Positions 1-64,000 of a stretch of DNA of 64,000 nucleotides are shown here, piece after piece. The notes under the pieces are model-generated. The model made no database searches. It was not told where the DNA came from and saw only the letters and a list, made by a program, of their open reading frames with translations. Position 1 is the stretch's first letter, and every line of letters begins with the position of its first letter. The DNA lies in the IMG/VR virus record IMGVR_UViG_3300042558_003642, positions 25,367-89,366 of that record; one strand, given 5' to 3'. The DNA is from a virus. Both the position numbers and the translations under genes were made by a program.

Positions 1-12
1 CAATACCAATCC

Positions 13-750
13 TCATGCGTCGTATTTTCTTAATATTTTAGAAATTAAAGGATTCCTAACAACGTCTTCATCTCCAAATTTGTGAACTCCAATATCAGGA
101 ACATCACTAAATTTTTCAATTGCGTCAAATAATCCTGAATGTCTTTTATCTTTATATCTGTCAGTTTGTTCAATATCTCCAGATATAAAAAATTTACTAT
201 TAAACCCAATTCTTGTCAATAGAAGTTTCATTTGACTTGGAGATGAGTTTTGCGCTTCCTCAAATATTAAGATTGAATTATCAATGTTCATACCTCTCAT
301 ATAAGCTAATGCAAAAACTTCAATAACTTCAATTTGTTTTAGTTTTTCTCTTGCCTCTTTCCCAATAATCTTATTTAAGAGATAATATGATGGAAAAATA
401 TATGGGTCTAATTTTTCCTCTAAATTACCAGGTAATGAACCTAATTTCTCTTCAGCTTCAACCGCTGGTCTAACAATAATAATCTTTTCAAATGAATTAT
501 CGTTGTCGTGAATTAAATCAACCGCAGCTTTCATTGCGATATAACTTTTACCAACACCCGCAGGTCCTGAACAAATTGTGATTTGGTTATTATATAATTT
601 ATCATAATATTCTTTCTGACTTTCAGTTAGAAATTTATTCTTAGTTCTCTTAACTATTGACCGTATTTGGTCTTTTTTAGAGATTTTTGGATTAGTCTCA
701 GAAGTCGCAAAAGACGACTCTTTACTTGGTGTAGTTTTTTTTCTTGTCAT
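13..750 (-). CDS. phoH: PhoH-family ATPase
   Basis: PhoH-like P-loop ATPase of 245 residues, common in phages; its role in infection is unsettled, with RNA metabolism or phosphate stress usually proposed. Walker A GPAGVGKS lies at residues 62-69 and Walker B ILIFEEAQN at 160-168. The family signature RPAVEAEEKLGSLPG follows the first helix, and GDIEQTD at 191-197 matches the PhoH sensor region. The first 40 residues are a basic, Ser/Thr-rich extension. It is the last gene of the leftward block and its start overlaps the end of the glycosyltransferase gene by 29 bases, suggesting cotranscription. The family call is secure; the function is not. Confidence 0.93.
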   Translation of the reverse strand: MTRKKTTPSKESSFATSETNPKISKKDQIRSIVKRTKNKFLTESQKEYYDKLYNNQITICSGPAGVGKSYIAMKAAVDLIHDNDNSFEKIIIVRPAVEAEEKLGSLPGNLEEKLDPYIFPSYYLLNKIIGKEAREKLKQIEVIEVFALAYMRGMNIDNSILIFEEAQNSSPSQMKLLLTRIGFNSKFFISGDIEQTDRYKDKRHSGLFDAIEKFSDVPDIGVHKFGDEDVVRNPLISKILRKYDA

Positions 751-2263
751 TAATTATAGTGTATGTAATATTATCCGATAAGAAAATAATATTCTCATTT
801 ATTTTTTTTTCAAGAGTTAACCAGTCTGAGTATTCGTTGGCCATCTTGTCTTTATTTTTATTTCTTGTTTTGGATTCATAGTGATATGCCACCGATGTAC
901 CGTCAAAAACATTCTTCAACCCAATTGATTCACAAACAATATTAAGCTCAACGTCTTCAAAACATTCATTATAATTTTCATTAAAACCTGATATTTTTTC
1001 AAATATTTTTTTTCTAATCATTAATAATGCTCCCGTACTTCCAACACATTTTTTAACACCTGTTGTAGATTTATAATAACTTCCTAAATTATCATGAGAT
1101 ACTCTTAATTTATTATCGGGTTGAGATACCATTACTACTATACCATTATGTTGCAATGTGTTATCACCATAATACAATCTAGCCCCAACTGTTCCGGTGT
1201 TATGGTTTGAATTAAAAATATTAACCATTTTATAAATGACATCATTTAATATTTTAACATCATTGTTACAAAATAATAAATAATTGAACTCATCAGTTAC
1301 ATAATTTTTTACAACATCATTATTAATTTTTGCAAAATTGTAATAATTGTACTCAATTAATTTAACATTATCTTTAAGTGACAAAAATTTCTTTAATTCT
1401 TCTTTTTCCTCATCTGTTGAGCCGGTGTCGGCAACAAATATTGTAAAATTAGATGAGTCACATTCAGAATAAAATGAATTAATACAATCAAATAATAGTT
1501 GTAAATTACCTTTTGTTGGAATAATTATTGCAACTTTATCCTTACCTTTTAATTTCTTAGGACTCGTTTTTTCAAACGGAACTGACTCAGGTTTTAAATC
1601 TAAAGGTAACTTATCTCCCCATTTCTGTAAAAATTTATCCTTACTCTCATAAAACTCTTGGTTTGGTTGACCAACAGACTCGTGTGTAATTTCAAATGAA
1701 GTTGTCACCCCAATTTTAATACCCTCTAAGTGATTGGGGATACAGAATAAATGGTCGTAAAAGTGGAATCTACCAATTGATTCATCAAAAGTGTGTTTGA
1801 TTTTTGTTTTATCAAATGAAATAAATAAACCGTCAATCGTTACTACAGGTATTAAAAATGGGAATTTGTTTGAGTATTTATTTAACCATTTTTTCTGTCC
1901 TTTTGGTTCATGATAAACCTGGCCAACCATTGTTTGGTTCATTCTTTCCCAGTAGATACCTGATGACGGAAAATAACAAGAACCCGCTTTTCCAATTATG
2001 CCAAATTCAGGATTTTTGGTAAAATCCTTTATTAGTTTTTTACCCCATCCAGTTTCCAATCTAATATCATTATGACAACAAACTATTATATTATATTTTG
2101 ATTTATGAATTCCTTTATTATAAAGTTCGGATAAAGAATATTGATTGTGATTGGTATATTCTAAGATTTCATATTCTTTTACCCCAATTGTCTTTTTTAA
2201 ATGCGATTTAAAATTATTGTTATAATTCTCATCTTTATGTGTTGAATATATTATTGTTATCAT
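722..2263 (-). CDS. Tandem-domain family 2 glycosyltransferase
   Basis: 513 residues with two GT-A (GT2-like) halves. The first (about 1-230) begins MITIIYSTHK and carries the acidic motif CCHNDIRLE near residue 63. The second (about 245-500) has the canonical opening VAIIIPTKGN, FVADTGSTD, the metal-binding region FCNNDV and GFNENYNECFEDVEL, as in rhamnosyl- or GlcNAc-type transferases. Such enzymes move sugars from nucleotide donors to glycan or protein acceptors. It follows a GT92-like gene and precedes phoH in the leftward operon. Donor and acceptor cannot be read from sequence. A host-surface glycan, virion protein or DNA are all possible targets. Confidence 0.82.
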   Translation of the reverse strand: MITIIYSTHKDENYNNNFKSHLKKTIGVKEYEILEYTNHNQYSLSELYNKGIHKSKYNIIVCCHNDIRLETGWGKKLIKDFTKNPEFGIIGKAGSCYFPSSGIYWERMNQTMVGQVYHEPKGQKKWLNKYSNKFPFLIPVVTIDGLFISFDKTKIKHTFDESIGRFHFYDHLFCIPNHLEGIKIGVTTSFEITHESVGQPNQEFYESKDKFLQKWGDKLPLDLKPESVPFEKTSPKKLKGKDKVAIIIPTKGNLQLLFDCINSFYSECDSSNFTIFVADTGSTDEEKEELKKFLSLKDNVKLIEYNYYNFAKINNDVVKNYVTDEFNYLLFCNNDVKILNDVIYKMVNIFNSNHNTGTVGARLYYGDNTLQHNGIVVMVSQPDNKLRVSHDNLGSYYKSTTGVKKCVGSTGALLMIRKKIFEKISGFNENYNECFEDVELNIVCESIGLKNVFDGTSVAYHYESKTRNKNKDKMANEYSDWLTLEKKINENIIFLSDNITYTIINDKKKNYTK

Positions 2264-2271
2264 AATTTAAA

Positions 2272-2997
2272 TTATTTATTATCGTACATAAAGTCACGAG
2301 CGGTAAAATCCTCAACATCATTAAAATTATGGTCATCAAATTCTGATAATTTTCTAATCATTGCGTGATGGTCCGCCCTACCCCTATCAACTTTTTCACG
2401 AAACTCTTCAATCGTTTTACAAAAATAATGATTTAATTGGGCAACATCAATAGGACCTTCATGGTTATATGGACCTGAAAATTCTTTATGATTAGTGTCC
2501 GATACTGATGAATTTGGAGTATGTACATCAATGTGATTATGGGCGTATGATGTATTTACTATAGATTTAACATGAGGATTGACTGAATTTTGTCTACGAG
2601 TAAATCTTTCTATTAGTCCATAGTCAGAATCATTTACCTCATTTAGATTATTATCCCCAAATAATAACCAATTAATTCCAACCGCAGGATGATGATTATA
2701 TTCAGATAAAAAATCACCAATTGTTTCATGTTTATGTAAAACTAAGAATTCATCAATATCAAAAAACGCAACCCAATCATACACCCATTTAATTTTTTGG
2801 TAACAATCATTATATGCAAATCTTTGTATTCCTTTACCTTTAATTGGAGTTAAATGAACATTAGGATGTTCATATTCAAATTCCCAATCATTGTGATAAA
2901 TGTAAATGTCATTAAATCCTAATTTAAAATTATATTTAATCCATTCATCTATATACCTATCTTCATTTTTTGCAACACATACTAACGCAATTCTCAT
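2272..2997 (-). CDS. GT92/GT2-like glycosyltransferase
   Basis: 241 residues, GT-A fold. The opening ALVCVAKNEDRYIDEWIKY is typical of GT92/DUF23-type and related family 2 transferases. FFDIDEFLVL (about residue 78) supplies the DxD metal site, and a His/Asn-rich stretch with CKTIEEF follows near the C-terminus. It sits between a SAM methyltransferase and the tandem GT2 gene with gaps of only 4-8 bases, so it is probably cotranscribed with them and acts in the same glycan pathway. The fold call is good; the exact family and sugar are uncertain. Confidence 0.75.
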   Translation of the reverse strand: MRIALVCVAKNEDRYIDEWIKYNFKLGFNDIYIYHNDWEFEYEHPNVHLTPIKGKGIQRFAYNDCYQKIKWVYDWVAFFDIDEFLVLHKHETIGDFLSEYNHHPAVGINWLLFGDNNLNEVNDSDYGLIERFTRRQNSVNPHVKSIVNTSYAHNHIDVHTPNSSVSDTNHKEFSGPYNHEGPIDVAQLNHYFCKTIEEFREKVDRGRADHHAMIRKLSEFDDHNFNDVEDFTARDFMYDNK

Positions 2998-3001
2998 AAT
3001 A

Positions 3002-3547
3002 TTATATTTTTACCCACCATTGTTGATGTCCAACTTTATTCACTTCATTATTAAAAATTTCATTTACTGCTTTAACAACTCCTGGCCACCCTGGCGTGTA
3101 GTCATCACCACAGATAATTCCACCTTTTTTAACTTTTGGTAACCAATTTAAAACATCTTCTTTAACACTTTCATAGTCGTGAGATGCGTCGATGTAAACA
3201 ACATCAAAATACTCATTATCGTATTTTGTACATTCATTTAATGAATCATTTTTAATTACTTTAATTTTATCAATAATCGGTTTTAAATTCTCTAAAGTAA
3301 TAGTATGGTAATCAATAGTATTATCATGTTCAGTAGAACCGGTAAAATGGTCAATCGCCAAATATTCATAATCAATTCCATGATTAATTAGCTCAACATT
3401 CCAAATTGATGTCCCTCTACCCATATATACTCCAATTTCCGCAATATTTAAAAAGGGTTTATCAATCTCTTTAATAATTAATTTAATAAGATTTCCTTGG
3501 TCATTCATGGATGACCATCCATTAATAGATTCAAAAAAATGTTCCAT
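3002..3547 (-). CDS. SAM-dependent methyltransferase (Methyltransf_24 type)
   Basis: 181 residues, Rossmann-fold class I methyltransferase. Motif I is AEIGVYMGRGTS, with the SAM-ribose acidic position in LAIDHFTG. VVYIDASHDYESVKEDVLNW followed by GGIICGDDY is the hallmark of the Methyltransf_24 group, often found in glycan and cephalosporin-hydroxylase-like clusters. Its placement directly after dUTPase and before two glycosyltransferases suggests sugar or glycan O-methylation. The substrate is inferred only from neighbours. The second methyltransferase domain of the fusion protein at 21526-23574 has the same signature. Confidence 0.8.
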   Translation of the reverse strand: MEHFFESINGWSSMNDQGNLIKLIIKEIDKPFLNIAEIGVYMGRGTSIWNVELINHGIDYEYLAIDHFTGSTEHDNTIDYHTITLENLKPIIDKIKVIKNDSLNECTKYDNEYFDVVYIDASHDYESVKEDVLNWLPKVKKGGIICGDDYTPGWPGVVKAVNEIFNNEVNKVGHQQWWVKI

Positions 3548-3574
3548 TGTTTTATTTATTTTATTTTATTTTTT

Positions 3575-4159
3575 TTATATTCCGGTACTTCCGAATCCGT
3601 TTTCGTTTCTGTCTTTATTTTCAATCTCATCAATTTCCTCAAGTTCAACCCATTTTCCATTCATACAATGGGCATAAACCGCTTGAGCGATTCTCATTCC
3701 ACGCTCAACTTGGAATGGTTCTTGAGATGAGTTAAATAGGACAATTTTAACTTCACCTGTGTATCCACAATCTATCGTGCCGGGTGAATTTAAAACCATA
3801 ATTCCGTATTTTGCGGCTAATCCACTACGACTTCTAATTTGAAGTTCCGTTCCATCGGGTAAATTAAATGATAATCCCGTCCCGATTATTGCCCTTGAAA
3901 GAGGAGGTATTGATACTGATTCGGTTGAACATAAATCAAAACCAGAATCTGTTTGATAATTATATTTTGGGGTTGTTGCCAATGGACTAAGAATTTTATA
4001 TTCTAACCTTTTCTTAGGTGCGTAATTTGACATGTCAAAATTTTCTTGAATTTCTTTAATTTGACCAGCAAGAGACTTCATTGCATTTTTATAATTTTCT
4101 TTAGGGTCATCATTAAAATATTTTTGATAATCTTTTAAATTGTAATGTTTCTCACTCAT
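3575..4159 (-). CDS. dut: dUTP diphosphatase
   Basis: Trimeric-type dUTPase hydrolysing dUTP to dUMP and pyrophosphate. It keeps uracil out of DNA and feeds thymidylate synthesis. All five motifs are visible: DSGFDL (71-76), RSRSGLA (109-115), NSPGTIDCGYTGEV (124-137, with Asp130 as the likely catalytic residue), ERGMRIAQ (152-159) and the C-terminal Phe lid RNENGFGSTG (184-193). At 194 residues it is longer than typical because of a roughly 50-residue charged N-terminal extension. It lies in the leftward operon, 1 base from the exonuclease gene, and is an outlier of nucleotide metabolism among glycan genes. Confidence 0.95.
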   Translation of the reverse strand: MSEKHYNLKDYQKYFNDDPKENYKNAMKSLAGQIKEIQENFDMSNYAPKKRLEYKILSPLATTPKYNYQTDSGFDLCSTESVSIPPLSRAIIGTGLSFNLPDGTELQIRSRSGLAAKYGIMVLNSPGTIDCGYTGEVKIVLFNSSQEPFQVERGMRIAQAVYAHCMNGKWVELEEIDEIENKDRNENGFGSTGI

Positions 4160-4160
4160 A

Positions 4161-4859
4161 TTATAAACTTTTAATTTTTTTTATTACTTCAACCAAACAC
4201 TCAACATCTTTTTCACAATACTCTTTAATTTGGTCATACTTCTCATCAAACCAATATGATTTGTGAACTGAATCTCCAGTTACTTCCATAGTCTTTGATG
4301 AAGGAACTCCTAAACTAACACACATTAATTCCAAAGATGAAATTGCTCCGAACTGTCCATACTGCCAAAACTCTTTGGTATCAACGGCTTTAATTTCCCA
4401 AGGCTTAGTATCATGAGATGGTAACATCTGAGACGGACGAATTCCATTGATAATCATTCGTTTTGCTAACATAGGGATATCAAAATTCTTTAAGTTATGT
4501 CCACAAAGAATAAAATTTAATTTGTTAACCTTATCCAACAAACTATTAACTTCTTTTAGAAGAATTTTTTCATCAGAATTGAAGAAAGTTTGTTTTCTTA
4601 ACTCCCCTTTTGGGTCAACAAAGGCAACTGATACGCAAATTATTTTTGCAAACTCAGGGACCAATGCGGAACGTTTATTAAACATTTCTCCCAAATCTAA
4701 ATGAGCGTCTTCTGCAAATCTTTTCTGAAACCAATCGTAATAGTTCTTATACTGAAAACAAAGTTCAGAGTAATCAATACAAAATTGGTCATATGTACTT
4801 GAAACTCCCACCGTTTCAATGTCAATAAATAAAATATGGTCTAATGCGGTTGTTATCAT
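4161..4859 (-). CDS. DnaQ/DEDD-family 3'-5' exonuclease
   Basis: 232 residues, RNase H-fold exonuclease of the DEDDy type. Exo I is FIDIET (11-16), Exo II is CGHNLKNFD near residue 133, and Exo III is YCEKDVECLV near residue 213, with the Tyr four residues before the Asp. It resembles the stand-alone proofreading-like 3'-5' exonucleases predicted in Bacteroidota and their phages. It is separate from the exonuclease domain built into the polymerase at 28140-30935, so a repair or recombination role is likely. Its start overlaps the end of the upstream glycosyltransferase by 4 bases, so translation may be coupled. Confidence 0.85.
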   Translation of the reverse strand: MITTALDHILFIDIETVGVSSTYDQFCIDYSELCFQYKNYYDWFQKRFAEDAHLDLGEMFNKRSALVPEFAKIICVSVAFVDPKGELRKQTFFNSDEKILLKEVNSLLDKVNKLNFILCGHNLKNFDIPMLAKRMIINGIRPSQMLPSHDTKPWEIKAVDTKEFWQYGQFGAISSLELMCVSLGVPSSKTMEVTGDSVHKSYWFDEKYDQIKEYCEKDVECLVEVIKKIKSL

Positions 4860-6076
4860 TTTACTAAAGATTTGTAGAATTCACTTCTGAATTTTGTTGT
4901 TGTATTAATATGGTATTTGTCTTTAACTGTTTCGTAAAGTGATTCACCTAAATCAGTAACCAAGTTAGGATTGTCAATTAATTTTTTTATGTACTTTGAC
5001 CAATCCGAATGGTTTTTGTTTTCATCAACTAAAAACGCATTTCCTCCTGACACAAAATTACCCTTATCCAAACAATGTTTTAAATCAATAGTGTAAGGAC
5101 CTATGTTTGATGCGATTAATGCTTTTTTATGGAACCCCGCTTCAATAACTTTCAATTGTGATTTAACACGATTAAAAATGTGATTTTTGATTGGTGCTAA
5201 TGACACATCAAATCTTTTATAATTCGCTGCGTACGTATTAACAGGTCTTGTCCAAACTCTAACGTATTGTTGATTATCCATATTTGGGTATGGTTCTTCT
5301 TTAAACTTCATCAAAAAGTCAACATAATTTTGGTCAAGTCCGTAATAGTTATCAGTCATAATTTTTTCATATTGATACCATACAGTTTCGTGAGGTTTAA
5401 TTGCTCTTTGTGTCTGTTCTCCAGTATCACGATTAATTTCTGTAACCGCACCACGAGTATCAAATCCCGCCAAATATGTTTGGAACTTATGTCTATCACC
5501 ACGTAATTTGTTGAAAGAACCTTCTAATAACATTAAATCGTGCAAATGTGACGAACCTCCTAACCAACCAATTCTTAATAAATCACTTTCAGTTTTTTCA
5601 TACTGAAACTGAGGTTCACTAGGGTCAATTGAATTGGGAACTACGACAACGTTTTTGTTAATTTTGCGAATCTCATTTGCAAACATTTCGGTTGTTGTCA
5701 TCACGTAGTCGGCAACTTTTAGATTGTTAACAATTTTTTCATTAATTTTATTCTGAACAATTAATGAGTGAATCGGATGTTCTTTGGTTGGTAACCAATA
5801 ATCATCCAAGTCCATAATTGTAACTATACCTAAACTTTTAAGTCCTTTAATTAAATTGACTGCCTGCTCATAATTTTGACCAATACTACGATGGAAATGA
5901 ACTATCTGATATTTTTTCCAAAAGTTAATATCATTTGCATTAAAATCATAAAGAATATCTACGTGAAAATCGTCAGGGTATAATCTTTGTAGAACTATGT
6001 GAGGGTCAACTGACCTGAATTTACCAACACCTGTTTTGTCACTTGGTAATACTAAAACATTAATTTTGTCTGCCAT
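4856..6076 (-). CDS. GT4-like (GT-B fold) glycosyltransferase
   Basis: 406 residues. The N-terminal Rossmann half has VGKFRSVDP and VHFHRSIGQNYEQ. The C-terminal half has LRIGWLGGSSHLHD and the donor-binding KVIEAGFHKKALIASN, in the position where family 4 enzymes carry an E-x7-E-like motif. MDLDDYW near residue 90 is frequent in phage and rhamnan-type members. Product and acceptor are unknown. It shares the leftward operon with the exonuclease and dUTPase, and a weak host-type promoter may lie in the 51-base gap upstream (6077-6127). Confidence 0.8.
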   Translation of the reverse strand: MADKINVLVLPSDKTGVGKFRSVDPHIVLQRLYPDDFHVDILYDFNANDINFWKKYQIVHFHRSIGQNYEQAVNLIKGLKSLGIVTIMDLDDYWLPTKEHPIHSLIVQNKINEKIVNNLKVADYVMTTTEMFANEIRKINKNVVVVPNSIDPSEPQFQYEKTESDLLRIGWLGGSSHLHDLMLLEGSFNKLRGDRHKFQTYLAGFDTRGAVTEINRDTGEQTQRAIKPHETVWYQYEKIMTDNYYGLDQNYVDFLMKFKEEPYPNMDNQQYVRVWTRPVNTYAANYKRFDVSLAPIKNHIFNRVKSQLKVIEAGFHKKALIASNIGPYTIDLKHCLDKGNFVSGGNAFLVDENKNHSDWSKYIKKLIDNPNLVTDLGESLYETVKDKYHINTTTKFRSEFYKSLVK

Positions 6077-6127
6077 TATATATTTTTTTCAAAATATAAT
6101 AACAGAAATGGATACTATCAATACCGA

Positions 6128-6706
6128 TTATTGTTTTCTAACTTTTTTGATTTTTGTAATCTTACCTTCAAAAATATGTTCACCAACTTTAAAGGTCATT
6201 GTTTCATTTGCCTTTTGGCTTGACTCAGCAATAACTCCGTTTTCTCTTAAAACCTCTTCAACAACTTCTCTTAACATTTGTTTTAAATCCCCATTTGATG
6301 TTGACTCAGAAACAACTCTTCTTTGTTCTTGTTTAGGTCTTTCAGTTCCCATTAATTTTGCAGCTCTCTCAACCATTTCCTCACTTATTACTGAAGAACC
6401 ATACATAGATGTCGGTTGTTCTATTGGATTTTCAATCATTAATCTTTTAATTTCATCAGGTAATTTTGAGTTAACAATTCTGTCTTGAGTGGCAACCTGT
6501 GGAGCCTTAGTTACTTGAGATTCTTGTATAAATTCTTGAGGAATATTGTAGTTACCCGCAACAGGTTGAAATGTTTCTAGCTGTGGTGCGTTTATTGCTC
6601 TTGGAGTATCATAAGACGACTCTGATACATTTCCTCTTTTTATCGTGTCTGACTTCTGCATAATTGCTTTAGAAATCATTAATTTTTCCATTAAACTGTT
6701 ACTCAT
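6128..6706 (-). CDS. Unknown protein, probable virion-associated
   Basis: 192 residues; I do not recognise a family. It is rich in Gln, Pro and Glu in the middle, apparently disordered. A predicted helix contains LKQMLREVVEEVLRENG at about 140-156, and a small beta-rich tail MTFKVGEHIFEGKITKIKK closes the protein. It belongs to a run of five tightly spaced genes (8751 down to 6128) that starts under a late-type promoter element, which is the only hint that it is structural or an assembly factor. Confidence 0.6.
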   Translation of the reverse strand: MSNSLMEKLMISKAIMQKSDTIKRGNVSESSYDTPRAINAPQLETFQPVAGNYNIPQEFIQESQVTKAPQVATQDRIVNSKLPDEIKRLMIENPIEQPTSMYGSSVISEEMVERAAKLMGTERPKQEQRRVVSESTSNGDLKQMLREVVEEVLRENGVIAESSQKANETMTFKVGEHIFEGKITKIKKVRKQ

Positions 6707-6707
6707 A

Positions 6708-7121
6708 TTAAGCTAAATTTTGTTCTTCGGGATTATTGTCAAATTGAGCAATAATAATAATATCATCTAAACTTTTGTCACCATTAAAATTAAAATTAGG
6801 TCTTGGTTGGTCAAAGTTTTCTCCCGTCTCTTTAAATGTTAAGATTTTATCTAATCTAAATAATCTCCAACCTGGCATAGGTCTTGTACCTAAAAATCCT
6901 CTATGAGACGCCCCTTCAGAATCCCAAGCTCTAACTACCAAGTTTTTTCTTTTTTTAGTTCTACCAATACAAACGGGTTCAATCTCTCTTAATCCTTTAC
7001 CACCTGGTTCGTCCCCATCGTAATATATGATGATTTTTTTTCTTTTTTTAACAGCATCAACAACTTGGTCCAAAGCGGCAGCTTCAGTTATTAAACTTTT
7101 AAGTGTTGATGTGAGTTTCAT
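6708..7121 (-). CDS. WYL-like domain protein with possible head-targeting leader
   Basis: 137 residues. KKIIIYYDGDEPGGKGLREIEPV, GRTKKRKNLVVRAWDSEG and GWRLFRLDKI follow the Sm-like beta-barrel pattern of WYL domains, which bind nucleic acid or nucleotides in bacterial regulators and phage-defence proteins. No helix-turn-helix is attached, so it is a minimal WYL protein. The first 13 residues, MKLTSTLKSLITE, look like a T4 capsid-targeting peptide with an I-T-E cleavage site. It overlaps the next gene's start by one base. The WYL assignment is moderate and packaging in the head is only a hypothesis. Confidence 0.55.
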   Translation of the reverse strand: MKLTSTLKSLITEAAALDQVVDAVKKRKKIIIYYDGDEPGGKGLREIEPVCIGRTKKRKNLVVRAWDSEGASHRGFLGTRPMPGWRLFRLDKILTFKETGENFDQPRPNFNFNGDKSLDDIIIIAQFDNNPEEQNLA

Positions 7122-7420
7122 TATACGGTTGGTGTTGTGTATGGGTTGTTAGGTTTAAATTCATTCACCGCTGTTTCAATTTGTCTTTCTTTGATGTCAG
7201 TAAATGTTCCTGCTCCCAAATTATATACGTCCAAAAATCCGCCCGTCCCTCTTCCCATTTCATCACCATCGGCCAATGCGTCAGGGTTTGTACTGGAATA
7301 TTCGTTAGCGTCCTTTTTTAACGTATTAACTACTGTTAATTGTTTTCTTTGCTCAACACCAATTTGACCTAAGTCATTTAATGGTTGAGAATAATCTTGA
7401 GGAATTATTGGTTGTGGCAT
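7121..7420 (-). CDS. Unknown small protein, probable structural
   Basis: 99 residues with no recognised domain. It is Gln-, Asn- and Pro-rich with a Gly-rich centre (GRGTGGFLDVYNLGAGTF), and looks extended or disordered. It is sandwiched between the WYL-like gene and another unknown with overlaps or 4-base gaps, so it is a genuine operon member and not a chance frame. Confidence 0.55.
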   Translation of the reverse strand: MPQPIIPQDYSQPLNDLGQIGVEQRKQLTVVNTLKKDANEYSSTNPDALADGDEMGRGTGGFLDVYNLGAGTFTDIKERQIETAVNEFKPNNPYTTPTV

Positions 7421-7424
7421 AATT

Positions 7425-7895
7425 TTAAATTTTTGATATTATGTCGTTTATTCTTTGTATATCTTCGGTTAAATCTATTCCATATTTACCCAAACCTGTT
7501 TTATGTGATTGGGATGGTCTATTATCGTTTGATATATTGGTTTTAAAATCTTTAGTTGTCTCTTTATCTGTTAAATATTCTTTTCTGAATTCTTTGCTAG
7601 TTCTATCTCCACTTCTCATTCTTTCTAAAGTATCATTTACCCAATCTTTCATTTTGTCCCCACCATTTAATTCGTACTCTTTGGTTGTTTTGGGACCTGA
7701 GTAAGTGTCAAACCAATTTTTAATTCTTCCTAATTGTTGATAAGTTGCGGTTCCCTTATCAATTAACCCTTCGTTTCTAGTCAAACCTTCTTGGTTATTG
7801 TTTGATGAGGATTTGTGTTTTTCATATGCGGATTTCAATGACTTCACAATGTCAAACGGTAAAGATATTGTATTTCCGTATAATGTGTTATTCAC
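7425..7895 (-). CDS. Unknown protein
   Basis: 156 residues, polar and charged, with no recognised motif. A central segment NGGDKMKDWVNDTLERMRSG suggests a helix, and the C-terminus ends in an amphipathic helix EDIQRINDIISKI. Low hydrophobicity and no cysteines suggest a soluble assembly or scaffold-like factor. It overlaps the upstream gene by 8 bases, implying translational coupling. Confidence 0.55.
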   Translation of the reverse strand: MNNTLYGNTISLPFDIVKSLKSAYEKHKSSSNNNQEGLTRNEGLIDKGTATYQQLGRIKNWFDTYSGPKTTKEYELNGGDKMKDWVNDTLERMRSGDRTSKEFRKEYLTDKETTKDFKTNISNDNRPSQSHKTGLGKYGIDLTEDIQRINDIISKI

Positions 7896-8751
7896 TTTTA
7901 AACATTTTTAATAACTCCGCAACAGAAATTCCATTCTTTTCTGCCATATTTTTTAATGACTGAATGTTCTTCTGTAACAATTTTTTTATTGGGTCTCCCT
8001 TCTCAACAATCTCACCATCACTATTTTTCTTATTAGATATCATATCTTCAATCATCTTAATGGCGTTTTCTTTTTCCATTTCCGCTAAAGTCATCCTATC
8101 AATAAAACCTTTTTGTTTTCTAATCTTCTTTGGTGCTTTTTTTGTTTTTTTACCTGTCGGGTCCTTACCAAATTGTTTTGTTCTTTCAATTGCTTCTATT
8201 GGGTCCATTTCAAGTTTGTCCACAAAATAATTGAATGTTTTTTTACCATCCATATTTTTTGTCTCCTCATACCCAAATGCGTCTGAAAAATCAGTTTCAT
8301 TTAAGGGAACATCACTATCAACACTTTCACCATAATATCTTCTATAACCTCTGGTTACAGGGTTATTAGTCATTCTATTAAGAATGATTTGGTCCATAGT
8401 CCTTGATTGAGTTAAAGTATGGTTAATAGGTGGTATTCTTGACGATTTTAATGCTCCTGATGCGTCAACTAGCTCAGATATCTCACCATCTTCTTTTTCA
8501 CTTTTTTGACCTAAAGTTATTCCTAATATTTTTTTAAGTTGAGACAAATTTTTAAGTGACTTATCTTTTAAAATTTTTGAAATAACTTTTTTGGCGACCT
8601 CTAAATCACTTTTATCTACTTTAATTTTTTCTTTTTTTACTCTAGATTCAACAATTGTTTCTGACATAGAATAATACAAAGTCCCCCCATCCTTATCCTC
8701 CTTCAAGAAAAAGTAATATGGTGATTGGAAGTATTCTTTATTTAATTTCAT
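7888..8751 (-). CDS. Unknown protein, first gene of a leftward late-type operon
   Basis: 287 residues, family not recognised. It is highly charged and Lys-rich (KKTKKAPKKIRKQKGF near residue 200), with a C-terminal helical region NIQSLKNMAEKNGISVAELLKMF. A TATTTATT element sits 19-26 bases upstream of its ATG, back-to-back with the one serving the fibre gene, so it heads its transcript and is probably expressed late with structural genes. A DNA-binding or head-core role would fit the basic character, but nothing proves it. Confidence 0.6.
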   Translation of the reverse strand: MKLNKEYFQSPYYFFLKEDKDGGTLYYSMSETIVESRVKKEKIKVDKSDLEVAKKVISKILKDKSLKNLSQLKKILGITLGQKSEKEDGEISELVDASGALKSSRIPPINHTLTQSRTMDQIILNRMTNNPVTRGYRRYYGESVDSDVPLNETDFSDAFGYEETKNMDGKKTFNYFVDKLEMDPIEAIERTKQFGKDPTGKKTKKAPKKIRKQKGFIDRMTLAEMEKENAIKMIEDMISNKKNSDGEIVEKGDPIKKLLQKNIQSLKNMAEKNGISVAELLKMFKSE

Positions 8752-8769
8752 TTTGATAAATGGTTTGTC

Positions 8770-8777
8770 AATAAATA
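8770..8777 (-). promoter_or_regulatory. Late-type TATTTATT element
   Basis: Upstream of the gene starting at 8751. It forms the left arm of a short inverted repeat whose right arm is the element at 8791-8798. Confidence 0.45.
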
Positions 8778-8790
8778 CTTCATTTTAATG

Positions 8791-8798
8791 TATTTATC
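8791..8798 (+). promoter_or_regulatory. Late-type TATTTATC element
   Basis: Nine bases lie between this element and the ATG of the fibre-like gene at 8808. With its mirror copy it makes a divergent promoter pair in the 56-base intergenic region. Confidence 0.45.
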
Positions 8799-8807
8799 AT
8801 AAGAAAT

Positions 8808-11800
8808 ATGGCTTACCAAAATATTAATCAATATAACTTTCCAAAATGGTATATGTTGAACAGGTCTGATATAATGGATTTCTGTTTGGCATCAGATGAA
8901 CGGGATTATAAAGAAGAAGTGATTTTTTCACCTTATATCATTGGAAACACTGATGGTAACGTTTTGCCCGTCAAAATTGATTTAAACAACCCTGATAATA
9001 GTGAGTTATTTGTACTTGAGTATGATAACTACAACCCATTCAATATTATAGTTTCATCAAATTATTATAACCCTGATAATTTAGATTTATCTTGTTTTTC
9101 AGGTTTTAGTGCTCTTTGTGATGTTGGATTAACAGGTATTGACAATGGACTTGTTAAGAATATGACAGGTGAAACTGCATATATTACAAAGGGTATTAAT
9201 GACTTTACAAAATTTGATAGGTTATCTTTTGACCGAAGAATGAAATTCTTTCAGGTTACAGGATATACACAACCACCTAATATAAGATTTTCGGGGATAC
9301 CAAAAAACGATAACTATTCTATTGTTTCATATCAAAAAGATGTTGGGGTTTATCACGAATTATACGGAGGGTTTTATCAAGGGTTTTATAAACTATATGG
9401 GTATGATTATGAAATACTTCCTGATAGACCTCATCACGGGTGGTCTGCAGAATTTTTATTAAGACCGAGGATATGGGATGATTATTTTCCATCCTCAGGT
9501 GATACAACACTTAATGAAGTATATCCCGATAATGCGGGGATTTTCTTTTATATGGGAGCTAGAGCTGAGAATAAATTTTATCATTATGCGTCAGGCTCAC
9601 CATCAGGATTTACTGCATATACAAGAGTTACCGAAAGTTTAGTATCTACGGGAACAACAGGGACCACAAGTGGCTCAACTGGAGAAACAACTTGTCTTTT
9701 AACTTGCGGTTGTTCAAATAGTGGTAACACACTGTCAAATTGTTTACCTGTTTATCCACCTCAAAATTATATAACTGAAACTACACCATGTGGTACCACG
9801 CAAATAACTGCTCCTGAATTAAATCCGAGTGGAGATTCATGTTCTAATAATTTCGCAGTTAAATTTAGTGGTGACCCAGGTAACCCAAGAATATGTGTTA
9901 GAGTTTTAAGATTAACCGATGAATGTACTATTGACCAATGTACAAGTGCAAAGACTTATACATCGGGATGTACTGTTCAAGAATATTGTACACCAAAGGG
10001 GATACATTATTTTTGTGAAAATACTGATTACGTTAAATTTGAACATTGGGTTCAGGTTGACGTTGTATTTGAAAGATATAGAGACATGGATGAGTGTCAT
10101 CTTTGGTGGTATGGTGGATTAGGAGTCATTACTAACTTTGAATTAACGGCATCAACATATAATCAATCAGTCACATTAATTCAACCCCCATTTACTCATT
10201 TTAATGTTGTAACTTATACGTCAACAACTACAACATATACCGCAACAACAATTGACACCCCATATGGAAGAGAAGTTGTTGAATTAAATAATAAATGGTT
10301 ACAACAAAAAGATTATCGTTTAGGTAGATTAAAAATATATGTGAATGGTAGAAGGTTTCATACTTTTGAAAACTTTGAAGAAGTTATCCCAAGAGCATTA
10401 AATACGGAAAGAGAAAAACAAATTGGAGTTCCGTTTAACTTGTCATGGGGTGGAGGTACACAAGGGTTAAGAGAAAACTTAACATTTAAAGATTGTCCTG
10501 TTAGTTCGGTCACAACCACAACCACTACTTTATTTACTAATTCGGTTGTAACAACAACTACCACAACATTTTACGGTAACATTTACCAACAAGACCCTGA
10601 GTTGTTTCCTGATAGTGTTTTAAGTGGAACAAGTTTATCGGGATTAAATACAAATATAGTTTTAGAGAAATATTTTGCAGGAACTTTTGACGGTGGTATA
10701 TCTCAGTTTAATTATTACATTAAACCAATGACTGCAGATGAGGTTAAACACAATTATCTATTAAATAAAACAAGATATAATTTATTTGATTGGGATTGTC
10801 CAAATTGTGATGTATTTGTCCCTGAATGTGATTTAAGTGCAATCGTATATGAATACACCACAACTACTACAACAATACCCACAACCACAACAACAACTAC
10901 AAGTATTCCTTGTGATATTAATTATGACTTATTTAATGTTCCATCTGGTACCGAATTAACATTAATTGTTAATATGTATCCTGGGTCAATTGAGGCGGCC
11001 TATAACTTACAATTAAATAATGTTTTAGATTTTGATTTATCAATTTCATTTACTCAAGTTTTAGGTACGATTAGTGGTGATAGTATTAATATTGATAACA
11101 CTATCATAATACCAAGAGGTTCATTTAGTGCGGAAACTACGACAATAATTGATGGGGATTATAACATATTAGATGATACATCTGAGATTATTAACTTAGT
11201 ATGGACACCATATTGGGTAGATTTAGTCATTGGATTTTCATCTGAAACAATATTCAATCTTAATCCTTGTAATCAATACCTTACAACTGAAGGAGACGAT
11301 TTCATTGTCGCTGAAGATGGAAGATATATAGTTACAGAAATTGATTTATGTGACCCTTGTGTTGTATTAATTCAAACTGAATTTGATGATTATTTAACCA
11401 CAGAAGAAAATTATATATTAACATCGGAACGTAATCCTTGTTTACCTATCCCAAGTCCGACAATTACTCCAACATCAACAGTAACACCGACCCCAACTCC
11501 GACAATTACTCCAACAATTACTCCAACATCATCAGTAACACCAACACCAACCCCATCAATTACACCGACAATTACCCCAAGTGCATCTGAAATGCCAATG
11601 TATCCTTTAACGTTGTATATACAACCTTTAAGTGGTGGTCAGGCAATTATATTTGATGGGATAACTTACACTGCTGAAACAACTGTTAATGTTTATCTTA
11701 ACACTTTTTATAATATAGAATCAGTTCCAATTCCTGGATATATGTTTGTAGGATGGAACATTTATGGAGGTTCATTCTCATCAACAGGTCAAAGTACAAC

Positions 11801-12767
11801 TGTTGCCATCTCATTAACATCGGGGGCCAATTTAGCCCCATCATACGATGTTGACCCAAATTATGACGCTTTAGAGGGACAACTAACAACAAGTTTAGTG
11901 AGTTATCAAAATGCCACAGATAATGATTGGGTTATTATTACACAACAAGAATATAATAATATTTTTGGTAATGTCGATGGTGTAGTTAAAATTGGTAATA
12001 CTGATGAACAAGTAAACACGAGAGCTGTTGCAACTGGATATGATACTACAACTTTTGGAACAATTGATGCTAGCACCCCTCTTACGATACCTACAGGTTA
12101 TTATGTTGTAGGATTTGTTGCGGAGTCTTGGAATCAAAATGGACAGGTTCAACTTGGTTATACAACGAGTTATCATACCGGTACCCCAACTTATATGGGA
12201 AATTCACCAAATGTTATTGGTGGTATGACTATGTTCTACGTTAGAAAAAGACCTAGTGGTGTTGAAGCCGCTCCAGCGTCAACTAACTTATATCCAGTTT
12301 TAAATTTCTTATCACCCGCTTACCCAAATGCGGTTCCTGACACCTTTGGGTGGACAACAACAAACAATGGAGTTTCTTGGTTTGAAACGGTATCATCATC
12401 GCAGACCGCAAAAATACAAGTTCTACTAACAAACGTAAAATCTTGGCCATCAGCACCACCAAGTTCACCAACTCCAACACCATCCCCCACACCAACACTA
12501 ACTTTAACACCAAATTGTCAACGTAATATTGTGATTCCAACCTTATGGAATGGCGGTACAACTATTAATACAAATCAACTTATACTAACACAAACTTCAG
12601 AAACTTTACAAATACAAGTAAATGATATTATAACAGATAATAATGGGTCAACTAGTTTTGTAGGAATTGTTTCATCGGATGGTACATATACTTATGTATT
12701 TACAGGTGCAGGTGGTGGGGTTGCGTTTGATTGTCAATTCCCATTAACATTCACAGGACCTTGTTAA
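8808..12767 (+). CDS. Large modular tail-fibre/adhesin-like protein
   Basis: 1319 residues. The N-terminal part (to about residue 650) has two lectin/LamG-like jelly-roll stretches, for example AGIFFYMGARAENKFYH, RLKIYVNGRRFHTFENF and YFAGTFDGGISQFNYYI. Cys-rich insertions and poly-Thr linkers follow. A module beginning CDINYDLF (about 702-819) is repeated in the protein at 18354-19697. After it come a Pro-Thr linker (about 881-927), an InlB-like PLSGGQAIIFDG region and a C-terminal beta-rich domain. No signal peptide is seen, so it is most likely a virion surface protein binding host glycans. The first ATG follows the promoter element closely and fits an A-rich leader. Confidence 0.7.
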   Translation: MAYQNINQYNFPKWYMLNRSDIMDFCLASDERDYKEEVIFSPYIIGNTDGNVLPVKIDLNNPDNSELFVLEYDNYNPFNIIVSSNYYNPDNLDLSCFSGFSALCDVGLTGIDNGLVKNMTGETAYITKGINDFTKFDRLSFDRRMKFFQVTGYTQPPNIRFSGIPKNDNYSIVSYQKDVGVYHELYGGFYQGFYKLYGYDYEILPDRPHHGWSAEFLLRPRIWDDYFPSSGDTTLNEVYPDNAGIFFYMGARAENKFYHYASGSPSGFTAYTRVTESLVSTGTTGTTSGSTGETTCLLTCGCSNSGNTLSNCLPVYPPQNYITETTPCGTTQITAPELNPSGDSCSNNFAVKFSGDPGNPRICVRVLRLTDECTIDQCTSAKTYTSGCTVQEYCTPKGIHYFCENTDYVKFEHWVQVDVVFERYRDMDECHLWWYGGLGVITNFELTASTYNQSVTLIQPPFTHFNVVTYTSTTTTYTATTIDTPYGREVVELNNKWLQQKDYRLGRLKIYVNGRRFHTFENFEEVIPRALNTEREKQIGVPFNLSWGGGTQGLRENLTFKDCPVSSVTTTTTTLFTNSVVTTTTTTFYGNIYQQDPELFPDSVLSGTSLSGLNTNIVLEKYFAGTFDGGISQFNYYIKPMTADEVKHNYLLNKTRYNLFDWDCPNCDVFVPECDLSAIVYEYTTTTTTIPTTTTTTTSIPCDINYDLFNVPSGTELTLIVNMYPGSIEAAYNLQLNNVLDFDLSISFTQVLGTISGDSINIDNTIIIPRGSFSAETTTIIDGDYNILDDTSEIINLVWTPYWVDLVIGFSSETIFNLNPCNQYLTTEGDDFIVAEDGRYIVTEIDLCDPCVVLIQTEFDDYLTTEENYILTSERNPCLPIPSPTITPTSTVTPTPTPTITPTITPTSSVTPTPTPSITPTITPSASEMPMYPLTLYIQPLSGGQAIIFDGITYTAETTVNVYLNTFYNIESVPIPGYMFVGWNIYGGSFSSTGQSTTVAISLTSGANLAPSYDVDPNYDALEGQLTTSLVSYQNATDNDWVIITQQEYNNIFGNVDGVVKIGNTDEQVNTRAVATGYDTTTFGTIDASTPLTIPTGYYVVGFVAESWNQNGQVQLGYTTSYHTGTPTYMGNSPNVIGGMTMFYVRKRPSGVEAAPASTNLYPVLNFLSPAYPNAVPDTFGWTTTNNGVSWFETVSSSQTAKIQVLLTNVKSWPSAPPSSPTPTPSPTPTLTLTPNCQRNIVIPTLWNGGTTINTNQLILTQTSETLQIQVNDIITDNNGSTSFVGIVSSDGTYTYVFTGAGGGVAFDCQFPLTFTGPC
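11450..11590 (+). repeat. Pro-Thr-rich linker repeat
   Basis: Imperfect repeats encoding TPTPTITPTITPTSS-type sequence between two domains of the large fibre protein. Codons vary among ACA, ACT, ACC and ACG, so the repeat is stronger at protein than DNA level. It is a candidate glycosylation stalk. Confidence 0.8.
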
Positions 12768-12782
12768 ATTAAAAAATAAAAG

Positions 12783-12790
12783 TATTTATA
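12783..12790 (+). promoter_or_regulatory. Late-type TATTTATA element
   Basis: Lies 13 bases before the ATG of the solenoid fibre gene at 12804, followed by an A-rich leader with no Shine-Dalgarno site. Confidence 0.5.
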
Positions 12791-12803
12791 TAAAAACTAA
12801 AAA

Positions 12804-14999
12804 ATGGCAAACATTAAAATATCTCAACTTCCTGAATTCACAGGGTCAACGGATAATTCTTGGCTAATATTGAATAATTCAGGGCAAACTGAAACTTTTA
12901 AAATAACAAGAGAAAATTTCTTATCAGGTATTACAACTTATACTGAAATCACTTATAGTGAATTATATTCATTGTTTACAGGTGAAACTTTAACACCTGG
13001 TCAATTTTATTTAATGACCGATTTCCAAACTTGTTATGACCAACCTGATTTTAACCAAAGTGGTACTGCAATAATAGGTGATAACTATAAAACAGGTAGT
13101 ACAGAACCAATAGTTGTTTTAGCCACAAGTATTAACTCTCTATCACCTAAAGCGTATTCATTAGAATATCCATTTGATGATATTTCATATGATATAACAT
13201 TCACTCAAACTGAAATGACGAGTAATCCTGCAAAGGGTAGAATCACTGAAAGAATTGATGACTTTAATAATAGAACCGATTATGACCACAGAAATATATT
13301 ATTTAAAAGGTATAATGGGTATTCATATAATGAAAGTCAACCATTAAGTGGACTTGTTGGTATAAGTGGTATAACAGGAACTACGGCTGTTTTATATGGT
13401 AATACAGGTACAACGTTTAATTCAAATTTTTCAACAGGGTCACTTGTTGCAGTGACAAATATATTCCCATCAATTTTTGAGGTTATTTCTGTTGAGAGTA
13501 ATTCTATAGCAATTATATCAGGTGTCTCAATAAGTAACACTAGTAACTCACCTTACTATTTAGTAATTGATGATGGTATAATCAGCTATCGTAAACCTAA
13601 TGTAAGAGTTAATGAAGTTTTTGAATATACAACATTTGGTGATGCTACATCAATTAACAACTATGTTGGTAACTATGCAAATTTATATTCTTGGAATGAA
13701 AACCCATTTATCTTAGCAAACAATGTTTTTATTAGTGGTTCATTTATAAATAATACAATTGGTAATGATTCATATAATAACACATTTAATGATGATTGCG
13801 ATAGTAATCAAATAGGTGATAGTTTTTATAACAACTCAACAAATGATGATTTTGATGGGAATATAATTGGGGATTATTTTAATAACAATTATATCACATC
13901 CAATTTTAATAATAACAGAATCGGTAGTAATTTTAATAGTAATATTCTAATTGGTGGTTCTTTCTATAGAAATAATATTGGAAATGAGTTTAATAGTAAT
14001 GTTTGGACTAATGGTGATTTCCAAAATAATGAAATAGGTAACCAATTTAATAATAATAAAATCTACAACGAGTTTTATAATAATGATATTGGTAATGGGT
14101 ATAATAATAACGAAAGTTATTCAACTTATAATCGTAATTTAATTGGTAATGGTTATAATAATAATACTATATATTCTCAGTTTTACGAAAATGAAATCGG
14201 TCAAATTTTCAATAATAATACTATCTCAACCTTATTAGATTCCGGGAATTATGATTTTACAGGAAATAGAATTGGTAATGATTTTTATAATAACACAATT
14301 AAAAATGATTTTGTAAGTAACGACATTTTAAATGATTTTTATAATAATAGTCTGTATTCGGTCTTCAGGAAAAATAGTGTCTTAAATGGGTTTGAAGGAA
14401 ATACAATCGGAGATTCTGGTAACACTATAACCTTTGAAAACAATCAAATTATGAATACCTTCAAAGGTAATAATGTACAGGGAGACTTTTGGAGTAATTA
14501 CATTAAAACAAATTTTAAAGCAAACCAAACATTTGCCGAATTTGGTTATAACAATGTCGGTTATAGTTTTTTTGCAAATAATATGAGTGGACAAACAATC
14601 AGTAACAATATCGGAGATTATTTTGAATCTAATAATTGTTACGGTTCATTTTCATATAACACAATAGGGACTAGTTTTTCTAGTAATGATGTCCAAGATG
14701 GTTTTGGTTTCGGTGGAGGTACATACAGAGGAAATGTGATTGGTAATAATTTCAATAGTAATGACATCGGAGAATATTTTTACGATAATACTATTGGAGA
14801 TAATTTTACTAATAATACTATTGTAGATTATTTCCAAATGAACAGAATATGTAATAGTGTTATCTCTATTGATTTTTCAGAATCAACTCACGTATACGGA
14901 TTTTATAATTGCGAAATCTTTACAGGGTCAGGTGGTGGACAAAGACTATCATATTACGACTCAAGTGACGTACTAAACATAACAAACATAACAGCATAA
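12804..14999 (+). CDS. Solenoid (beta-helix-like) tail-fibre protein
   Basis: 731 residues. The N-terminal 300 residues resemble phage fibre or structural modules: ISQLPEFTGSTDNSWLIL, an FYLMTDFQT region and TDYDHRNILFKRY. Residues about 310-685 are an Asn-rich repeat with a roughly 10-residue period, N-x-I-G-x-x-F-x-x-N, alternating with N-x-I-x-x-x-F. The regular Ile/Phe spacing and Asn ladders are what a parallel beta-helix produces. A short Ser/Tyr-rich cap ends the protein. It probably forms a rigid virion fibre or receptor-binding spike. No catalytic motif was recognised. Confidence 0.72.
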   Translation: MANIKISQLPEFTGSTDNSWLILNNSGQTETFKITRENFLSGITTYTEITYSELYSLFTGETLTPGQFYLMTDFQTCYDQPDFNQSGTAIIGDNYKTGSTEPIVVLATSINSLSPKAYSLEYPFDDISYDITFTQTEMTSNPAKGRITERIDDFNNRTDYDHRNILFKRYNGYSYNESQPLSGLVGISGITGTTAVLYGNTGTTFNSNFSTGSLVAVTNIFPSIFEVISVESNSIAIISGVSISNTSNSPYYLVIDDGIISYRKPNVRVNEVFEYTTFGDATSINNYVGNYANLYSWNENPFILANNVFISGSFINNTIGNDSYNNTFNDDCDSNQIGDSFYNNSTNDDFDGNIIGDYFNNNYITSNFNNNRIGSNFNSNILIGGSFYRNNIGNEFNSNVWTNGDFQNNEIGNQFNNNKIYNEFYNNDIGNGYNNNESYSTYNRNLIGNGYNNNTIYSQFYENEIGQIFNNNTISTLLDSGNYDFTGNRIGNDFYNNTIKNDFVSNDILNDFYNNSLYSVFRKNSVLNGFEGNTIGDSGNTITFENNQIMNTFKGNNVQGDFWSNYIKTNFKANQTFAEFGYNNVGYSFFANNMSGQTISNNIGDYFESNNCYGSFSYNTIGTSFSSNDVQDGFGFGGGTYRGNVIGNNFNSNDIGEYFYDNTIGDNFTNNTIVDYFQMNRICNSVISIDFSESTHVYGFYNCEIFTGSGGGQRLSYYDSSDVLNITNITA
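13733..14855 (+). repeat. Coding repeat for Asn-Ile-Gly/Phe-Asn-Asn solenoid
   Basis: About 30-base degenerate units rich in AATAATAAT and ATTGGTAAT within the fibre gene. The period is visible in translation and the DNA copies have diverged. Confidence 0.8.
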
Positions 15000-15001
15000 A
15001 A

Positions 15002-15652
15002 ATGGCAACAAAATACATAATAGATAATTTATCAGGTCAAACTATAGTTGGTAACCTTACAATTAATGGTAATATGACCGTAACAGGGATTACAAATAAT
15101 AGAACTTATAAAGCATTATTAACTCAAACACCTATCATAGTTACAAATACCATAAATAATTTATATGGAAAATTTATTATAGGTGAAACTTATACAATTA
15201 CAGACTATGTTTCAAATGATGATTTTAGTAATATTGCCGACGTACAAAGTGGTGTAATAAATCAAACTGGATGTGTGTTTATTGCCACGGGGGAGACCCC
15301 AAGTTATTGGGAAGATTTCTCAGAAATTACTTCGTCAGGTAATCTTTGTGTTTCAGTTCAGGAAAATACTTTGGGGTTTGAAATTAATTGGGGGAAGGTT
15401 TCTCCTGGAGATTACTATACTGGGGGAACTAACCCAATATCTGTAGACACATTCCCAAGAAATAATACAATTGTAAATACACAATCAAAATATATAGAAC
15501 CTATTGACGAATTTATAATTCCTTTTGTTTCATTAGCAAATATTAATAATCCTGATAGTTTTATTGTATTATATAATAAAGGAGTGACTGATTTTACTAA
15601 TGTTTTAGATTCATTATTTTATACACCAATAGAAATAGTCATTAAGGACTAA
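15002..15652 (+). CDS. Small tail-fibre-like protein
   Basis: 216 residues. The start, MATKYIIDNLSGQTIVGNLTINGNMTVTG, is typical of fibre shaft proteins in phages of Bacteroidota. A beta-rich domain follows with FIIGETYTITDYVSNDDF, similar in style to the FYLMTDFQT region of the preceding fibre, so the two may be related modules. It begins 2 bases after the previous stop and has no promoter element of its own, indicating one transcript. Probably a virion component; exact role unknown. Confidence 0.6.
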   Translation: MATKYIIDNLSGQTIVGNLTINGNMTVTGITNNRTYKALLTQTPIIVTNTINNLYGKFIIGETYTITDYVSNDDFSNIADVQSGVINQTGCVFIATGETPSYWEDFSEITSSGNLCVSVQENTLGFEINWGKVSPGDYYTGGTNPISVDTFPRNNTIVNTQSKYIEPIDEFIIPFVSLANINNPDSFIVLYNKGVTDFTNVLDSLFYTPIEIVIKD

Positions 15653-15681
15653 TAATTAATTTAAAACAATTAAATAATATT

Positions 15682-15930
15682 ATGAGAATAAATATTTTAA
15701 CAGAGAATGATAAGGTAGAACAAGTTAGAGAAGCTTGGATAAATAAAAATGTAATGAAAATACCCTGCTCCCCAACAGGAGATAAACCAGCAACACATTG
15801 GTTTTGTACAATGGCAGGGTCTGAGGAACAAATGATGAAGATTTACAATAAAAAAAATTTATCTATAATGGAGTTAGAAATTGGACCAAAAGAATTTCTT
15901 AACAAATGGGGATTGAAAATCATAAGGTGA
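15682..15930 (+). CDS. Unknown small protein
   Basis: 82 residues, not recognised. It contains KIPCSPTGDKPATHWFC, a compact Cys/His/Trp-bearing segment, and a C-terminal EFLNKWGLKIIR. It overlaps the start of the oxygenase gene by 25 bases, so the two are probably translationally coupled and may work together. No membrane segment. Confidence 0.55.
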   Translation: MRINILTENDKVEQVREAWINKNVMKIPCSPTGDKPATHWFCTMAGSEEQMMKIYNKKNLSIMELEIGPKEFLNKWGLKIIR

Positions 15931-16535
15931 TACGAAATTTTATAACTAAAGAAGAAGTTATAAAAATTTTAGATTGGGTAAATCTACTAGTATCAAATAA
16001 AGGAAAACCAAATCATCATTTATCTGAAATTACAAAAGATTTAAATGGTAAATCTACTATTATAGATATTTCAAACAATAGTCTCACAAACTATATTACA
16101 AATTTTCAATCAGTTAGTCAGGTTCTAAAAATAGAAGTTCCTGACTTTATTAATAGGATAATTGACAGAATATCACATACTATTAATATTCCGAAGGACA
16201 ATATATTTTTACAAGTTGTTGATATGAACTCGGGGGGTAAGATAACACCCCATTATGACGCATCAATAGACGGATATATTAATTATAAATGTAACATTAG
16301 TGTTTTGTCGGAAGATTATCAAATTTTTATAGGTGAAGACACACTTAATATTTCTGAGACTGATTTATATTGTTTTGAAGCCTCATTATATAAACACTGG
16401 ACAAATGAATTTAAATCACGACGAGTATTTTTAAGTTTTGGGTTTATTTTACCTTATGAGAATTTAGGTAGAGATGAAAACGACCCAAGAGTTAGATTAA
16501 GTCAAAGAATATATAAGTATTTCCAAAAGGTATAA
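15906..16535 (+). CDS. 2-oxoglutarate/Fe(II)-dependent oxygenase (prolyl hydroxylase-like)
   Basis: 209 residues. HYD at 116-118 gives the HxD iron ligands, and YKHW supplies the distal His164. Arg172/Arg173 in SRRVFLSFGF would bind 2-oxoglutarate, and the arrangement HxD...H...R with FLSFGF is that of P4H-type enzymes. These hydroxylate protein prolines or other substrates using oxygen and 2-oxoglutarate. It sits among Pro/Thr-rich fibre genes and upstream of a GlcNAc transferase whose eukaryotic relatives glycosylate hydroxyproline, so a virion-protein substrate is an attractive inference. A GTG near 15926 is an alternative start. Confidence 0.75.
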   Translation: MGIENHKVIRNFITKEEVIKILDWVNLLVSNKGKPNHHLSEITKDLNGKSTIIDISNNSLTNYITNFQSVSQVLKIEVPDFINRIIDRISHTINIPKDNIFLQVVDMNSGGKITPHYDASIDGYINYKCNISVLSEDYQIFIGEDTLNISETDLYCFEASLYKHWTNEFKSRRVFLSFGFILPYENLGRDENDPRVRLSQRIYKYFQKV

Positions 16536-16549
16536 ATCATTTGTTTGGA

Positions 16550-16557
16550 TATTTATT
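16550..16557 (+). promoter_or_regulatory. Late-type TATTTATT element
   Basis: Ends 5 bases before the ATG at 16563 of the protease-bearing gene. If it is a -10 element the leader would be almost absent. Confidence 0.4.
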
Positions 16558-16562
16558 TTTAA

Positions 16563-18350
16563 ATGCCGTCAGTAGTAATTTTAAAAAGTGATAATTTTTC
16601 AGGTGATGTTGCTAATATCACATTCTACCCATTAACGGGTGGTAGTATTGACATTGGTACACAAACAATCCCTTATGTTTATATTACAGATTATTATACA
16701 GGTACATATATTTTAAATTTCACAGAACAAAATCAAACTTGTGAATTAGTCATATCTGACACAACTACTACTACAACAACAATAGAACCTCCTCAAGAGT
16801 TAATTAGGGGATTATATTTAAATGATTTAAACACTATTGTTGGTAATTCTATTGAAGAAAATTTATTGTTTAATTGGGTATCAGGATGGGGAATAAATGA
16901 GGTTTATTGTTATGACCTATCATCAATACTATCCACAAACCAAGGTAAGACCAACATGAAGTTATTTAATACTACAATTAGAACTTATGGTGTTGATAAG
17001 ATTGCGGGTATTGGTGGAAGTAGTAACAGATTAATCGGTAATGTGAGTAATTCAAGAGTTACTTATAATAATGAGTGTGATAATGACTTACAAAAATTTG
17101 ATATATTAAATTTTGAAAATGAGTTTTGGAATTATAATGGTGATGCACCATACATTAACCCAGGTCCTAATTTACAAATAAGATGGGATAACGGAACATC
17201 AGATGATTGGAAATCTGAGAATGAATTAATTTATTCATACGGACAAACAAACAACATCCCAACTGATTTTTATATGGGGCTATTAAGAGATGGTAAAAAT
17301 TTACCCCCAACCCCTCCATTAAATCAAAAGGTATCACCAATTGAAATTGTTGAGAACTTGGTGATGAATACTACAAGGATTTTAATTGATTGTTACTTAA
17401 CTACAGATGATTTCACAGGAACAACAGACGCTGGATTTTTAGATTTGGTTGATAGATTGTCAATGATTGGAACCGCATCAACTGCAAATTCCAAAGTTAT
17501 GGATATTGTGGTTTTATTTAATGGTAAGGATGAATTTATGAAATCATATTTCGTAAATAACACATTTGATTCTGCATACTACAATGTTCTATCTTCTTTT
17601 GAATCTTCATCATTTATAGGTAAAGAAGGTATTAATCTAACAGGATATATGATATATGGTTACCAACAAGTTAAGGATATCCAACCAATTGTTAGTACCT
17701 TATTGTTAGGTAGACAAGTATCAGTAGATATTAGAGATAGAAATTTTTTAATAAAAGATAAGATAATAGTATCCCCAAAAAAAATAACATCAAAATATTG
17801 GGCAGATAATGAATGGTGGGGAAACCAAGGAAACACACCACAATGTGTGGGTTACGCTTGGGCTCATTGGATTGAGGATGGTCCTGTAACTCATGGAGGT
17901 ATTGCTCCAATAATACACCCAACTTTAATATATAAAGAGGCTCAGAAACTTGATGAGTGGATTGGTGAAAACTATGATGGGACATCTGTTAGAGGGGCTG
18001 CAAAATATTTACAAAAAAATAAAAAAATTGGTAACTACTATTGGGCGTATGATGTTAATACTTTGATTAATACGGTACTAAATGTAGGACCTGTTGTTGT
18101 TGGGACTTATTGGTATTTAAGAATGTTTTATCCTGATAGAAATGGTTTGATTAGAATTGGAGGTCCGATAGTTGGGGGTCACGCATATGTTATTAATGGC
18201 GTAGATGTAAATAAGAAACTATTTAGAATTAAGAACAGTTGGGGAAGAAGATGGGGGGCTAATGGTTCAGCATACATATCTTTTAACGATATGAACACTT
18301 TAATAAAAATGGGTGGTGAAATTTGTTTGGCCACGGAAAATAGATTTTAA
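16563..18350 (+). CDS. Virion-anchored papain-like cysteine protease
   Basis: 595 residues. Residues 1-70 form a small beta module (FSGDVANITF) shared with the next two genes, followed by a poly-Thr linker. Residues about 80-390 have an unassigned fold. Residues about 410-595 are a C1A papain-like domain. Gln422 (oxyanion hole) and Cys428 lie in NQGNTPQC, His540 in GGHAYVINGVD and Asn558 in RIKNSWGRRWG, so all catalytic residues are present. There is no propeptide or signal peptide. The likely place is the tail or fibres, cutting host surface proteins or trimming fibres. Protease identity is secure; location is inferred from the shared module. Confidence 0.85.
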   Translation: MPSVVILKSDNFSGDVANITFYPLTGGSIDIGTQTIPYVYITDYYTGTYILNFTEQNQTCELVISDTTTTTTTIEPPQELIRGLYLNDLNTIVGNSIEENLLFNWVSGWGINEVYCYDLSSILSTNQGKTNMKLFNTTIRTYGVDKIAGIGGSSNRLIGNVSNSRVTYNNECDNDLQKFDILNFENEFWNYNGDAPYINPGPNLQIRWDNGTSDDWKSENELIYSYGQTNNIPTDFYMGLLRDGKNLPPTPPLNQKVSPIEIVENLVMNTTRILIDCYLTTDDFTGTTDAGFLDLVDRLSMIGTASTANSKVMDIVVLFNGKDEFMKSYFVNNTFDSAYYNVLSSFESSSFIGKEGINLTGYMIYGYQQVKDIQPIVSTLLLGRQVSVDIRDRNFLIKDKIIVSPKKITSKYWADNEWWGNQGNTPQCVGYAWAHWIEDGPVTHGGIAPIIHPTLIYKEAQKLDEWIGENYDGTSVRGAAKYLQKNKKIGNYYWAYDVNTLINTVLNVGPVVVGTYWYLRMFYPDRNGLIRIGGPIVGGHAYVINGVDVNKKLFRIKNSWGRRWGANGSAYISFNDMNTLIKMGGEICLATENRF

Positions 18351-18353
18351 TAA

Positions 18354-19697
18354 ATGTCACAATACGTAGAAATATCCGATAGTAACTATAGTGGTCAGAC
18401 TGCATTAGTGACATTTAATGCCTTAGAGGGGGGAGTTTATGATTTAGGAGAACAGGTTGTTCCTTTTACATTCTATGGAGATTCAATATCACCTGGATTT
18501 TCGGTGTATGGTGAGTATGTTTTATATTATGTCAGATTCTATAAAACATGTTCCATAAGTGTTTTACCAACCACAACTACAACCACTATTCCAATCACAA
18601 CTACTACAACAATACCTGTAACAACCACTACGACATTAGAACCGATTGTTTGTGATATTGATTATGAATTAAATTTTGTCCCACAAAATACTGAAGTTGA
18701 GTTAACCTCAGTGGTTAGTCCAGGTTCTGTTATCGTTGAATACAATTTAACTTCAAATAATGAATTAGAGTATGATTTAGAAGTTTCATTCACCCAAAGA
18801 TTGGGGGTGTTAATTGGGGATGATATTATAATAAATTCATCTGTCACAATTTATAAAGGAAACCTTACAGGAACTACGTTAATAAATCTTGATTATGATT
18901 ATAACAATTTAAACGATACGTCAGAATTTACTAATTTATTGTTTAATCCATTAGATATTAATATTGGGTTTATATTTTCTTCAGATACCGTTTTTACTCC
19001 CCAAGTAACCTTAACTCCTACACCATCAGTTACTGAAACTAGCACTCCTACTCCTACACCATCAGTTACTGAAACTAGCACTCCTACTCCTACACCATCA
19101 GTTACTGAAACTAGTACACCCACACCTACTCCATCAGTTACTGAAACTAGTACTCCTACACCTACTCCATCAGTTACTGAAACTAGTACACCTACACCTA
19201 CCCCATCAGTTACTGAAACTAGTACACCTACACCTACCCCATCAGTTACTGAAACTAGTACGCCCACTCCTACACCTACCCCATCAGTTACTGAAACTAG
19301 TACGCCCACTCCTACACCTACCCCATCAGTTACTGAAACTAGTACACCTACACCTACCCCATCAGCAAGTGAAATACCTATAAGTGATAACTTTACTTGG
19401 TCATTTGACGACCAAACAGGTTCTGAATTAAATACATATGTAATCTTGCTGAATGGTTCTACAGTCGTTAATACAAACCGTAGTGGTGCAGGTTCATTTA
19501 AAGTTTCGGATAAAAATGGCATTAGAATTATTTTAACAATTAATGATGGGGTTTCAGCAACATCCCAACTTGATGAAGACGGTAGTTTAATATATGATGA
19601 AACTTCTGGAAGAATCCCTGAAACTTTAGATAGTGGGGTTATAAGTATAGTTGGTGGGTCAATTTATGTTGCTACCGGAATTATAACTACCAAATAA
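18354..19697 (+). CDS. Modular fibre-like protein with Pro-Thr repeat stalk
   Basis: 447 residues: the shared N-terminal module (1-72, YSGQTALVTF), a poly-Thr/Ile-Pro linker, a CDIDYELN domain (about 100-215) paralogous to one in the protein at 8808-12767, nine TETSTPTPTPSV-type repeats (about 224-337), and a C-terminal beta-sandwich-like domain with NFTWSFDDQTGSELN. It is probably a virion surface protein whose stalk lifts the C-terminal domain. It starts 3 bases after the protease gene ends. No enzyme motif was seen. Confidence 0.65.
   Translation: MSQYVEISDSNYSGQTALVTFNALEGGVYDLGEQVVPFTFYGDSISPGFSVYGEYVLYYVRFYKTCSISVLPTTTTTTIPITTTTTIPVTTTTTLEPIVCDIDYELNFVPQNTEVELTSVVSPGSVIVEYNLTSNNELEYDLEVSFTQRLGVLIGDDIIINSSVTIYKGNLTGTTLINLDYDYNNLNDTSEFTNLLFNPLDINIGFIFSSDTVFTPQVTLTPTPSVTETSTPTPTPSVTETSTPTPTPSVTETSTPTPTPSVTETSTPTPTPSVTETSTPTPTPSVTETSTPTPTPSVTETSTPTPTPTPSVTETSTPTPTPTPSVTETSTPTPTPSASEIPISDNFTWSFDDQTGSELNTYVILLNGSTVVNTNRSGAGSFKVSDKNGIRIILTINDGVSATSQLDEDGSLIYDETSGRIPETLDSGVISIVGGSIYVATGIITTK
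19023..19364 (+). repeat. 36-bp coding tandem repeat (TETSTPTPTPSV)
   Basis: Nine units centred on ACTGAAACTAGTAC. Units seven and eight carry an extra 6 bases (one more Pro-Thr). The first two units use AGCACTCCTACTCC while the rest use AGTACACCTACACC-type codons, which suggests stepwise expansion. Confidence 0.9.
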
Positions 19698-19710
19698 AAT
19701 ATATAATAAT

Positions 19711-20217
19711 ATGGGAACGATAATTACATTAAAGAGTCAAAATTTTTCAGGTGATGTTGCAAATATTACTTTCCATCCTTTAAGCGGGGGAACTTCTGTT
19801 AACTTAGGAAATCATTTAATACCATATAGTTTTGAATCGGACTATTATTTAGGGACTTATGACCTTTTTTTCTTGGATAAAAACCAAAATTGTGAACTCA
19901 TAATTGAGCCCACAACAACAACTACGACAGAACCACCAACCTTCACTTATTTCACCAGTGCTAGAAGTTGTGAGGTCTGCACTCCAACAGAATGTAGTCA
20001 ATTTTTATCTCAAAGCACGGGTGGTTATATGTTTAATTTTATAACAACAGAACCTATTACATTACCTATCTTGTTAACAATTGACGGATGTTGTATGTTT
20101 ATTGACGTAACAATGGAAATTATAGTTCCTGGATACTCAACATTTAATGTTGACCAAACTCAAATACAATCAGTTAATGGGACAATTTCTGAAGCATGTC
20201 CCCAATGTAATAATTAA
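19711..20217 (+). CDS. Small Cys-rich protein with shared N-terminal module
   Basis: 168 residues. Residues 1-68 repeat the module of the protease gene almost word for word (FSGDVANITF), followed by a TTTTTTEPP linker and a Cys-rich domain with CEVCTPTEC, CC and CPQCN (eight or so cysteines). It could be disulfide-bonded outside the cell or could bind a metal. It is third in the run of proteins with the same anchor and a different cargo. Function unknown; a small host-binding head domain is plausible. Confidence 0.6.
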   Translation: MGTIITLKSQNFSGDVANITFHPLSGGTSVNLGNHLIPYSFESDYYLGTYDLFFLDKNQNCELIIEPTTTTTTEPPTFTYFTSARSCEVCTPTECSQFLSQSTGGYMFNFITTEPITLPILLTIDGCCMFIDVTMEIIVPGYSTFNVDQTQIQSVNGTISEACPQCNN

Positions 20218-20224
20218 AAAATAA

Positions 20225-20232
20225 TATTTATA
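20225..20232 (+). promoter_or_regulatory. Late-type TATTTATA element
   Basis: Sits 39 bases before the ATG of the GT60-like gene at 20272 and would make the glycan cluster a late transcript. Confidence 0.4.
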
Positions 20233-20271
20233 TTTTACTACTTTAGTTTAAGTTTTTAAAAAACTATAGTT

Positions 20272-21522
20272 ATGAAAATTTTTATACAGATTGCGTCATA
20301 TCGTGACCCGCAACTTATTCCAACAATTAAATCTGCTATTGAAAACGCCAAAAACCCAAAGAATCTAAGATTCGGTATTGCTAGACAATTTCATCCCGAC
20401 GATAAGTTTGATGATTTGTCAGAATATAAAAAAGATAGACGATTCAGAATTTTAGACATACCCCACAATGAATCTCAAGGAGCTTGTTGGGCGAGAAACT
20501 TAATCCAACAACTTTATAAAAAAGAAGAATATACACTTCAAATTGATTCTCATATGAGATTTGAAAAGAATTGGGATGAGATGTGTATTAATATGATTAC
20601 CGACTTACAGGCTAAAGGTCATGAAAAACCTTTATTAACGGGATATGTTCCATCATTTGACCCTGATAACGACCCATCATCTCGTGTTAAAGAACCTTGG
20701 AGAATGGTGTTTGATAGGTTTATTCCTGAAGGAGCAATCTTCTTTTTACCTGAGGTAATACCTGGTCATAGAAATGTAAAAAGACCTGTTAATGCAAGAT
20801 TTTATTCCGCACATTTTTGTTTCACGTTAGGTGAGTTCGCAAAAGAAGTCCAACATGACCCATTATACTATTTTCACGGGGAAGAGATTTCAATTGCGGT
20901 TAGAGCGTATACTCACGGATATGATTTATTCCACCCTCATAAAATTGTTTGTTGGCACGAATACACAAGAAAGGGTAGAACAAAACAATGGGATGATGAT
21001 AAAGCATGGGTAGAAAAAAATACCAAGTCACATAAAAGAAATAGACAATTATTCTCAATGGATGGTGAAATTTATAATCCTGAAGAATTTGGAACTTTTG
21101 GTTTTGGAACTGAAAGAACCTTAAAGGACTATGAAAAATATGCAGGTATTAGTTTCGGTAAGAGAGCAATTCAACAATACACAATCAATAAACAAGACCC
21201 ACCAAATCCGTATAATTATGAAACTGAAGAAGAGTGGGAAAACAGTTTTAGTAGAGTGTTTAAACATTGTATTGATGTTGGATTTTCACAAGTACCTGAA
21301 ACTGATTATGACTTTTGGGTGGTTGCATTCCATAATGAAAATAATGAAACCATTTTCCGTAAAGATGCCGACATCAATGAAATTAACAGAATGAAAATGG
21401 ACCCAGATGGGTATTGTAAAGTATGGAGAGAATTCCAAACTGCTGACCAACCAAAGTATTGGGTTGTTTGGCCATACTCAAAATCTAAAGGGTGGTGTGA
21501 TAGGATAACTGGAAATTTATAA
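20272..21522 (+). CDS. GT60-like UDP-GlcNAc glycosyltransferase
   Basis: 416 residues. IFIQIASYRDPQLIPTIKSA at the N-terminus, GACWARNLIQQLYKKEEYTL and QIDSHMRFEKNWDE near residues 85-105 (D-x-H metal site) are the signature of the GlcNAc family (Pfam-type 'Glycosyltransferase (GlcNAc)', GT60). In Dictyostelium this family adds GlcNAc to hydroxyproline of Skp1. FHGEEISIAVRAYTHGYD is the acceptor/donor loop. It begins the rightward glycan cluster. The family assignment is strong; the substrate here is unknown. Confidence 0.85.
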   Translation: MKIFIQIASYRDPQLIPTIKSAIENAKNPKNLRFGIARQFHPDDKFDDLSEYKKDRRFRILDIPHNESQGACWARNLIQQLYKKEEYTLQIDSHMRFEKNWDEMCINMITDLQAKGHEKPLLTGYVPSFDPDNDPSSRVKEPWRMVFDRFIPEGAIFFLPEVIPGHRNVKRPVNARFYSAHFCFTLGEFAKEVQHDPLYYFHGEEISIAVRAYTHGYDLFHPHKIVCWHEYTRKGRTKQWDDDKAWVEKNTKSHKRNRQLFSMDGEIYNPEEFGTFGFGTERTLKDYEKYAGISFGKRAIQQYTINKQDPPNPYNYETEEEWENSFSRVFKHCIDVGFSQVPETDYDFWVVAFHNENNETIFRKDADINEINRMKMDPDGYCKVWREFQTADQPKYWVVWPYSKSKGWCDRITGNL

Positions 21523-21525
21523 AAA

Positions 21526-23574
21526 ATGGAATACATTTCACAATTAGGTCAAGATAAGTTTATTGATGAATTTTTTGAAAAAAAACAAAACGGTTTTTTT
21601 ATTGATATTGGTGCAAATGAAGGTGTTGAAATTTCAAACACTTATTTTTTGGAAAAAAATAGAAATTGGAAAGGAATATGTATTGAACCATTACCTATTG
21701 AATTTGAAAAACTTACTAAAAATCGGACATCAATTAATTTGAATTTATGTGTATCAGATTTTAATGGGGAAACTGATTTTACATACATTGAAGGATTTTC
21801 AAACATGCTTTCAGGAATTTCAGATAAGTACAATCAAAATCATAAAGAGAGGATATTACGTGAAGTAGACCACTATGGGGGTAAAATACATAATATTAAT
21901 GTACCAGTTAGAACTTTAGAAAGTATATTAGATGAATATAATGTAACAGAAGTTGATTTTTGTTCAATAGATACTGAAGGTTCTGAGCTTAGTATTGTTA
22001 AGTCAATAAACTTTGATAAAACATTTATCAAAGTTTTTATAATTGAAAACAATTACCAAGAAAGTACAATTGAAGATTTTTTAAAAACTAAAGGATTCTT
22101 TTTATATAAAAAAATTGAGTGGGATGATGTTTTTGTAAATGAAAAATTAATAAAGAAAAAATATATGAAACATTTTTATAATACAATAGATAGTGAAGTT
22201 TGGTTTGACTATCAAAATGTATATAGTTACATGGTTAAAAAATTTCCATCAGGTAGTCATTTTGTAGAAGTTGGTTCTTGGAAGGGAATGAGCTCTTGTT
22301 ACATGGCGGTGGAAATAATTAACTCTGAAAAAGAAATTAAATTTGATTGTGTTGATTTTTGGGAATACACACCAACCCAAAAGGATATCCATAGAAGTAG
22401 TTTTAATAATTTATATGAAATTTTTAAAAAGAATACTAGTCCGGTTTCTCACGTTATAAATGACATAAAGATGTTATCGCATGAGGCGTCAAAATTGTAC
22501 TCTGATGGGACATTAGATTTTATTTATATTGATGGCGCTCACGATTATGACAATGTTAAATTAGATATTGAATCATGGTTTCCAAAATTAAAAATTGGGG
22601 GAATTATTGCAGGTCATAGTTATACTCACCCTCCCGTAAAAACAGCGGTTGATGAATTTTTTGGAATAAAAAATATTAAATTTATACATAATTCTTGGTC
22701 ATTTGAGAAAACAAAATCTGAAATTGATAATAGAGAAGAAATTATTGAAGAAATAATTATTCCATTTGATTATGAAGAAGAATTAAAAAAAGTTAAAAAT
22801 AACATATTAGTATCTGCGATATCTTTTGTTAACACAGTTAAGAAAGGGTCTGAAATATACACAACCTTTGCAAAAAGGTTAATTAAAGATGTTTTAACTA
22901 AAACCCCATACGACATAATGGTATCAACAAACGCCCCTGAATATTTTGAAGAGTACAGTGGTATTGATAGGGTTTTTATTAAACACGAACCATTATATTA
23001 TCATAAAACTCATGTTGGGGCATTCAATCAATTATTAAAATTTTACGCAATAAAGGAAATCAATAAAAAATATGATTGGGTGTTGTATTTGGATTGTGAC
23101 GCCGGACTTACTGAAAAAGTTAATGTTACAGACATTGACAATTATCTATCTTATTTGGACTCAATAAATTTTGATATGTCCGCATTAAGAACACAGGCAA
23201 CCTATGAAGAATCGGAACGAGAGTATATTGCAACAAAAGATAAAAAGTCATTTCCAGTCCCACTGTTTAATAAAAAATTTATGTTTTACGGATTTAATGA
23301 CAAATGGAGAGGTGCTAAATTACCCAGTGAACATATTTTACTAATAAAAAATAATGAAAAATTACCAGTTATGGCACACCATTTTGAAAATTTTTGTTCA
23401 TGGTTTGAAACCCAAGAGCCAAATAATATTATAACCTTTGATATGGAAGCCTTTGAGATTGGTGTGTCGGCACATTTGGCGGGATTTAATATGGATGAAA
23501 TGACATGGGGAAGACAATGTGAAATATTCAAAGTTGGGTTTAACTATAACAATTGGGAAAAAATTAAAGTCTAA
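21526..23574 (+). CDS. Three-domain FkbM methyltransferase / methyltransferase / glycosyltransferase
   Basis: 682 residues in one chain. Domain 1 (1-210) is FkbM-type: FIDIGANEG at 25-33 and SIDTEGSELSIVKS near 146. Domain 2 (214-400) is Methyltransf_24-type: FVEVGSWKGMSS near 243 and FIYIDGAHDYDNVK near 332. Domain 3 (about 425-682) looks GT-A-like, with YDWVLYLDCDAG near 515 providing a D-x-D. Such enzymes O-methylate sugars in glycan pathways. The fusion suggests that sugar transfer and methyl capping occur on the same product. It starts 3 bases after the GT60 gene, so the two are operonic. Confidence 0.78.
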   Translation: MEYISQLGQDKFIDEFFEKKQNGFFIDIGANEGVEISNTYFLEKNRNWKGICIEPLPIEFEKLTKNRTSINLNLCVSDFNGETDFTYIEGFSNMLSGISDKYNQNHKERILREVDHYGGKIHNINVPVRTLESILDEYNVTEVDFCSIDTEGSELSIVKSINFDKTFIKVFIIENNYQESTIEDFLKTKGFFLYKKIEWDDVFVNEKLIKKKYMKHFYNTIDSEVWFDYQNVYSYMVKKFPSGSHFVEVGSWKGMSSCYMAVEIINSEKEIKFDCVDFWEYTPTQKDIHRSSFNNLYEIFKKNTSPVSHVINDIKMLSHEASKLYSDGTLDFIYIDGAHDYDNVKLDIESWFPKLKIGGIIAGHSYTHPPVKTAVDEFFGIKNIKFIHNSWSFEKTKSEIDNREEIIEEIIIPFDYEEELKKVKNNILVSAISFVNTVKKGSEIYTTFAKRLIKDVLTKTPYDIMVSTNAPEYFEEYSGIDRVFIKHEPLYYHKTHVGAFNQLLKFYAIKEINKKYDWVLYLDCDAGLTEKVNVTDIDNYLSYLDSINFDMSALRTQATYEESEREYIATKDKKSFPVPLFNKKFMFYGFNDKWRGAKLPSEHILLIKNNEKLPVMAHHFENFCSWFETQEPNNIITFDMEAFEIGVSAHLAGFNMDEMTWGRQCEIFKVGFNYNNWEKIKV

Positions 23575-24491
23575 TGAAAAAAATTAAAATTTGTTCTAAT
23601 TGGGATACTCCCCAAAATATGACTAAAAGACTCTTGGACCAATTCAAAACCTCAGATGAGGATATTTCTAATATTGAATTTGTTTATGATAATTCTTATG
23701 ACTTAATAATATTCAGTAATTATATAACTGAAGATGTTATTGAAAATAAAGATGCTGTAATATTTTTTCATGAACCAACATGGACTGGAAATCACCAAAA
23801 AAATTTTTTAGGGTTTAAAAATTTAAAAATTTTTGGACATGATAAAAATAAATATAATTCAGAAAGCGAAGTTATTGAAACCCCATCACTCATGTTTTAT
23901 GGAGGTAGAGGACCTCAATCAGAAGGATGGGAATTTTGGAATTTTAAAAATTTAACAAGTAAGGAGTTTAAAAAAAATAAAAAAATATCATCAATTGTTT
24001 CTAAATTGGGTAAAAATAATCACGGATATCCAAATGAATGCTTGTATATTGATAGATATAATTTAATTTATAGATTAAGTGAAAATTGTAATTTCATTGA
24101 TTTTTTTGGATGGGAAGGGGATAAACCAAATTTAAAAGGGTTTATAAACGAAAAAAAAGAAGGAATTGTTGATTATAAATTTTCAATATGTATTGAAAAC
24201 TCTAATGAAAAAAATTATATATCTGAAAAATTTTACGATTGTATTTTAACGGATACCATCCCAATCTATTTTGGTTGTAAAAATATTAAAGAAATATGGT
24301 CATACAACGGGTACATTTTATTAGATAGTATTACCGATTATCAAAAAATTGAAGATATACTTAATTACATTCATACAAATTGCGATTACCTTTATGATGT
24401 TATGTTACCTGAATTAAAAAAAATCAAAGAAGAGTATTTTAATAAAAATAATTTACTAAAGAAAATAAATGATATTGCCGGTAACATATGA
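23574..24491 (+). CDS. GT10-like (alpha-1,3-fucosyltransferase family) enzyme
   Basis: 305 residues. The C-terminal donor domain has FSICIENSNEKNYISEKFYD followed by TDTIPIYFG (from about residue 203), the GT10 signature also seen in bacterial alpha-1,3-fucosyltransferases. VIFFHEPTWTG near residue 62 fits the acceptor half. It probably transfers fucose or a related sugar. Its ATG overlaps the stop of the preceding gene, so translation is coupled. Confidence 0.8.
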   Translation: MKKIKICSNWDTPQNMTKRLLDQFKTSDEDISNIEFVYDNSYDLIIFSNYITEDVIENKDAVIFFHEPTWTGNHQKNFLGFKNLKIFGHDKNKYNSESEVIETPSLMFYGGRGPQSEGWEFWNFKNLTSKEFKKNKKISSIVSKLGKNNHGYPNECLYIDRYNLIYRLSENCNFIDFFGWEGDKPNLKGFINEKKEGIVDYKFSICIENSNEKNYISEKFYDCILTDTIPIYFGCKNIKEIWSYNGYILLDSITDYQKIEDILNYIHTNCDYLYDVMLPELKKIKEEYFNKNNLLKKINDIAGNI

Positions 24492-25291
24492 GATTTAAAA
24501 GACCTATAACTCAAATAAGAATACATCATAGGAACTGTGGTTTTTTTTCAGATTTTTTAGTTATGTTATCCAACATTTATTATGTTAGGAATGAGTTATT
24601 TAATGATTTTCATATTGATTGGAGAACCTCACTATACTCATCAAATAATGAGAACATATATGATAAATATTTTTATCAACACAATGATGAAAACTGTAAT
24701 TACAATAATGTTATAACTAATTTAACAGGGTATAATGCAATATTTGCAAATCATGTATTACATGAAGATGTGAGTGAAATTGAAATATATCGGTCATTAT
24801 CATATGGTAATTTTTTAATGTATAATTACGGTCTACTTGAAGGTGAATTTTTTAAAAATTTTGATAGAAATTACTTCGGTGACCAAAAAATTTTAGGTAT
24901 TCACAGACGGGGTACCGACCACGGACATCATGGTCAATTAATGTCTGACATAACATACTTAAATGAAATTAATAGAGAATTCAAAACAAATAATTACGAT
25001 AAAATTTTTTTAATTACAGACCAATTAAGTTCGTTTGAATTCTTTAAAAAAGAACTTGGTAACTCATTAATTACCACCGACTCAACCATGTCGGATAGCT
25101 CATGTGGTGTTCATTACAGACACGATGTAAGTCCTGAAAAAATCGCCTACGATGCATTAAGAGATTCTTATTTGTTGTCATTAACTGATTATAAATTAGT
25201 GACAAGAAGTAACCTATCAACATTTGCTTTATTATGTAATTTACAAAAAGATAATTTTAGACTAATTGATAAACATATTTTTTACCGATAA
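24488..25291 (+). CDS. O-FucT/alpha-1,6-FucT-like glycosyltransferase
   Basis: 267 residues. LGIHRRGTDHG near residue 137 is the GDP-fucose-binding H-x-R-R-x-D motif of the GT11/GT23/GT65 superfamily. Motif II/III equivalents are IFLITDQLSSFEFF and DALRDSYLLSLTDYKLVTRSNLSTFALL. This suggests a second fucosyl-type transfer. It overlaps the previous stop as ATGA. No GDP-fucose synthesis genes are visible here, so the donor would come from the host or from elsewhere in the genome. Confidence 0.72.
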   Translation: MRFKRPITQIRIHHRNCGFFSDFLVMLSNIYYVRNELFNDFHIDWRTSLYSSNNENIYDKYFYQHNDENCNYNNVITNLTGYNAIFANHVLHEDVSEIEIYRSLSYGNFLMYNYGLLEGEFFKNFDRNYFGDQKILGIHRRGTDHGHHGQLMSDITYLNEINREFKTNNYDKIFLITDQLSSFEFFKKELGNSLITTDSTMSDSSCGVHYRHDVSPEKIAYDALRDSYLLSLTDYKLVTRSNLSTFALLCNLQKDNFRLIDKHIFYR

Positions 25292-25302
25292 AAAATAATA
25301 AG

Positions 25303-27648
25303 ATGAAAAATTATAAAAATATATTTGACACAATATATAAAACTTGGGGATTTGGGGGCGGAGAGAGCCGTTCAGGGCCCGGAAGTACTTTACAGGAAAC
25401 TGAAGTAATACGAGAAAAAATTAAAAATTTAGTTAAGTATAAACGAATTAAATCTGTCGTTGATTTACCTTGCGGCGATTTTAATTGGATGAAAGAAATT
25501 GTTGATTCTTTTGACTCGTACCACGGAGGGGACATTGTGGGCGAATTAATTGTTTCAAATATTGAGAAATATAAAACTAATAAAGTCCAATTTTCAGTAA
25601 TTGATGTTCTTAATGATGAAATACCTAAAGCCGATTTATTAATAGTAAGGGATATTATTGGGCATTACCCAATTGAGGATGGTAAAAAGATAGTTGAAAA
25701 AATCATTAATTCAGGGTGTAAATACCTATTATCAACCACTTGGTATAATGTTTTAGACAGTAAATATTATTTAAAACACGAAAATAGTGATGTAGAATAC
25801 GGTAGATTTTATCCCGTAAATTTAATGAGTGAGCCGTTTAATTTACCTGAACCTGAATTAATTATTGAGGAAGATGTTGTAGTTGATGGGTATAATTTAG
25901 GTAATCGTAAAACACTTGGGTTTTGGAATTTAGAAGATTTAAAAAATAGTAAGTCAAAGAACGAGATTCTTACATTAGTTACAGGTCTGTGGGATTTAAA
26001 TCGGGATTCTTTATCTGAAGGATGGGCTAGACCATTTGAGGAACATTACATTAGAAAATTCAGAGAGTTACTTAAAACTCCACATAATTTAATAATTTAT
26101 GGGGATAGAAATCTTGAGAAAATTGTTAAAGAGTTAAGGAAAGATTATAATACACAATTTATTTACCGAGATTTGGAATGGTTTAAAACCAACGACTATT
26201 TTGATAAAATACAAAAAATAAGAACTGATAAAAATTGGACTGGTTTATCAGGATGGCTCGGGGACTCAACTCAAGCTAAACTTGAAATGTACAACCCGTT
26301 GGTCATGTCAAAAATGTTTTTATTAAATGATGCTAAATTATTAAGTAAATTTAATACTAAAAACATTTATTGGGTTGATGCGGGAATAACTAATACTGTC
26401 AGTATTGATTATTTTACAGATGAATCAATACTAAATAAACTACCTGAAAAATTCTCAAAATTTTCATTTGTTTGTTTTCCTTACGATGCGGTTAATGAGA
26501 TACACGGGTTCAAATACGACGCGATAAATAGATATTCTCAAAATAAAGTTAATAAAGTTGCGAGAGGGGGATTTTTTGGAGGAAATGTTGACACTATTAA
26601 TGAAGTTAATTCAATCTATTATAGATTATTAATTGAAACGTTAAACGAGGGTTTAATGGGAACTGAAGAATCAATCTTCACTATTATGATATATCGTTAT
26701 AATAAACTGATTGAGTACTCCGAAATTGATTCAAACGGATTGATTTATAAGTTTTTTGAAGATTTGAAGAATGACTCAATTGAAGTTAAAACTGAAACTA
26801 CTACTACATTTTCACCCATACAAAAAATGTCTAAAGATTTGAAAGTCGGTTTATACGTCCTTACTTTTAATAGTCCGAAACAATTCAAAACTTTAATTGA
26901 CTCAATGATACAATATGATAGTGACTTTATTAACAAATCTGAAAAGTATCTATTGGATAATTCTACGGACAAAACTACCAAAGTTGTGTATGATAAATTA
27001 TGTGAGGAATATAATTTTACTTACATATCTAAAGGGGAGAATTTAGGTATTTGTGGTGGTAGACAGTACATTGCCGAACATTTTGATAAGACAAAATTAG
27101 ATGCCTATTATTTCTTTGAGGACGATATGTTTTTTTACCCAAAAGAAAATGAGAAATGTAAAAACGGATTTGGTAGAATGGTAAAAAATTTATTTATAAA
27201 ATCCAATGATATCTTGTCAATGAATTCTTTTGATTTCCTTAAATTAAATTTTTCAGAGTTTTATGGAGATAATACAACGCAATGGGCGTGGTATAATGTT
27301 CCACAATCTGTAAGGGAAAAATTTTGGCCAAATTATTCGCAGTTACCAAAAATGGGATTAGACCCAAACGCTCCTAAAACAAAATTTAATAATATTATGT
27401 GTTATCAGGATGTACCATATGCTGATGGTGAGATATATTATTGTAATTGGCCTCAATTGGTTAGTCGTGAAGGTAATAAAAAAATGTTTTTGGATACTAC
27501 TTGGGCATACCCACACGAACAGACGTGGATGTCACATATGTACCAACTAACTAAAGAAGGTAAATTAAATCCTGGAATACTTTTATTAACACCTACGGAA
27601 CATAATAGATTTGACCACTATGAAAGAGAATTAAGAAAAGAATCTTAA
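25303..27648 (+). CDS. Three-domain methyltransferase / HtrL-YibB-like / GT2-like protein
   Basis: 781 residues. Domain 1 (1-215) is a class I methyltransferase: SVVDLPCGDFNWM near 50 and VRDIIGHYP. Domain 2 (about 222-475) resembles HtrL/YibB/WlaTC proteins: LVTGLWDLNRDSLSEGWARP, KLEMYNPLVMSKMF and IYWVDAGI. Domain 3 (about 510-781) is GT-A-like: VGLYVLTFNSPKQFKTLI, GENLGICGGRQYI and YFFEDDMFF near 603 as acidic metal site. This is a natural assembly line for a modified sugar. It closes the glycan cluster. Confidence 0.75.
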   Translation: MKNYKNIFDTIYKTWGFGGGESRSGPGSTLQETEVIREKIKNLVKYKRIKSVVDLPCGDFNWMKEIVDSFDSYHGGDIVGELIVSNIEKYKTNKVQFSVIDVLNDEIPKADLLIVRDIIGHYPIEDGKKIVEKIINSGCKYLLSTTWYNVLDSKYYLKHENSDVEYGRFYPVNLMSEPFNLPEPELIIEEDVVVDGYNLGNRKTLGFWNLEDLKNSKSKNEILTLVTGLWDLNRDSLSEGWARPFEEHYIRKFRELLKTPHNLIIYGDRNLEKIVKELRKDYNTQFIYRDLEWFKTNDYFDKIQKIRTDKNWTGLSGWLGDSTQAKLEMYNPLVMSKMFLLNDAKLLSKFNTKNIYWVDAGITNTVSIDYFTDESILNKLPEKFSKFSFVCFPYDAVNEIHGFKYDAINRYSQNKVNKVARGGFFGGNVDTINEVNSIYYRLLIETLNEGLMGTEESIFTIMIYRYNKLIEYSEIDSNGLIYKFFEDLKNDSIEVKTETTTTFSPIQKMSKDLKVGLYVLTFNSPKQFKTLIDSMIQYDSDFINKSEKYLLDNSTDKTTKVVYDKLCEEYNFTYISKGENLGICGGRQYIAEHFDKTKLDAYYFFEDDMFFYPKENEKCKNGFGRMVKNLFIKSNDILSMNSFDFLKLNFSEFYGDNTTQWAWYNVPQSVREKFWPNYSQLPKMGLDPNAPKTKFNNIMCYQDVPYADGEIYYCNWPQLVSREGNKKMFLDTTWAYPHEQTWMSHMYQLTKEGKLNPGILLLTPTEHNRFDHYERELRKES

Positions 27649-27661
27649 TTGAATTTCGTAG

Positions 27662-27669
27662 TATTTATT
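27662..27669 (+). promoter_or_regulatory. Late-type TATTTATT element
   Basis: Lies 3 bases before the ATG at 27673 and inside the longer TTG-started frame, supporting the later start if it is a true promoter. Confidence 0.4.
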
Positions 27670-27672
27670 GGT

Positions 27673-28053
27673 ATGGAATTTTACATTAAAAAAGGAGCTA
27701 CCCTACCATTATTAAAAATGCAAATTGTTAAAGATGGTAGAAGTGACTATCATAAATTTATGGATTTGATAGAAACTTCAACCATATTATTTTCAATGAT
27801 TGATGCCGATACGGGAATACCAAAATTCCTATCTAAACCTGCAGGTTTTGTTTCTAAAAATTTTTTAAATGAGGCTGCTTCAACTGAATACTATGTTTAT
27901 TATCAGTTTACGGCTAAAGACACAAATAAACCTGGTAGATATGAAGGTGAATTCCTCTTTAAAAATGAACAGGGAAATCTAATAGTTCCATTAAGAGAAA
28001 AACTTTACATTACAATTCAGGATAGTTTTATATCAGATAAGGCTTGTTGTTGA
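27673..28053 (+). CDS. Unknown small structural-type protein
   Basis: 126 residues from ATG27673 (a TTG at 27649 would add 8). MEFYIKKGATLPLLKMQIVKDG opens a beta-sandwich-like domain with YYVYYQFTAKDTNKPGRYEG and a C-terminal strand pair. The layout recalls N-terminal domains of baseplate/receptor-binding proteins (BppU-like), but similarity is only in outline. It ends in a Cys-Cys pair. It follows the glycan cluster and precedes the polymerase promoter, so it is probably the last gene of the late transcript. Confidence 0.55.
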   Translation: MEFYIKKGATLPLLKMQIVKDGRSDYHKFMDLIETSTILFSMIDADTGIPKFLSKPAGFVSKNFLNEAASTEYYVYYQFTAKDTNKPGRYEGEFLFKNEQGNLIVPLREKLYITIQDSFISDKACC

Positions 28054-28054
28054 T

Positions 28055-28085
28055 TTGACATTCTTTATTTAATATCTTAAATTTG
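28055..28085 (+). promoter_or_regulatory. Bacteroidota-type promoter for DNA polymerase
   Basis: TTG at 28055-28057 and TAAATTTG at 28078-28085 with a 20-base spacer match the -33 TTG / -7 TAnnTTTG consensus of Bacteroidota primary sigma factors. Transcription would start near 28092, about 48 bases before the ATG at 28140. Confidence 0.65.
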
Positions 28086-28139
28086 CTTAAACGGTAAACT
28101 CCAAGATAGTTTGGAAGCCAATATACCAATTTAAAATTT

Positions 28140-30935
28140 ATGATATCAAACGAAGAAATTGAGAATTTCCTGCAAGGAAATGATGATGAAAAATACATCA
28201 TCGGGGTAGAATACGATTACGTCAAAGATTGTGTTTGGAAAATTATTGAAGACCCAATTCACGGTAAACAAATTAAAAAAGATACATTCATCCCATTTGC
28301 TTGGGTTGGTGACTTACGTGGATTAAACTTTTATCAATCATCAAAGGCATTACAAAAAGAAGCAATGACAAAACATAAAATTGTTATTGAAAAATTGCGC
28401 ACTGACGGTAATGAAAGATTAGAAAAAGGATTGACGTTCATGGTTAAATCATTGAATGGATATCGTTCTCTTATTCAATTTTTTAGAGATGGGGGTGTTG
28501 ACCCCTGGGGAGAAAAAACAAAAGGGTTAATCCTAATCCTCCCTCCTGTTGAACAATTCTTAGTTACAAAAGAGAAACGATTGTTCAAGGGGTTTGACGA
28601 TTACAATAGTATCACGAGGTTTGTATTTGACTTAGAGACGACCGCATTAGAACCAAAGGATGGTCGTATTTTTATGATAGGGATGAAAACCAATAAAGGT
28701 TTTAGTCAGGTAATTGAGTGTTCAACTGAAGAACAAGAAAGAGAAGGTATCATCAAATTTTTTAACACAATAGATGAACTCAAACCAAGTATTATTGCAT
28801 CTTACAACGGGTTTAACTTTGACTGGTTTTGGATATTTGAAAGAGCGAAAGCGTTAAAATTGGACATTAAAAAGGTTGCTAAAACCTTAAATGCTATGAA
28901 TCCAATCAAACAATCTGAATCAATGTTAAAACTCGCAAACGAGGTTGAGAGGTTTAACCAAACCTCAATGTGGGGTTATAATGTTGTTGACACATTACAT
29001 GCTGTTAGACGAGCTCAAGCAATCAATTCGTCTATTAAATCAGCGGGTTTGAAGTATATTACTCAATATATTAAAGCTGAAGCCCCTGACCGTGTATATA
29101 TTGACCATACAGACATTGGTCCGTTTTATGCAAAAAAAGAAGAATATTGGTTGAACATCCAAAATGGTAAATATAAGAAAGTGGGGATTGACCCCACAAT
29201 TGACGAAGCGTGTTCAAAACACACAAACGTATATATTAAGACAACGGGTGATGATTTGGTTGAGAGATATCTTGACGATGACTTGGAGGAAACTCTAACA
29301 GTTGACGAAGAATTTAATCAAGGTTCATTCCTACTTGCGTCTTTGGTTCCGACAACATATGAAAGAGTTTCCACTATGGGAACTGCGACATTATGGGAAA
29401 TCCAAATGAGAGCTTGGTCATACAAACATAAATTAGCAATTCCTGCTAAAAATGAAAAGACAGAGTTTGTCGGGGGTTTATCACGATTACTAAAAGTAGG
29501 GTATTCAACAGATGTATTAAAACTTGACTTCTCGTCACTTTATCCGTCAATTCAGTTGGTTCACGATGTATTCCCAACCTGCGATATCACAGGGGCGATG
29601 AAAGGAATGTTAAATTACTTCCGTAACACTCGTATCAAGTATAAAAACTTGGCTAAGGAATATCAGGATATTGACAAAAAACAAGCAACATCTTATGACC
29701 GTAAGCAATTACCAATTAAGATTTTCATTAACTCAATGTTCGGTGCGTTGTCCGCTCCACAAGTATATCACTGGGGTGATATGTATATGGGTGAACAGAT
29801 TACTTGTACAGGGAGACAATACTTACGTCAGATGTTACGTTTCTTTATGAAACGAGGATATACTCCTCTTGTATGTGATACGGATGGTATGAACTTCTCA
29901 TTACCTGAAGGTGGTGTGGATGGTAGAACTTATATCGGTAAGGGTAACAATTGGTTGGTTAAAGAAGGTAAGGAATATAAAGGTTATGATGCTGATGTTG
30001 CTGAGTTTAACGATATGTTTATGAAAGGTGCTATGGGACTTGACTGTGATGGTACTTGGAAATCCTGTATGAACATTGCTCGTAAGAACTACGCAACAAT
30101 GGAACACAACGGAAAGATTAAACTTACAGGTAACTCTATTAAAAGTAAGAAACTACCTTTATATATTGAGGATTTCTTGGATAAAGGAATTAAGATGTTG
30201 TTAGAAGGTAATGGCCAAGATTTTGTTGAGTGGTATTATGAATACTTAGAAAAGATTTATAACAAACAAATTCCACTTATGAAGATTGCCCAAAGAGCAA
30301 AGGTTAAATTATCTATTGACGATTATAACAAACGTTCAAAAGAAAAGACCAAAGCAGGTAATGAAATGTCACGTATGGCACATATGGAACTTGCAATTAG
30401 AGATGGTATTGCGGTTAGTTTGGGTGATGTAATATTCTATGTTAATAATGGTGTTAAAGCATCACACGGGGATGTCCAAAAAGTTAACCAACCTAAGAAG
30501 GGATGGTCGCAATCTGATTTGGATAATATGATGGAAGGGTATGGTAAAATACCTAATGAAATGGTTGAATCGTATGTAAAACTTAATTGTTATAGATTAA
30601 ATCCTGCTGAATTAGAATCAAATCCTGATATGACAGGTGAATATAACGTAGCAAGAGCCGTAGTAACATTTAATAAACGCATTGAACCATTGTTAATTGT
30701 GTTTGGTGAAGAAGTAAGAAATAACCTTATTGTTACTGACCCTAAAGATAGAGGATTGTTTACTAAAGACCAATGTAAATTAATCAATGGTATCCCGTTT
30801 GAACCTGCAGACCAAGATAGTATTGAAGATTTGTTAACAATAACTGACCAAGAAAAGATATATTGGGAAAAACGAGGAATTAACCCTGAGTATATTTACG
30901 AATTAGCTGAGGAAGGGTGGGAAGAGATGGTCTAA
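28140..30935 (+). CDS. gp43: Family B replicative DNA polymerase (T4 gp43-like)
   Basis: 931 residues (T4 gp43 has 898). Exonuclease motifs: FDLETT near 163, ASYNGFNFDWF near 220, and a later Asp-rich region. Polymerase motif A is DFSSLYPSI with Asp463, motif B is KIFINSMFGA near 527, and motif C is CDTDG with Asp580 and Asp582. Motif C ends in Gly where most family members have Ser. It makes phage DNA with proofreading. It stands apart from the other replication genes (58603 onward) and has its own host-like promoter. It overlaps the convergent gene by 4 bases. Confidence 0.96.
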   Translation: MISNEEIENFLQGNDDEKYIIGVEYDYVKDCVWKIIEDPIHGKQIKKDTFIPFAWVGDLRGLNFYQSSKALQKEAMTKHKIVIEKLRTDGNERLEKGLTFMVKSLNGYRSLIQFFRDGGVDPWGEKTKGLILILPPVEQFLVTKEKRLFKGFDDYNSITRFVFDLETTALEPKDGRIFMIGMKTNKGFSQVIECSTEEQEREGIIKFFNTIDELKPSIIASYNGFNFDWFWIFERAKALKLDIKKVAKTLNAMNPIKQSESMLKLANEVERFNQTSMWGYNVVDTLHAVRRAQAINSSIKSAGLKYITQYIKAEAPDRVYIDHTDIGPFYAKKEEYWLNIQNGKYKKVGIDPTIDEACSKHTNVYIKTTGDDLVERYLDDDLEETLTVDEEFNQGSFLLASLVPTTYERVSTMGTATLWEIQMRAWSYKHKLAIPAKNEKTEFVGGLSRLLKVGYSTDVLKLDFSSLYPSIQLVHDVFPTCDITGAMKGMLNYFRNTRIKYKNLAKEYQDIDKKQATSYDRKQLPIKIFINSMFGALSAPQVYHWGDMYMGEQITCTGRQYLRQMLRFFMKRGYTPLVCDTDGMNFSLPEGGVDGRTYIGKGNNWLVKEGKEYKGYDADVAEFNDMFMKGAMGLDCDGTWKSCMNIARKNYATMEHNGKIKLTGNSIKSKKLPLYIEDFLDKGIKMLLEGNGQDFVEWYYEYLEKIYNKQIPLMKIAQRAKVKLSIDDYNKRSKEKTKAGNEMSRMAHMELAIRDGIAVSLGDVIFYVNNGVKASHGDVQKVNQPKKGWSQSDLDNMMEGYGKIPNEMVESYVKLNCYRLNPAELESNPDMTGEYNVARAVVTFNKRIEPLLIVFGEEVRNNLIVTDPKDRGLFTKDQCKLINGIPFEPADQDSIEDLLTITDQEKIYWEKRGINPEYIYELAEEGWEEMV

Positions 30936-31267
30936 GACTGTTTCAACCCATCTGACGACAAGATATACCAATTACCTACAGCAAATACTAGCTCAACGCT
31001 TGCCCCATTCTCAAGTTCCATTTCGTCAAATTGTTCATCAATTTTACCAAAATCAGGTAATAAAAGTACTCGTGTGAGTGCTTTTATTGTTATACGGTCA
31101 TTCCTTGTTGAATTCAACTTGATTTTTGAAAAATTAATATTTTTAACAATAATTACACTTTCACCTGAACAATCATAATATGGTTCAGATACTAATGATA
31201 CTTCAGAACTTGTGATAATTTGACCATTAATTATTCGGTCAATCGGTCTTGTTTTAATAATTGGCAT
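30932..31267 (-). CDS. Small beta-rich protein, probable virion component
   Basis: 111 residues. SGESVIIVKNINFSKIKLN and ALTRVLLLPDFGKIDEQFDEMELENGASVELVF form alternating strands, ending in NWYILSSDGLKQS. I have no firm family, though the ending is common in small phage head/neck decoration proteins. It follows the gp13-like gene by 3 bases on the same strand, so it is probably assembled into the head-neck region. Confidence 0.55.
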   Translation of the reverse strand: MPIIKTRPIDRIINGQIITSSEVSLVSEPYYDCSGESVIIVKNINFSKIKLNSTRNDRITIKALTRVLLLPDFGKIDEQFDEMELENGASVELVFAVGNWYILSSDGLKQS

Positions 31268-31270
31268 AAA

Positions 31271-32392
31271 TTAAATTACATAAATCTGACGAGGTGCTGC
31301 TCTGAATTTAAGAGACTTATTAAGATTTTCAGCAATTTGTGCTTCTCTTTCCATTACCTTCTCAGGTTTTAATCTTGTAAGTCTACCATCAGCCCCAATC
31401 AACTCATCAATTAGTTTAGTTTTTTCATCTTTTGCTTCAGTTGCTAAAGATGTATAATCTAAAGTTAATTCAGAATCTGGAGTTTTCAAGTTTCCACTGT
31501 ATTTTCCTCGTACTCTTGCTAAAGTTTCTTTACAATATGCGACAAACCATCTTCTAACCCATTGTTTTGAAGGGTTATTTAAATCATCCCATGTAAGTTC
31601 TTCATAAGGAACATCATTAGGCGTTCTAATAATGTCAGGGTTTGCCTTTAAACAAGAATTTTTATCTTCAGGACCTACATCATAGTACCAATACCAAACT
31701 CTACCACCGGCAAACGTTGAACTACCAAAGTCAAATTTACCTCCAGGCGTATTCATTAAATGAACTGCTTTTTTACCATCGGGTAACGCTGTAACACGAT
31801 ATGTAAGTTCAGAAGCAATTATTCTCCTTTGGATGTTAATTTGTTGCATTCTTAACATCATATCAAATGCCGGCATTAAGAAATAAGACCCACTATAACC
31901 CAATTGTGCATATCCTCCAGGTCCTCCTATACCAGGTCCTCCCATACTACCAAAAGACCAAGGGTCAAATAAAAGATTTGTAAGTGTTGACGGAGTAAAC
32001 CAAAGTAACTCATTGAGTTCTCTTCCCGCAGGTATTTCATAAATTTGTTGACCTTTAACTAATTCAATATAATCTTTCTTTAATACCCAATCACCTCCAG
32101 TTTGTAAACCAACAATTTTAGAATATGCGTAAGTATATCTTGTTTCGTAATCTAAGGTCCTGGTAACAAATGCTCTAGATAAAGATTGTTCATCTAAATT
32201 TAAATTATATAATGACGACCATTGAGATTCAGTTAGCCAATCTTGGATGTATTGGGAATAGTCATCAATAGAAAACTCTAAAAGAGAGTCCATTTGTTCA
32301 TCTTCCAATTCAATACCTCTTAAAGGTGCACCAAGTAAATGTTTTACTTTTGTGAATAACTTATTTCTTTCAGGTTGTGATATTTTAGACAT
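31271..32392 (-). CDS. Neck / head-completion protein, gp13-like
   Basis: 373 residues. The N-terminal VKHLLGAPLRGIELEDEQMDSLLEFSIDDYSQY is the conserved adaptor-type signature seen in T4 gp13 and relatives, while the C-terminal two thirds, with a Gly-Pro-rich loop (SMGGPGIGGPGGY), is not in T4. It would close the head after packaging and dock the tail. A late-type element precedes it. The gp14- and gp15-like genes lie across the SOD and helicase genes on the other strand, so the usual neck order is kept but split by an insertion and a strand switch. Confidence 0.6.
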   Translation of the reverse strand: MSKISQPERNKLFTKVKHLLGAPLRGIELEDEQMDSLLEFSIDDYSQYIQDWLTESQWSSLYNLNLDEQSLSRAFVTRTLDYETRYTYAYSKIVGLQTGGDWVLKKDYIELVKGQQIYEIPAGRELNELLWFTPSTLTNLLFDPWSFGSMGGPGIGGPGGYAQLGYSGSYFLMPAFDMMLRMQQINIQRRIIASELTYRVTALPDGKKAVHLMNTPGGKFDFGSSTFAGGRVWYWYYDVGPEDKNSCLKANPDIIRTPNDVPYEELTWDDLNNPSKQWVRRWFVAYCKETLARVRGKYSGNLKTPDSELTLDYTSLATEAKDEKTKLIDELIGADGRLTRLKPEKVMEREAQIAENLNKSLKFRAAPRQIYVI

Positions 32393-32404
32393 TGTTTTTT
32401 ATTT

Positions 32405-32412
32405 TATAAATA
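32405..32412 (-). promoter_or_regulatory. Late-type TATTTATA element
   Basis: Read on the minus strand, 12 bases before the ATG of the gp13-like gene. Confidence 0.5.
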
Positions 32413-32428
32413 TCAATATCTAATTGAA

Positions 32429-34060
32429 TTATTTATATTTTGAACAATCTTCTAAATCAAGAGATTCATTGGTTGAAAAACTATGTATTAGGGAACCTGA
32501 TGGAAATACGTATGTCCCACTTGACACATCTAGTCCTGTATTTTTAAAAATTAAAACAACCTTATCAACAACGTTTACAAATACAAATAACGGAACTTTA
32601 TATAGTTGAACTGATGAACTTCCTAAAATTTTTATTTTGCCTTCCTCTTCAATAATTCTTGTAAATGGTTTTACTTGAGCTTCTTTCGTTCCATCTTCTA
32701 AATCAATTGTACAATCTGTTCCGAATGCATCTTTTTTAAGACCCAATCCTGAAGTTAATTTACAGACATTTTCACCAAGATTTCTATCAATAATTTGTTT
32801 AGCTGCGGTCTCATTTCGTTTTCCAATACAGTCTGAATAAGTTAATATTTTCCCAATTTTTTTATTTATTTCAGTGTTAGGATTGAATACTGTTTGTCTT
32901 AAAGAATCTAAAGCCGTGAAAAAGGTCTCCAAATTCAGTAGATTTTCCTCGTAGGTTCCCCCAAACTTAATATTCTCTTTACCAACCGAAGTTAGATATG
33001 TGTTAACATATTTGACTAATAAACAAAGTGCGGTATATGATGACGTTAAGTTATTCAGTAAAGACCTGACAGTTTCTCCTTTAGATTTACGATACACACC
33101 ACTCATATGAGTTCTGGTCTCATTGTGCCAATTGTTCGGAAATTGTTTTTTAAGTAGATTACTAATGTTTGAAACAACAATTGATTTAAGAGTTTTTTTA
33201 CCACCCTTAATTTCTTGTGGGGTTAACTTATGTTGGAAAATTGTTGATTTAATTACCCCTAATTCTGAAGAACTACATCCTTCAGTAACAGGAATATCTA
33301 ATAATGAAGAGTCATCTTGTTCTAATAACATTTCACTAACAAGTGACTCATTTATCTTGGTCTCAACTTTCATTTTGTATAATTGCTCAACAAAATCCCA
33401 ATTAATTACATTCCAAAAGTTTTTAACATATTCATCTCTTTTATTTTTGTATTTCAAATAATAGGCATGTTCCCATAAATCCAATCCTAAAATAGGATAC
33501 CCACCTCCTTTGAAGTCGTTCATTAATGGATTGTCTTGATTTGGACTTGATACAATTTTTAATTTATTTTGACTTGTTACAACTAACCAAACCCATCCTG
33601 AACCAAATCTTTCTTTAGCTACCTCATTAAATTTTTTCTTAAACAATGAAAAGTCACCAAAATCTTTATCAATTCTTGCGGAAACTAATCTTTTTGGTTT
33701 TTGTGGTTTTGGGGATAACATTTTCCAAAACAATGCGTGATTGTAGGCACCACCTGCGTTGTTTCTAACATCTTTACTAAACTTAGTTATTGATTGGACA
33801 ATTTGTTCTAAATCTAAATCACCAAATTTTTTCTTACTTAACGCCGCGTTTAATTTGTCAACATACCCCTTATAATGTTTGTTATAATGAACATTCATTG
33901 TTTCGGGGTCAATAAAGGACTTTAAAGATGAATAAGAATATGGTAATTTTTCAATTCCAATTTTCTTCATTTCGGTCATTAAGAAATTCTCACTTATATT
34001 TTGAGTCTCCTCTTTAATTTGAGATTCTATTAACTGAATCTTATTTTCAATAGATTTCAT
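32429..34060 (-). CDS. Superoxide dismutase fused to a possible PD-(D/E)XK nuclease
   Basis: 543 residues. Residues about 38-232 are a complete Fe/Mn superoxide dismutase: metal ligands His58, His108, Asp194 (DLWEH) and His198, gateway Tyr66, and GSGWVWLV. Gly104 and Gln175 (NQDNPLM) favour manganese. Residues 260-543 are not part of any dismutase. FGTDC (Asp449) and AQVK (Gln462, Lys464), with Glu417 in an upstream helix, resemble a D-QxK nuclease core of the Mrr kind. The first 36 residues are a helical leader with L-I-E at 10-12, and M-L-L-E at 244-247 separates the halves; both resemble phage prohead-protease sites. It has a late-type promoter. Dismutase is certain, nuclease tentative. 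Confidence 0.85.
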   Translation of the reverse strand: MKSIENKIQLIESQIKEETQNISENFLMTEMKKIGIEKLPYSYSSLKSFIDPETMNVHYNKHYKGYVDKLNAALSKKKFGDLDLEQIVQSITKFSKDVRNNAGGAYNHALFWKMLSPKPQKPKRLVSARIDKDFGDFSLFKKKFNEVAKERFGSGWVWLVVTSQNKLKIVSSPNQDNPLMNDFKGGGYPILGLDLWEHAYYLKYKNKRDEYVKNFWNVINWDFVEQLYKMKVETKINESLVSEMLLEQDDSSLLDIPVTEGCSSSELGVIKSTIFQHKLTPQEIKGGKKTLKSIVVSNISNLLKKQFPNNWHNETRTHMSGVYRKSKGETVRSLLNNLTSSYTALCLLVKYVNTYLTSVGKENIKFGGTYEENLLNLETFFTALDSLRQTVFNPNTEINKKIGKILTYSDCIGKRNETAAKQIIDRNLGENVCKLTSGLGLKKDAFGTDCTIDLEDGTKEAQVKPFTRIIEEEGKIKILGSSSVQLYKVPLFVFVNVVDKVVLIFKNTGLDVSSGTYVFPSGSLIHSFSTNESLDLEDCSKYK

Positions 34061-34079
34061 ACAGGACTAATTTATACTA

Positions 34080-34087
34080 TATAAATA
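34080..34087 (-). promoter_or_regulatory. Late-type TATTTATA element
   Basis: On the minus strand, 19 bases before the ATG of the superoxide dismutase fusion gene, implying late expression. Confidence 0.5.
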
Positions 34088-34097
34088 ATCCTTTTTT

Positions 34098-35885
34098 TTA
34101 ATTTTTCAATGTATTAATTGAATTCATTATTTCATACGCCATATCGGTTTTGTCCATATTATCCCCCATGACTGTTTCAAAGATATTTTTCTTACGAATT
34201 AAAATGTCATAAATTATCCCTTCAATTGTATTTTCAAAAATTGGGTAATACACTGATACACAATTTTTTTGACCATATCTGTAAGCCCTATCTTCAGCCT
34301 GTGAATGGTCTGAAGGTAAAAATGACAAGTCATTCATAATTACAGCTTCTCCTGCAGTTAAAGTTAACCCGACACCTGCTGCTTTTATATTACCACAAAA
34401 AACCATAACTTTTTCATCTTCTTGGAAATCGTCAACTGCTTTTTGTCTTGCTGGTTTGGTTGTTGTACCATCTAAATAAACTGCTTTTTTACCAAAATGT
34501 TCGTAAATTTTTCTTAATGGTTCAGTGAAATTACTGAATATTATAACTTTTTTACCCTGTTCAATAATGTTTTCGACAATCTCAATTGTGTGAGGAACTT
34601 TCTCTTCAGCAATTACTTGTCTAACTTTAGTTAATTTGGTAAACTGAACAGATACTGAATTTGATTCATTTTGTTTATTATACCAATCATAATATTCTCC
34701 CATTAATTCTTCATAAAATCGGGAGTATAGTCTTAAATAAATTGGAGTAATAATTTTATCGGGTAAATCTAACACGTCAGTTTTCAGTCTTCGTAAAACT
34801 TGTTTTGAAATCCTATCTCTCAATTCTTCTAAGTTTGACGCTCCTTGAACATTCCAAATCTTTCTTCCTTTACCAACACTAAATTGATATCCTTCACAAT
34901 AACGGATAACATAGGCCATCCAATTTTGGGCGACGGGACTATCAATAATTCTTAAAAGGTTATAGTAATTAATTGGTCGGGAAGTAATTGGTGTCCCCGT
35001 TAACAACCATATTTTTTTAACTTTATCAGTTATGTCATTTATTAATTTAGTTCTTTGTGCCTGAACATTACTTATATAATGTGCTTCGTCAATAATCACC
35101 AAATCAAATTTAGATTTAAGAATTTGTGAATTTTCTTTATCCTTTGTGTCGTGAAAATTTTTAATGATATCATAATTTGAAATAACAAAATCTGACTCTT
35201 CATATTTCTTACCTTCACAAATATAGATTGACCTATCTGAATAATTTCTAATTTCTCTCTCCCAATTAAGTTTTAAAGATGCGGGACAAATAATCAATAT
35301 TCTTTTAGCACCACTCTCTAACGCTGCAATAATTGTAGATGTGGTTTTACCTAATCCCATATCATCGGCTAAAATAAACTTGTCATAAGCGAGTAGTTTT
35401 TCTATTGCCTCTTTTTGGTGAGATAAAGGAGGTCGGTTTGAATACTTAGAGTAATCAACATTAACCTCATTAACTTTCTGTTCCTTTATGATTGCCACTT
35501 TTGGGACCCAAAAATCGTGAGATGTTTCACCACTGAATATTTTACCCCAAATATGATAGGATTTATCTTTTTCTACCAATAATTTTTCAACATAAATTTT
35601 ATCAGGTTCGGAAATAAACGGGTTACTCTCAACTAATTTTTTGGCAAAATAGTTATCAATTTCAACCCACTTTTTGGCAACTTTAGGTTCTTTATTGTGG
35701 AAACTTAGAATATATTCAGCTTGAGCTCTTGTAGGGTAAAACTTTTTATTAACAGACTGTTGTTGTTTTAACCTAAGAATATAGTTATTCGCTCCTGAAT
35801 AATTCTGAAGAATTTCAAGCGCTTCAACCTCTTTTATTTTAATTGAATTTTCTATCTTAAATAGTTTTGATAAAAGATAATACAA
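34098..35885 (-). CDS. SNF2-family DNA helicase/translocase
   Basis: 595 residues. Motif I DDMGLGKT is at 174-181, motif Ia ILIICPASLKLNWE, the DEAH box IIDEAHYIS near 265, motif III LLTGTP, motif V AAGVGLTLTAG and motif VI EDRAYRYGQ. This is the SMARCAL1-like branch of SNF2 proteins, which remodel or anneal branched DNA; T4 UvsW plays a comparable fork-remodelling part. The only in-frame start near the N-terminus is TTG at 35885, with no early ATG, so the true start could be further upstream. It is expressed toward the SOD gene. Confidence 0.9.
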   Translation of the reverse strand: MYYLLSKLFKIENSIKIKEVEALEILQNYSGANNYILRLKQQQSVNKKFYPTRAQAEYILSFHNKEPKVAKKWVEIDNYFAKKLVESNPFISEPDKIYVEKLLVEKDKSYHIWGKIFSGETSHDFWVPKVAIIKEQKVNEVNVDYSKYSNRPPLSHQKEAIEKLLAYDKFILADDMGLGKTTSTIIAALESGAKRILIICPASLKLNWEREIRNYSDRSIYICEGKKYEESDFVISNYDIIKNFHDTKDKENSQILKSKFDLVIIDEAHYISNVQAQRTKLINDITDKVKKIWLLTGTPITSRPINYYNLLRIIDSPVAQNWMAYVIRYCEGYQFSVGKGRKIWNVQGASNLEELRDRISKQVLRRLKTDVLDLPDKIITPIYLRLYSRFYEELMGEYYDWYNKQNESNSVSVQFTKLTKVRQVIAEEKVPHTIEIVENIIEQGKKVIIFSNFTEPLRKIYEHFGKKAVYLDGTTTKPARQKAVDDFQEDEKVMVFCGNIKAAGVGLTLTAGEAVIMNDLSFLPSDHSQAEDRAYRYGQKNCVSVYYPIFENTIEGIIYDILIRKKNIFETVMGDNMDKTDMAYEIMNSINTLKN

Positions 35886-35892
35886 AATTGGA

Positions 35893-35900
35893 TATTTATC
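35893..35900 (+). promoter_or_regulatory. Late-type TATTTATC element
   Basis: Fifteen bases before the ATG of the gp14-like gene, inside the narrow divergent gap shared with the SNF2 helicase. Confidence 0.45.
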
Positions 35901-35915
35901 AATAAGTGTATTACT

Positions 35916-36431
35916 ATGGCTAATAATAAAGTTCCAATAACGAGATTAGGTAAATTTTTTGGGGAGTCCGATTTTGATTTAGAATTGGAAATGGGTAAAG
36001 AATGGCTTCACGGGGATATGAATTTTACTTGTGTTTTGTATAAAGTTGATAGATATAGAACTAATACCGATGATGTTTATGGAGAGACTGTTCAAGATGG
36101 AATTAAGTTTCATCCTCCAATTGAATTTAAGGCGTATGTTAAAATTTTGGGAACTGAGAACAAGTATTTAGGTAACTCTAAGATTGAACAACTTGAGCCA
36201 GGAACAATGCAATTAAGTGTATATATTAAAGATTTAGAAGAAATCGGTGTTGATATTGAATACGGAGATTACATTGGTTATTACGAAAAAGAAAATCGTA
36301 TTAGATATTACACAGTTTCAAATGATGGAAGGGTTACTTCAGATAACAAACATAATTATGGAGGTTACAAACCGTATTATAGAACAATAGTATGTGCACC
36401 TGTAACTAATAACGAATTTAGAGGACTATAA
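35916..36431 (+). CDS. Neck protein, gp14-like
   Basis: 171 residues. FTCVLYKVDRYRTNTDDVYGET and PIEFKAYV follow the pattern of T4 gp14 (a Tyr-x-Pro/Val-Arg segment, D-x-x-Y/F-G-E, then a beta strand), though the protein is shorter than gp14. It would seal the head-tail junction with gp13. It starts the rightward tail-assembly operon and lies 1 base from the terminator-like gene. Assigned by pattern and gene order. Confidence 0.55.
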   Translation: MANNKVPITRLGKFFGESDFDLELEMGKEWLHGDMNFTCVLYKVDRYRTNTDDVYGETVQDGIKFHPPIEFKAYVKILGTENKYLGNSKIEQLEPGTMQLSVYIKDLEEIGVDIEYGDYIGYYEKENRIRYYTVSNDGRVTSDNKHNYGGYKPYYRTIVCAPVTNNEFRGL

Positions 36432-36432
36432 T

Positions 36433-37473
36433 ATGCCATTCCCAAAACAAATTAAAAAAAATATTGATTTAATACCAAATAAAGTTGGTTTGGCGAGAAG
36501 AAAAGAAATGCTTCAAGAAATTGAACAGGATGGTACATTCTTACCAAAATCAGTATTACATGCCGATTTAGATAGAGGATTTTTAGATTTCGTTAAAGAA
36601 AATTTAGGGTTTAGTGTTGAAGGAAAACAAGTCCCTGTTGTTGATATAATTGTTACTACACAGAATTGGGCTCAGTTTACACAAACTTGGAAATTCCAAG
36701 ATTTGGATAAAAATGCCTCACCTCCATTTGTAACTGCAATTCGTTCAAATGATATGAAGTATGGCTCAAATCCTTCATTACAATATACGATACCTGTTCG
36801 TAGAGAATTTTTTTACGCATATGTCCCAAGTTTTGACGGGCAAAGAACTACAGTTGACGTTTATCAAATTCCTCAACCAATTCCTGTAGATATCAAATAT
36901 ACTTTAAAATTTATTTGTAATAGGGTTAGGGAAATTAATCAATTAAATAAAACTGTACTACAAAATTTTTCTTCAAGACAAGCATATACTCGTGTTAAAG
37001 GACACTATATTCCAATTATTTGGGATAATGTTTCCGATGAGTCAGTTATGGAAATTGAAAAAAGAAAATACTATATAGTTTCTTATGATTTCACTATGTT
37101 AGGATTTTTAATTGATGAAGAAGAATTCGTAATTAAACCAGGTATAACAAGAAATCTACAATTGTTAGAGGCTTCAGGAGGTAGGGCTAGAAGACAACCA
37201 AGAAAACCTCCATTTAATACTGATAAATTTTACGAAAATATTTTATTCAATCCAGGAATTACAATATTATCTGATAAATTCAATGAAAAGGTAAATTTAA
37301 AATTAATTTCAAGTTACAACATTGCAAACTATGAAATTTGGATTAATAACCTATACTATGGTTCAAATAGCAATTACATCCAAGTAAATTCGGGAGATTC
37401 AGTTAGATTTGAAATTACGAAAAAAGATGATAACTTGGAATCTAAATTAGGTTTCCAAAATATCTTAGTTTAA
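36433..37473 (+). CDS. Tail terminator / sheath stabiliser, gp15-like
   Basis: 346 residues. The segment from VDIIVTTQNWAQFTQTW through PSLQYTIPVRREFFYAYV to YYIVSYDFTMLGFLID matches the alternating beta plan of gp15-type tail completion proteins, including a loop of the SNPSLQYTIP type. The C-terminal 90 residues (KFNEKVNLKLISSY) form an extra beta domain. It would cap the tail tube and hold the sheath for joining to the neck. It lies immediately before the sheath gene, as expected. Medium certainty. Confidence 0.6.
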   Translation: MPFPKQIKKNIDLIPNKVGLARRKEMLQEIEQDGTFLPKSVLHADLDRGFLDFVKENLGFSVEGKQVPVVDIIVTTQNWAQFTQTWKFQDLDKNASPPFVTAIRSNDMKYGSNPSLQYTIPVRREFFYAYVPSFDGQRTTVDVYQIPQPIPVDIKYTLKFICNRVREINQLNKTVLQNFSSRQAYTRVKGHYIPIIWDNVSDESVMEIEKRKYYIVSYDFTMLGFLIDEEEFVIKPGITRNLQLLEASGGRARRQPRKPPFNTDKFYENILFNPGITILSDKFNEKVNLKLISSYNIANYEIWINNLYYGSNSNYIQVNSGDSVRFEITKKDDNLESKLGFQNILV

Positions 37474-37625
37474 TTTTCTCCGTAAACATCTTTCACTTCT
37501 TTACACTCTTTCATAATCAACTCTTCTAAAAATCGGTATACTTTATATCCTTTCTTATCACAATATTTTCTTAGCAGTGAGTGAGATTCCTCAGATATTT
37601 TAATGTTCTTGATATTCTTAGACAT
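37470..37625 (-). CDS. Ribbon-helix-helix DNA-binding protein
   Basis: 51 residues, starting at ATG 37625. NIKISEESHSLLRKYCDKKG is a beta-strand plus helix A, and YRFLEELIMKECKE is helix B: the Arc/MetJ/antitoxin-type fold that dimerises and binds operators. It is antisense in the gap between the terminator-like and sheath genes and overlaps the former's stop by 4 bases. An inverted repeat (37638-37655) lies 12 bases upstream and could be its own operator. No toxin partner is adjacent, so a transcriptional regulator is likelier than an antitoxin. Confidence 0.7.
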   Translation of the reverse strand: MSKNIKNIKISEESHSLLRKYCDKKGYKVYRFLEELIMKECKEVKDVYGEN

Positions 37626-37631
37626 AGGTAG

Positions 37632-37655
37632 AAAAAAGGCAGAATAAAGTCTGCC
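37632..37655 (-). terminator. Hairpin plus U-tract upstream of the RHH gene (attenuator or operator)
   Basis: GGCAGA-N6-TCTGCC forms a perfect 6-bp stem. On the minus strand it is followed by six U, the form of an intrinsic terminator, yet it lies between the gene's promoter element and its ATG. It may be an attenuator, or the palindrome may be the operator. Confidence 0.5.
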
Positions 37656-37659
37656 AATT

Positions 37660-37667
37660 TATAAATA
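37660..37667 (-). promoter_or_regulatory. Late-type TATTTATA element for the RHH gene
   Basis: Read on the minus strand, 34 bases before the RHH start and just upstream of the hairpin. Confidence 0.4.
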
Positions 37668-37704
37668 TGTTTAACAAAGTAAAGTTTTTTGAGGAAATTA
37701 CAAA

Positions 37705-37712
37705 TATTTATA
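37705..37712 (+). promoter_or_regulatory. Late-type TATTTATA element for the tail sheath
   Basis: Begins 39 bases before the sheath ATG. The tail-tube gene has exactly the same spacing. Confidence 0.55.
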
Positions 37713-37743
37713 TAAAAATAAATTTAAGAAAGAAAAAAAAGTA

Positions 37744-40700
37744 ATGGCAACAGCAAACAAAGTATTCGTTTCACCTGGTGTTTATACATCAGAAAGGGAC
37801 TTGAGCTTTGTAACATCAAGCGTGGGTGTTACAACTTTGGGGTTAGTTGGGGAAGCTACCAAAGGTCCGGCTTTTGAACCAATTTTCATCACAAACTATG
37901 ATGAATTCCAAACTTATTTTGGTGGAACTACTCCTGAAAAATTTGTTAATACACAAATTCCAAAGTATGAAATGGCATATATTGCCAAAGCGTATCTACA
38001 ACAATCAAATCAATTATTCGTAACAAGAGTATTAGGTTTGTCAGGTTATGATGCGGGACCATCATGGTCAATTAAAACCGTAGCCAATGTTGATTCATCA
38101 ACTGTTGGTTACACCTATAGTTGCTCAACAACACCAAATTTCTCAGTTGACCCAGCAATCTGTGAAACTAATTGTGTGATAACAGGAACGAGTGAAATCT
38201 CAGTCGCATTTACAGGATGTAGTAACTTTATTTCACAATTATCATTTTTAGACAATTTCCCATCAGATATTGAAGCAAAGTATACAAATACCTACACACA
38301 ATTTGATGGTGGAACTTCTACTTTACAAGATGATTTAAAATCATTTGTCCAAGGAATTTTATCTGATACAACTATGAGCGGTGATTCAATCGCGATTTGG
38401 GGTATTATACCTGGAGATGTTTACAACACTTACACAGGTGCAGGATTTACAAATGTAACTAACGTTATGGGGACTAGTGGAAACTCTTCGTATAACTGTA
38501 GTTTTACTTCACCGATTAATGACACATGGTATTATGGATTATTTGACCCAACGAGTGGTGAAAATTATTCAGGTTATTCTTTTGTTGTGGTTATTGAGAA
38601 TTTGGAATTACTTCCAGTTACAACAACAACTACACCATCACCAACAGTTACTGTAACGTCAACTTACAATCCTTGTGATGTAACACCGACACCTACACCA
38701 ACTGTTACTACTACACCAACAACACCTAATGTATGTTACTCAGGAACTATTCATGGTTATGTATTTAACATGTCAGGTTTAACTTATTCTGATTATCATG
38801 AATTAGTTGTTACAACAATGCGTTCAAGAGGTTTAACATTCTACACTGCAGATTCTAACGGACCATCTTATCAAGTAACAGGTTTAACTTCTGTTGGATT
38901 AGATTTTAGTGGTAGTTATGCGGCAGTTGAGCAAAACCCATTTGCGCCATTTGCAATTACAGGAACAACTATTGATAATACAAACTTTAATTTAAAAGTT
39001 AGTTTATCTGAAACTGATGCAACCGCAATTAATAAAGTATTAGGTTACGGAAACTTTACAAAACCAAGAACTGAAGTTCCTTTAATGTTAGAAGAAAATT
39101 ATTCAACATTATTGACTTGGGCGTGGAGAAAAGGTTATATCCGTGGTTTAAGTTCTGAATTAGTTGCATTACCTGGATACAGACAAGATTATAACTCAGG
39201 AATATCAATCGCTTGGTATCTTGATAGATACCAAAGTCCATCATCTCCTTGGGTTGTATCTGAATTACGTGGTAATAATGTTTACAAATTGTTTAGATTT
39301 GTATCTATTGCTGATGGTAATTCTGCAAACTTCCAAGTTAAAATGTCAATTGCGAATATTTCATTTGCAAATGGAACATTTGATGTTATTGTAAGAAATT
39401 ACTATGATACTGATGAATCACCTGTGGTTTTAGAGAAATTTACAAATTGTTCTATGGACCCATCATTAAACAACTATATCGCTAAAAAGATTGGTTCTTC
39501 TGATGGTGAGTTTGTATTAAACTCTAAGTACGTAATGGTTGAGGTTGATATTGACGCTCCTGTAGATGCACTTCCTTGTGGATTTGAAGGTTTCAAATCA
39601 AGAGAGTATGCAGGTGCTAAGACAGGTTTCCCAATCTATAAAACTAAATATGATTTCCCTGGTGAAGTATTATACAATCCTCCATTCGGTATAACAGATG
39701 GTAGTGATGTAGTAATCAGAAGTGGTGGAGATAATGTTAGAAGAACATACTTGGGTATTTCAGATACAATCGGATATGACGGTGACTATTTCCAATATAA
39801 AGGTAAACAAGGACCTCTTGACCCATGTGAAGATACAACTGGAGATGAATGGTCATTCGTATCTAAAGGTTTCCACATGGATAGTGGGGCAACCGTAGTT
39901 TTAATACCTTCAGGTTATACAACTTCAGGTGAATCAGCATTCCAAGTTGGGGCAGGTTCATTTAATTCTGAACCTACCAATAGTTCAAATCCATATTTCA
40001 GATTGTTCTCTCGTAAATTCAGTTTATTAGTTCAAGGTGGTTTTGACGGATGGGATATCTATCGTGAATCAAGAACTAACGGTGACTTATTCCAAGTAGG
40101 ACAAAGAGGTTTCCTATATGGAGCTTGTGCGACCGCTCGTTATCCAAACGCATCAGGTGCGGGTATGTTTAAATTAATAACTGTAGGTGATAACACTCAA
40201 GATTGGGCGAATACTGACTACTACGCATACTTGTTAGGTATTAAGACATTTGCAAATCCTGAAGCTAACAACATTAATGTTTTCGCAACACCTGGTATTG
40301 ATTGGTTAAACAACTCAAACTTAGTTGAAGAAGCGATTGAAATGATTGAATTTGACAGAGCTGACTCAATTTACGTATTGACAACCCCTGATATCAACTT
40401 GTTTGTCCCAACATTTACAGCGGATGATTTAATCTACCCTCAAGATGTTGTTGACTCATTAGAAGAGACAGGAATTGACTCTAACTATACAGCGACTTAC
40501 TACCCTTGGGTATTGACTCGTGATACAGTTAACAATACACAAATCTACATCCCACCAACTGCGGAAGTTTGTAGAAACTTAGCGTTAACCGATAACATTG
40601 CGTTCCCTTGGTTCGCATCAGCGGGTTACACACGTGGTATTGTAAATGCTGTTAAAGCACGTAAGAAGTTAACTCAAGAAGATAGAGATACTCTATACAA

Positions 40701-41100
40701 AGGAAGAATTAACCCAATCGCAACTTTCTCAGACGTAGGAACTGTAATTTGGGGTAACAAAACTCTTCAAGTTAGAGAATCGGCTCTTGACAGATTGAAC
40801 GTAAGAAGATTATTATTACAAGCTCGTAAGTTGATTTCGGCAGTCGCAGTTAGATTGTTGTTTGAACAAAACGACGCTAAGGTAAGACAAGATTTCTTAG
40901 ACGCTGTTAATCCTATCTTAGACTCAATCAGAAGAGACAGAGGTTTATATGATTTCCGTGTAACTGTTTCATCTTCAGCTGAAGACTTGGACAGAAACCA
41001 ATTAGTAGGTAAAATCTATGTTAAACCAACTAAATCTTTAGAGTTCATTGATATTGAATTCTTAATAACTCCAACAGGGGCATCATTTGACAATATCTAA
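37744..41100 (+). CDS. gp18: Contractile tail sheath protein with decorated insertion
   Basis: 1118 residues (T4 gp18 has 659). The N-terminus FVSPGVYTSERDLSFVTSSVGVTTLGLVGEATKGPAF and the C-terminal half (DWANTDYYAYLLGIKTFANPE, KIYVKPTKSLEFIDIEF) are classic sheath. Between about residues 105 and 650 is a large insertion with Cys-containing beta domains and a Thr/Pro-rich linker at about 293-329 (TTTTTPSPTVTV). The insertion would lie on the outer surface of the tail. The linker resembles those in the fibre proteins. The gene precedes the HAD-like and tube genes. Confidence 0.93.
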   Translation: MATANKVFVSPGVYTSERDLSFVTSSVGVTTLGLVGEATKGPAFEPIFITNYDEFQTYFGGTTPEKFVNTQIPKYEMAYIAKAYLQQSNQLFVTRVLGLSGYDAGPSWSIKTVANVDSSTVGYTYSCSTTPNFSVDPAICETNCVITGTSEISVAFTGCSNFISQLSFLDNFPSDIEAKYTNTYTQFDGGTSTLQDDLKSFVQGILSDTTMSGDSIAIWGIIPGDVYNTYTGAGFTNVTNVMGTSGNSSYNCSFTSPINDTWYYGLFDPTSGENYSGYSFVVVIENLELLPVTTTTTPSPTVTVTSTYNPCDVTPTPTPTVTTTPTTPNVCYSGTIHGYVFNMSGLTYSDYHELVVTTMRSRGLTFYTADSNGPSYQVTGLTSVGLDFSGSYAAVEQNPFAPFAITGTTIDNTNFNLKVSLSETDATAINKVLGYGNFTKPRTEVPLMLEENYSTLLTWAWRKGYIRGLSSELVALPGYRQDYNSGISIAWYLDRYQSPSSPWVVSELRGNNVYKLFRFVSIADGNSANFQVKMSIANISFANGTFDVIVRNYYDTDESPVVLEKFTNCSMDPSLNNYIAKKIGSSDGEFVLNSKYVMVEVDIDAPVDALPCGFEGFKSREYAGAKTGFPIYKTKYDFPGEVLYNPPFGITDGSDVVIRSGGDNVRRTYLGISDTIGYDGDYFQYKGKQGPLDPCEDTTGDEWSFVSKGFHMDSGATVVLIPSGYTTSGESAFQVGAGSFNSEPTNSSNPYFRLFSRKFSLLVQGGFDGWDIYRESRTNGDLFQVGQRGFLYGACATARYPNASGAGMFKLITVGDNTQDWANTDYYAYLLGIKTFANPEANNINVFATPGIDWLNNSNLVEEAIEMIEFDRADSIYVLTTPDINLFVPTFTADDLIYPQDVVDSLEETGIDSNYTATYYPWVLTRDTVNNTQIYIPPTAEVCRNLALTDNIAFPWFASAGYTRGIVNAVKARKKLTQEDRDTLYKGRINPIATFSDVGTVIWGNKTLQVRESALDRLNVRRLLLQARKLISAVAVRLLFEQNDAKVRQDFLDAVNPILDSIRRDRGLYDFRVTVSSSAEDLDRNQLVGKIYVKPTKSLEFIDIEFLITPTGASFDNI

Positions 41101-41101
41101 T

Positions 41102-41953
41102 ATGAGATTGAATGATAAAAAATTGAACACCTTAATCCTCCGATTGCTGAGAGAATCAGCGTCGGAGGACGGTGTCCATAAGTTAAAATATTATGCATTT
41201 GATTGGGACGATAACCTTATGTATATGCCAACCGTAATTTATTTATTGGATGATAAAGGTAATGAAATAGGAATGTCAACCAAAGATTTTGCAAAGTATA
41301 GAAGTAAAATTGGTGAAGAACCTTTCCAATACGAGGGTAAAAAAATTGTTGGATATGCTGAAGACAAATATCGTGATTTTGGAACCGAAGGAGATTCAAA
41401 ATTTTTAATTGATTCTTTGATTGCACCAGTAGGTCCTGCTTGGGATGATTTTGTAGAATGTATTAACGGAGGTTCAATTTTTTCAATTATTACCGCTCGT
41501 GGACACAATCCTGAAACTCTAAAAGAGGCGTGTTATGATTTAATATTGTCTGGTAGAGACGGATTGAATATGAAATCATTAGTAGATAGTTTAAGAAAAT
41601 ATCGTGACCTTTTTGATATGGAGGATATGGAGGATATTGAATTAATATGGGAGTATTTAGGACTATGTAAATTTCACCCAGTTACTTTCGGACAAGGTTC
41701 CGCGGCCAATCCCGAACATCTTAAAAAGATTGCATTTAGAGATTTTTTAAATTATTGTAGAGAACTGGCTAAAGAATTACATTTAAGAGCCATAATTAAA
41801 GACAAAATATCTAATAATTTTATACTAGATTTTCAGTTAGGAGTATCTGACGATGACCCAAAGAATGTTGAAATGTTTGATACTGAATTTGGAGATGAAC
41901 CAGGAGTAAAAGTTTATTCTACTCAATCAGGAAATAAAAGAAAAATTAATTAA
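41102..41953 (+). CDS. HAD-superfamily phosphatase-like protein with possible head-targeting leader
   Basis: 283 residues from ATG41102, 1 base after the sheath stop (an ATG at 41087 overlapping the sheath is less likely). DWDDN at 34-38 is HAD motif I (D-x-D), IITARGHNPETL near 125 is motif II, and GVSDDDPKNV near 252 is motif IV. It would hydrolyse a phosphate ester, perhaps a nucleotide or polynucleotide end as in T4 PseT. The first 18 residues (ending LLRE, before SASED) look like a cleaved capsid-targeting peptide. Placement between sheath and tube is unusual for an enzyme. Confidence 0.75.
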   Translation: MRLNDKKLNTLILRLLRESASEDGVHKLKYYAFDWDDNLMYMPTVIYLLDDKGNEIGMSTKDFAKYRSKIGEEPFQYEGKKIVGYAEDKYRDFGTEGDSKFLIDSLIAPVGPAWDDFVECINGGSIFSIITARGHNPETLKEACYDLILSGRDGLNMKSLVDSLRKYRDLFDMEDMEDIELIWEYLGLCKFHPVTFGQGSAANPEHLKKIAFRDFLNYCRELAKELHLRAIIKDKISNNFILDFQLGVSDDDPKNVEMFDTEFGDEPGVKVYSTQSGNKRKIN

Positions 41954-42040
41954 TAAATTATTATTTAATACTGGAACTGGAACTAGTAGAAGTTTAGATT
42001 AAAAAAAACAAAAGTAAATAGAAAAAAATGCTAACCGCAC

Positions 42041-42048
42041 TATTTATA
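42041..42048 (+). promoter_or_regulatory. Late-type TATTTATA element for the tail tube
   Basis: Begins 39 bases before the ATG at 42080. The rest of the 126-base gap (41954-42079) holds an A-rich stretch and no supported gene. Confidence 0.55.
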
Positions 42049-42079
42049 AGTAATAAAACAAAATTAAAAATATAAAACA

Positions 42080-42568
42080 ATGGCTGATTTACTGATGAAA
42101 ATGCCGGTTCCTTACGAACCCAAAAGACAAAACAGATTCATTTTGAGATTCCCTTCATCTTTAGGGATTAATGAGTGGTTCGTGGAATCAACATCAAGAC
42201 CAAATATAAAAATTAATTCAACTGAAATTCAATTTTTAAATACTTCAACATATGTTGCGGGTAGATTTACTTGGAATGAAATTAATGTTAAGTTCCGTGA
42301 CCCAATCGGACCTTCTGCGGCTCAAGCTTTAATGGAATGGGTTCGTTTACATGCTGAATCTGTTACAGGACGTATGGGATACGCAGCTGGATATAAGAAA
42401 GATATTGATTTGGAATTGTTAGACCCAACAGGAGTTGTTGTTGAGAAATGGATTCTACAAGGAACTTTCTTAACAAATGTGAACTTTGATAGTTTGAATT
42501 ACTCTCAAGACGCTTTGGCAACAATTTCGGCAAGTCTAAGACCTGACCGTTGTATCTTAGTATACTAA
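42080..42568 (+). CDS. gp19: Tail tube protein
   Basis: 162 residues, the same size as T4 gp19 (163). KRQNRFILRFPSSLGINEWFVESTSRP is the family start, and KFRDPIGPSAAQALMEWVRLH and DPTGVVVEKWILQG follow the gp19 order. It polymerises inside the sheath to form the channel for DNA. It has its own promoter element and a terminator 26 bases after its stop, as befits a highly expressed monocistronic gene. Confidence 0.95.
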   Translation: MADLLMKMPVPYEPKRQNRFILRFPSSLGINEWFVESTSRPNIKINSTEIQFLNTSTYVAGRFTWNEINVKFRDPIGPSAAQALMEWVRLHAESVTGRMGYAAGYKKDIDLELLDPTGVVVEKWILQGTFLTNVNFDSLNYSQDALATISASLRPDRCILVY

Positions 42569-42594
42569 AATTTATTATTTATTAATAAAAATTT

Positions 42595-42629
42595 GTTCCA
42601 TATACTTATGTGTATGGAACTTTTTTTTT
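42595..42629 (+). terminator. Intrinsic terminator after the tail tube gene
   Basis: An 11-bp stem (GTTCCATATAC / GTGTATGGAAC, one G-U) with loop TTAT, followed by nine T. It overlaps the first codons of the microprotein at 42608. Confidence 0.85.
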
Positions 42630-42727
42630 CAGGTAATACCGAATTTGTATGTCCAACTTGTGGTAAAAAATTTGAAACACAAGAAGAATTTGATAATAGA
42701 CATAACAAAAAAGAGAATAAGGATTGA
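42608..42727 (+). CDS. Zinc-finger-like microprotein
   Basis: 39 residues from ATG42608 (37 from ATG42614). FVCPTCGKKFETQEEFDNRH has C-x2-C, a hydrophobic core and a His, close to a C2H2 finger, but the second His is replaced (RHNKKE). Both candidate starts lie inside the terminator stem-loop, and the poly-T encodes Leu-Phe-Phe. It could be made only on read-through transcripts. The coding call rests on the finger-like sequence. Confidence 0.5.
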   Translation: MCMELFFSGNTEFVCPTCGKKFETQEEFDNRHNKKENKD

Positions 42728-42741
42728 TTTATTTCCTTAAC

Positions 42742-42749
42742 TATTTATT
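42742..42749 (+). promoter_or_regulatory. Late-type TATTTATT element
   Basis: Eighteen bases before the ATG of the gp26-like chaperone gene at 42768. Confidence 0.5.
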
Positions 42750-42767
42750 TTTTTAAAAAAAAATACT

Positions 42768-43517
42768 ATGGACCAAACATCTCAATATGGACAAATGAAT
42801 TTTAGTCTACCACATGATGTAGTACCACTACCATCAAAGGGTAAATTTTATGCAAATAAAAAGAAAAGTTTAAAGATTGGGTATTTAACCGCAGCCGACG
42901 AAAACATTTTAATGGGAGGGAGCACCAAAGAAGGATTAATGATGACTTTACTAAGAAATAAAATTTATGAACCAGACATCAGACCTGAAGAACTATTAAA
43001 TGGTGATGTTGAGGCGATTATGGTCTTTCTAAGAAACACATCATTTGGTCCTCAATATAATATTAAAGCGACTGACCCTGAAACAGGAAAACAATTTAGT
43101 ACTGAATTAATTTTGACTGAGTTATACACTAAAGATACTCAGGTTGAACCAAATGACGAAGGTTTTTTTGAAACGGTTTTACCAAAATCAGGTTCAAAAG
43201 TTCTATTAAGACCTCTTACTGCTGGTGATAGTGCTGAAATTGACAGGATTATTGATTCGTACCCAGCTGGTAGAGTTGCTCCAAGACAAACTTTAAGATT
43301 GTCAAAAATGATTGTTGAGATTGACGGAATTAGAAATAAGGAAGAACTTTCAAAATACATTGATAATATGCCAATTATGGATTCAAAACACATAAAGAAT
43401 TTTATGCTTGAAAATGAACCAAGATTGGATTTAAGACAAACAGTTATAGCCCCGTCAGGAAAAGAGGTCGTCGTAGATATTCTCTTTGGGGTTGAGTTTT
43501 TTCGTCCTTTCTTCTGA
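42768..43517 (+). CDS. Baseplate hub / tail assembly chaperone, gp26-like
   Basis: 249 residues. VVPLPSKGKFYANKKKSLKIGYLTAADENIL, LLNGDVEAIMVFLRNTSFGPQY and RPLTAGDSAEIDRIID are typical of gp26-type proteins of T4-like phages, which sit just before the tape measure gene and behave like the G half of G/GT tail chaperones. The frame ends FGVEFFRPFF; at the TTTTTTC run (43497-43503) a +1 or -2 shift would join it to the frame ending at 43656. It is probably needed to fold or stage the tape measure and hub. Confidence 0.75.
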   Translation: MDQTSQYGQMNFSLPHDVVPLPSKGKFYANKKKSLKIGYLTAADENILMGGSTKEGLMMTLLRNKIYEPDIRPEELLNGDVEAIMVFLRNTSFGPQYNIKATDPETGKQFSTELILTELYTKDTQVEPNDEGFFETVLPKSGSKVLLRPLTAGDSAEIDRIIDSYPAGRVAPRQTLRLSKMIVEIDGIRNKEELSKYIDNMPIMDSKHIKNFMLENEPRLDLRQTVIAPSGKEVVVDILFGVEFFRPFF

Positions 43518-43656
43518 TTACTCACAGGGTAGAAACCTTGAATTTTATTATTTAGCAAAATTTCTTCATATATCGTATAGTGATTTTATGATAATGCCTA
43601 TAAGCACTAGAAGATTTCTTTTGGATAAACTAGTAAGTGATAGCCGACAAGAGTAA
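43486..43656 (+). CDS. Overlapping +1-frame tail chaperone extension
   Basis: Open from 43477 to the TAA at 43654-43656, with only TTG codons (43486, 43492) as starts in the overlap. After the TTTTTTC run it encodes 51 residues including EFYYLAKFLHISYSDFMIMP, then RRFLLDKLV, a pattern like the T portion of other phage tail chaperones. It lies directly before the tape measure gene. A programmed +1 (or -2) frameshift giving a fusion of about 295 residues is the best explanation. A separate TTG-started protein is possible. Confidence 0.65.
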   Translation: MGLSFFVLSSDYSQGRNLEFYYLAKFLHISYSDFMIMPISTRRFLLDKLVSDSRQE

Positions 43657-43671
43657 ATTTAGTTATTAAGG

Positions 43672-43679
43672 TATTTATT
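43672..43679 (+). promoter_or_regulatory. Late-type TATTTATT element
   Basis: Twelve bases before the ATG of the tape measure gene at 43692. Confidence 0.45.
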
Positions 43680-43691
43680 TAAAAAAAACTT

Positions 43692-45656
43692 ATGTTACAA
43701 ACAGGAGAATCAGGTGAAGCTGGTAAAACAGAAAAACTGCAAACAAAAGATTTAGCCGACCCGTTAACGGAAGCCGGTGAAAGTATGGCAACGTATTTTA
43801 AAAATGCGTTTAATCCTGCTGAAATTTTAAAGTCGTTTGCATCAATTTTTAGTCAATTAGAAGGACTTGCATCGTCGTTTAATAAAACGATGGGTGGAGG
43901 TGATATATACTCTCAAAAAATTAAACAAAATCTTATTGCGGGTAAAGAAGCGGCTGAAGAATATGGTTTTACATTCGCAGATATTGCGTCTTTACAACAA
44001 AAAATTACTGAACAGGAACAAACTAATTTTACATTACAGGGGGACCAATATGAAAGATTTTTAGTTCAAGCTGAGTTAACAAAGGGTATATCACAAACTG
44101 CAGTTCAGGCTGCGTCTAGTAATTACGAAACTTTTAAAAATTTAGGATTAACCGTTCAAGGAACACTAAAAAGTTCTGAAGATATTATACAATCGGCATC
44201 AAGATATGGTGTAAGTGCCAGTGCGGTATTTAAACAAATTAACGCAAATGCTTCTGAGTTAAATCTATTTAATTTTGATAATGGAGTTCAAGGAATGGCT
44301 AAAATGGCGACTGAATCAATTTTGTTTAAAGCTAATATGAAGACCACTTTGGATTTGGCAAACAATTTATTTGACCCTCAGAAGGCTCTTGATATGGCTG
44401 CGGGTCTACAAAGAATGGGGGTCCAAGTAACAGGAATGTTAGACCCAATATCTTTAATGAACATGGCTGAAAATGACCCTGCGGAGTTACAAAGAAATAT
44501 TGTTGAGATATCAAAATCATTTATGGAATTTGATGAAAAACAACAAAGATTTGTTGTTATGCCAGGGGCTCAAAGACAGATTAGAGAAGTTGCAGCAACA
44601 TTAGGTATACCGGCTAAAGAGTTGGAAAAAATGGGTAGAAATGCTTTTGAATTGGAAGCTAAAATGGGACAAATTAAATTTCCAAGTATTGATGAATTTG
44701 CAAGTGAGGAAGCTAGAACGATGGTTGCGAATATGGCTCAACTTAATGAGACAACTGGAAAATATGAAATTGAAGTTTATGATAAAGACCTAGGTTATAA
44801 TGTTATTAAAGCTGTTGATGACCTTAAAAAAGATGATTTAAAGGGTGTTGAAAAAGCTCAACAAAACGCAAATAAAAGTACTGAGGAATTATTAAGAGAT
44901 GCGAATGGACATTTAGCGAATATTTCAAACGCATTTAAAGCGGGAACAAGTAGAGTTCCGACCGCTTTGGCAGCATCAAAAGTTGCTCAGGATAAAGTGT
45001 CGTTTGCAGGGGGGTCTGTTGAACCTGTTGTTCAGACATTAATGGATGTTTTATATGGAGAAGAAGGGACAAAAGGTATTACAACTAAAATTAACTTGGC
45101 GAGTAAACAAATTGACCAAATGTTAGAGTCCCTCATCAAGGGTGAAACAACTTTGGCAGATGCTGGAAAAAAACTGACAGAGGTTATTAAAGAGATTGGG
45201 GCAAAAAAAATAGAAGATTTTAAAGAATTTTCAGATGTTTATGGGAAAAACCAACAGGAAGCATTCCAAAGCAATCCCGAATACGACACCCCGTTTCAAA
45301 TTACTCCTGATATGATTAATGCCTTACAAAATTTTGTAAAATCTTTAATGAATGGTAGACAAGTTTCCGATGGTGTAATTAGTCCAGATGGTGGCTTAGT
45401 TGTAATGGGTGAAAAAGGAAGTTTTTTTGCTGATAAAGACGACTCAGTTTTATTATCTCCAAATATACCAACGGGTAGTTCTGATAATAAATCAGGGGGT
45501 CAAACCAATTCAACGGTTACTGCATCGGGTAAGGTTGAAATTGAACATAAGTTTAGTGGAGTTGAAGCGTGGTTTAAAGATTATATGTTATCCCAAGGGT
45601 TCTTGGCGGATTTCGTTCCAACTTTAGAAAAGTTTTTAACAAAAACGGAAGGTTAA
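43692..45656 (+). CDS. Tail tape measure protein
   Basis: 654 residues, almost entirely helical with alternating Ala/Leu/Lys heptads, few aromatics and no cysteines. Position after the gp26-like chaperone and before the baseplate genes identifies it as the gp29-type ruler and ejection protein; T4 gp29 has 590 residues. The Gly/Ser-rich N-terminus (MLQTGESGEAGKTEK) and beta-rich C-terminus (VSDGVISPDGGLVVMGEKG) would be the tube-end and baseplate-end anchors. No lytic domain was recognised. Confidence 0.82.
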   Translation: MLQTGESGEAGKTEKLQTKDLADPLTEAGESMATYFKNAFNPAEILKSFASIFSQLEGLASSFNKTMGGGDIYSQKIKQNLIAGKEAAEEYGFTFADIASLQQKITEQEQTNFTLQGDQYERFLVQAELTKGISQTAVQAASSNYETFKNLGLTVQGTLKSSEDIIQSASRYGVSASAVFKQINANASELNLFNFDNGVQGMAKMATESILFKANMKTTLDLANNLFDPQKALDMAAGLQRMGVQVTGMLDPISLMNMAENDPAELQRNIVEISKSFMEFDEKQQRFVVMPGAQRQIREVAATLGIPAKELEKMGRNAFELEAKMGQIKFPSIDEFASEEARTMVANMAQLNETTGKYEIEVYDKDLGYNVIKAVDDLKKDDLKGVEKAQQNANKSTEELLRDANGHLANISNAFKAGTSRVPTALAASKVAQDKVSFAGGSVEPVVQTLMDVLYGEEGTKGITTKINLASKQIDQMLESLIKGETTLADAGKKLTEVIKEIGAKKIEDFKEFSDVYGKNQQEAFQSNPEYDTPFQITPDMINALQNFVKSLMNGRQVSDGVISPDGGLVVMGEKGSFFADKDDSVLLSPNIPTGSSDNKSGGQTNSTVTASGKVEIEHKFSGVEAWFKDYMLSQGFLADFVPTLEKFLTKTEG

Positions 45657-45681
45657 AAATCATATAAAACTATATGAATAG

Positions 45682-45689
45682 TATTTATT
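45682..45689 (+). promoter_or_regulatory. Late-type TATTTATT element
   Basis: Five bases before the ATG of the first giant baseplate gene at 45695. Confidence 0.4.
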
Positions 45690-45694
45690 AATGT

Positions 45695-48600
45695 ATGCCG
45701 ATAGATAGTCCATTATCATTTTTTAATACTGAAAATTTCAGGAATGGTTTAGTCGTAAGAAACTTACAACCATATACGATTGCGGGTTCTTATACTCCAC
45801 CTGTTGCTCAACAAAATTTTGAATATGTTCAGAGTAATTTTTCAGTTATTGATTCACCTGATAGTTTAATTGCTGACCCACCCTCTAATTTAGTCCCACC
45901 CCAATATCATGGATTATATGTTTTAAATGAATATGGACCTGAAGGTGGATATGGTGTGACAATAACACAATCTTTACCTTTAGTTCAAAACGCTAATGCT
46001 GGCGAGTATGATGTTATGGACGCTTCACTTCCACAACAAAGTTTAGTGGGACAAGGGTGGCCAAATTATGCTCAAGTTACGGCAGAACAAAATATTCCTG
46101 CGTTAAATAAGTATTCATTTGACCAAGTGTTCTTGGAGGAGATAAATAACTTACAATTTGTCCCAACGTATTCATTTTACGCCAACCCAACACCTGTTAA
46201 TTTTTTACCATCTTCATATTCTCCATATTCAATTCTTTTTGATAATACACCACAAGGAGATAATGGGTCACTTTCACAGGATAGTCAGTTGGCCCAACTT
46301 GGGGCGACCTTTTTAAGGGATGCGTTACAATATAGAGTAGATAGAGAAATTGAAAGAGCGACATTTGGTCGTGAGAATCTTTCAGAAGCTTTGAGTGACC
46401 CTGTCGCATTGGCACAAGTTGCAAGTGGTAGAATTCCTTTAATTGAAAAGAATTACTCAATTACAGTTCCTGAAAATCCTATTGATTTTGCAGCTAATTT
46501 CTTATTGAAGTTATCAGGAACATATTTTCCAGCATCTCCTATTCCTGGTGATTACTTTGATGAAGATATGGCTCAGTGGAGACCTACTGCTGCCAATCAA
46601 ATTGTTTCCGCATTTGCGGGAGGTAGAGACCCAAGAACAATATTTGGAAGTTTAGATACTAATACAGATTATTCACAAGTATTTTTAAGTAATACAGGGC
46701 AAGGACAAAGGTCTGCGTTATTTAATAACATTGATTATAACAAATATAAGCCAAGATATAATAGAGGTTTAGCAAGAAATCTTGGTAGAGGTCTTTTAGA
46801 AATTATTGAAAGATTAACTGATGGGGAAGAAGCTCCACCGTCAGATTTTTATATTGGACAGAATAACTCAGACCCATCATCAATTTTCTCACCTCCAGGT
46901 CAATTACCTACAAATTCAGTTGGACAACAGGTTAAATCACCTGTTATTGGACCTGATGCGATGGGTAAGTTGTATGAGGGGGAAGACCAAGATTTTAAAT
47001 TTGGTTTAAAAGGTAACCCAACAATTAATGCTGGAGGTATTGCTGGTGGTTTTGTTTGGACATCCCAAGGGTATAATAATCCTGGATTCGGAGCAAAAGT
47101 CGGAGGAGATTTTTCCTCAAGTCAAGACCCTGAATTTAATCAGATTAGTAGTCAATTTGATGGTAATTATAGTTCATCAAATGTTAATTTCAAAAATGGT
47201 AGTATATTAGATAATACTCAGAGATTATTAGACTCAACACCTGCAGGTACTGCTAGATTGGGACATGTCGGTAACGCAATTAATCAATTATCTAAAGTTT
47301 TCCATGACGGATATAGAGAGTTGACAAAAGGTTCAAGAGTTGTTAGTTATACGTATGATTCCGCGACAAACCAACATGGAGGGGGAGTAGAATATTGTAG
47401 AGTGTTTGCTAAAGATACTCCATACTATACTTATAATGATTTACAAAAGACAGACGGTATTACTACCTCTGGAAGAAAGTTCACATATTCAATAATTGAT
47501 AATACATACAATTTAAATATTGCTCCGTTAAAAAATCCAGGGTCAACAAATATTGTTGATAATAAAGTTAAAAAGTATATGTTCTCAATTGAGAATTTAG
47601 CTTGGAGAACTTCAAACAGACCTGGATTTACGTATGATGATTTACCTGTTTGTGAGAGAGGACCTAATGGAGGTAGAGTTATGTGGTTTCCACCGTATGA
47701 TTTATCATTTAATGAGACAATATCACCAAGGTTTGATAGTGTTGAAATTTTGGGAAGACCTGAGCCTGTTTATACTTATAGAAACACAACCCGTTCTGGT
47801 TCATTGAGTTGGAAAATGATTGTTGACCATCCTTCGGTATTGAATACAATCACTAATAAGATATTACAAAACGAGTCAAATGTTGAAAGAGTTAACTCAA
47901 TTGTTGATTCATTTTTTGCAGGATGTTTAAAATATGACCTGTATGAATTAGCGAGAAGATTTACAACTATCCCAACAAGAGATTTATTTACTTATCAACA
48001 AATTATCACAAACCCATCTGTTAATGCTGACCAATTGGCTCAAGTTGGTGCTGAAGCGGGTATAAATACAACTAGTACTGATGAAGGGGTTATTGAAGGT
48101 GATGAGGGTATTAATGGTGGTGGAGGAGGAAACGGAACTGGAGGTTCTGAGACTAAACCTGAAACTAATAAAACGGACCCTGGTTCTGATTTAAACAATA
48201 AATATTTGAATTTAGGATGGTATTTTCATAACGATGTTCCACCACCACAACAAAAGGGTGTTGCTACGGCTAGTTATAGTTGGAAAACAGCATATAACAG
48301 CTATATTGGAATGAAATCAAAGTATAATACTAACGCACCTGCTGCAAATAGACAACAAGTTGCAAATACTTTTACGAATGTTGTTGAACATAATGCCACT
48401 ATTGAAAAAGATTTTAGAAAAGATGTCGTATCAGTTTTAAATAATAATACAAATATTAAAACAATTACAATAACTTTAGTTGGAAGTGCGTCAAGACCTG
48501 CGACTATTCAATATAACGAGTGGTTATCTAAAAGAAGGATTGATTCTGTTTTACAATGGTTTAAAGAAGATACTACGGATTACGGTAAGGCCTTTCAAAA

Positions 48601-50731
48601 ATTTATTGAAGATAAAAAAATTGTAATAAATCAAGAACCACAAGGTGAAGAGGCTGTTAATGTTGTTGCTAAGGAATTAGGGGCAACTAGTCCAAGTGTA
48701 AGTTGTAGTGACCAAGATTCTGCTAGTTCAAATAATAACTATAATACAATTTATTCTTACCAAGCGATGTGGTGTAGAAGAGTTGCAATTAAAGATATTA
48801 AAATTGAGACAGGTAATCCTTCAGGTGACCCAACAGGGGACCCAACAGGAGACCCAACAGGAGAGACTCCTCCTAATATTTTAAATAATATAGGTTCTAA
48901 CACAGTTCCGAGTATAAATACTCCAGTTATTACACCACCAACAATTACAACAACACAAAAAATTAAAGACGGAATTTCCAAAAAAGTTTTAAGAGACTTA
49001 TTATCTGAATGTGATTATTTTACCGCAATACAAGGTGAAAATCCTATGATATATGACTCAATAAAACAAAAATTAAAATATTTTACACCGGCTTTCCACT
49101 CAATGACCCCCGAAGGTCTTAACTCAAGATTAACATTCCTAAACCAATGTTCAAGACCTGGGGATACGATACCAACAATTGGGGCGGATGGAAAACCAAA
49201 ATACAATGCCGCGACTAACACCGCTTTTGGTGCTCCTCCCGTATTGATATTAAGAATTGGTGATTTTTATAATACGAGAATAATCCCGACTTCAATTAAT
49301 ATTACTTATGAACCTGTATATGATTTTAATCCTGAGGGAATTGGTTTCCAACCTATGATTGCTAAAGTCACATTAGGATTTAACTTTGTTGGAGGTTCGG
49401 GATTGAAAGAACCAATTGATACATTACAAAATGCGTTGTCTTTTAATTATTATGCAAATACTGAAATATTTGATGAAAGGGCTGAATGGACTGATGACTC
49501 GTTCAAAAAATTAGATGAGGATTTGGTTAGACAAATATTAGAGGATAGAGGAGAACAATCAGGTTCAACAATTATTCAAAACGCGATTCAAAATAACGGA
49601 GGTGGATATATTGGAACTCAAGAAACAAGGGAGGAATTACCTGAATCAACAACAGGAGTTATCAACTATAAAGAATTCATGAATGGGTTCTCGGCATCTT
49701 GTCAAAATTATATTAATACTATAATTTCTAAACTTACCGATTTTAAAACACCCTATAACGGAACACTTATTCAAGTTTTTGGTTCTAAAAGAATATATTC
49801 TACGGGAACCGCAAGTTTACCTGATAGTTCGGCTAAAGTTGAAATTTTTGGTAAACCTGATGAAATTCAGGGAGAGATTGATTATTGGTTTGAAGATATT
49901 ATTGCAAATGTTAGTAGTGAAGGGTTATCATGGCAGATTGCAATTGAAAATAGAGACGGAGGGGTATTATCTAGACGAGACCAACGAAGAGTATATCAAA
50001 ATTTGACAACATATATTGAAAATTATAAAAATAATTTCACAGTAGATTTGAGTAGAGTAATACAGGAAATATTATCACCTCAAGAACAACTTGTCATTAA
50101 TATGGAAAAGTCTGATTTTATTAGTTCTTTACACGACGGAAAAATTAATTCAGACCAATCCGTGGAAGTTTTAGACATTTCAGGTATTACTGAAAATAAT
50201 GTAAATACATTTACAAAATTTGGTGAAGATTATCAATCTATAACTAATCTATTAAATGGTTTTCATAGTTCTTTAAAAGATGTTGGATTGATTCCTTCCG
50301 ATAGTTTTGATGTTAATGGATTACTTGGATTTGAGTCACCAGTTACCCCCGGAGATGCTAAATTTATGGTAATTATGGACCCTATTTTTAGAGATGACGC
50401 TAAGAAACAAGAATTTTTGACAGAGGTAGTTAAAGGTACTTCAAATGAGGAAAGTGTTAAACTATTGATAGTAGATTATATTTTTACAAGATTTTATGAT
50501 GTATATAAAAATAAAATATTGAATGTTGACACTATGATTAGTAATTGGAAGACAACATACGAACAACAGTATACAAAAATAGAAGGTGACACTAGTTTAG
50601 ATAGGAAATTCACATATATCGTTAACACAAGTGCAAGTGAAGATTTACAAACCCAACTAAGGAATATATATTTAACAGGGAATAGTAATGATGATAAACA
50701 AACATTCAATGGTAAACACAAATTTAACTAA
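45695..50731 (+). CDS. Giant baseplate protein with OmpA-like domain
   Basis: 1678 residues. Beta-rich segments (YVLNEYGPEGGYGVTITQS; FSIENLAWRTSNRP; MWFPPYDLSFNE) surround a segment at about 895-1010 with TITITLVGSASRPATIQYNEWLSKRRI, the OmpA/MotB peptidoglycan-binding pattern. A GDPTGDPTG spacer follows near 1044. The C-terminal third has PVLILRIGDFYNTRIIPTSINITYEP, similar to baseplate/tail LysM-adaptor proteins. It probably builds the hub or wedge and meets cell-wall murein during penetration. Far larger than any single T4 baseplate protein, so a fusion of several functions is likely. Confidence 0.65.
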   Translation: MPIDSPLSFFNTENFRNGLVVRNLQPYTIAGSYTPPVAQQNFEYVQSNFSVIDSPDSLIADPPSNLVPPQYHGLYVLNEYGPEGGYGVTITQSLPLVQNANAGEYDVMDASLPQQSLVGQGWPNYAQVTAEQNIPALNKYSFDQVFLEEINNLQFVPTYSFYANPTPVNFLPSSYSPYSILFDNTPQGDNGSLSQDSQLAQLGATFLRDALQYRVDREIERATFGRENLSEALSDPVALAQVASGRIPLIEKNYSITVPENPIDFAANFLLKLSGTYFPASPIPGDYFDEDMAQWRPTAANQIVSAFAGGRDPRTIFGSLDTNTDYSQVFLSNTGQGQRSALFNNIDYNKYKPRYNRGLARNLGRGLLEIIERLTDGEEAPPSDFYIGQNNSDPSSIFSPPGQLPTNSVGQQVKSPVIGPDAMGKLYEGEDQDFKFGLKGNPTINAGGIAGGFVWTSQGYNNPGFGAKVGGDFSSSQDPEFNQISSQFDGNYSSSNVNFKNGSILDNTQRLLDSTPAGTARLGHVGNAINQLSKVFHDGYRELTKGSRVVSYTYDSATNQHGGGVEYCRVFAKDTPYYTYNDLQKTDGITTSGRKFTYSIIDNTYNLNIAPLKNPGSTNIVDNKVKKYMFSIENLAWRTSNRPGFTYDDLPVCERGPNGGRVMWFPPYDLSFNETISPRFDSVEILGRPEPVYTYRNTTRSGSLSWKMIVDHPSVLNTITNKILQNESNVERVNSIVDSFFAGCLKYDLYELARRFTTIPTRDLFTYQQIITNPSVNADQLAQVGAEAGINTTSTDEGVIEGDEGINGGGGGNGTGGSETKPETNKTDPGSDLNNKYLNLGWYFHNDVPPPQQKGVATASYSWKTAYNSYIGMKSKYNTNAPAANRQQVANTFTNVVEHNATIEKDFRKDVVSVLNNNTNIKTITITLVGSASRPATIQYNEWLSKRRIDSVLQWFKEDTTDYGKAFQKFIEDKKIVINQEPQGEEAVNVVAKELGATSPSVSCSDQDSASSNNNYNTIYSYQAMWCRRVAIKDIKIETGNPSGDPTGDPTGDPTGETPPNILNNIGSNTVPSINTPVITPPTITTTQKIKDGISKKVLRDLLSECDYFTAIQGENPMIYDSIKQKLKYFTPAFHSMTPEGLNSRLTFLNQCSRPGDTIPTIGADGKPKYNAATNTAFGAPPVLILRIGDFYNTRIIPTSINITYEPVYDFNPEGIGFQPMIAKVTLGFNFVGGSGLKEPIDTLQNALSFNYYANTEIFDERAEWTDDSFKKLDEDLVRQILEDRGEQSGSTIIQNAIQNNGGGYIGTQETREELPESTTGVINYKEFMNGFSASCQNYINTIISKLTDFKTPYNGTLIQVFGSKRIYSTGTASLPDSSAKVEIFGKPDEIQGEIDYWFEDIIANVSSEGLSWQIAIENRDGGVLSRRDQRRVYQNLTTYIENYKNNFTVDLSRVIQEILSPQEQLVINMEKSDFISSLHDGKINSDQSVEVLDISGITENNVNTFTKFGEDYQSITNLLNGFHSSLKDVGLIPSDSFDVNGLLGFESPVTPGDAKFMVIMDPIFRDDAKKQEFLTEVVKGTSNEESVKLLIVDYIFTRFYDVYKNKILNVDTMISNWKTTYEQQYTKIEGDTSLDRKFTYIVNTSASEDLQTQLRNIYLTGNSNDDKQTFNGKHKFN
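48824..48862 (+). repeat. GDPT coding repeat
   Basis: Three near-identical 12-bp units (GG-GAC-CCA-ACA type) encode GDPT, making a flexible spacer after the OmpA-like domain. Confidence 0.75.
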
Positions 50732-51054
50732 TGGCTGAAAGCACCTACGATAGATATTCTACATTTTTAATTAATGGTCAACAGACGGTAGTACCTGGTA
50801 TTAAGTTAAACTCTAAAGGTACTGATAAACGATATGTTTACATGGTTAATGTATCACGTTTGGATAAAATATCTCAGGAATATTATGGCTCTCCGTTATT
50901 TGGGTGGTTAATCTTACAAGCTAATCCTCAGTATGGGGGATTAGAGATGAATATCCCTAATAATGGATTATTGACAATACCATTTCCATTAATACCGTCA
51001 TTACAAGATTATAAAGCTTTGTTAGATAACCATTTCTATTATTATGGTAGGTAA
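50731..51054 (+). CDS. Baseplate wedge protein with LysM-like core (gp53-like)
   Basis: 107 residues. VNVSRLDKISQEYYGSPLFGWLILQANPQ is the shortened LysM-like motif found in T4 gp53 and gpX-type tail proteins, followed by IPNNGLLTIPFPL. These small proteins clamp the baseplate around the hub. Its start overlaps the previous stop and its end overlaps the next gene by 11 bases, giving a translationally coupled trio. Confidence 0.7.
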   Translation: MAESTYDRYSTFLINGQQTVVPGIKLNSKGTDKRYVYMVNVSRLDKISQEYYGSPLFGWLILQANPQYGGLEMNIPNNGLLTIPFPLIPSLQDYKALLDNHFYYYGR

Positions 51055-54000
51055 AGAAAAAAATATATTAGTTGAATTTGACTATGAAAACATTATCCTT
51101 GTTGACCCAAATAAAACTATTGATGAAGAAGGTAATGTTGGGGAAAGATTTTTACCCCCCGAAAATTTAGTTTGTTATGCAAATTTAGAATGTAATCTAT
51201 TCCCAAGAACCCGACTTGCATTGGGTTTAAATGGGGCCGCAACAGGAGAACTTGTTAATATTGCGTCAATAAATTTCATGAAACCTGGTGGAGGTAGTTC
51301 ATTAACGAATGAATTTTACGATGAGTTCACAGGTGAAAACACAATTAAAGGTGAGGGACTTAATCAACCATCAGAACAAGGTCAAAAGATTTCATCTACA
51401 GACAAACCAACGGAATTCTATTTTCAACAGCAAACTATAAATAATAAGGATACTGGATTACTCGGTATTCAAAGTATAACTATAACAAACAATTGGAACC
51501 AACCTACAGTAAGAATTAAATTCGTAGATATTAGAGGTAGGGCTCTTTTTGAAAAAGGAGAAAATTCTCCATATGCAACATTTTTTAATTTTCCATATCC
51601 TATTTTTTATTTAACGATAAAAGGTTATTTGGGACAGGCCGTTAAATTACAGTTAACTCTTAACAAATTTAATTGTAGTTTTAATTCAACAACGGGAAAT
51701 TATGACATTGATACTGAATTTCAGGCGTTTAAATATAATATTTTAACAAGTATTATGATGTCCCATGCTTTGGCGACACCATATATGTATAATAAAAAAT
51801 ATACTGTAACCCCAACAATTACTAATAGCTTAGCTAAATTAGGTACTAATGTTTTAACATTAAATGAGGCAAAGGGGTTACAAAAAATAAAAGAAGTATA
51901 TTCTGAATACAAGGCTAAGAATTTAATACCTACGGATTTTCCTGAGATTACAATGCAGGAAATGATAGAGAGATTAACAAGATTAGAATCTTATATTTTA
52001 AAATCATTTGGTCAACAAGATTTAAGTCCACTTACAGATACTGACAAGTATAAAAGATTAGTTCAAGAGTATGAAGGGGATATCCAAACATACGTTGGTG
52101 GTAATAGTTGGTTTAACAAATATTGTGACCAAAATACATATTGGATTTTAAAGGACAGAGATATTAAAGTTTACCAACTTAGACCTGAATATGCATTTGG
52201 TGGTGGAATTCTTGAGGCGGTTAAAGATTTAGATACAAGATTAAAAACAAACAAAGATAAATTATTACTGAATAAAACATTTGGTGGGACCGGTGAGATT
52301 TTAATTGATGGTAAAAAAATTGTAACTAAAATAAATCCAACAGGTATTAGTATTGATGATTTTTTAAGAAATTCTAAAAGTGAAAACGATATTAATTTTC
52401 AAAAAACATACGAGGAAAGGACAGGTAAAGTTGCTACTGCAAATGATATTGCCAAATTAAGAATTGAGTATAATACTCAGGTTTTATTACCTTTGAAGGC
52501 TTTAATTCAGACAACATTAGAAGGTGGTGGTAATAATCAAAGTAGTCAACAATCACAACAACAAGATGGTGGAGGTAAAAAAGAAATTACTATTGAATTA
52601 GAAAAATATGGAATAAAACCAGAATCAACCCCTTTATTTATAATTGAAGGTGATAATATAAATTCATTTGAAAGTTATATTAAAAAAATATACGCCCAAA
52701 TTGATGAAAAAAAGAAAACAATTGACGACGCTTTAAATGCTGCACTTGCTGAAAAAATAGGTAAATCTGAAGAAGGATTAGGTTTCCAACCGACAATAAG
52801 AAATGTATTAGCGGTTATTATGGCGAGTACTGAAGGATTTATCAGATTAATGGAAGATGTTCACGAATCGGCATGGAACCAAAGACAAAACAAATATAGG
52901 TTAGCTGCGGTATTAGGGGATGATAAAACGGCCCCATCTCCTGACTCAAAAGATTCAGTTAGGGGTGCTGATGGTAATTTAATACCTGTATATCCTTGGC
53001 CTCATTATTATGTTGAAACTAATAGTGATAAGGGTGAAAAATTTGAATTAAGATACCCTGGTGATAGTTCAGTAAAGTCAAAAACTAAGGGATATATATA
53101 TCAATATTGGCCTGAAGTTGAATTTGTTGAAGAATATTTAAAGGGTAGATTACAAATTGACACCCCACCAAATAATCCTCAAATTGTTGGTAATAATGCT
53201 GAATTGATTAATAGAGCTTCATACAATGCTATTGAATACGAACTATCAAATGTTATAATGGCAAATAAAGAGGAGGTTAAATTCTTTTATGAGATGTATG
53301 AAAGAATGATGTTACCTTTTTATTATCAGAGGTTTAATAAACCATCATTTATTTCATCCCAATCCTATTTACCAATTGGAGATGCTGAGTTCATTAATTT
53401 ACAAAAATCTTTGGGAGCTGGTTCTCCATATTTAATACAGAAAATTAAAGAATATAACTTAAACTCTAATGTGTATTTGAATTTCTTAGCAGGAATTTCA
53501 AATAACGGAGTTGGACAAAGTTGGCAAAATTATATTAGAGGGTATTTCAATACTCCATATATTAAAGCTAAAGTTGAGAGTCCATTTGTTATATATGATT
53601 TTGAATCCTTTAATACTAAAGTTTCAGTTGAATCTCCTGTTACTGAAGATAAAATCTCGGTTTACTTACAATCAACACAGAACAACGAAAAAAATATTGT
53701 AGATGTTTTTCCATTTGCAATTAATGGGTGGAATAGGAATCAAATGAGTTATGGTATTGGTTCAACAAACGAATCAATAATGAACACCTCAAAAACGTTA
53801 TTTTTATACGATACAAAAAATTTGGTAGCTAATTTTAACAATCAGAATTTTGCATCTGCCGATAAGGTAAAACCTGTTACTAACTTCTTATATTTAAGCG
53901 AAGCGGGTCCAATACAACCTGATGTTTTAGATTTTAAAAATTTCTATAGAAAATTTACGGATAGTAGAAAAATGTTTACAACTCAAGGAGCTGTAGAATA

Positions 54001-57000
54001 CTCAAACTATAATGGTGGGTTATCAGGTAGTCAAACTACGTCAATAATTAACACACCTTATTTTGTAAATGCCATTTCAAAAGGGGTGGAAAAGTGGCAA
54101 TTAGGGGATGCTCATCCTTATAAAGCAGCTGCGTATCTTTTCCTAAACTCATTACCAATTGCAACCCTAAGGGAAAAATACCGTTCAAGAGAAAATGGGG
54201 TGGAAACCTCACTTGATTACATTTTTGCGGGTATGACTAAATTTGGAGGATTACATAAAGTACCATACGCCTTTATATTAAAAATTGGTTCAGTTTGGAA
54301 CAGATATAAAACATTTATTGAAACTGGAGTTGATTTTCTTGATGAAGTTTGGGATGATATTGATGTAAATAATATGTACGACCCAATTGGTAATAATCCA
54401 CAAACAACTTATCAATTTAATTATGGTTCAGGATTAAGAAAAATACAACTACAAACAACGCAAGAAATTAATGGGGTTGATACAACAATTATGAATGTTG
54501 GGTTTTATCCTAAATTGATTAATGATATTTCGTTATTTACAACAGGTCTTAATTTTTTAACAAATTACTCAAGTCAAGAAATTAATCAAAAAATACAAAG
54601 TGGAGATATAAGTGTTACCTATATGAATAATGACGGGGCCTCATTTACACTACCTGCGGGATATGATGATACTTTACCTAACCAAGCTTTAACTTTTAAT
54701 AGTTGGTCGGTAATTTTTAAAGACAATAATAGTGGAAGAAGTTATGTTGTTCCATCTGTTGGTGGACAACTTAATCAGGCTAAATATGATTGTTTAAATA
54801 CACAATTAAATAAAGCTAAAAATAGTATACCAAACAATAGTTCGGTTTTTAATGGGTCGGCTAGAATGTTTTGGGCGGTGTCTCAATATGGGTATTTTAA
54901 TAATAATTTAATTACAAAACCGACACCAAAACAATGGATGAAAAAAATTAATAGTGATTCTGAAGACCAAATGGCTTTCCATTTGTCAAATCAATATTCA
55001 TCAATTGAAGATTTATTTGGAACATTCTCTAAAGAAGAATTGGACCAATTTGAAAACCACTTTTTAAATTTTAGTAAATCTGAATGGGAGTTTCAAATAT
55101 TAAAAAAACAAGAGACCAGTGTTGACACACAAGGAGTATTTAATGGAAATCAAGAAAATATTACGGTTAGTGAAGTCACTATTAGACAAACTATTAATAG
55201 AATACAAAATGTACCAAATAAAGAATATTTAAATTTCCAATTATTATTTAAAGAATTATTTGGATTTAATGGGTCAACAAACCCCAACGAGTTATTGAAA
55301 TTTTCAGAAAACTATAATACTCAGCTAAACAATTTTTTCACTAATTTCCAAGGGTTCATGAATTATGAAAAATTCATAAAAATTGGAAATCCATCAAAAT
55401 ATGATAAAAGAGTATTTTATAGTTTTGCTTTGTCAACTGAGTTCTTTATTGAAGAACCATATACTTTTGGACAATATGAAATTGGTTCTTTACCATCATT
55501 GAATGATACCACTACCTTAGCTCAATCCCAAGCATCTTTTCCTGAAACATGGAAAAAATTACAAATTTATGTTGGGTTTTCTGATTACCCTGGTATGGCA
55601 TATAGTAATAATTTTTCATATATAACTGATTTCTTTGTTGATAATAATGTGAGATTTTCTGAGGAAAATATTGAAATACTTGCACCACTTATCAAAATGT
55701 ACGCAACGCAAAAACGTAATAACTCAATTTATAACGGTACAACATTCTTGGCAGATATTAGAAGTTATCTTAGAGAAACTCAAAATTATATGAATGTTGT
55801 GTTAAATTATTACTTGTTAAAAGCTAGAAATGAATTACCTAATGTTTCTGAAGTAAATGAAGCAACCCCTAAAGTTTCATATGATGGGGACCAAATGAAA
55901 TTTTTATTATATGATGATTTTAAGGCATTAAATGATACTTGGATTGCGGGTAATGATTATAGTGAAACTACATTATTTGAGGATTTTCTATTTTTAGATA
56001 GAGCGAGTAGGGATATTGGTGACAAAATAATTGTGAATCCGTTTGAATTAAAAAACATGTTTAAGAATTTAAATAAATCGGCAAGTACTTTCACATTTAT
56101 TAATGGTATAATTATGGGACATAATATGTATACCATGATGATGCCTCAGTGGATTAATTTTTATAATGCTGATGAAGTTGCAACTCAAGACATACCAAGA
56201 GTAGATTCCACTTTAGAATTTGGAAATCAATTGTTTGGTACTTTTATGTCGGTAGATACCCGAAAAAGTTCACCAAAATTATTATGTATCTATAATGATA
56301 CAAAATCTACGTATTTAGATATGGGTAATAATGATGATTACCGATATAAGTCAGATACATTTGAATTACGAAGAGCGTCAGACAATCCTTTAATTGAGAC
56401 ATTACAGGGTAAGACGGATTATGCGAAATCAAATAGAGTAGTTGGGTTTAATGTTGACATTGGAATACGAAACCAAAATATATTCTCAACCTTTAATGTT
56501 AGTACTAATCCTGCTAAGATGACTAAAGAGGCTGCGGCAGCTCTTGACCAACAGATTAATCAGGCTTCAGGTAGAAAAACTATAACTCAAAATACGTCTC
56601 TTTGGAATTTTTATAGAAGTAGAAGTTATGAATGTTCGGTAACTTGTTTAGGTAATGCATTAATACAACCATTAATGTATTTTAACTTGAGACACGTTCC
56701 TATGTTTAATGGAACATATATGATTACTAAAGTTGAACACCAAATAAGTCCTGGTTCATTTAAAACCACTTTTGCTGGTAGTAGACAATCAATGTTCTCA
56801 ATGCCACCAATTGATTCTTATGTTCAGGGTGCGATTAGGGAAATACTAGAAGATATTGTTGAAACAAGAAAACAAGAGGAAAATGCTGCGTCACAGATTA
56901 ATAATCTCTCCAATAGTACTCAGGGTATTATTACGACAACAACAACTGCTGCCAATAATATAGACGGCTCAACAAAACCAATTACTCAAGAAATTAGTAA

Positions 57001-57592
57001 TACTGCCTCAAATAATGTTAATTGTGGTAATTTACTTAGTTCAAAGTTTAAAAATTATATATTTACTGGAGCTTCACAAACACAAGAACTTACACCTTCT
57101 ATGTTACAACAAAAATTATCAGTTATAACAAATGAAAATGTTAGATGGTTAGTTTATAACACTATTTATGATTCAGAATCAAATGGAGCAAAAGGGTTTA
57201 ATTATAATATAGGTAAGGTAAGATTAAATAGAGATTGGGGAGGAAATTTAGGTACCTTCTTTAATGAAACATATTATTGTCAACAAGATAGTAAGGGGAA
57301 CTCAATACCAATGGCATCTTTTGAAAGTTATGATAAGGCAATACAAATGATGGCAGCCTATTATAGTAATAGTGGTGGTAATTTAATAATACCTACAGAA
57401 TCTCAAATTCAAAGCGGGGAAATACCTGACGATTTCATAAATAATACTTTTTCAGAATATTCCAGGTTATGGCTGTCTATGACAGATAATCAGATTGATT
57501 CTTTTAAGAGAGATAATAAAGATGTTTGGAATTTGTTTAAAAATGAAATTAAATCCGCATTAAAAAATGCTAAAGCATCAAGAGTTCTGTAA
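51044..57592 (+). CDS. Giant baseplate hub protein with possible C-terminal muramidase
   Basis: 2182 residues, the largest gene here. The N-terminal 250 residues are beta-rich (ITNNWNQPTVRIKFVDIRG; YPIFYLTIKGYLG). A middle portion mixes helices with beta regions. At about 1900-1960, CLGNALIQPLMYFNLRHVPMFNGTYMITKVEH resembles the gp27/gpD hub fold. The last 170 residues (VRWLVYNTIYDSESNGAKGFNYNIGK, ASFESYDKAIQMMAAYYSN) look like a lysozyme/GH73-type wall hydrolase with Glu in DSESNG, recalling the lysozyme of T4 gp5. Hub role fairly likely, hydrolase tentative. Confidence 0.65.
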   Translation: MVGKEKNILVEFDYENIILVDPNKTIDEEGNVGERFLPPENLVCYANLECNLFPRTRLALGLNGAATGELVNIASINFMKPGGGSSLTNEFYDEFTGENTIKGEGLNQPSEQGQKISSTDKPTEFYFQQQTINNKDTGLLGIQSITITNNWNQPTVRIKFVDIRGRALFEKGENSPYATFFNFPYPIFYLTIKGYLGQAVKLQLTLNKFNCSFNSTTGNYDIDTEFQAFKYNILTSIMMSHALATPYMYNKKYTVTPTITNSLAKLGTNVLTLNEAKGLQKIKEVYSEYKAKNLIPTDFPEITMQEMIERLTRLESYILKSFGQQDLSPLTDTDKYKRLVQEYEGDIQTYVGGNSWFNKYCDQNTYWILKDRDIKVYQLRPEYAFGGGILEAVKDLDTRLKTNKDKLLLNKTFGGTGEILIDGKKIVTKINPTGISIDDFLRNSKSENDINFQKTYEERTGKVATANDIAKLRIEYNTQVLLPLKALIQTTLEGGGNNQSSQQSQQQDGGGKKEITIELEKYGIKPESTPLFIIEGDNINSFESYIKKIYAQIDEKKKTIDDALNAALAEKIGKSEEGLGFQPTIRNVLAVIMASTEGFIRLMEDVHESAWNQRQNKYRLAAVLGDDKTAPSPDSKDSVRGADGNLIPVYPWPHYYVETNSDKGEKFELRYPGDSSVKSKTKGYIYQYWPEVEFVEEYLKGRLQIDTPPNNPQIVGNNAELINRASYNAIEYELSNVIMANKEEVKFFYEMYERMMLPFYYQRFNKPSFISSQSYLPIGDAEFINLQKSLGAGSPYLIQKIKEYNLNSNVYLNFLAGISNNGVGQSWQNYIRGYFNTPYIKAKVESPFVIYDFESFNTKVSVESPVTEDKISVYLQSTQNNEKNIVDVFPFAINGWNRNQMSYGIGSTNESIMNTSKTLFLYDTKNLVANFNNQNFASADKVKPVTNFLYLSEAGPIQPDVLDFKNFYRKFTDSRKMFTTQGAVEYSNYNGGLSGSQTTSIINTPYFVNAISKGVEKWQLGDAHPYKAAAYLFLNSLPIATLREKYRSRENGVETSLDYIFAGMTKFGGLHKVPYAFILKIGSVWNRYKTFIETGVDFLDEVWDDIDVNNMYDPIGNNPQTTYQFNYGSGLRKIQLQTTQEINGVDTTIMNVGFYPKLINDISLFTTGLNFLTNYSSQEINQKIQSGDISVTYMNNDGASFTLPAGYDDTLPNQALTFNSWSVIFKDNNSGRSYVVPSVGGQLNQAKYDCLNTQLNKAKNSIPNNSSVFNGSARMFWAVSQYGYFNNNLITKPTPKQWMKKINSDSEDQMAFHLSNQYSSIEDLFGTFSKEELDQFENHFLNFSKSEWEFQILKKQETSVDTQGVFNGNQENITVSEVTIRQTINRIQNVPNKEYLNFQLLFKELFGFNGSTNPNELLKFSENYNTQLNNFFTNFQGFMNYEKFIKIGNPSKYDKRVFYSFALSTEFFIEEPYTFGQYEIGSLPSLNDTTTLAQSQASFPETWKKLQIYVGFSDYPGMAYSNNFSYITDFFVDNNVRFSEENIEILAPLIKMYATQKRNNSIYNGTTFLADIRSYLRETQNYMNVVLNYYLLKARNELPNVSEVNEATPKVSYDGDQMKFLLYDDFKALNDTWIAGNDYSETTLFEDFLFLDRASRDIGDKIIVNPFELKNMFKNLNKSASTFTFINGIIMGHNMYTMMMPQWINFYNADEVATQDIPRVDSTLEFGNQLFGTFMSVDTRKSSPKLLCIYNDTKSTYLDMGNNDDYRYKSDTFELRRASDNPLIETLQGKTDYAKSNRVVGFNVDIGIRNQNIFSTFNVSTNPAKMTKEAAAALDQQINQASGRKTITQNTSLWNFYRSRSYECSVTCLGNALIQPLMYFNLRHVPMFNGTYMITKVEHQISPGSFKTTFAGSRQSMFSMPPIDSYVQGAIREILEDIVETRKQEENAASQINNLSNSTQGIITTTTTAANNIDGSTKPITQEISNTASNNVNCGNLLSSKFKNYIFTGASQTQELTPSMLQQKLSVITNENVRWLVYNTIYDSESNGAKGFNYNIGKVRLNRDWGGNLGTFFNETYYCQQDSKGNSIPMASFESYDKAIQMMAAYYSNSGGNLIIPTESQIQSGEIPDDFINNTFSEYSRLWLSMTDNQIDSFKRDNKDVWNLFKNEIKSALKNAKASRVL

Positions 57593-57608
57593 TTTCAGAT
57601 AATCAGTA

Positions 57609-57616
57609 TATTTATA
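57609..57616 (+). promoter_or_regulatory. Late-type TATTTATA element
   Basis: Fifteen bases before the ATG at 57632, at the end of the baseplate block. Confidence 0.45.
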
Positions 57617-57631
57617 TAAAAAAACAAAGTT

Positions 57632-57856
57632 ATGAGCTTACAATTAATTTTAGACAATTATCTTGGTAAAAGAACAAGATATTCAGAAAAAGATGCTGGA
57701 AACGGGTTCAAAGAGGTATGTGATTTAGACAGTGGAGATTGTTACACTGTTAGAATGAAAGATGGACTTATTGAAAGAGTAGATAACACAATGAGTGTTA
57801 ATAAGAAAGTTAATGTTGAAACTCCAAACGGAATTAAAAGATTATTAAACGGATAA
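57632..57856 (+). CDS. Unknown small protein
   Basis: 74 residues; family not recognised. GFKEVCDLDSGDCYTVRMKDGLIERVD suggests a small beta hairpin with two cysteines, and GIKRLLNG ends it. It is followed after 4 bases by the acidic coiled-coil protein and shares its late-type promoter. Confidence 0.55.
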   Translation: MSLQLILDNYLGKRTRYSEKDAGNGFKEVCDLDSGDCYTVRMKDGLIERVDNTMSVNKKVNVETPNGIKRLLNG

Positions 57857-57860
57857 TAAA

Positions 57861-58538
57861 ATGGCAATTGATAAAAAAATCATTTCTGAAATTAAGAGAT
57901 ACAGAAGTATTAATCAATACTTAAATGAACAAGATGCTCTTCCACCTATAGAAGAGCCAATTCCTGGTGTAGGTGAAACACCACCAATTGGAGATACTGC
58001 AACACCACCTGCGGACCCAACTTTAGCCGGACCACCCGCACCTGCGGAACCTCAAGTTATTGATGTTGAGACAGATTCTGAAGTGGAAAAAATTGATGAC
58101 TCAGGTAAATCAGAAGAGGAAATGGATTCTGAAGAAACAGGTTCTGAGGAATTAGAGATAACTGATTTGGTAAATGCTCAGAAAGAAACTCAAACAAAAC
58201 AGGATGATTATTTTGGACAATTATTTGGACAACTTGAAGAATTAACATCTAAGTTGGCTGATATGGACCAAATCGTAGATAAAATAAATCAACTTGAAAT
58301 GAAAGTTGATAAAATGAGACCAAAAACTCCTGAAGAAAAATTAGAATTGAGAAGTTTAGATTCCTACCCATTTAATCAAAAATTAAGTGATTTTTTTGAA
58401 GATAAAGAAGAGGATTTAGAAAAAACTGGTAAAAACGAATACATTTTAACTTCTGATGAGGTTGAGGATTACTCTCCATCAGAAATTAAAAAAACATTCA
58501 TGCCACCGACTGACCAACAAGATTTGTACAAGATGTAA
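57861..58538 (+). CDS. Acidic coiled-coil protein with possible prohead-cleavage leader
   Basis: 225 residues. A basic N-terminal helix (IISEIKRYRSINQYLNE, cleavage-like site after Glu23) is followed by a Pro/Ala-rich linker, a Glu/Asp-rich region, a coiled coil with heptads (FGQLEELTSKLADMDQIVDK), and a polar tail. Acidic coiled-coil proteins of this kind serve as prohead core or scaffold in T4-like phages (compare gp22, gp67). This is consistent with, but not proof of, a head-assembly role. Confidence 0.5.
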   Translation: MAIDKKIISEIKRYRSINQYLNEQDALPPIEEPIPGVGETPPIGDTATPPADPTLAGPPAPAEPQVIDVETDSEVEKIDDSGKSEEEMDSEETGSEELEITDLVNAQKETQTKQDDYFGQLFGQLEELTSKLADMDQIVDKINQLEMKVDKMRPKTPEEKLELRSLDSYPFNQKLSDFFEDKEEDLEKTGKNEYILTSDEVEDYSPSEIKKTFMPPTDQQDLYKM

Positions 58539-58539
58539 T

Positions 58540-58569
58540 TTGACTTTTGACTATTTTGGATTATATTTG
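58540..58569 (+). promoter_or_regulatory. Bacteroidota-type promoter for the gp32-like gene
   Basis: TTG at 58540-58542 and TATATTTG at 58562-58569 with a 19-base spacer. Transcription would begin near 58576, leaving a short A/T-rich leader before ATG58603. Confidence 0.65.
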
Positions 58570-58602
58570 TTTTAATAATTAACTTTTTAAAACTTATAAT
58601 TT

Positions 58603-59448
58603 ATGTCATCAGTCTTAGATTCAGTTCTGGCACAGTACGAAAAATCAAAACAATCAGGCGGAGCGTCAAACAAAATGACGCAGGAAGAGCGAATGAAAAA
58701 GTATTTCGCAGCAATTCTTCCACAAAATCAATCATCGGCTCAAAAACGAGTTCGTATCCTTCCTACTAAGGACGGTAGTTCACCATTTGTTGAAGCGTGG
58801 TTTCACGAAGTTCAAATCGGAGGACAATGGAACAAGTTGTATGACCCAGGTAAAAACGACAATGAGGCAACACCTTTAACAGATGTTCATGATGCTCTTA
58901 TTAGTACAGGTAAAGATTCTGACAAAGAACTTGCTAAACAGTACAAAGCTCGTAAATTCTACATTGTTAAAGTTATTGACCGTGATAACGAAGCGGACGG
59001 ACCAAAATTCTGGCGTTTCAAACACAACTATAAGAACGAAGGTGTTCTTGACAAAATCATTCCAATTTGGAAAGCAAAAGGAGATATTACAGACCCTGAA
59101 AAAGGACGTGACCTTATCATTGAATTAGCTAAAGCTAAAACTCCAAAAGGTAAGGAATATACAATCATCCAAACAGTTATGTATGATGATGCTACTCCAA
59201 TCCACACTGACGAGGCAACAGGTAAATCTTGGGTTAACGATGAGTTGACTTGGAGAGATGTTTACTCTAAAAAACCAACCGAATATCTTGAAGCAATTGC
59301 TCGTGGAGAAACTCCAAGATGGGATTCTGACAAAGGTGGTTATGTATATGGTAACAGTGAATCAGACGAAATGGTAATTGGTGGTGGTTCTACATCATAC
59401 ACTGACCCACAAGCTGAGTCAGAACCTGATGGTGACTTACCATTCTAA
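58603..59448 (+). CDS. gp32: Single-stranded DNA-binding protein (T4 gp32-like)
   Basis: 281 residues. The N-terminal LAST-like basic segment (MTQEERMKKYFAAILP), an OB-fold with KRVRILPTKDGSSPFVEAWFHEVQIGG and KFWRFKHNYKNEGV, and an acidic tail ending DGDLPF follow the gp32 plan. The tail resembles the C-terminal peptide of bacterial SSB more than that of T4 gp32. There are no cysteines, so the zinc site of T4 gp32 is missing. It coats single strands and organises the replisome. It has its own promoter and terminator. Confidence 0.88.
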   Translation: MSSVLDSVLAQYEKSKQSGGASNKMTQEERMKKYFAAILPQNQSSAQKRVRILPTKDGSSPFVEAWFHEVQIGGQWNKLYDPGKNDNEATPLTDVHDALISTGKDSDKELAKQYKARKFYIVKVIDRDNEADGPKFWRFKHNYKNEGVLDKIIPIWKAKGDITDPEKGRDLIIELAKAKTPKGKEYTIIQTVMYDDATPIHTDEATGKSWVNDELTWRDVYSKKPTEYLEAIARGETPRWDSDKGGYVYGNSESDEMVIGGGSTSYTDPQAESEPDGDLPF

Positions 59449-59455
59449 TTTATAC

Positions 59456-59487
59456 GGATGGGCACTTGCATGGTGTCCATCCTTTTT
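59456..59487 (+). terminator. Intrinsic terminator after the gp32-like gene
   Basis: A 10-bp stem (GGATGGGCAC / GTGTCCATCC, one G-U) with a 7-base loop and five T, 8 bases after the stop. It separates gp32 from the uvsX operon. Confidence 0.9.
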
Positions 59488-59523
59488 CATTTTCATACTA
59501 ACAATTTAAACACATAGACATTT

Positions 59524-60516
59524 ATGGCTATAAAGAAAAAAGAATTCTCATTAGATGCGATTAAGGACAAATACTCCACAAAAACCAAATATAAAGAAAC
59601 AGACTTTTATGAAGTCGGTGAAGCTTTCCATAGTAGTTGCGGTTTACCTGGTCCTGCTTTGGGCAACATCAATATGTTCTTGGGGCACTCAAATTCTTCC
59701 AAAACGACGGCTCTTGTCAAAGCCGCTGTGTCTGCTCAGAAGAAGGGGCATTTGCCTGTTTTCATTATCACCGAGAAAAAATGGAGCTGGGACCACGCAG
59801 TTGAACTCGGTTTGGTGGCGGAGATGACCGACGGTGAATGGGACGGACAGTTCATATTCAACGACAACTTTGACTATATTGAACAAGTAACTGACTACAT
59901 TAATGAATTATTGGATGAACAAGAAAAGGGTAATATTCCTTATTCACTTTGTTTCCTTTGGGATTCAGTAGGTTCTATTCCTTGTAAGATGACCTTTGAT
60001 GGTAAAGGCGGTAAACAACATAATGCGTCGGTATTGGCAGATAAGATTGGTATGGGTATCCAAGCTCGTATTACTAAATCACGTAAGGAAGATTATCCGT
60101 ATACAAATACAATGGTTGTAGTCAATCAACCTTGGGTTGAATTACCTGATAATCCATTTGGACAACCAACTATTAAAGCGAAGGGTGGTGAGGCACTTTG
60201 GTTAGCATCAGCTCTTGTATTCCTATTTGGTAATCAGAAAAATGCAGGTATTAATCACATTACGGCAACTAAAAATGGTAGAACAGTATCTTACGCTATT
60301 AGAACTAAAATCTCTGTTCTAAAGAACCATATTAATGGATTAGGATATAAAGACGGTAAGATTATTGCAACACCGCAAGGATATATTGCTGACGATAAAG
60401 ACGCTCTTGAAAAATACAAAAAAGAGTATTCACAATATTGGAACGCAATCCTTTCAGGTACAGGGGAAATTACCCTTGACGAGAATGAAGAAACTTTTGA
60501 AAACGAACAATTTTAA
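59524..60516 (+). CDS. uvsX: UvsX/RecA-family recombinase
   Basis: 330 residues. Walker A is GHSNSSKT at 54-61, in the relaxed form found in UvsX proteins. Walker B lies in LCFLWDSVGSIP, and TMVVVNQPW corresponds to the L1/L2 region. An acidic tail ends in ENEQF. It drives strand exchange for recombination-dependent replication and repair together with gp32 and gp41. Its gene opens the replication operon; a promoter was not clear in the 75-base gap. Confidence 0.9.
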   Translation: MAIKKKEFSLDAIKDKYSTKTKYKETDFYEVGEAFHSSCGLPGPALGNINMFLGHSNSSKTTALVKAAVSAQKKGHLPVFIITEKKWSWDHAVELGLVAEMTDGEWDGQFIFNDNFDYIEQVTDYINELLDEQEKGNIPYSLCFLWDSVGSIPCKMTFDGKGGKQHNASVLADKIGMGIQARITKSRKEDYPYTNTMVVVNQPWVELPDNPFGQPTIKAKGGEALWLASALVFLFGNQKNAGINHITATKNGRTVSYAIRTKISVLKNHINGLGYKDGKIIATPQGYIADDKDALEKYKKEYSQYWNAILSGTGEITLDENEETFENEQF

Positions 60517-60526
60517 TTAGTTTTCA

Positions 60527-61531
60527 GTGAAAAAAACATTACTTGTTGACGGAAATAATCTGATGAAGATTGGGTTCCACGGAGTGAAAGATTACTTTCA
60601 TAATGGTGAACATATTGGAGCATTGTATCATTTTATGAATACTCTTCGTAAGTTCATTGACGAACAAAATTTTGACAAGGTAGTGGTATTTTGGGACGGT
60701 GAAGACTCCACGAGTTTGCGTGGGGTTCTTTATCCCCAATATAAACAAAATCGTAAATTAACGATGGAGGACGCAGTCTTTATGTCCTACCTAAAACAAA
60801 AAAATCGTATCAAACAATATCTTGAGGAAGTTTATATCAGACAACTTGAGATTAGTGGAAGAGAAGCTGATGACTTGATTGCCTATTATTGTCAAGTTTC
60901 TGAAAATGAGAACAAGTTAATTTTTTCTTCAGACAGGGACTTAACCCAACTTATTTCTGAAAAGGTGTCAGTATACTCACCATCACTTAAATCCACGTTT
61001 AAACACGGGGATAAGATTAAATTTGATAGTTTTGAATTCCCACACTATAATGTTAAAACTTTAAAAATATTAACAGGTGATAAATCTGATAACATAGAGG
61101 GTATATATTTGCTCGGAGAAAAAACATTAGTTAAATTTTTTCCTGAGATACTTGAAAAAGAAATTTCTTATAACGATATTTTAACAAAGGCTGAAGGTTT
61201 ATTAAAGGAACAAAAAGATAATCAAACTTTAAAAAATCTTCTAACAGGTAAAACAAAATCAGGTATCTTTGAAAACGAATTTTTTATAGTAAATGAACAA
61301 ATTGTTGATTTATCTAACCCTCTACTCACGGATGAGGACAAACAGGAAATTATTGAAATCGTTAACGAAACATTAGAGCAAGAAGGTAGAAGTTACAGAA
61401 ACATTATTAAATATATGGTTGAAGATGGACTCTTCAAGTATCTACCTAAAGGTGATGACGCTTGGACATATTTCCTTAAACCATTTATGAAACTAACAAG
61501 AAAAGAAAAAAACAAACCAAAAAAAAGATAA
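60527..61531 (+). CDS. rnh: RNase H / FEN-family 5'-3' exonuclease
   Basis: 334 residues (T4 Rnh 305). LLVDGNNLMKIGFHG, VVVFWDGEDSTSLR, GREADDLIAYY, FSSDRDLTQLI and LTGDKSDNIEGI are the Asp-rich active-site motifs of the FEN family, in order. It removes Okazaki RNA primers. The gene starts with GTG (60527), ten bases after uvsX. The basic C-terminus (RKEKNKPKKR) probably contacts DNA. Confidence 0.92.
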   Translation: MKKTLLVDGNNLMKIGFHGVKDYFHNGEHIGALYHFMNTLRKFIDEQNFDKVVVFWDGEDSTSLRGVLYPQYKQNRKLTMEDAVFMSYLKQKNRIKQYLEEVYIRQLEISGREADDLIAYYCQVSENENKLIFSSDRDLTQLISEKVSVYSPSLKSTFKHGDKIKFDSFEFPHYNVKTLKILTGDKSDNIEGIYLLGEKTLVKFFPEILEKEISYNDILTKAEGLLKEQKDNQTLKNLLTGKTKSGIFENEFFIVNEQIVDLSNPLLTDEDKQEIIEIVNETLEQEGRSYRNIIKYMVEDGLFKYLPKGDDAWTYFLKPFMKLTRKEKNKPKKR

Positions 61532-61534
61532 AAA

Positions 61535-61987
61535 ATGAATCAAAATGAAATGACAAAAATGGAGTTTTTGTTAACTCTAAATGACAACATCGTTGTTCAA
61601 CGTTTTTACAATGTCAGAGGGTATAACCCAAAGGCAAAAAACTCAATGGATGTTTATGACCAAGTTTATGACTTTACAGAAAGACTTCAAAAGTATTTGA
61701 AGATGAGGTCTGTGGATTATTTGCTTGAAAATGAATATCAAATATCTGAAGACCCACAAGTATTGGAAACTTCTTTTACTGATGGTCCCGAAAATTTTAA
61801 TATCTTTGTAAAAATTGACGGAGACATGATTCATCACAGACAATTTGATGCTAAGATTTACCCACCAAAAGTTAGATACACTGTTGATGTTAGATTCCTA
61901 TTGAAGGATTTACTCAGAGAATTGACAGAAATTTTTTCATCAAAAAATTTAACTTTAGATTACATGGGTGTTCGCTTGGCTCGTTAA
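61535..61987 (+). CDS. Unknown protein in the replication operon
   Basis: 150 residues, not recognised. FLLTLNDNIVVQRFYNVRGYNPKAKNS and VRYTVDVRFLLKDLLRELTEIF suggest a mixed alpha/beta fold. It lies 3 bases after the exonuclease and shortly before the gp41-like helicase, in the area where T4-like phages keep helicase-loading and replication accessory genes. No gp59 or gp61 similarity could be read. Confidence 0.55.
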   Translation: MNQNEMTKMEFLLTLNDNIVVQRFYNVRGYNPKAKNSMDVYDQVYDFTERLQKYLKMRSVDYLLENEYQISEDPQVLETSFTDGPENFNIFVKIDGDMIHHRQFDAKIYPPKVRYTVDVRFLLKDLLRELTEIFSSKNLTLDYMGVRLAR

Positions 61988-61995
61988 TATTTATC
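61988..61995 (+). promoter_or_regulatory. TATTTATC element before the helicase gene
   Basis: Nineteen bases before ATG62015. The only member of this motif class found before a replication gene, so chance occurrence is possible. Confidence 0.3.
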
Positions 61996-62014
61996 AAAAA
62001 ACCAACAGACACTT

Positions 62015-63388
62015 ATGAGTTCAGACAAGAATTTTGATTATTTAGGACAAACATTTCAGTTACAGTTACTGAATCAAATTATAACAGACAAGGACTTCTC
62101 ACATTCAATTGTGGGGGTTCTTGAAGCTGGATATTTTGAAAACAAATATTATAAAATCATCATACAGATGATTAAGGAGTACTATTCTAAGTACGAAGCT
62201 AGCCCTAATTTTGAAACTCTGTCTCAAATCGCAAAAAGTGAAATTTCGCAAGAATTAGCAAGAAAAATTGTGTTAGATACGATAGGTGAGATTAAAATCG
62301 CACCTGACGAAGGTAAGTCATTCGTTCAAGAAAAGGCATTAAAATTCTGTAAACAACAAGAATTACAGAAGGTAATGGGTAAGGCTCAAAAAATCATTGA
62401 TTCAGGTGAGTTTGAGTCTTACGACCAACTTGAATCAATGGTAAGAGATGCGTTACAGGTAGGGAATGTAGACAGAGGAACAGAAAACGTATTTGATAAC
62501 CTTGATGACGTGTTATCTGACGATTACAGACATCCAATACCTATGGGTATACCAGGAATTGATAATCTATTAAAAGGTGGATTAGCAAAGGGGGAAATCG
62601 GAGTAATTTTAGCACCAACAGGTGTTGGTAAAACTACCGTAACTTCAAAAATTGCTAATCACGCTTTTAACATGGGGTTCAATGTTCTTCAAATATTTTT
62701 TGAGGACAATCCAAAGATTATCCAAAGAAAACATTTCACTATGTGGACAGGTATTGCTCCTGACAAATTAGGTGAACACAAAGAAGAAGTTTTGGAGAAA
62801 GTAAGAGTTATTAAGGAAACAATGCCAAATAAACTTTTACTAACTAAGTTACCTTCGGACACACTTACAATGTCCCAAATAAAAAGTCAGATTAGAAAAT
62901 TAATTGCTGATGGAACAAATATTGATGTAGTTATTTTGGATTACATTGATTGTGTAACCCCTGAAAAGGCATTAGAGGATGAATGGAAGAGTGAGGGTTC
63001 AGTAATGAGAGCATTTGAAGCAATGTGTCACGAACTGCACATCGCAGGTTGGACGGCAACTCAAGGTAATAGGAGTTCAATCTCGTCTGAGGTTGTTACT
63101 ACTGACCAAATGGGAGGTTCAATTAAGAAAGCTCAAGTTGGTCACGTTATTATCACAATTGCAAAATCTTTACAACAAAAAGAATTAAATTTGGCAACAA
63201 TTGCAATTACAAAGTCACGTATTGGTAAAGACGGGATTGTATTTGAAAATTGTAAATTTAATAATGAGTTGATGGAAATTGACACTGAAAGTTCTGTTAC
63301 TTTCTTAGGATTAGAAGAAAACAGAGAGCAACAGAAAAAAGACAGAATTAAAGAAGTTATGGAGAAAAGAAAACAACAACAAGCATAA
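62015..63388 (+). CDS. gp41: Replicative DNA helicase (DnaB-family, T4 gp41-like)
   Basis: 457 residues. An N-terminal DnaB-like helical domain (to about 150) precedes the RecA-type core: Walker A ILAPTGVGKTTV near 200, Walker B DVVILDYIDC near 307, and H4-like WTATQGNRSSISSE near 348. It unwinds the fork 5' to 3' on the lagging strand. The C-terminal tail is basic and Gln-rich (KRKQQQA). No primase was seen in this window. Confidence 0.92.
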   Translation: MSSDKNFDYLGQTFQLQLLNQIITDKDFSHSIVGVLEAGYFENKYYKIIIQMIKEYYSKYEASPNFETLSQIAKSEISQELARKIVLDTIGEIKIAPDEGKSFVQEKALKFCKQQELQKVMGKAQKIIDSGEFESYDQLESMVRDALQVGNVDRGTENVFDNLDDVLSDDYRHPIPMGIPGIDNLLKGGLAKGEIGVILAPTGVGKTTVTSKIANHAFNMGFNVLQIFFEDNPKIIQRKHFTMWTGIAPDKLGEHKEEVLEKVRVIKETMPNKLLLTKLPSDTLTMSQIKSQIRKLIADGTNIDVVILDYIDCVTPEKALEDEWKSEGSVMRAFEAMCHELHIAGWTATQGNRSSISSEVVTTDQMGGSIKKAQVGHVIITIAKSLQQKELNLATIAITKSRIGKDGIVFENCKFNNELMEIDTESSVTFLGLEENREQQKKDRIKEVMEKRKQQQA

Positions 63389-63412
63389 TTATTAAAACAC
63401 AAAGTTATACAC

Positions 63413-64000
63413 ATGGAAAAAATATTAGTAGAAAACCCGAATAGATTTGTAATCTTCCCAATTCAATATAATGATATTTGGGAATTTTATAAAATGCACC
63501 AAGCGGCATTTTGGACCGCTGAAGAAATTGATTTAAGTGGTGATATTAGAGATTGGGAAAATTTATCAGAAAACGAACAATACTTCATTAAGAACATTTT
63601 GTCGTTTTTTGCGGCTTCAGATGGAATTGTTAATGAAAATTTAGCTGAGAATTTCTATCGTGAGGTTCAGTACCCTGAAGCAAAATTCTTTTACGGAATC
63701 CAACTTGCAATGGAAAATATCCATTCATTAATGTATTCTCTTCTTATTGATACTTACGTTTCAAATGAAGAGGAAAAAAATAAATGTTTTACAGCATTGG
63801 ATAATCTTCCAGCAGTTCAAAAGAAAGCTAAATGGGCTTTGGATTGGATTGAAAACGCATCGTTCCAAGAAAGATTGGTAGCATTTGCTGCAGTAGAAGG
63901 AATCTTCTTCTCAGGTTCATTCTGTTCAATCTTTTGGTTAAAGTCTCGTGGTATTATGCAAGGTTTATGTAACGCTAACTCTTTAATCTTTAAAGATGAA
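63413..64000 (+). CDS. nrdB: Ribonucleotide reductase small subunit, partial (cut by window end)
   Basis: First 196 residues of the class I beta subunit. FWTAEEIDL gives the first iron-ligand region (Asp), MENIHSLMY the E-x2-H pair and [12 protein letters not shown] the next Glu. Together with NrdA it makes deoxynucleotides. It begins 24 bases after the helicase stop with an A-rich leader. The remaining ligands lie beyond the window. Confidence 0.95.

Follow-up and report, generated by a model that had tools for sequence, protein, structure and literature searches.

The window analysed in the present study is a stretch of 64,000 nucleotides of viral DNA (positions 25,367 to 89,366 of IMG/VR record IMGVR_UViG_3300042558_003642). 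One gene of this window joins a helical leader, a superoxide dismutase (SOD) and a C-terminal domain of the PD-(D/E)XK nuclease type (Table 1). The open reading frame named in the preliminary description was found intact, with 543 residues, on the minus strand. A scan with the whole protein returned at least 592 confirmed IMG/VR relatives, and nearly all of the best 80 of these align from end to end, which shows that the leader-SOD-nuclease fusion is ancient and common and is no accident of assembly. The members are T4-like bacterial viruses of a large uncultured group. In the BFVD structure collection one family member (A0A6J5L953) is labelled merely 'superoxide dismutase', and a marine phage protein of 1113 residues shares the fold of the C-terminal domain. 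Scans with divergent queries for further architectures gave few loci, mainly known fusions or near-copies.

Table 1. Positions in the window of the gene, its predicted parts and its neighbours.
Feature	Position	Strand	Basis
gp13-like neck gene (head-tail adaptor), the downstream neighbour in nearly all checked loci	31271..32392	minus	locus comparison
Entire precursor gene (543 residues: leader, SOD, PD-(D/E)XK-type domain)	32429..34060	minus	ORF, Pfam, alignment
PD-(D/E)XK-type nuclease domain, residues 248-543	32432..33319	minus	invariant residues, model, fold matches
Gln462-Val-Lys464, invariant QxK, next core strand	32669..32677	minus	alignment, model
Asp449, invariant, begins core strand	32714..32716	minus	alignment, model
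Asp444, invariant	32729..32731	minus	alignment
Glu417, invariant, in long core helix	32810..32812	minus	alignment, model
Glu247, P1 of second putative junction site MLLE↓Q	33320..33322	minus	junction count
Glu238, P1 of putative site KINE↓S	33347..33349	minus	alignment, junction count
Mn-type SOD, residues 31-238, with H58, H108, D194, H198	33347..33970	minus	Pfam, PDB sequence matches, alignment
Glu30, P1 of putative prohead-protease site FLMTE↓M	33971..33973	minus	leader comparison
Helical leader, residues 1-30, putative capsid-targeting propeptide	33971..34060	minus	leader comparison, model
TATTTAT promoter-like element	34081..34087	minus	upstream-region comparison
UvsW-like helicase, next upstream in nearly all checked loci	34098..35885	minus	Pfam, locus comparison

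Gene slot and promoter-like element

The gene occupies a fixed slot in the order UvsW, leader-(SOD)-nuclease gene, gp13-like, p111 and PolB, on which 22 loci agree as far as they reach; the exception is L111, with one extra ORF on either side. Of 71 distinct upstream regions, 68 have the heptamer TATTTAT ahead of the ATG, mostly 22-30 nt away from it, and TATTTAT(A) corresponds to the T4 late consensus in reverse complement. The late promoter that had been proposed earlier, TATAAATA, occurs in only one of the 71 regions and was not upheld. Likewise, TATAAATTA was rejected as the promoter, for it is not conserved and TATTTAT(A) is the conserved element of the family. In the record of the window and in G001, TATTTATA follows the orientation of the genes, with 52 upstream regions that have it and 14 that have the reverse complement. 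Within the window, the sheath, tube, hub and gp13-like genes have TATTTATA or TATTTAT in front of them, and the PolB and SSB-like genes have neither. TATTTAT(A) is thus a candidate for, and probably is, the late promoter of this lineage.

The nearest cellular SODs come mostly from Bacteroidota/Ignavibacteria (45-53% identity). The close relatives of the capsid protein include Flavobacterium phage immuto, Microcystis phage Mel-JY01 and a metagenomic huge phage, and the hosts are likely Bacteroidota. Several short or unannotated 'phage' records (OR846937, OR850395, OR845917 and similar ones) match the SOD at 44-47%; these may represent contaminating DNA of hosts.

The dismutase and the C-terminal domain

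Residues 37-226 belong to the Fe/Mn SOD family (PF00081/PF02777), with E-values of 6.6e-23 for Sod_Fe_N and 2.6e-40 for Sod_Fe_C, and both Pfam domains lie well above their cut-offs (81.4 and 137 bits vs 27 and 20.9). The metal ligands, three His and one Asp (H58, H108, D194 and H198), do not vary in an alignment of 21 members, as the earlier assignment to an Mn-type dismutase with four metal ligands had supposed. The signatures NNAGG and NQDNP are markers of Mn-type SOD; N101-A102-G103-G104 and N174-Q175-D176-N177-P178 are invariant among the SOD relatives, and the best PDB sequence matches of this part are manganese-type enzymes. The domain has the full fold, ligands and Mn-type signatures in common with the family, but it sits inside a phage precursor, flanked by protease-type sites. 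It is also much better conserved than the C-terminal domain in the alignment comparison, which argues for selection on its predicted activity.

Free-standing SODs are encoded by other phages, where they adjoin metabolic or chaperone-like genes. In the jumbo phage PA5oct, gp223 (L310:2456-3004) is called 'hypothetical protein' and is a shortened SOD homologue; the record carries a note of ESI-MS/MS, which probably means detection in the virion. In the MIJ3 paper, SOD was not among the few virion bands analysed. PA5oct gp223 and the SOD of Vibrio phage 2.275.O resemble the protein of the window as phage-encoded homologues with the ligands apparently kept, but they have neither the nuclease domain nor the 30-residue leader and they lie in another neighbourhood.

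The C-terminal domain gave only chance-level matches against Pfam and PHROGs, and a sequence-profile search of the PDB returned no trustworthy match. A tblastn search of 50,697 phage records with a single query, the SOD-less L106 protein, found no relative, and one degenerate pattern, which makes for a weak negative, found none in 85,000 bacterial and archaeal GTDB genomes. The structure could be modelled with high confidence by AlphaFold2 from 61 diverse members (pLDDT 92.6, pTM 0.87). In order, the model has a long helix that bears E417 (numbered E174 there), a strand, D444, a strand beginning at D449 and a strand with Q462-x-K464. In the Foldseek search, the PDB matches that combined a high probability with the smallest E-values were PD-(D/E)XK enzymes, namely I-Ssp6803I, the DREN domain of SPARDA and NhoI (E-values 4.7e-3 to 0.3, TM by query about 0.2-0.27), with I-Ssp6803I as the best (E 4.7e-3, TM by query 0.24) and Hjc as a weaker match at a probability of 0.4-0.5. 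These matches are partial, since nothing in them corresponds to the helical first half of the domain. The DREN domain is known to have the PD-(D/E)-XK fold (PMC12205087). In the viral structure library, PD(D/E)XK endonucleases and a Holliday-junction resolvase were matched.

The D449...Q462-x-K464 core that had been likened to PD-(D/E)XK enzymes was thus recovered in the model and in the fold search. All three residues are invariant among the 61 diverse members; the same holds for E417 and D444, not listed in the preliminary description. Replacement of D/E by Q in the (D/E)xK motif is a variant known in the PD-(D/E)XK superfamily, and I-Ssp6803I has QxK as well. The domain has the modelled core of I-Ssp6803I, DREN, NhoI and Hjc, with the E-D-QxK residues in matching order. 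It differs from these nucleases in having no match in Pfam, PHROGs or the searched phage records, and in adding a conserved N-terminal helical part and the invariant D444. According to the model, it is probably a new PD-(D/E)XK-type family and probably catalytic. A paralogue of 493-501 residues with a diverged copy of this domain was observed between the p171 and p346 homologues (L039:2121-3623 and L020:2160-3638, both on the minus strand); it has an MKIxITExQ N-terminus, a zinc ribbon, a Phage_L5_gp82 domain (PF25735) and FVI[SN]E sites.

Leader, cleavage-type sites and the SOD-less genes

In the fusions the leader is almost always exactly 30 residues long. Among 51 distinct leaders, its last three residues have Glu at P1 in all 51 and Leu or Ile at P3 in 48, and P2 is free, as in FFINE↓M and LFLNE↓M; the protein of the window has Met at P3. 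At the end of the SOD, [LI]xE coincides with E238 in 57 of 64 distinct junctions, and the other seven, judged by eye, have MxE or a shift of one residue. In 63 of the 64 junctions, the stretch from E238 to the conserved Cys262 contains another [LI]xE, compared with a mean of 23 and a maximum of 34 after shuffling. The earlier proposal of [IL]-x-E sites in the leader and at the junction was therefore borne out far above the shuffled expectation, with Glu247 as the second junction site and E238 as a further conserved one. In the leader, the site proved to be E30 (residues 28-30) and not Glu12, where [LI]xE shifts or is missing in relatives.

Several features count against reading these marks as sites of a precursor. 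The [LI]xE motif is short and degenerate, the protein of the window departs from it at P3, and P1' at E30 is usually Met, when a small residue is common there in T4-type sites, such as the E↓A of gp23; M31 could be just an ancestral SOD start. The full-length model is weaker than that of the C-terminal domain (pLDDT 74, pTM 0.50), with a helical leader, and its confidence minima include residues 22-41 and 235-258 in addition to 67-95 inside the SOD. The first two regions, around the sites, are probably flexible in this model, which lends the sites mild support. A leader HMM found no other protein convincingly sharing the leader in G000 or G001, so that the leader is no shared capsid-targeting sequence (CTS). 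Other N-termini also drew attention. Proteins starting MKL..LITE↓A (e.g. MKLTSTLKSLITEAAAL) resemble short T4-type capsid-targeting leaders (window 6711-7121, minus strand; L202:987-2579; L204:6366-7742). In addition, MK[IL]IITESQ begins many unrelated small proteins, several in a row (L216:1408-4657 and other G001 stretches), and this N-terminus is a possible common virion-targeting tag.

The partners expected of a T4-type head are encoded in the record of the window, upstream of the window: a Peptidase_S77 (C1:8226-8960, 8.1e-26) and gp23 (11034-12896). Among ten relatives, the gp21-type protease and gp23 were found in eight and nine, respectively. The capsid protein of the record carries HLINE↓A, by comparison at the position where T4's own gp23 is cut, and the [LI]xE sites flanking the SOD resemble this LINE↓A site of the same phage. 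In T4, gp21 cuts after L/I-x-E and the internal proteins carry removable CTS propeptides; enzymes fused to a CTS, one of them a nuclease, have been delivered by the phage (PMC9026906). The present protein has in common with IPI/IPII/IPIII and Alt, which are processed by gp21, a short putative N-terminal propeptide with an L/I-x-E end, a gp21-type S77 protease, a gp23 with a like site and a late-type expression signal. It differs from them in being unrelated in sequence, in having a leader of 30 residues instead of 10-19, and in joining two enzymes with internal sites; its packaging is a prediction. The artificial CTS fusions that T4 has been used to deliver (beta-galactosidase, staphylococcal nuclease and GFP) likewise join a propeptide to an enzyme domain, but the present fusion, with its putative propeptide, is natural, ancient and widespread and has two cargoes per chain.

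The SOD can be missing from this arrangement. We sampled 33 ORFs, many of them near-copies, that have the C-terminal domain without SOD in the same slot, and four large records (215-318 kb) with such a gene contain no SOD match anywhere. On a quick tree of the C-terminal domain the SOD state changes at least twice, in counts that alone give no direction. In the L125/L139 type, with the order leader-SINE↓MKKIEIEKL-KSIISE↓GKSERCS, two sites still enclose the start of the SOD, and that change was therefore a loss of the SOD. The leader is kept when the SOD is lost, except in L134, where most of it is gone, which indicates that the leader serves the gene and not the SOD. Since the SOD is dispensable and the nuclease is retained, the nuclease appears to be the core function and the SOD an added cargo.

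Alternatives and biological meaning

We infer packaging, cleavage, ejection, catalysis and target from the features above, and on balance we favour a precursor that is targeted to the prohead, cut at E30, E238 and E247, and ejected as two enzymes with the DNA. The protein would be made late in infection by a T4-like phage, and its leader of 30 residues would draw it into the prohead core. The S77 (gp21-type) prohead protease would then cut behind the [LI]-x-E sites near E30, E238 and E247, freeing an active Mn-SOD (31-238) and the PD-(D/E)XK-type nuclease (about 248-543) within the head, where both would stay until they leave with the DNA at ejection. The conserved cut marks at both joints match the phage's own head-maturation protease, and the enzymes are for this reason probably packed, cut apart and injected. 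The nuclease, as the constant component, probably acts early on host or rival DNA, or on packaged DNA. The SOD would be an optional cargo that probably gives protection from superoxide, either to the genome (incoming or packaged) or to the cell just infected. The fuller reading, a head polyprotein that injects an Mn-SOD and a nuclease of a new family, the latter against host or rival DNA and the former as guard of the genome or the cell, we hold to be evenly poised between right and wrong.

T4 gp49 does the job of a resolvase and DNA-packaging nuclease, and the main rival explanation, which we consider rather unlikely, gives a similar role to the C-terminal domain: a phage nuclease for Holliday junctions, branched DNA or packaging, at work in the cell or at the neck, with the SOD as a passenger and no need for packaging or cutting of the protein. 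The position of the gene between UvsW, a helicase of branched DNA, and a neck gene agrees with this, as does the retention of the nuclease where the SOD is lost. Hjc and a phage Holliday-junction resolvase are also among the fold matches, but the Hjc probability is low. Endonuclease VII, RusA and RuvC, the three families to which the argument from absence is confined, were absent above cut-off in nine large relatives, all within incomplete records. A resolvase would leave unexplained the constant leader with its [LI]xE end and the [LI]xE at both ends of the SOD and before the nuclease.

Those same marks bear on an uncut, late bifunctional enzyme, in which the leader would be a coiled-coil oligomerisation helix and [LI]xE a product of charged helix composition, with the SOD shielding the replicating pool and the nuclease acting in the cytoplasm. 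The helical leader of the model and the metabolic or chaperone-like setting of the free-standing phage SODs speak for it; we consider it improbable because the sites are conserved above composition at three fixed places, P1 is fixed while P2 is free, and the leader outlasts the SOD. Finally, the C-terminal domain could be a variant of the fold that binds DNA without catalysis and thereby keeps the SOD on the packaged DNA as an antioxidant guard. SOD is among the redox-resistance enzymes packaged in virions of large eukaryotic viruses (review, PMC9405923), which favours a guard of this kind, and so does the Q in place of the usual D/E of the motif. Nevertheless, this explanation is very improbable, as E417, D444, D449, Q462 and K464 are all invariant, as expected for an active site, the domain persists without the SOD, and I-Ssp6803I, which leads the fold matches and has QxK too, is active as a nuclease.

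Phage SODs and CTS-type internal proteins were already known; in the open literature, the scope of our search as distinct from subscription journals, we found no report of a dismutase in a phage head, of an SOD-nuclease fusion or of a naturally occurring precursor of the two in which maturation sites are conserved. If the prohead precursor is confirmed, it would be, within the literature searched, the first demonstration of a dismutase packaged in the head of a bacterial virus and a natural counterpart to engineered CTS-enzyme delivery. It would also account for hundreds of proteins otherwise labelled plain 'superoxide dismutase' auxiliary metabolic genes, and it would add a new nuclease family and a modular system of leader, sites and swappable cargo to the injected content of large phages. 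Very common uncultured T4-like phages would then have particles that contain both dismutase and nuclease, and oxidative chemistry would belong to the first minutes of infection or to the survival of the virion.
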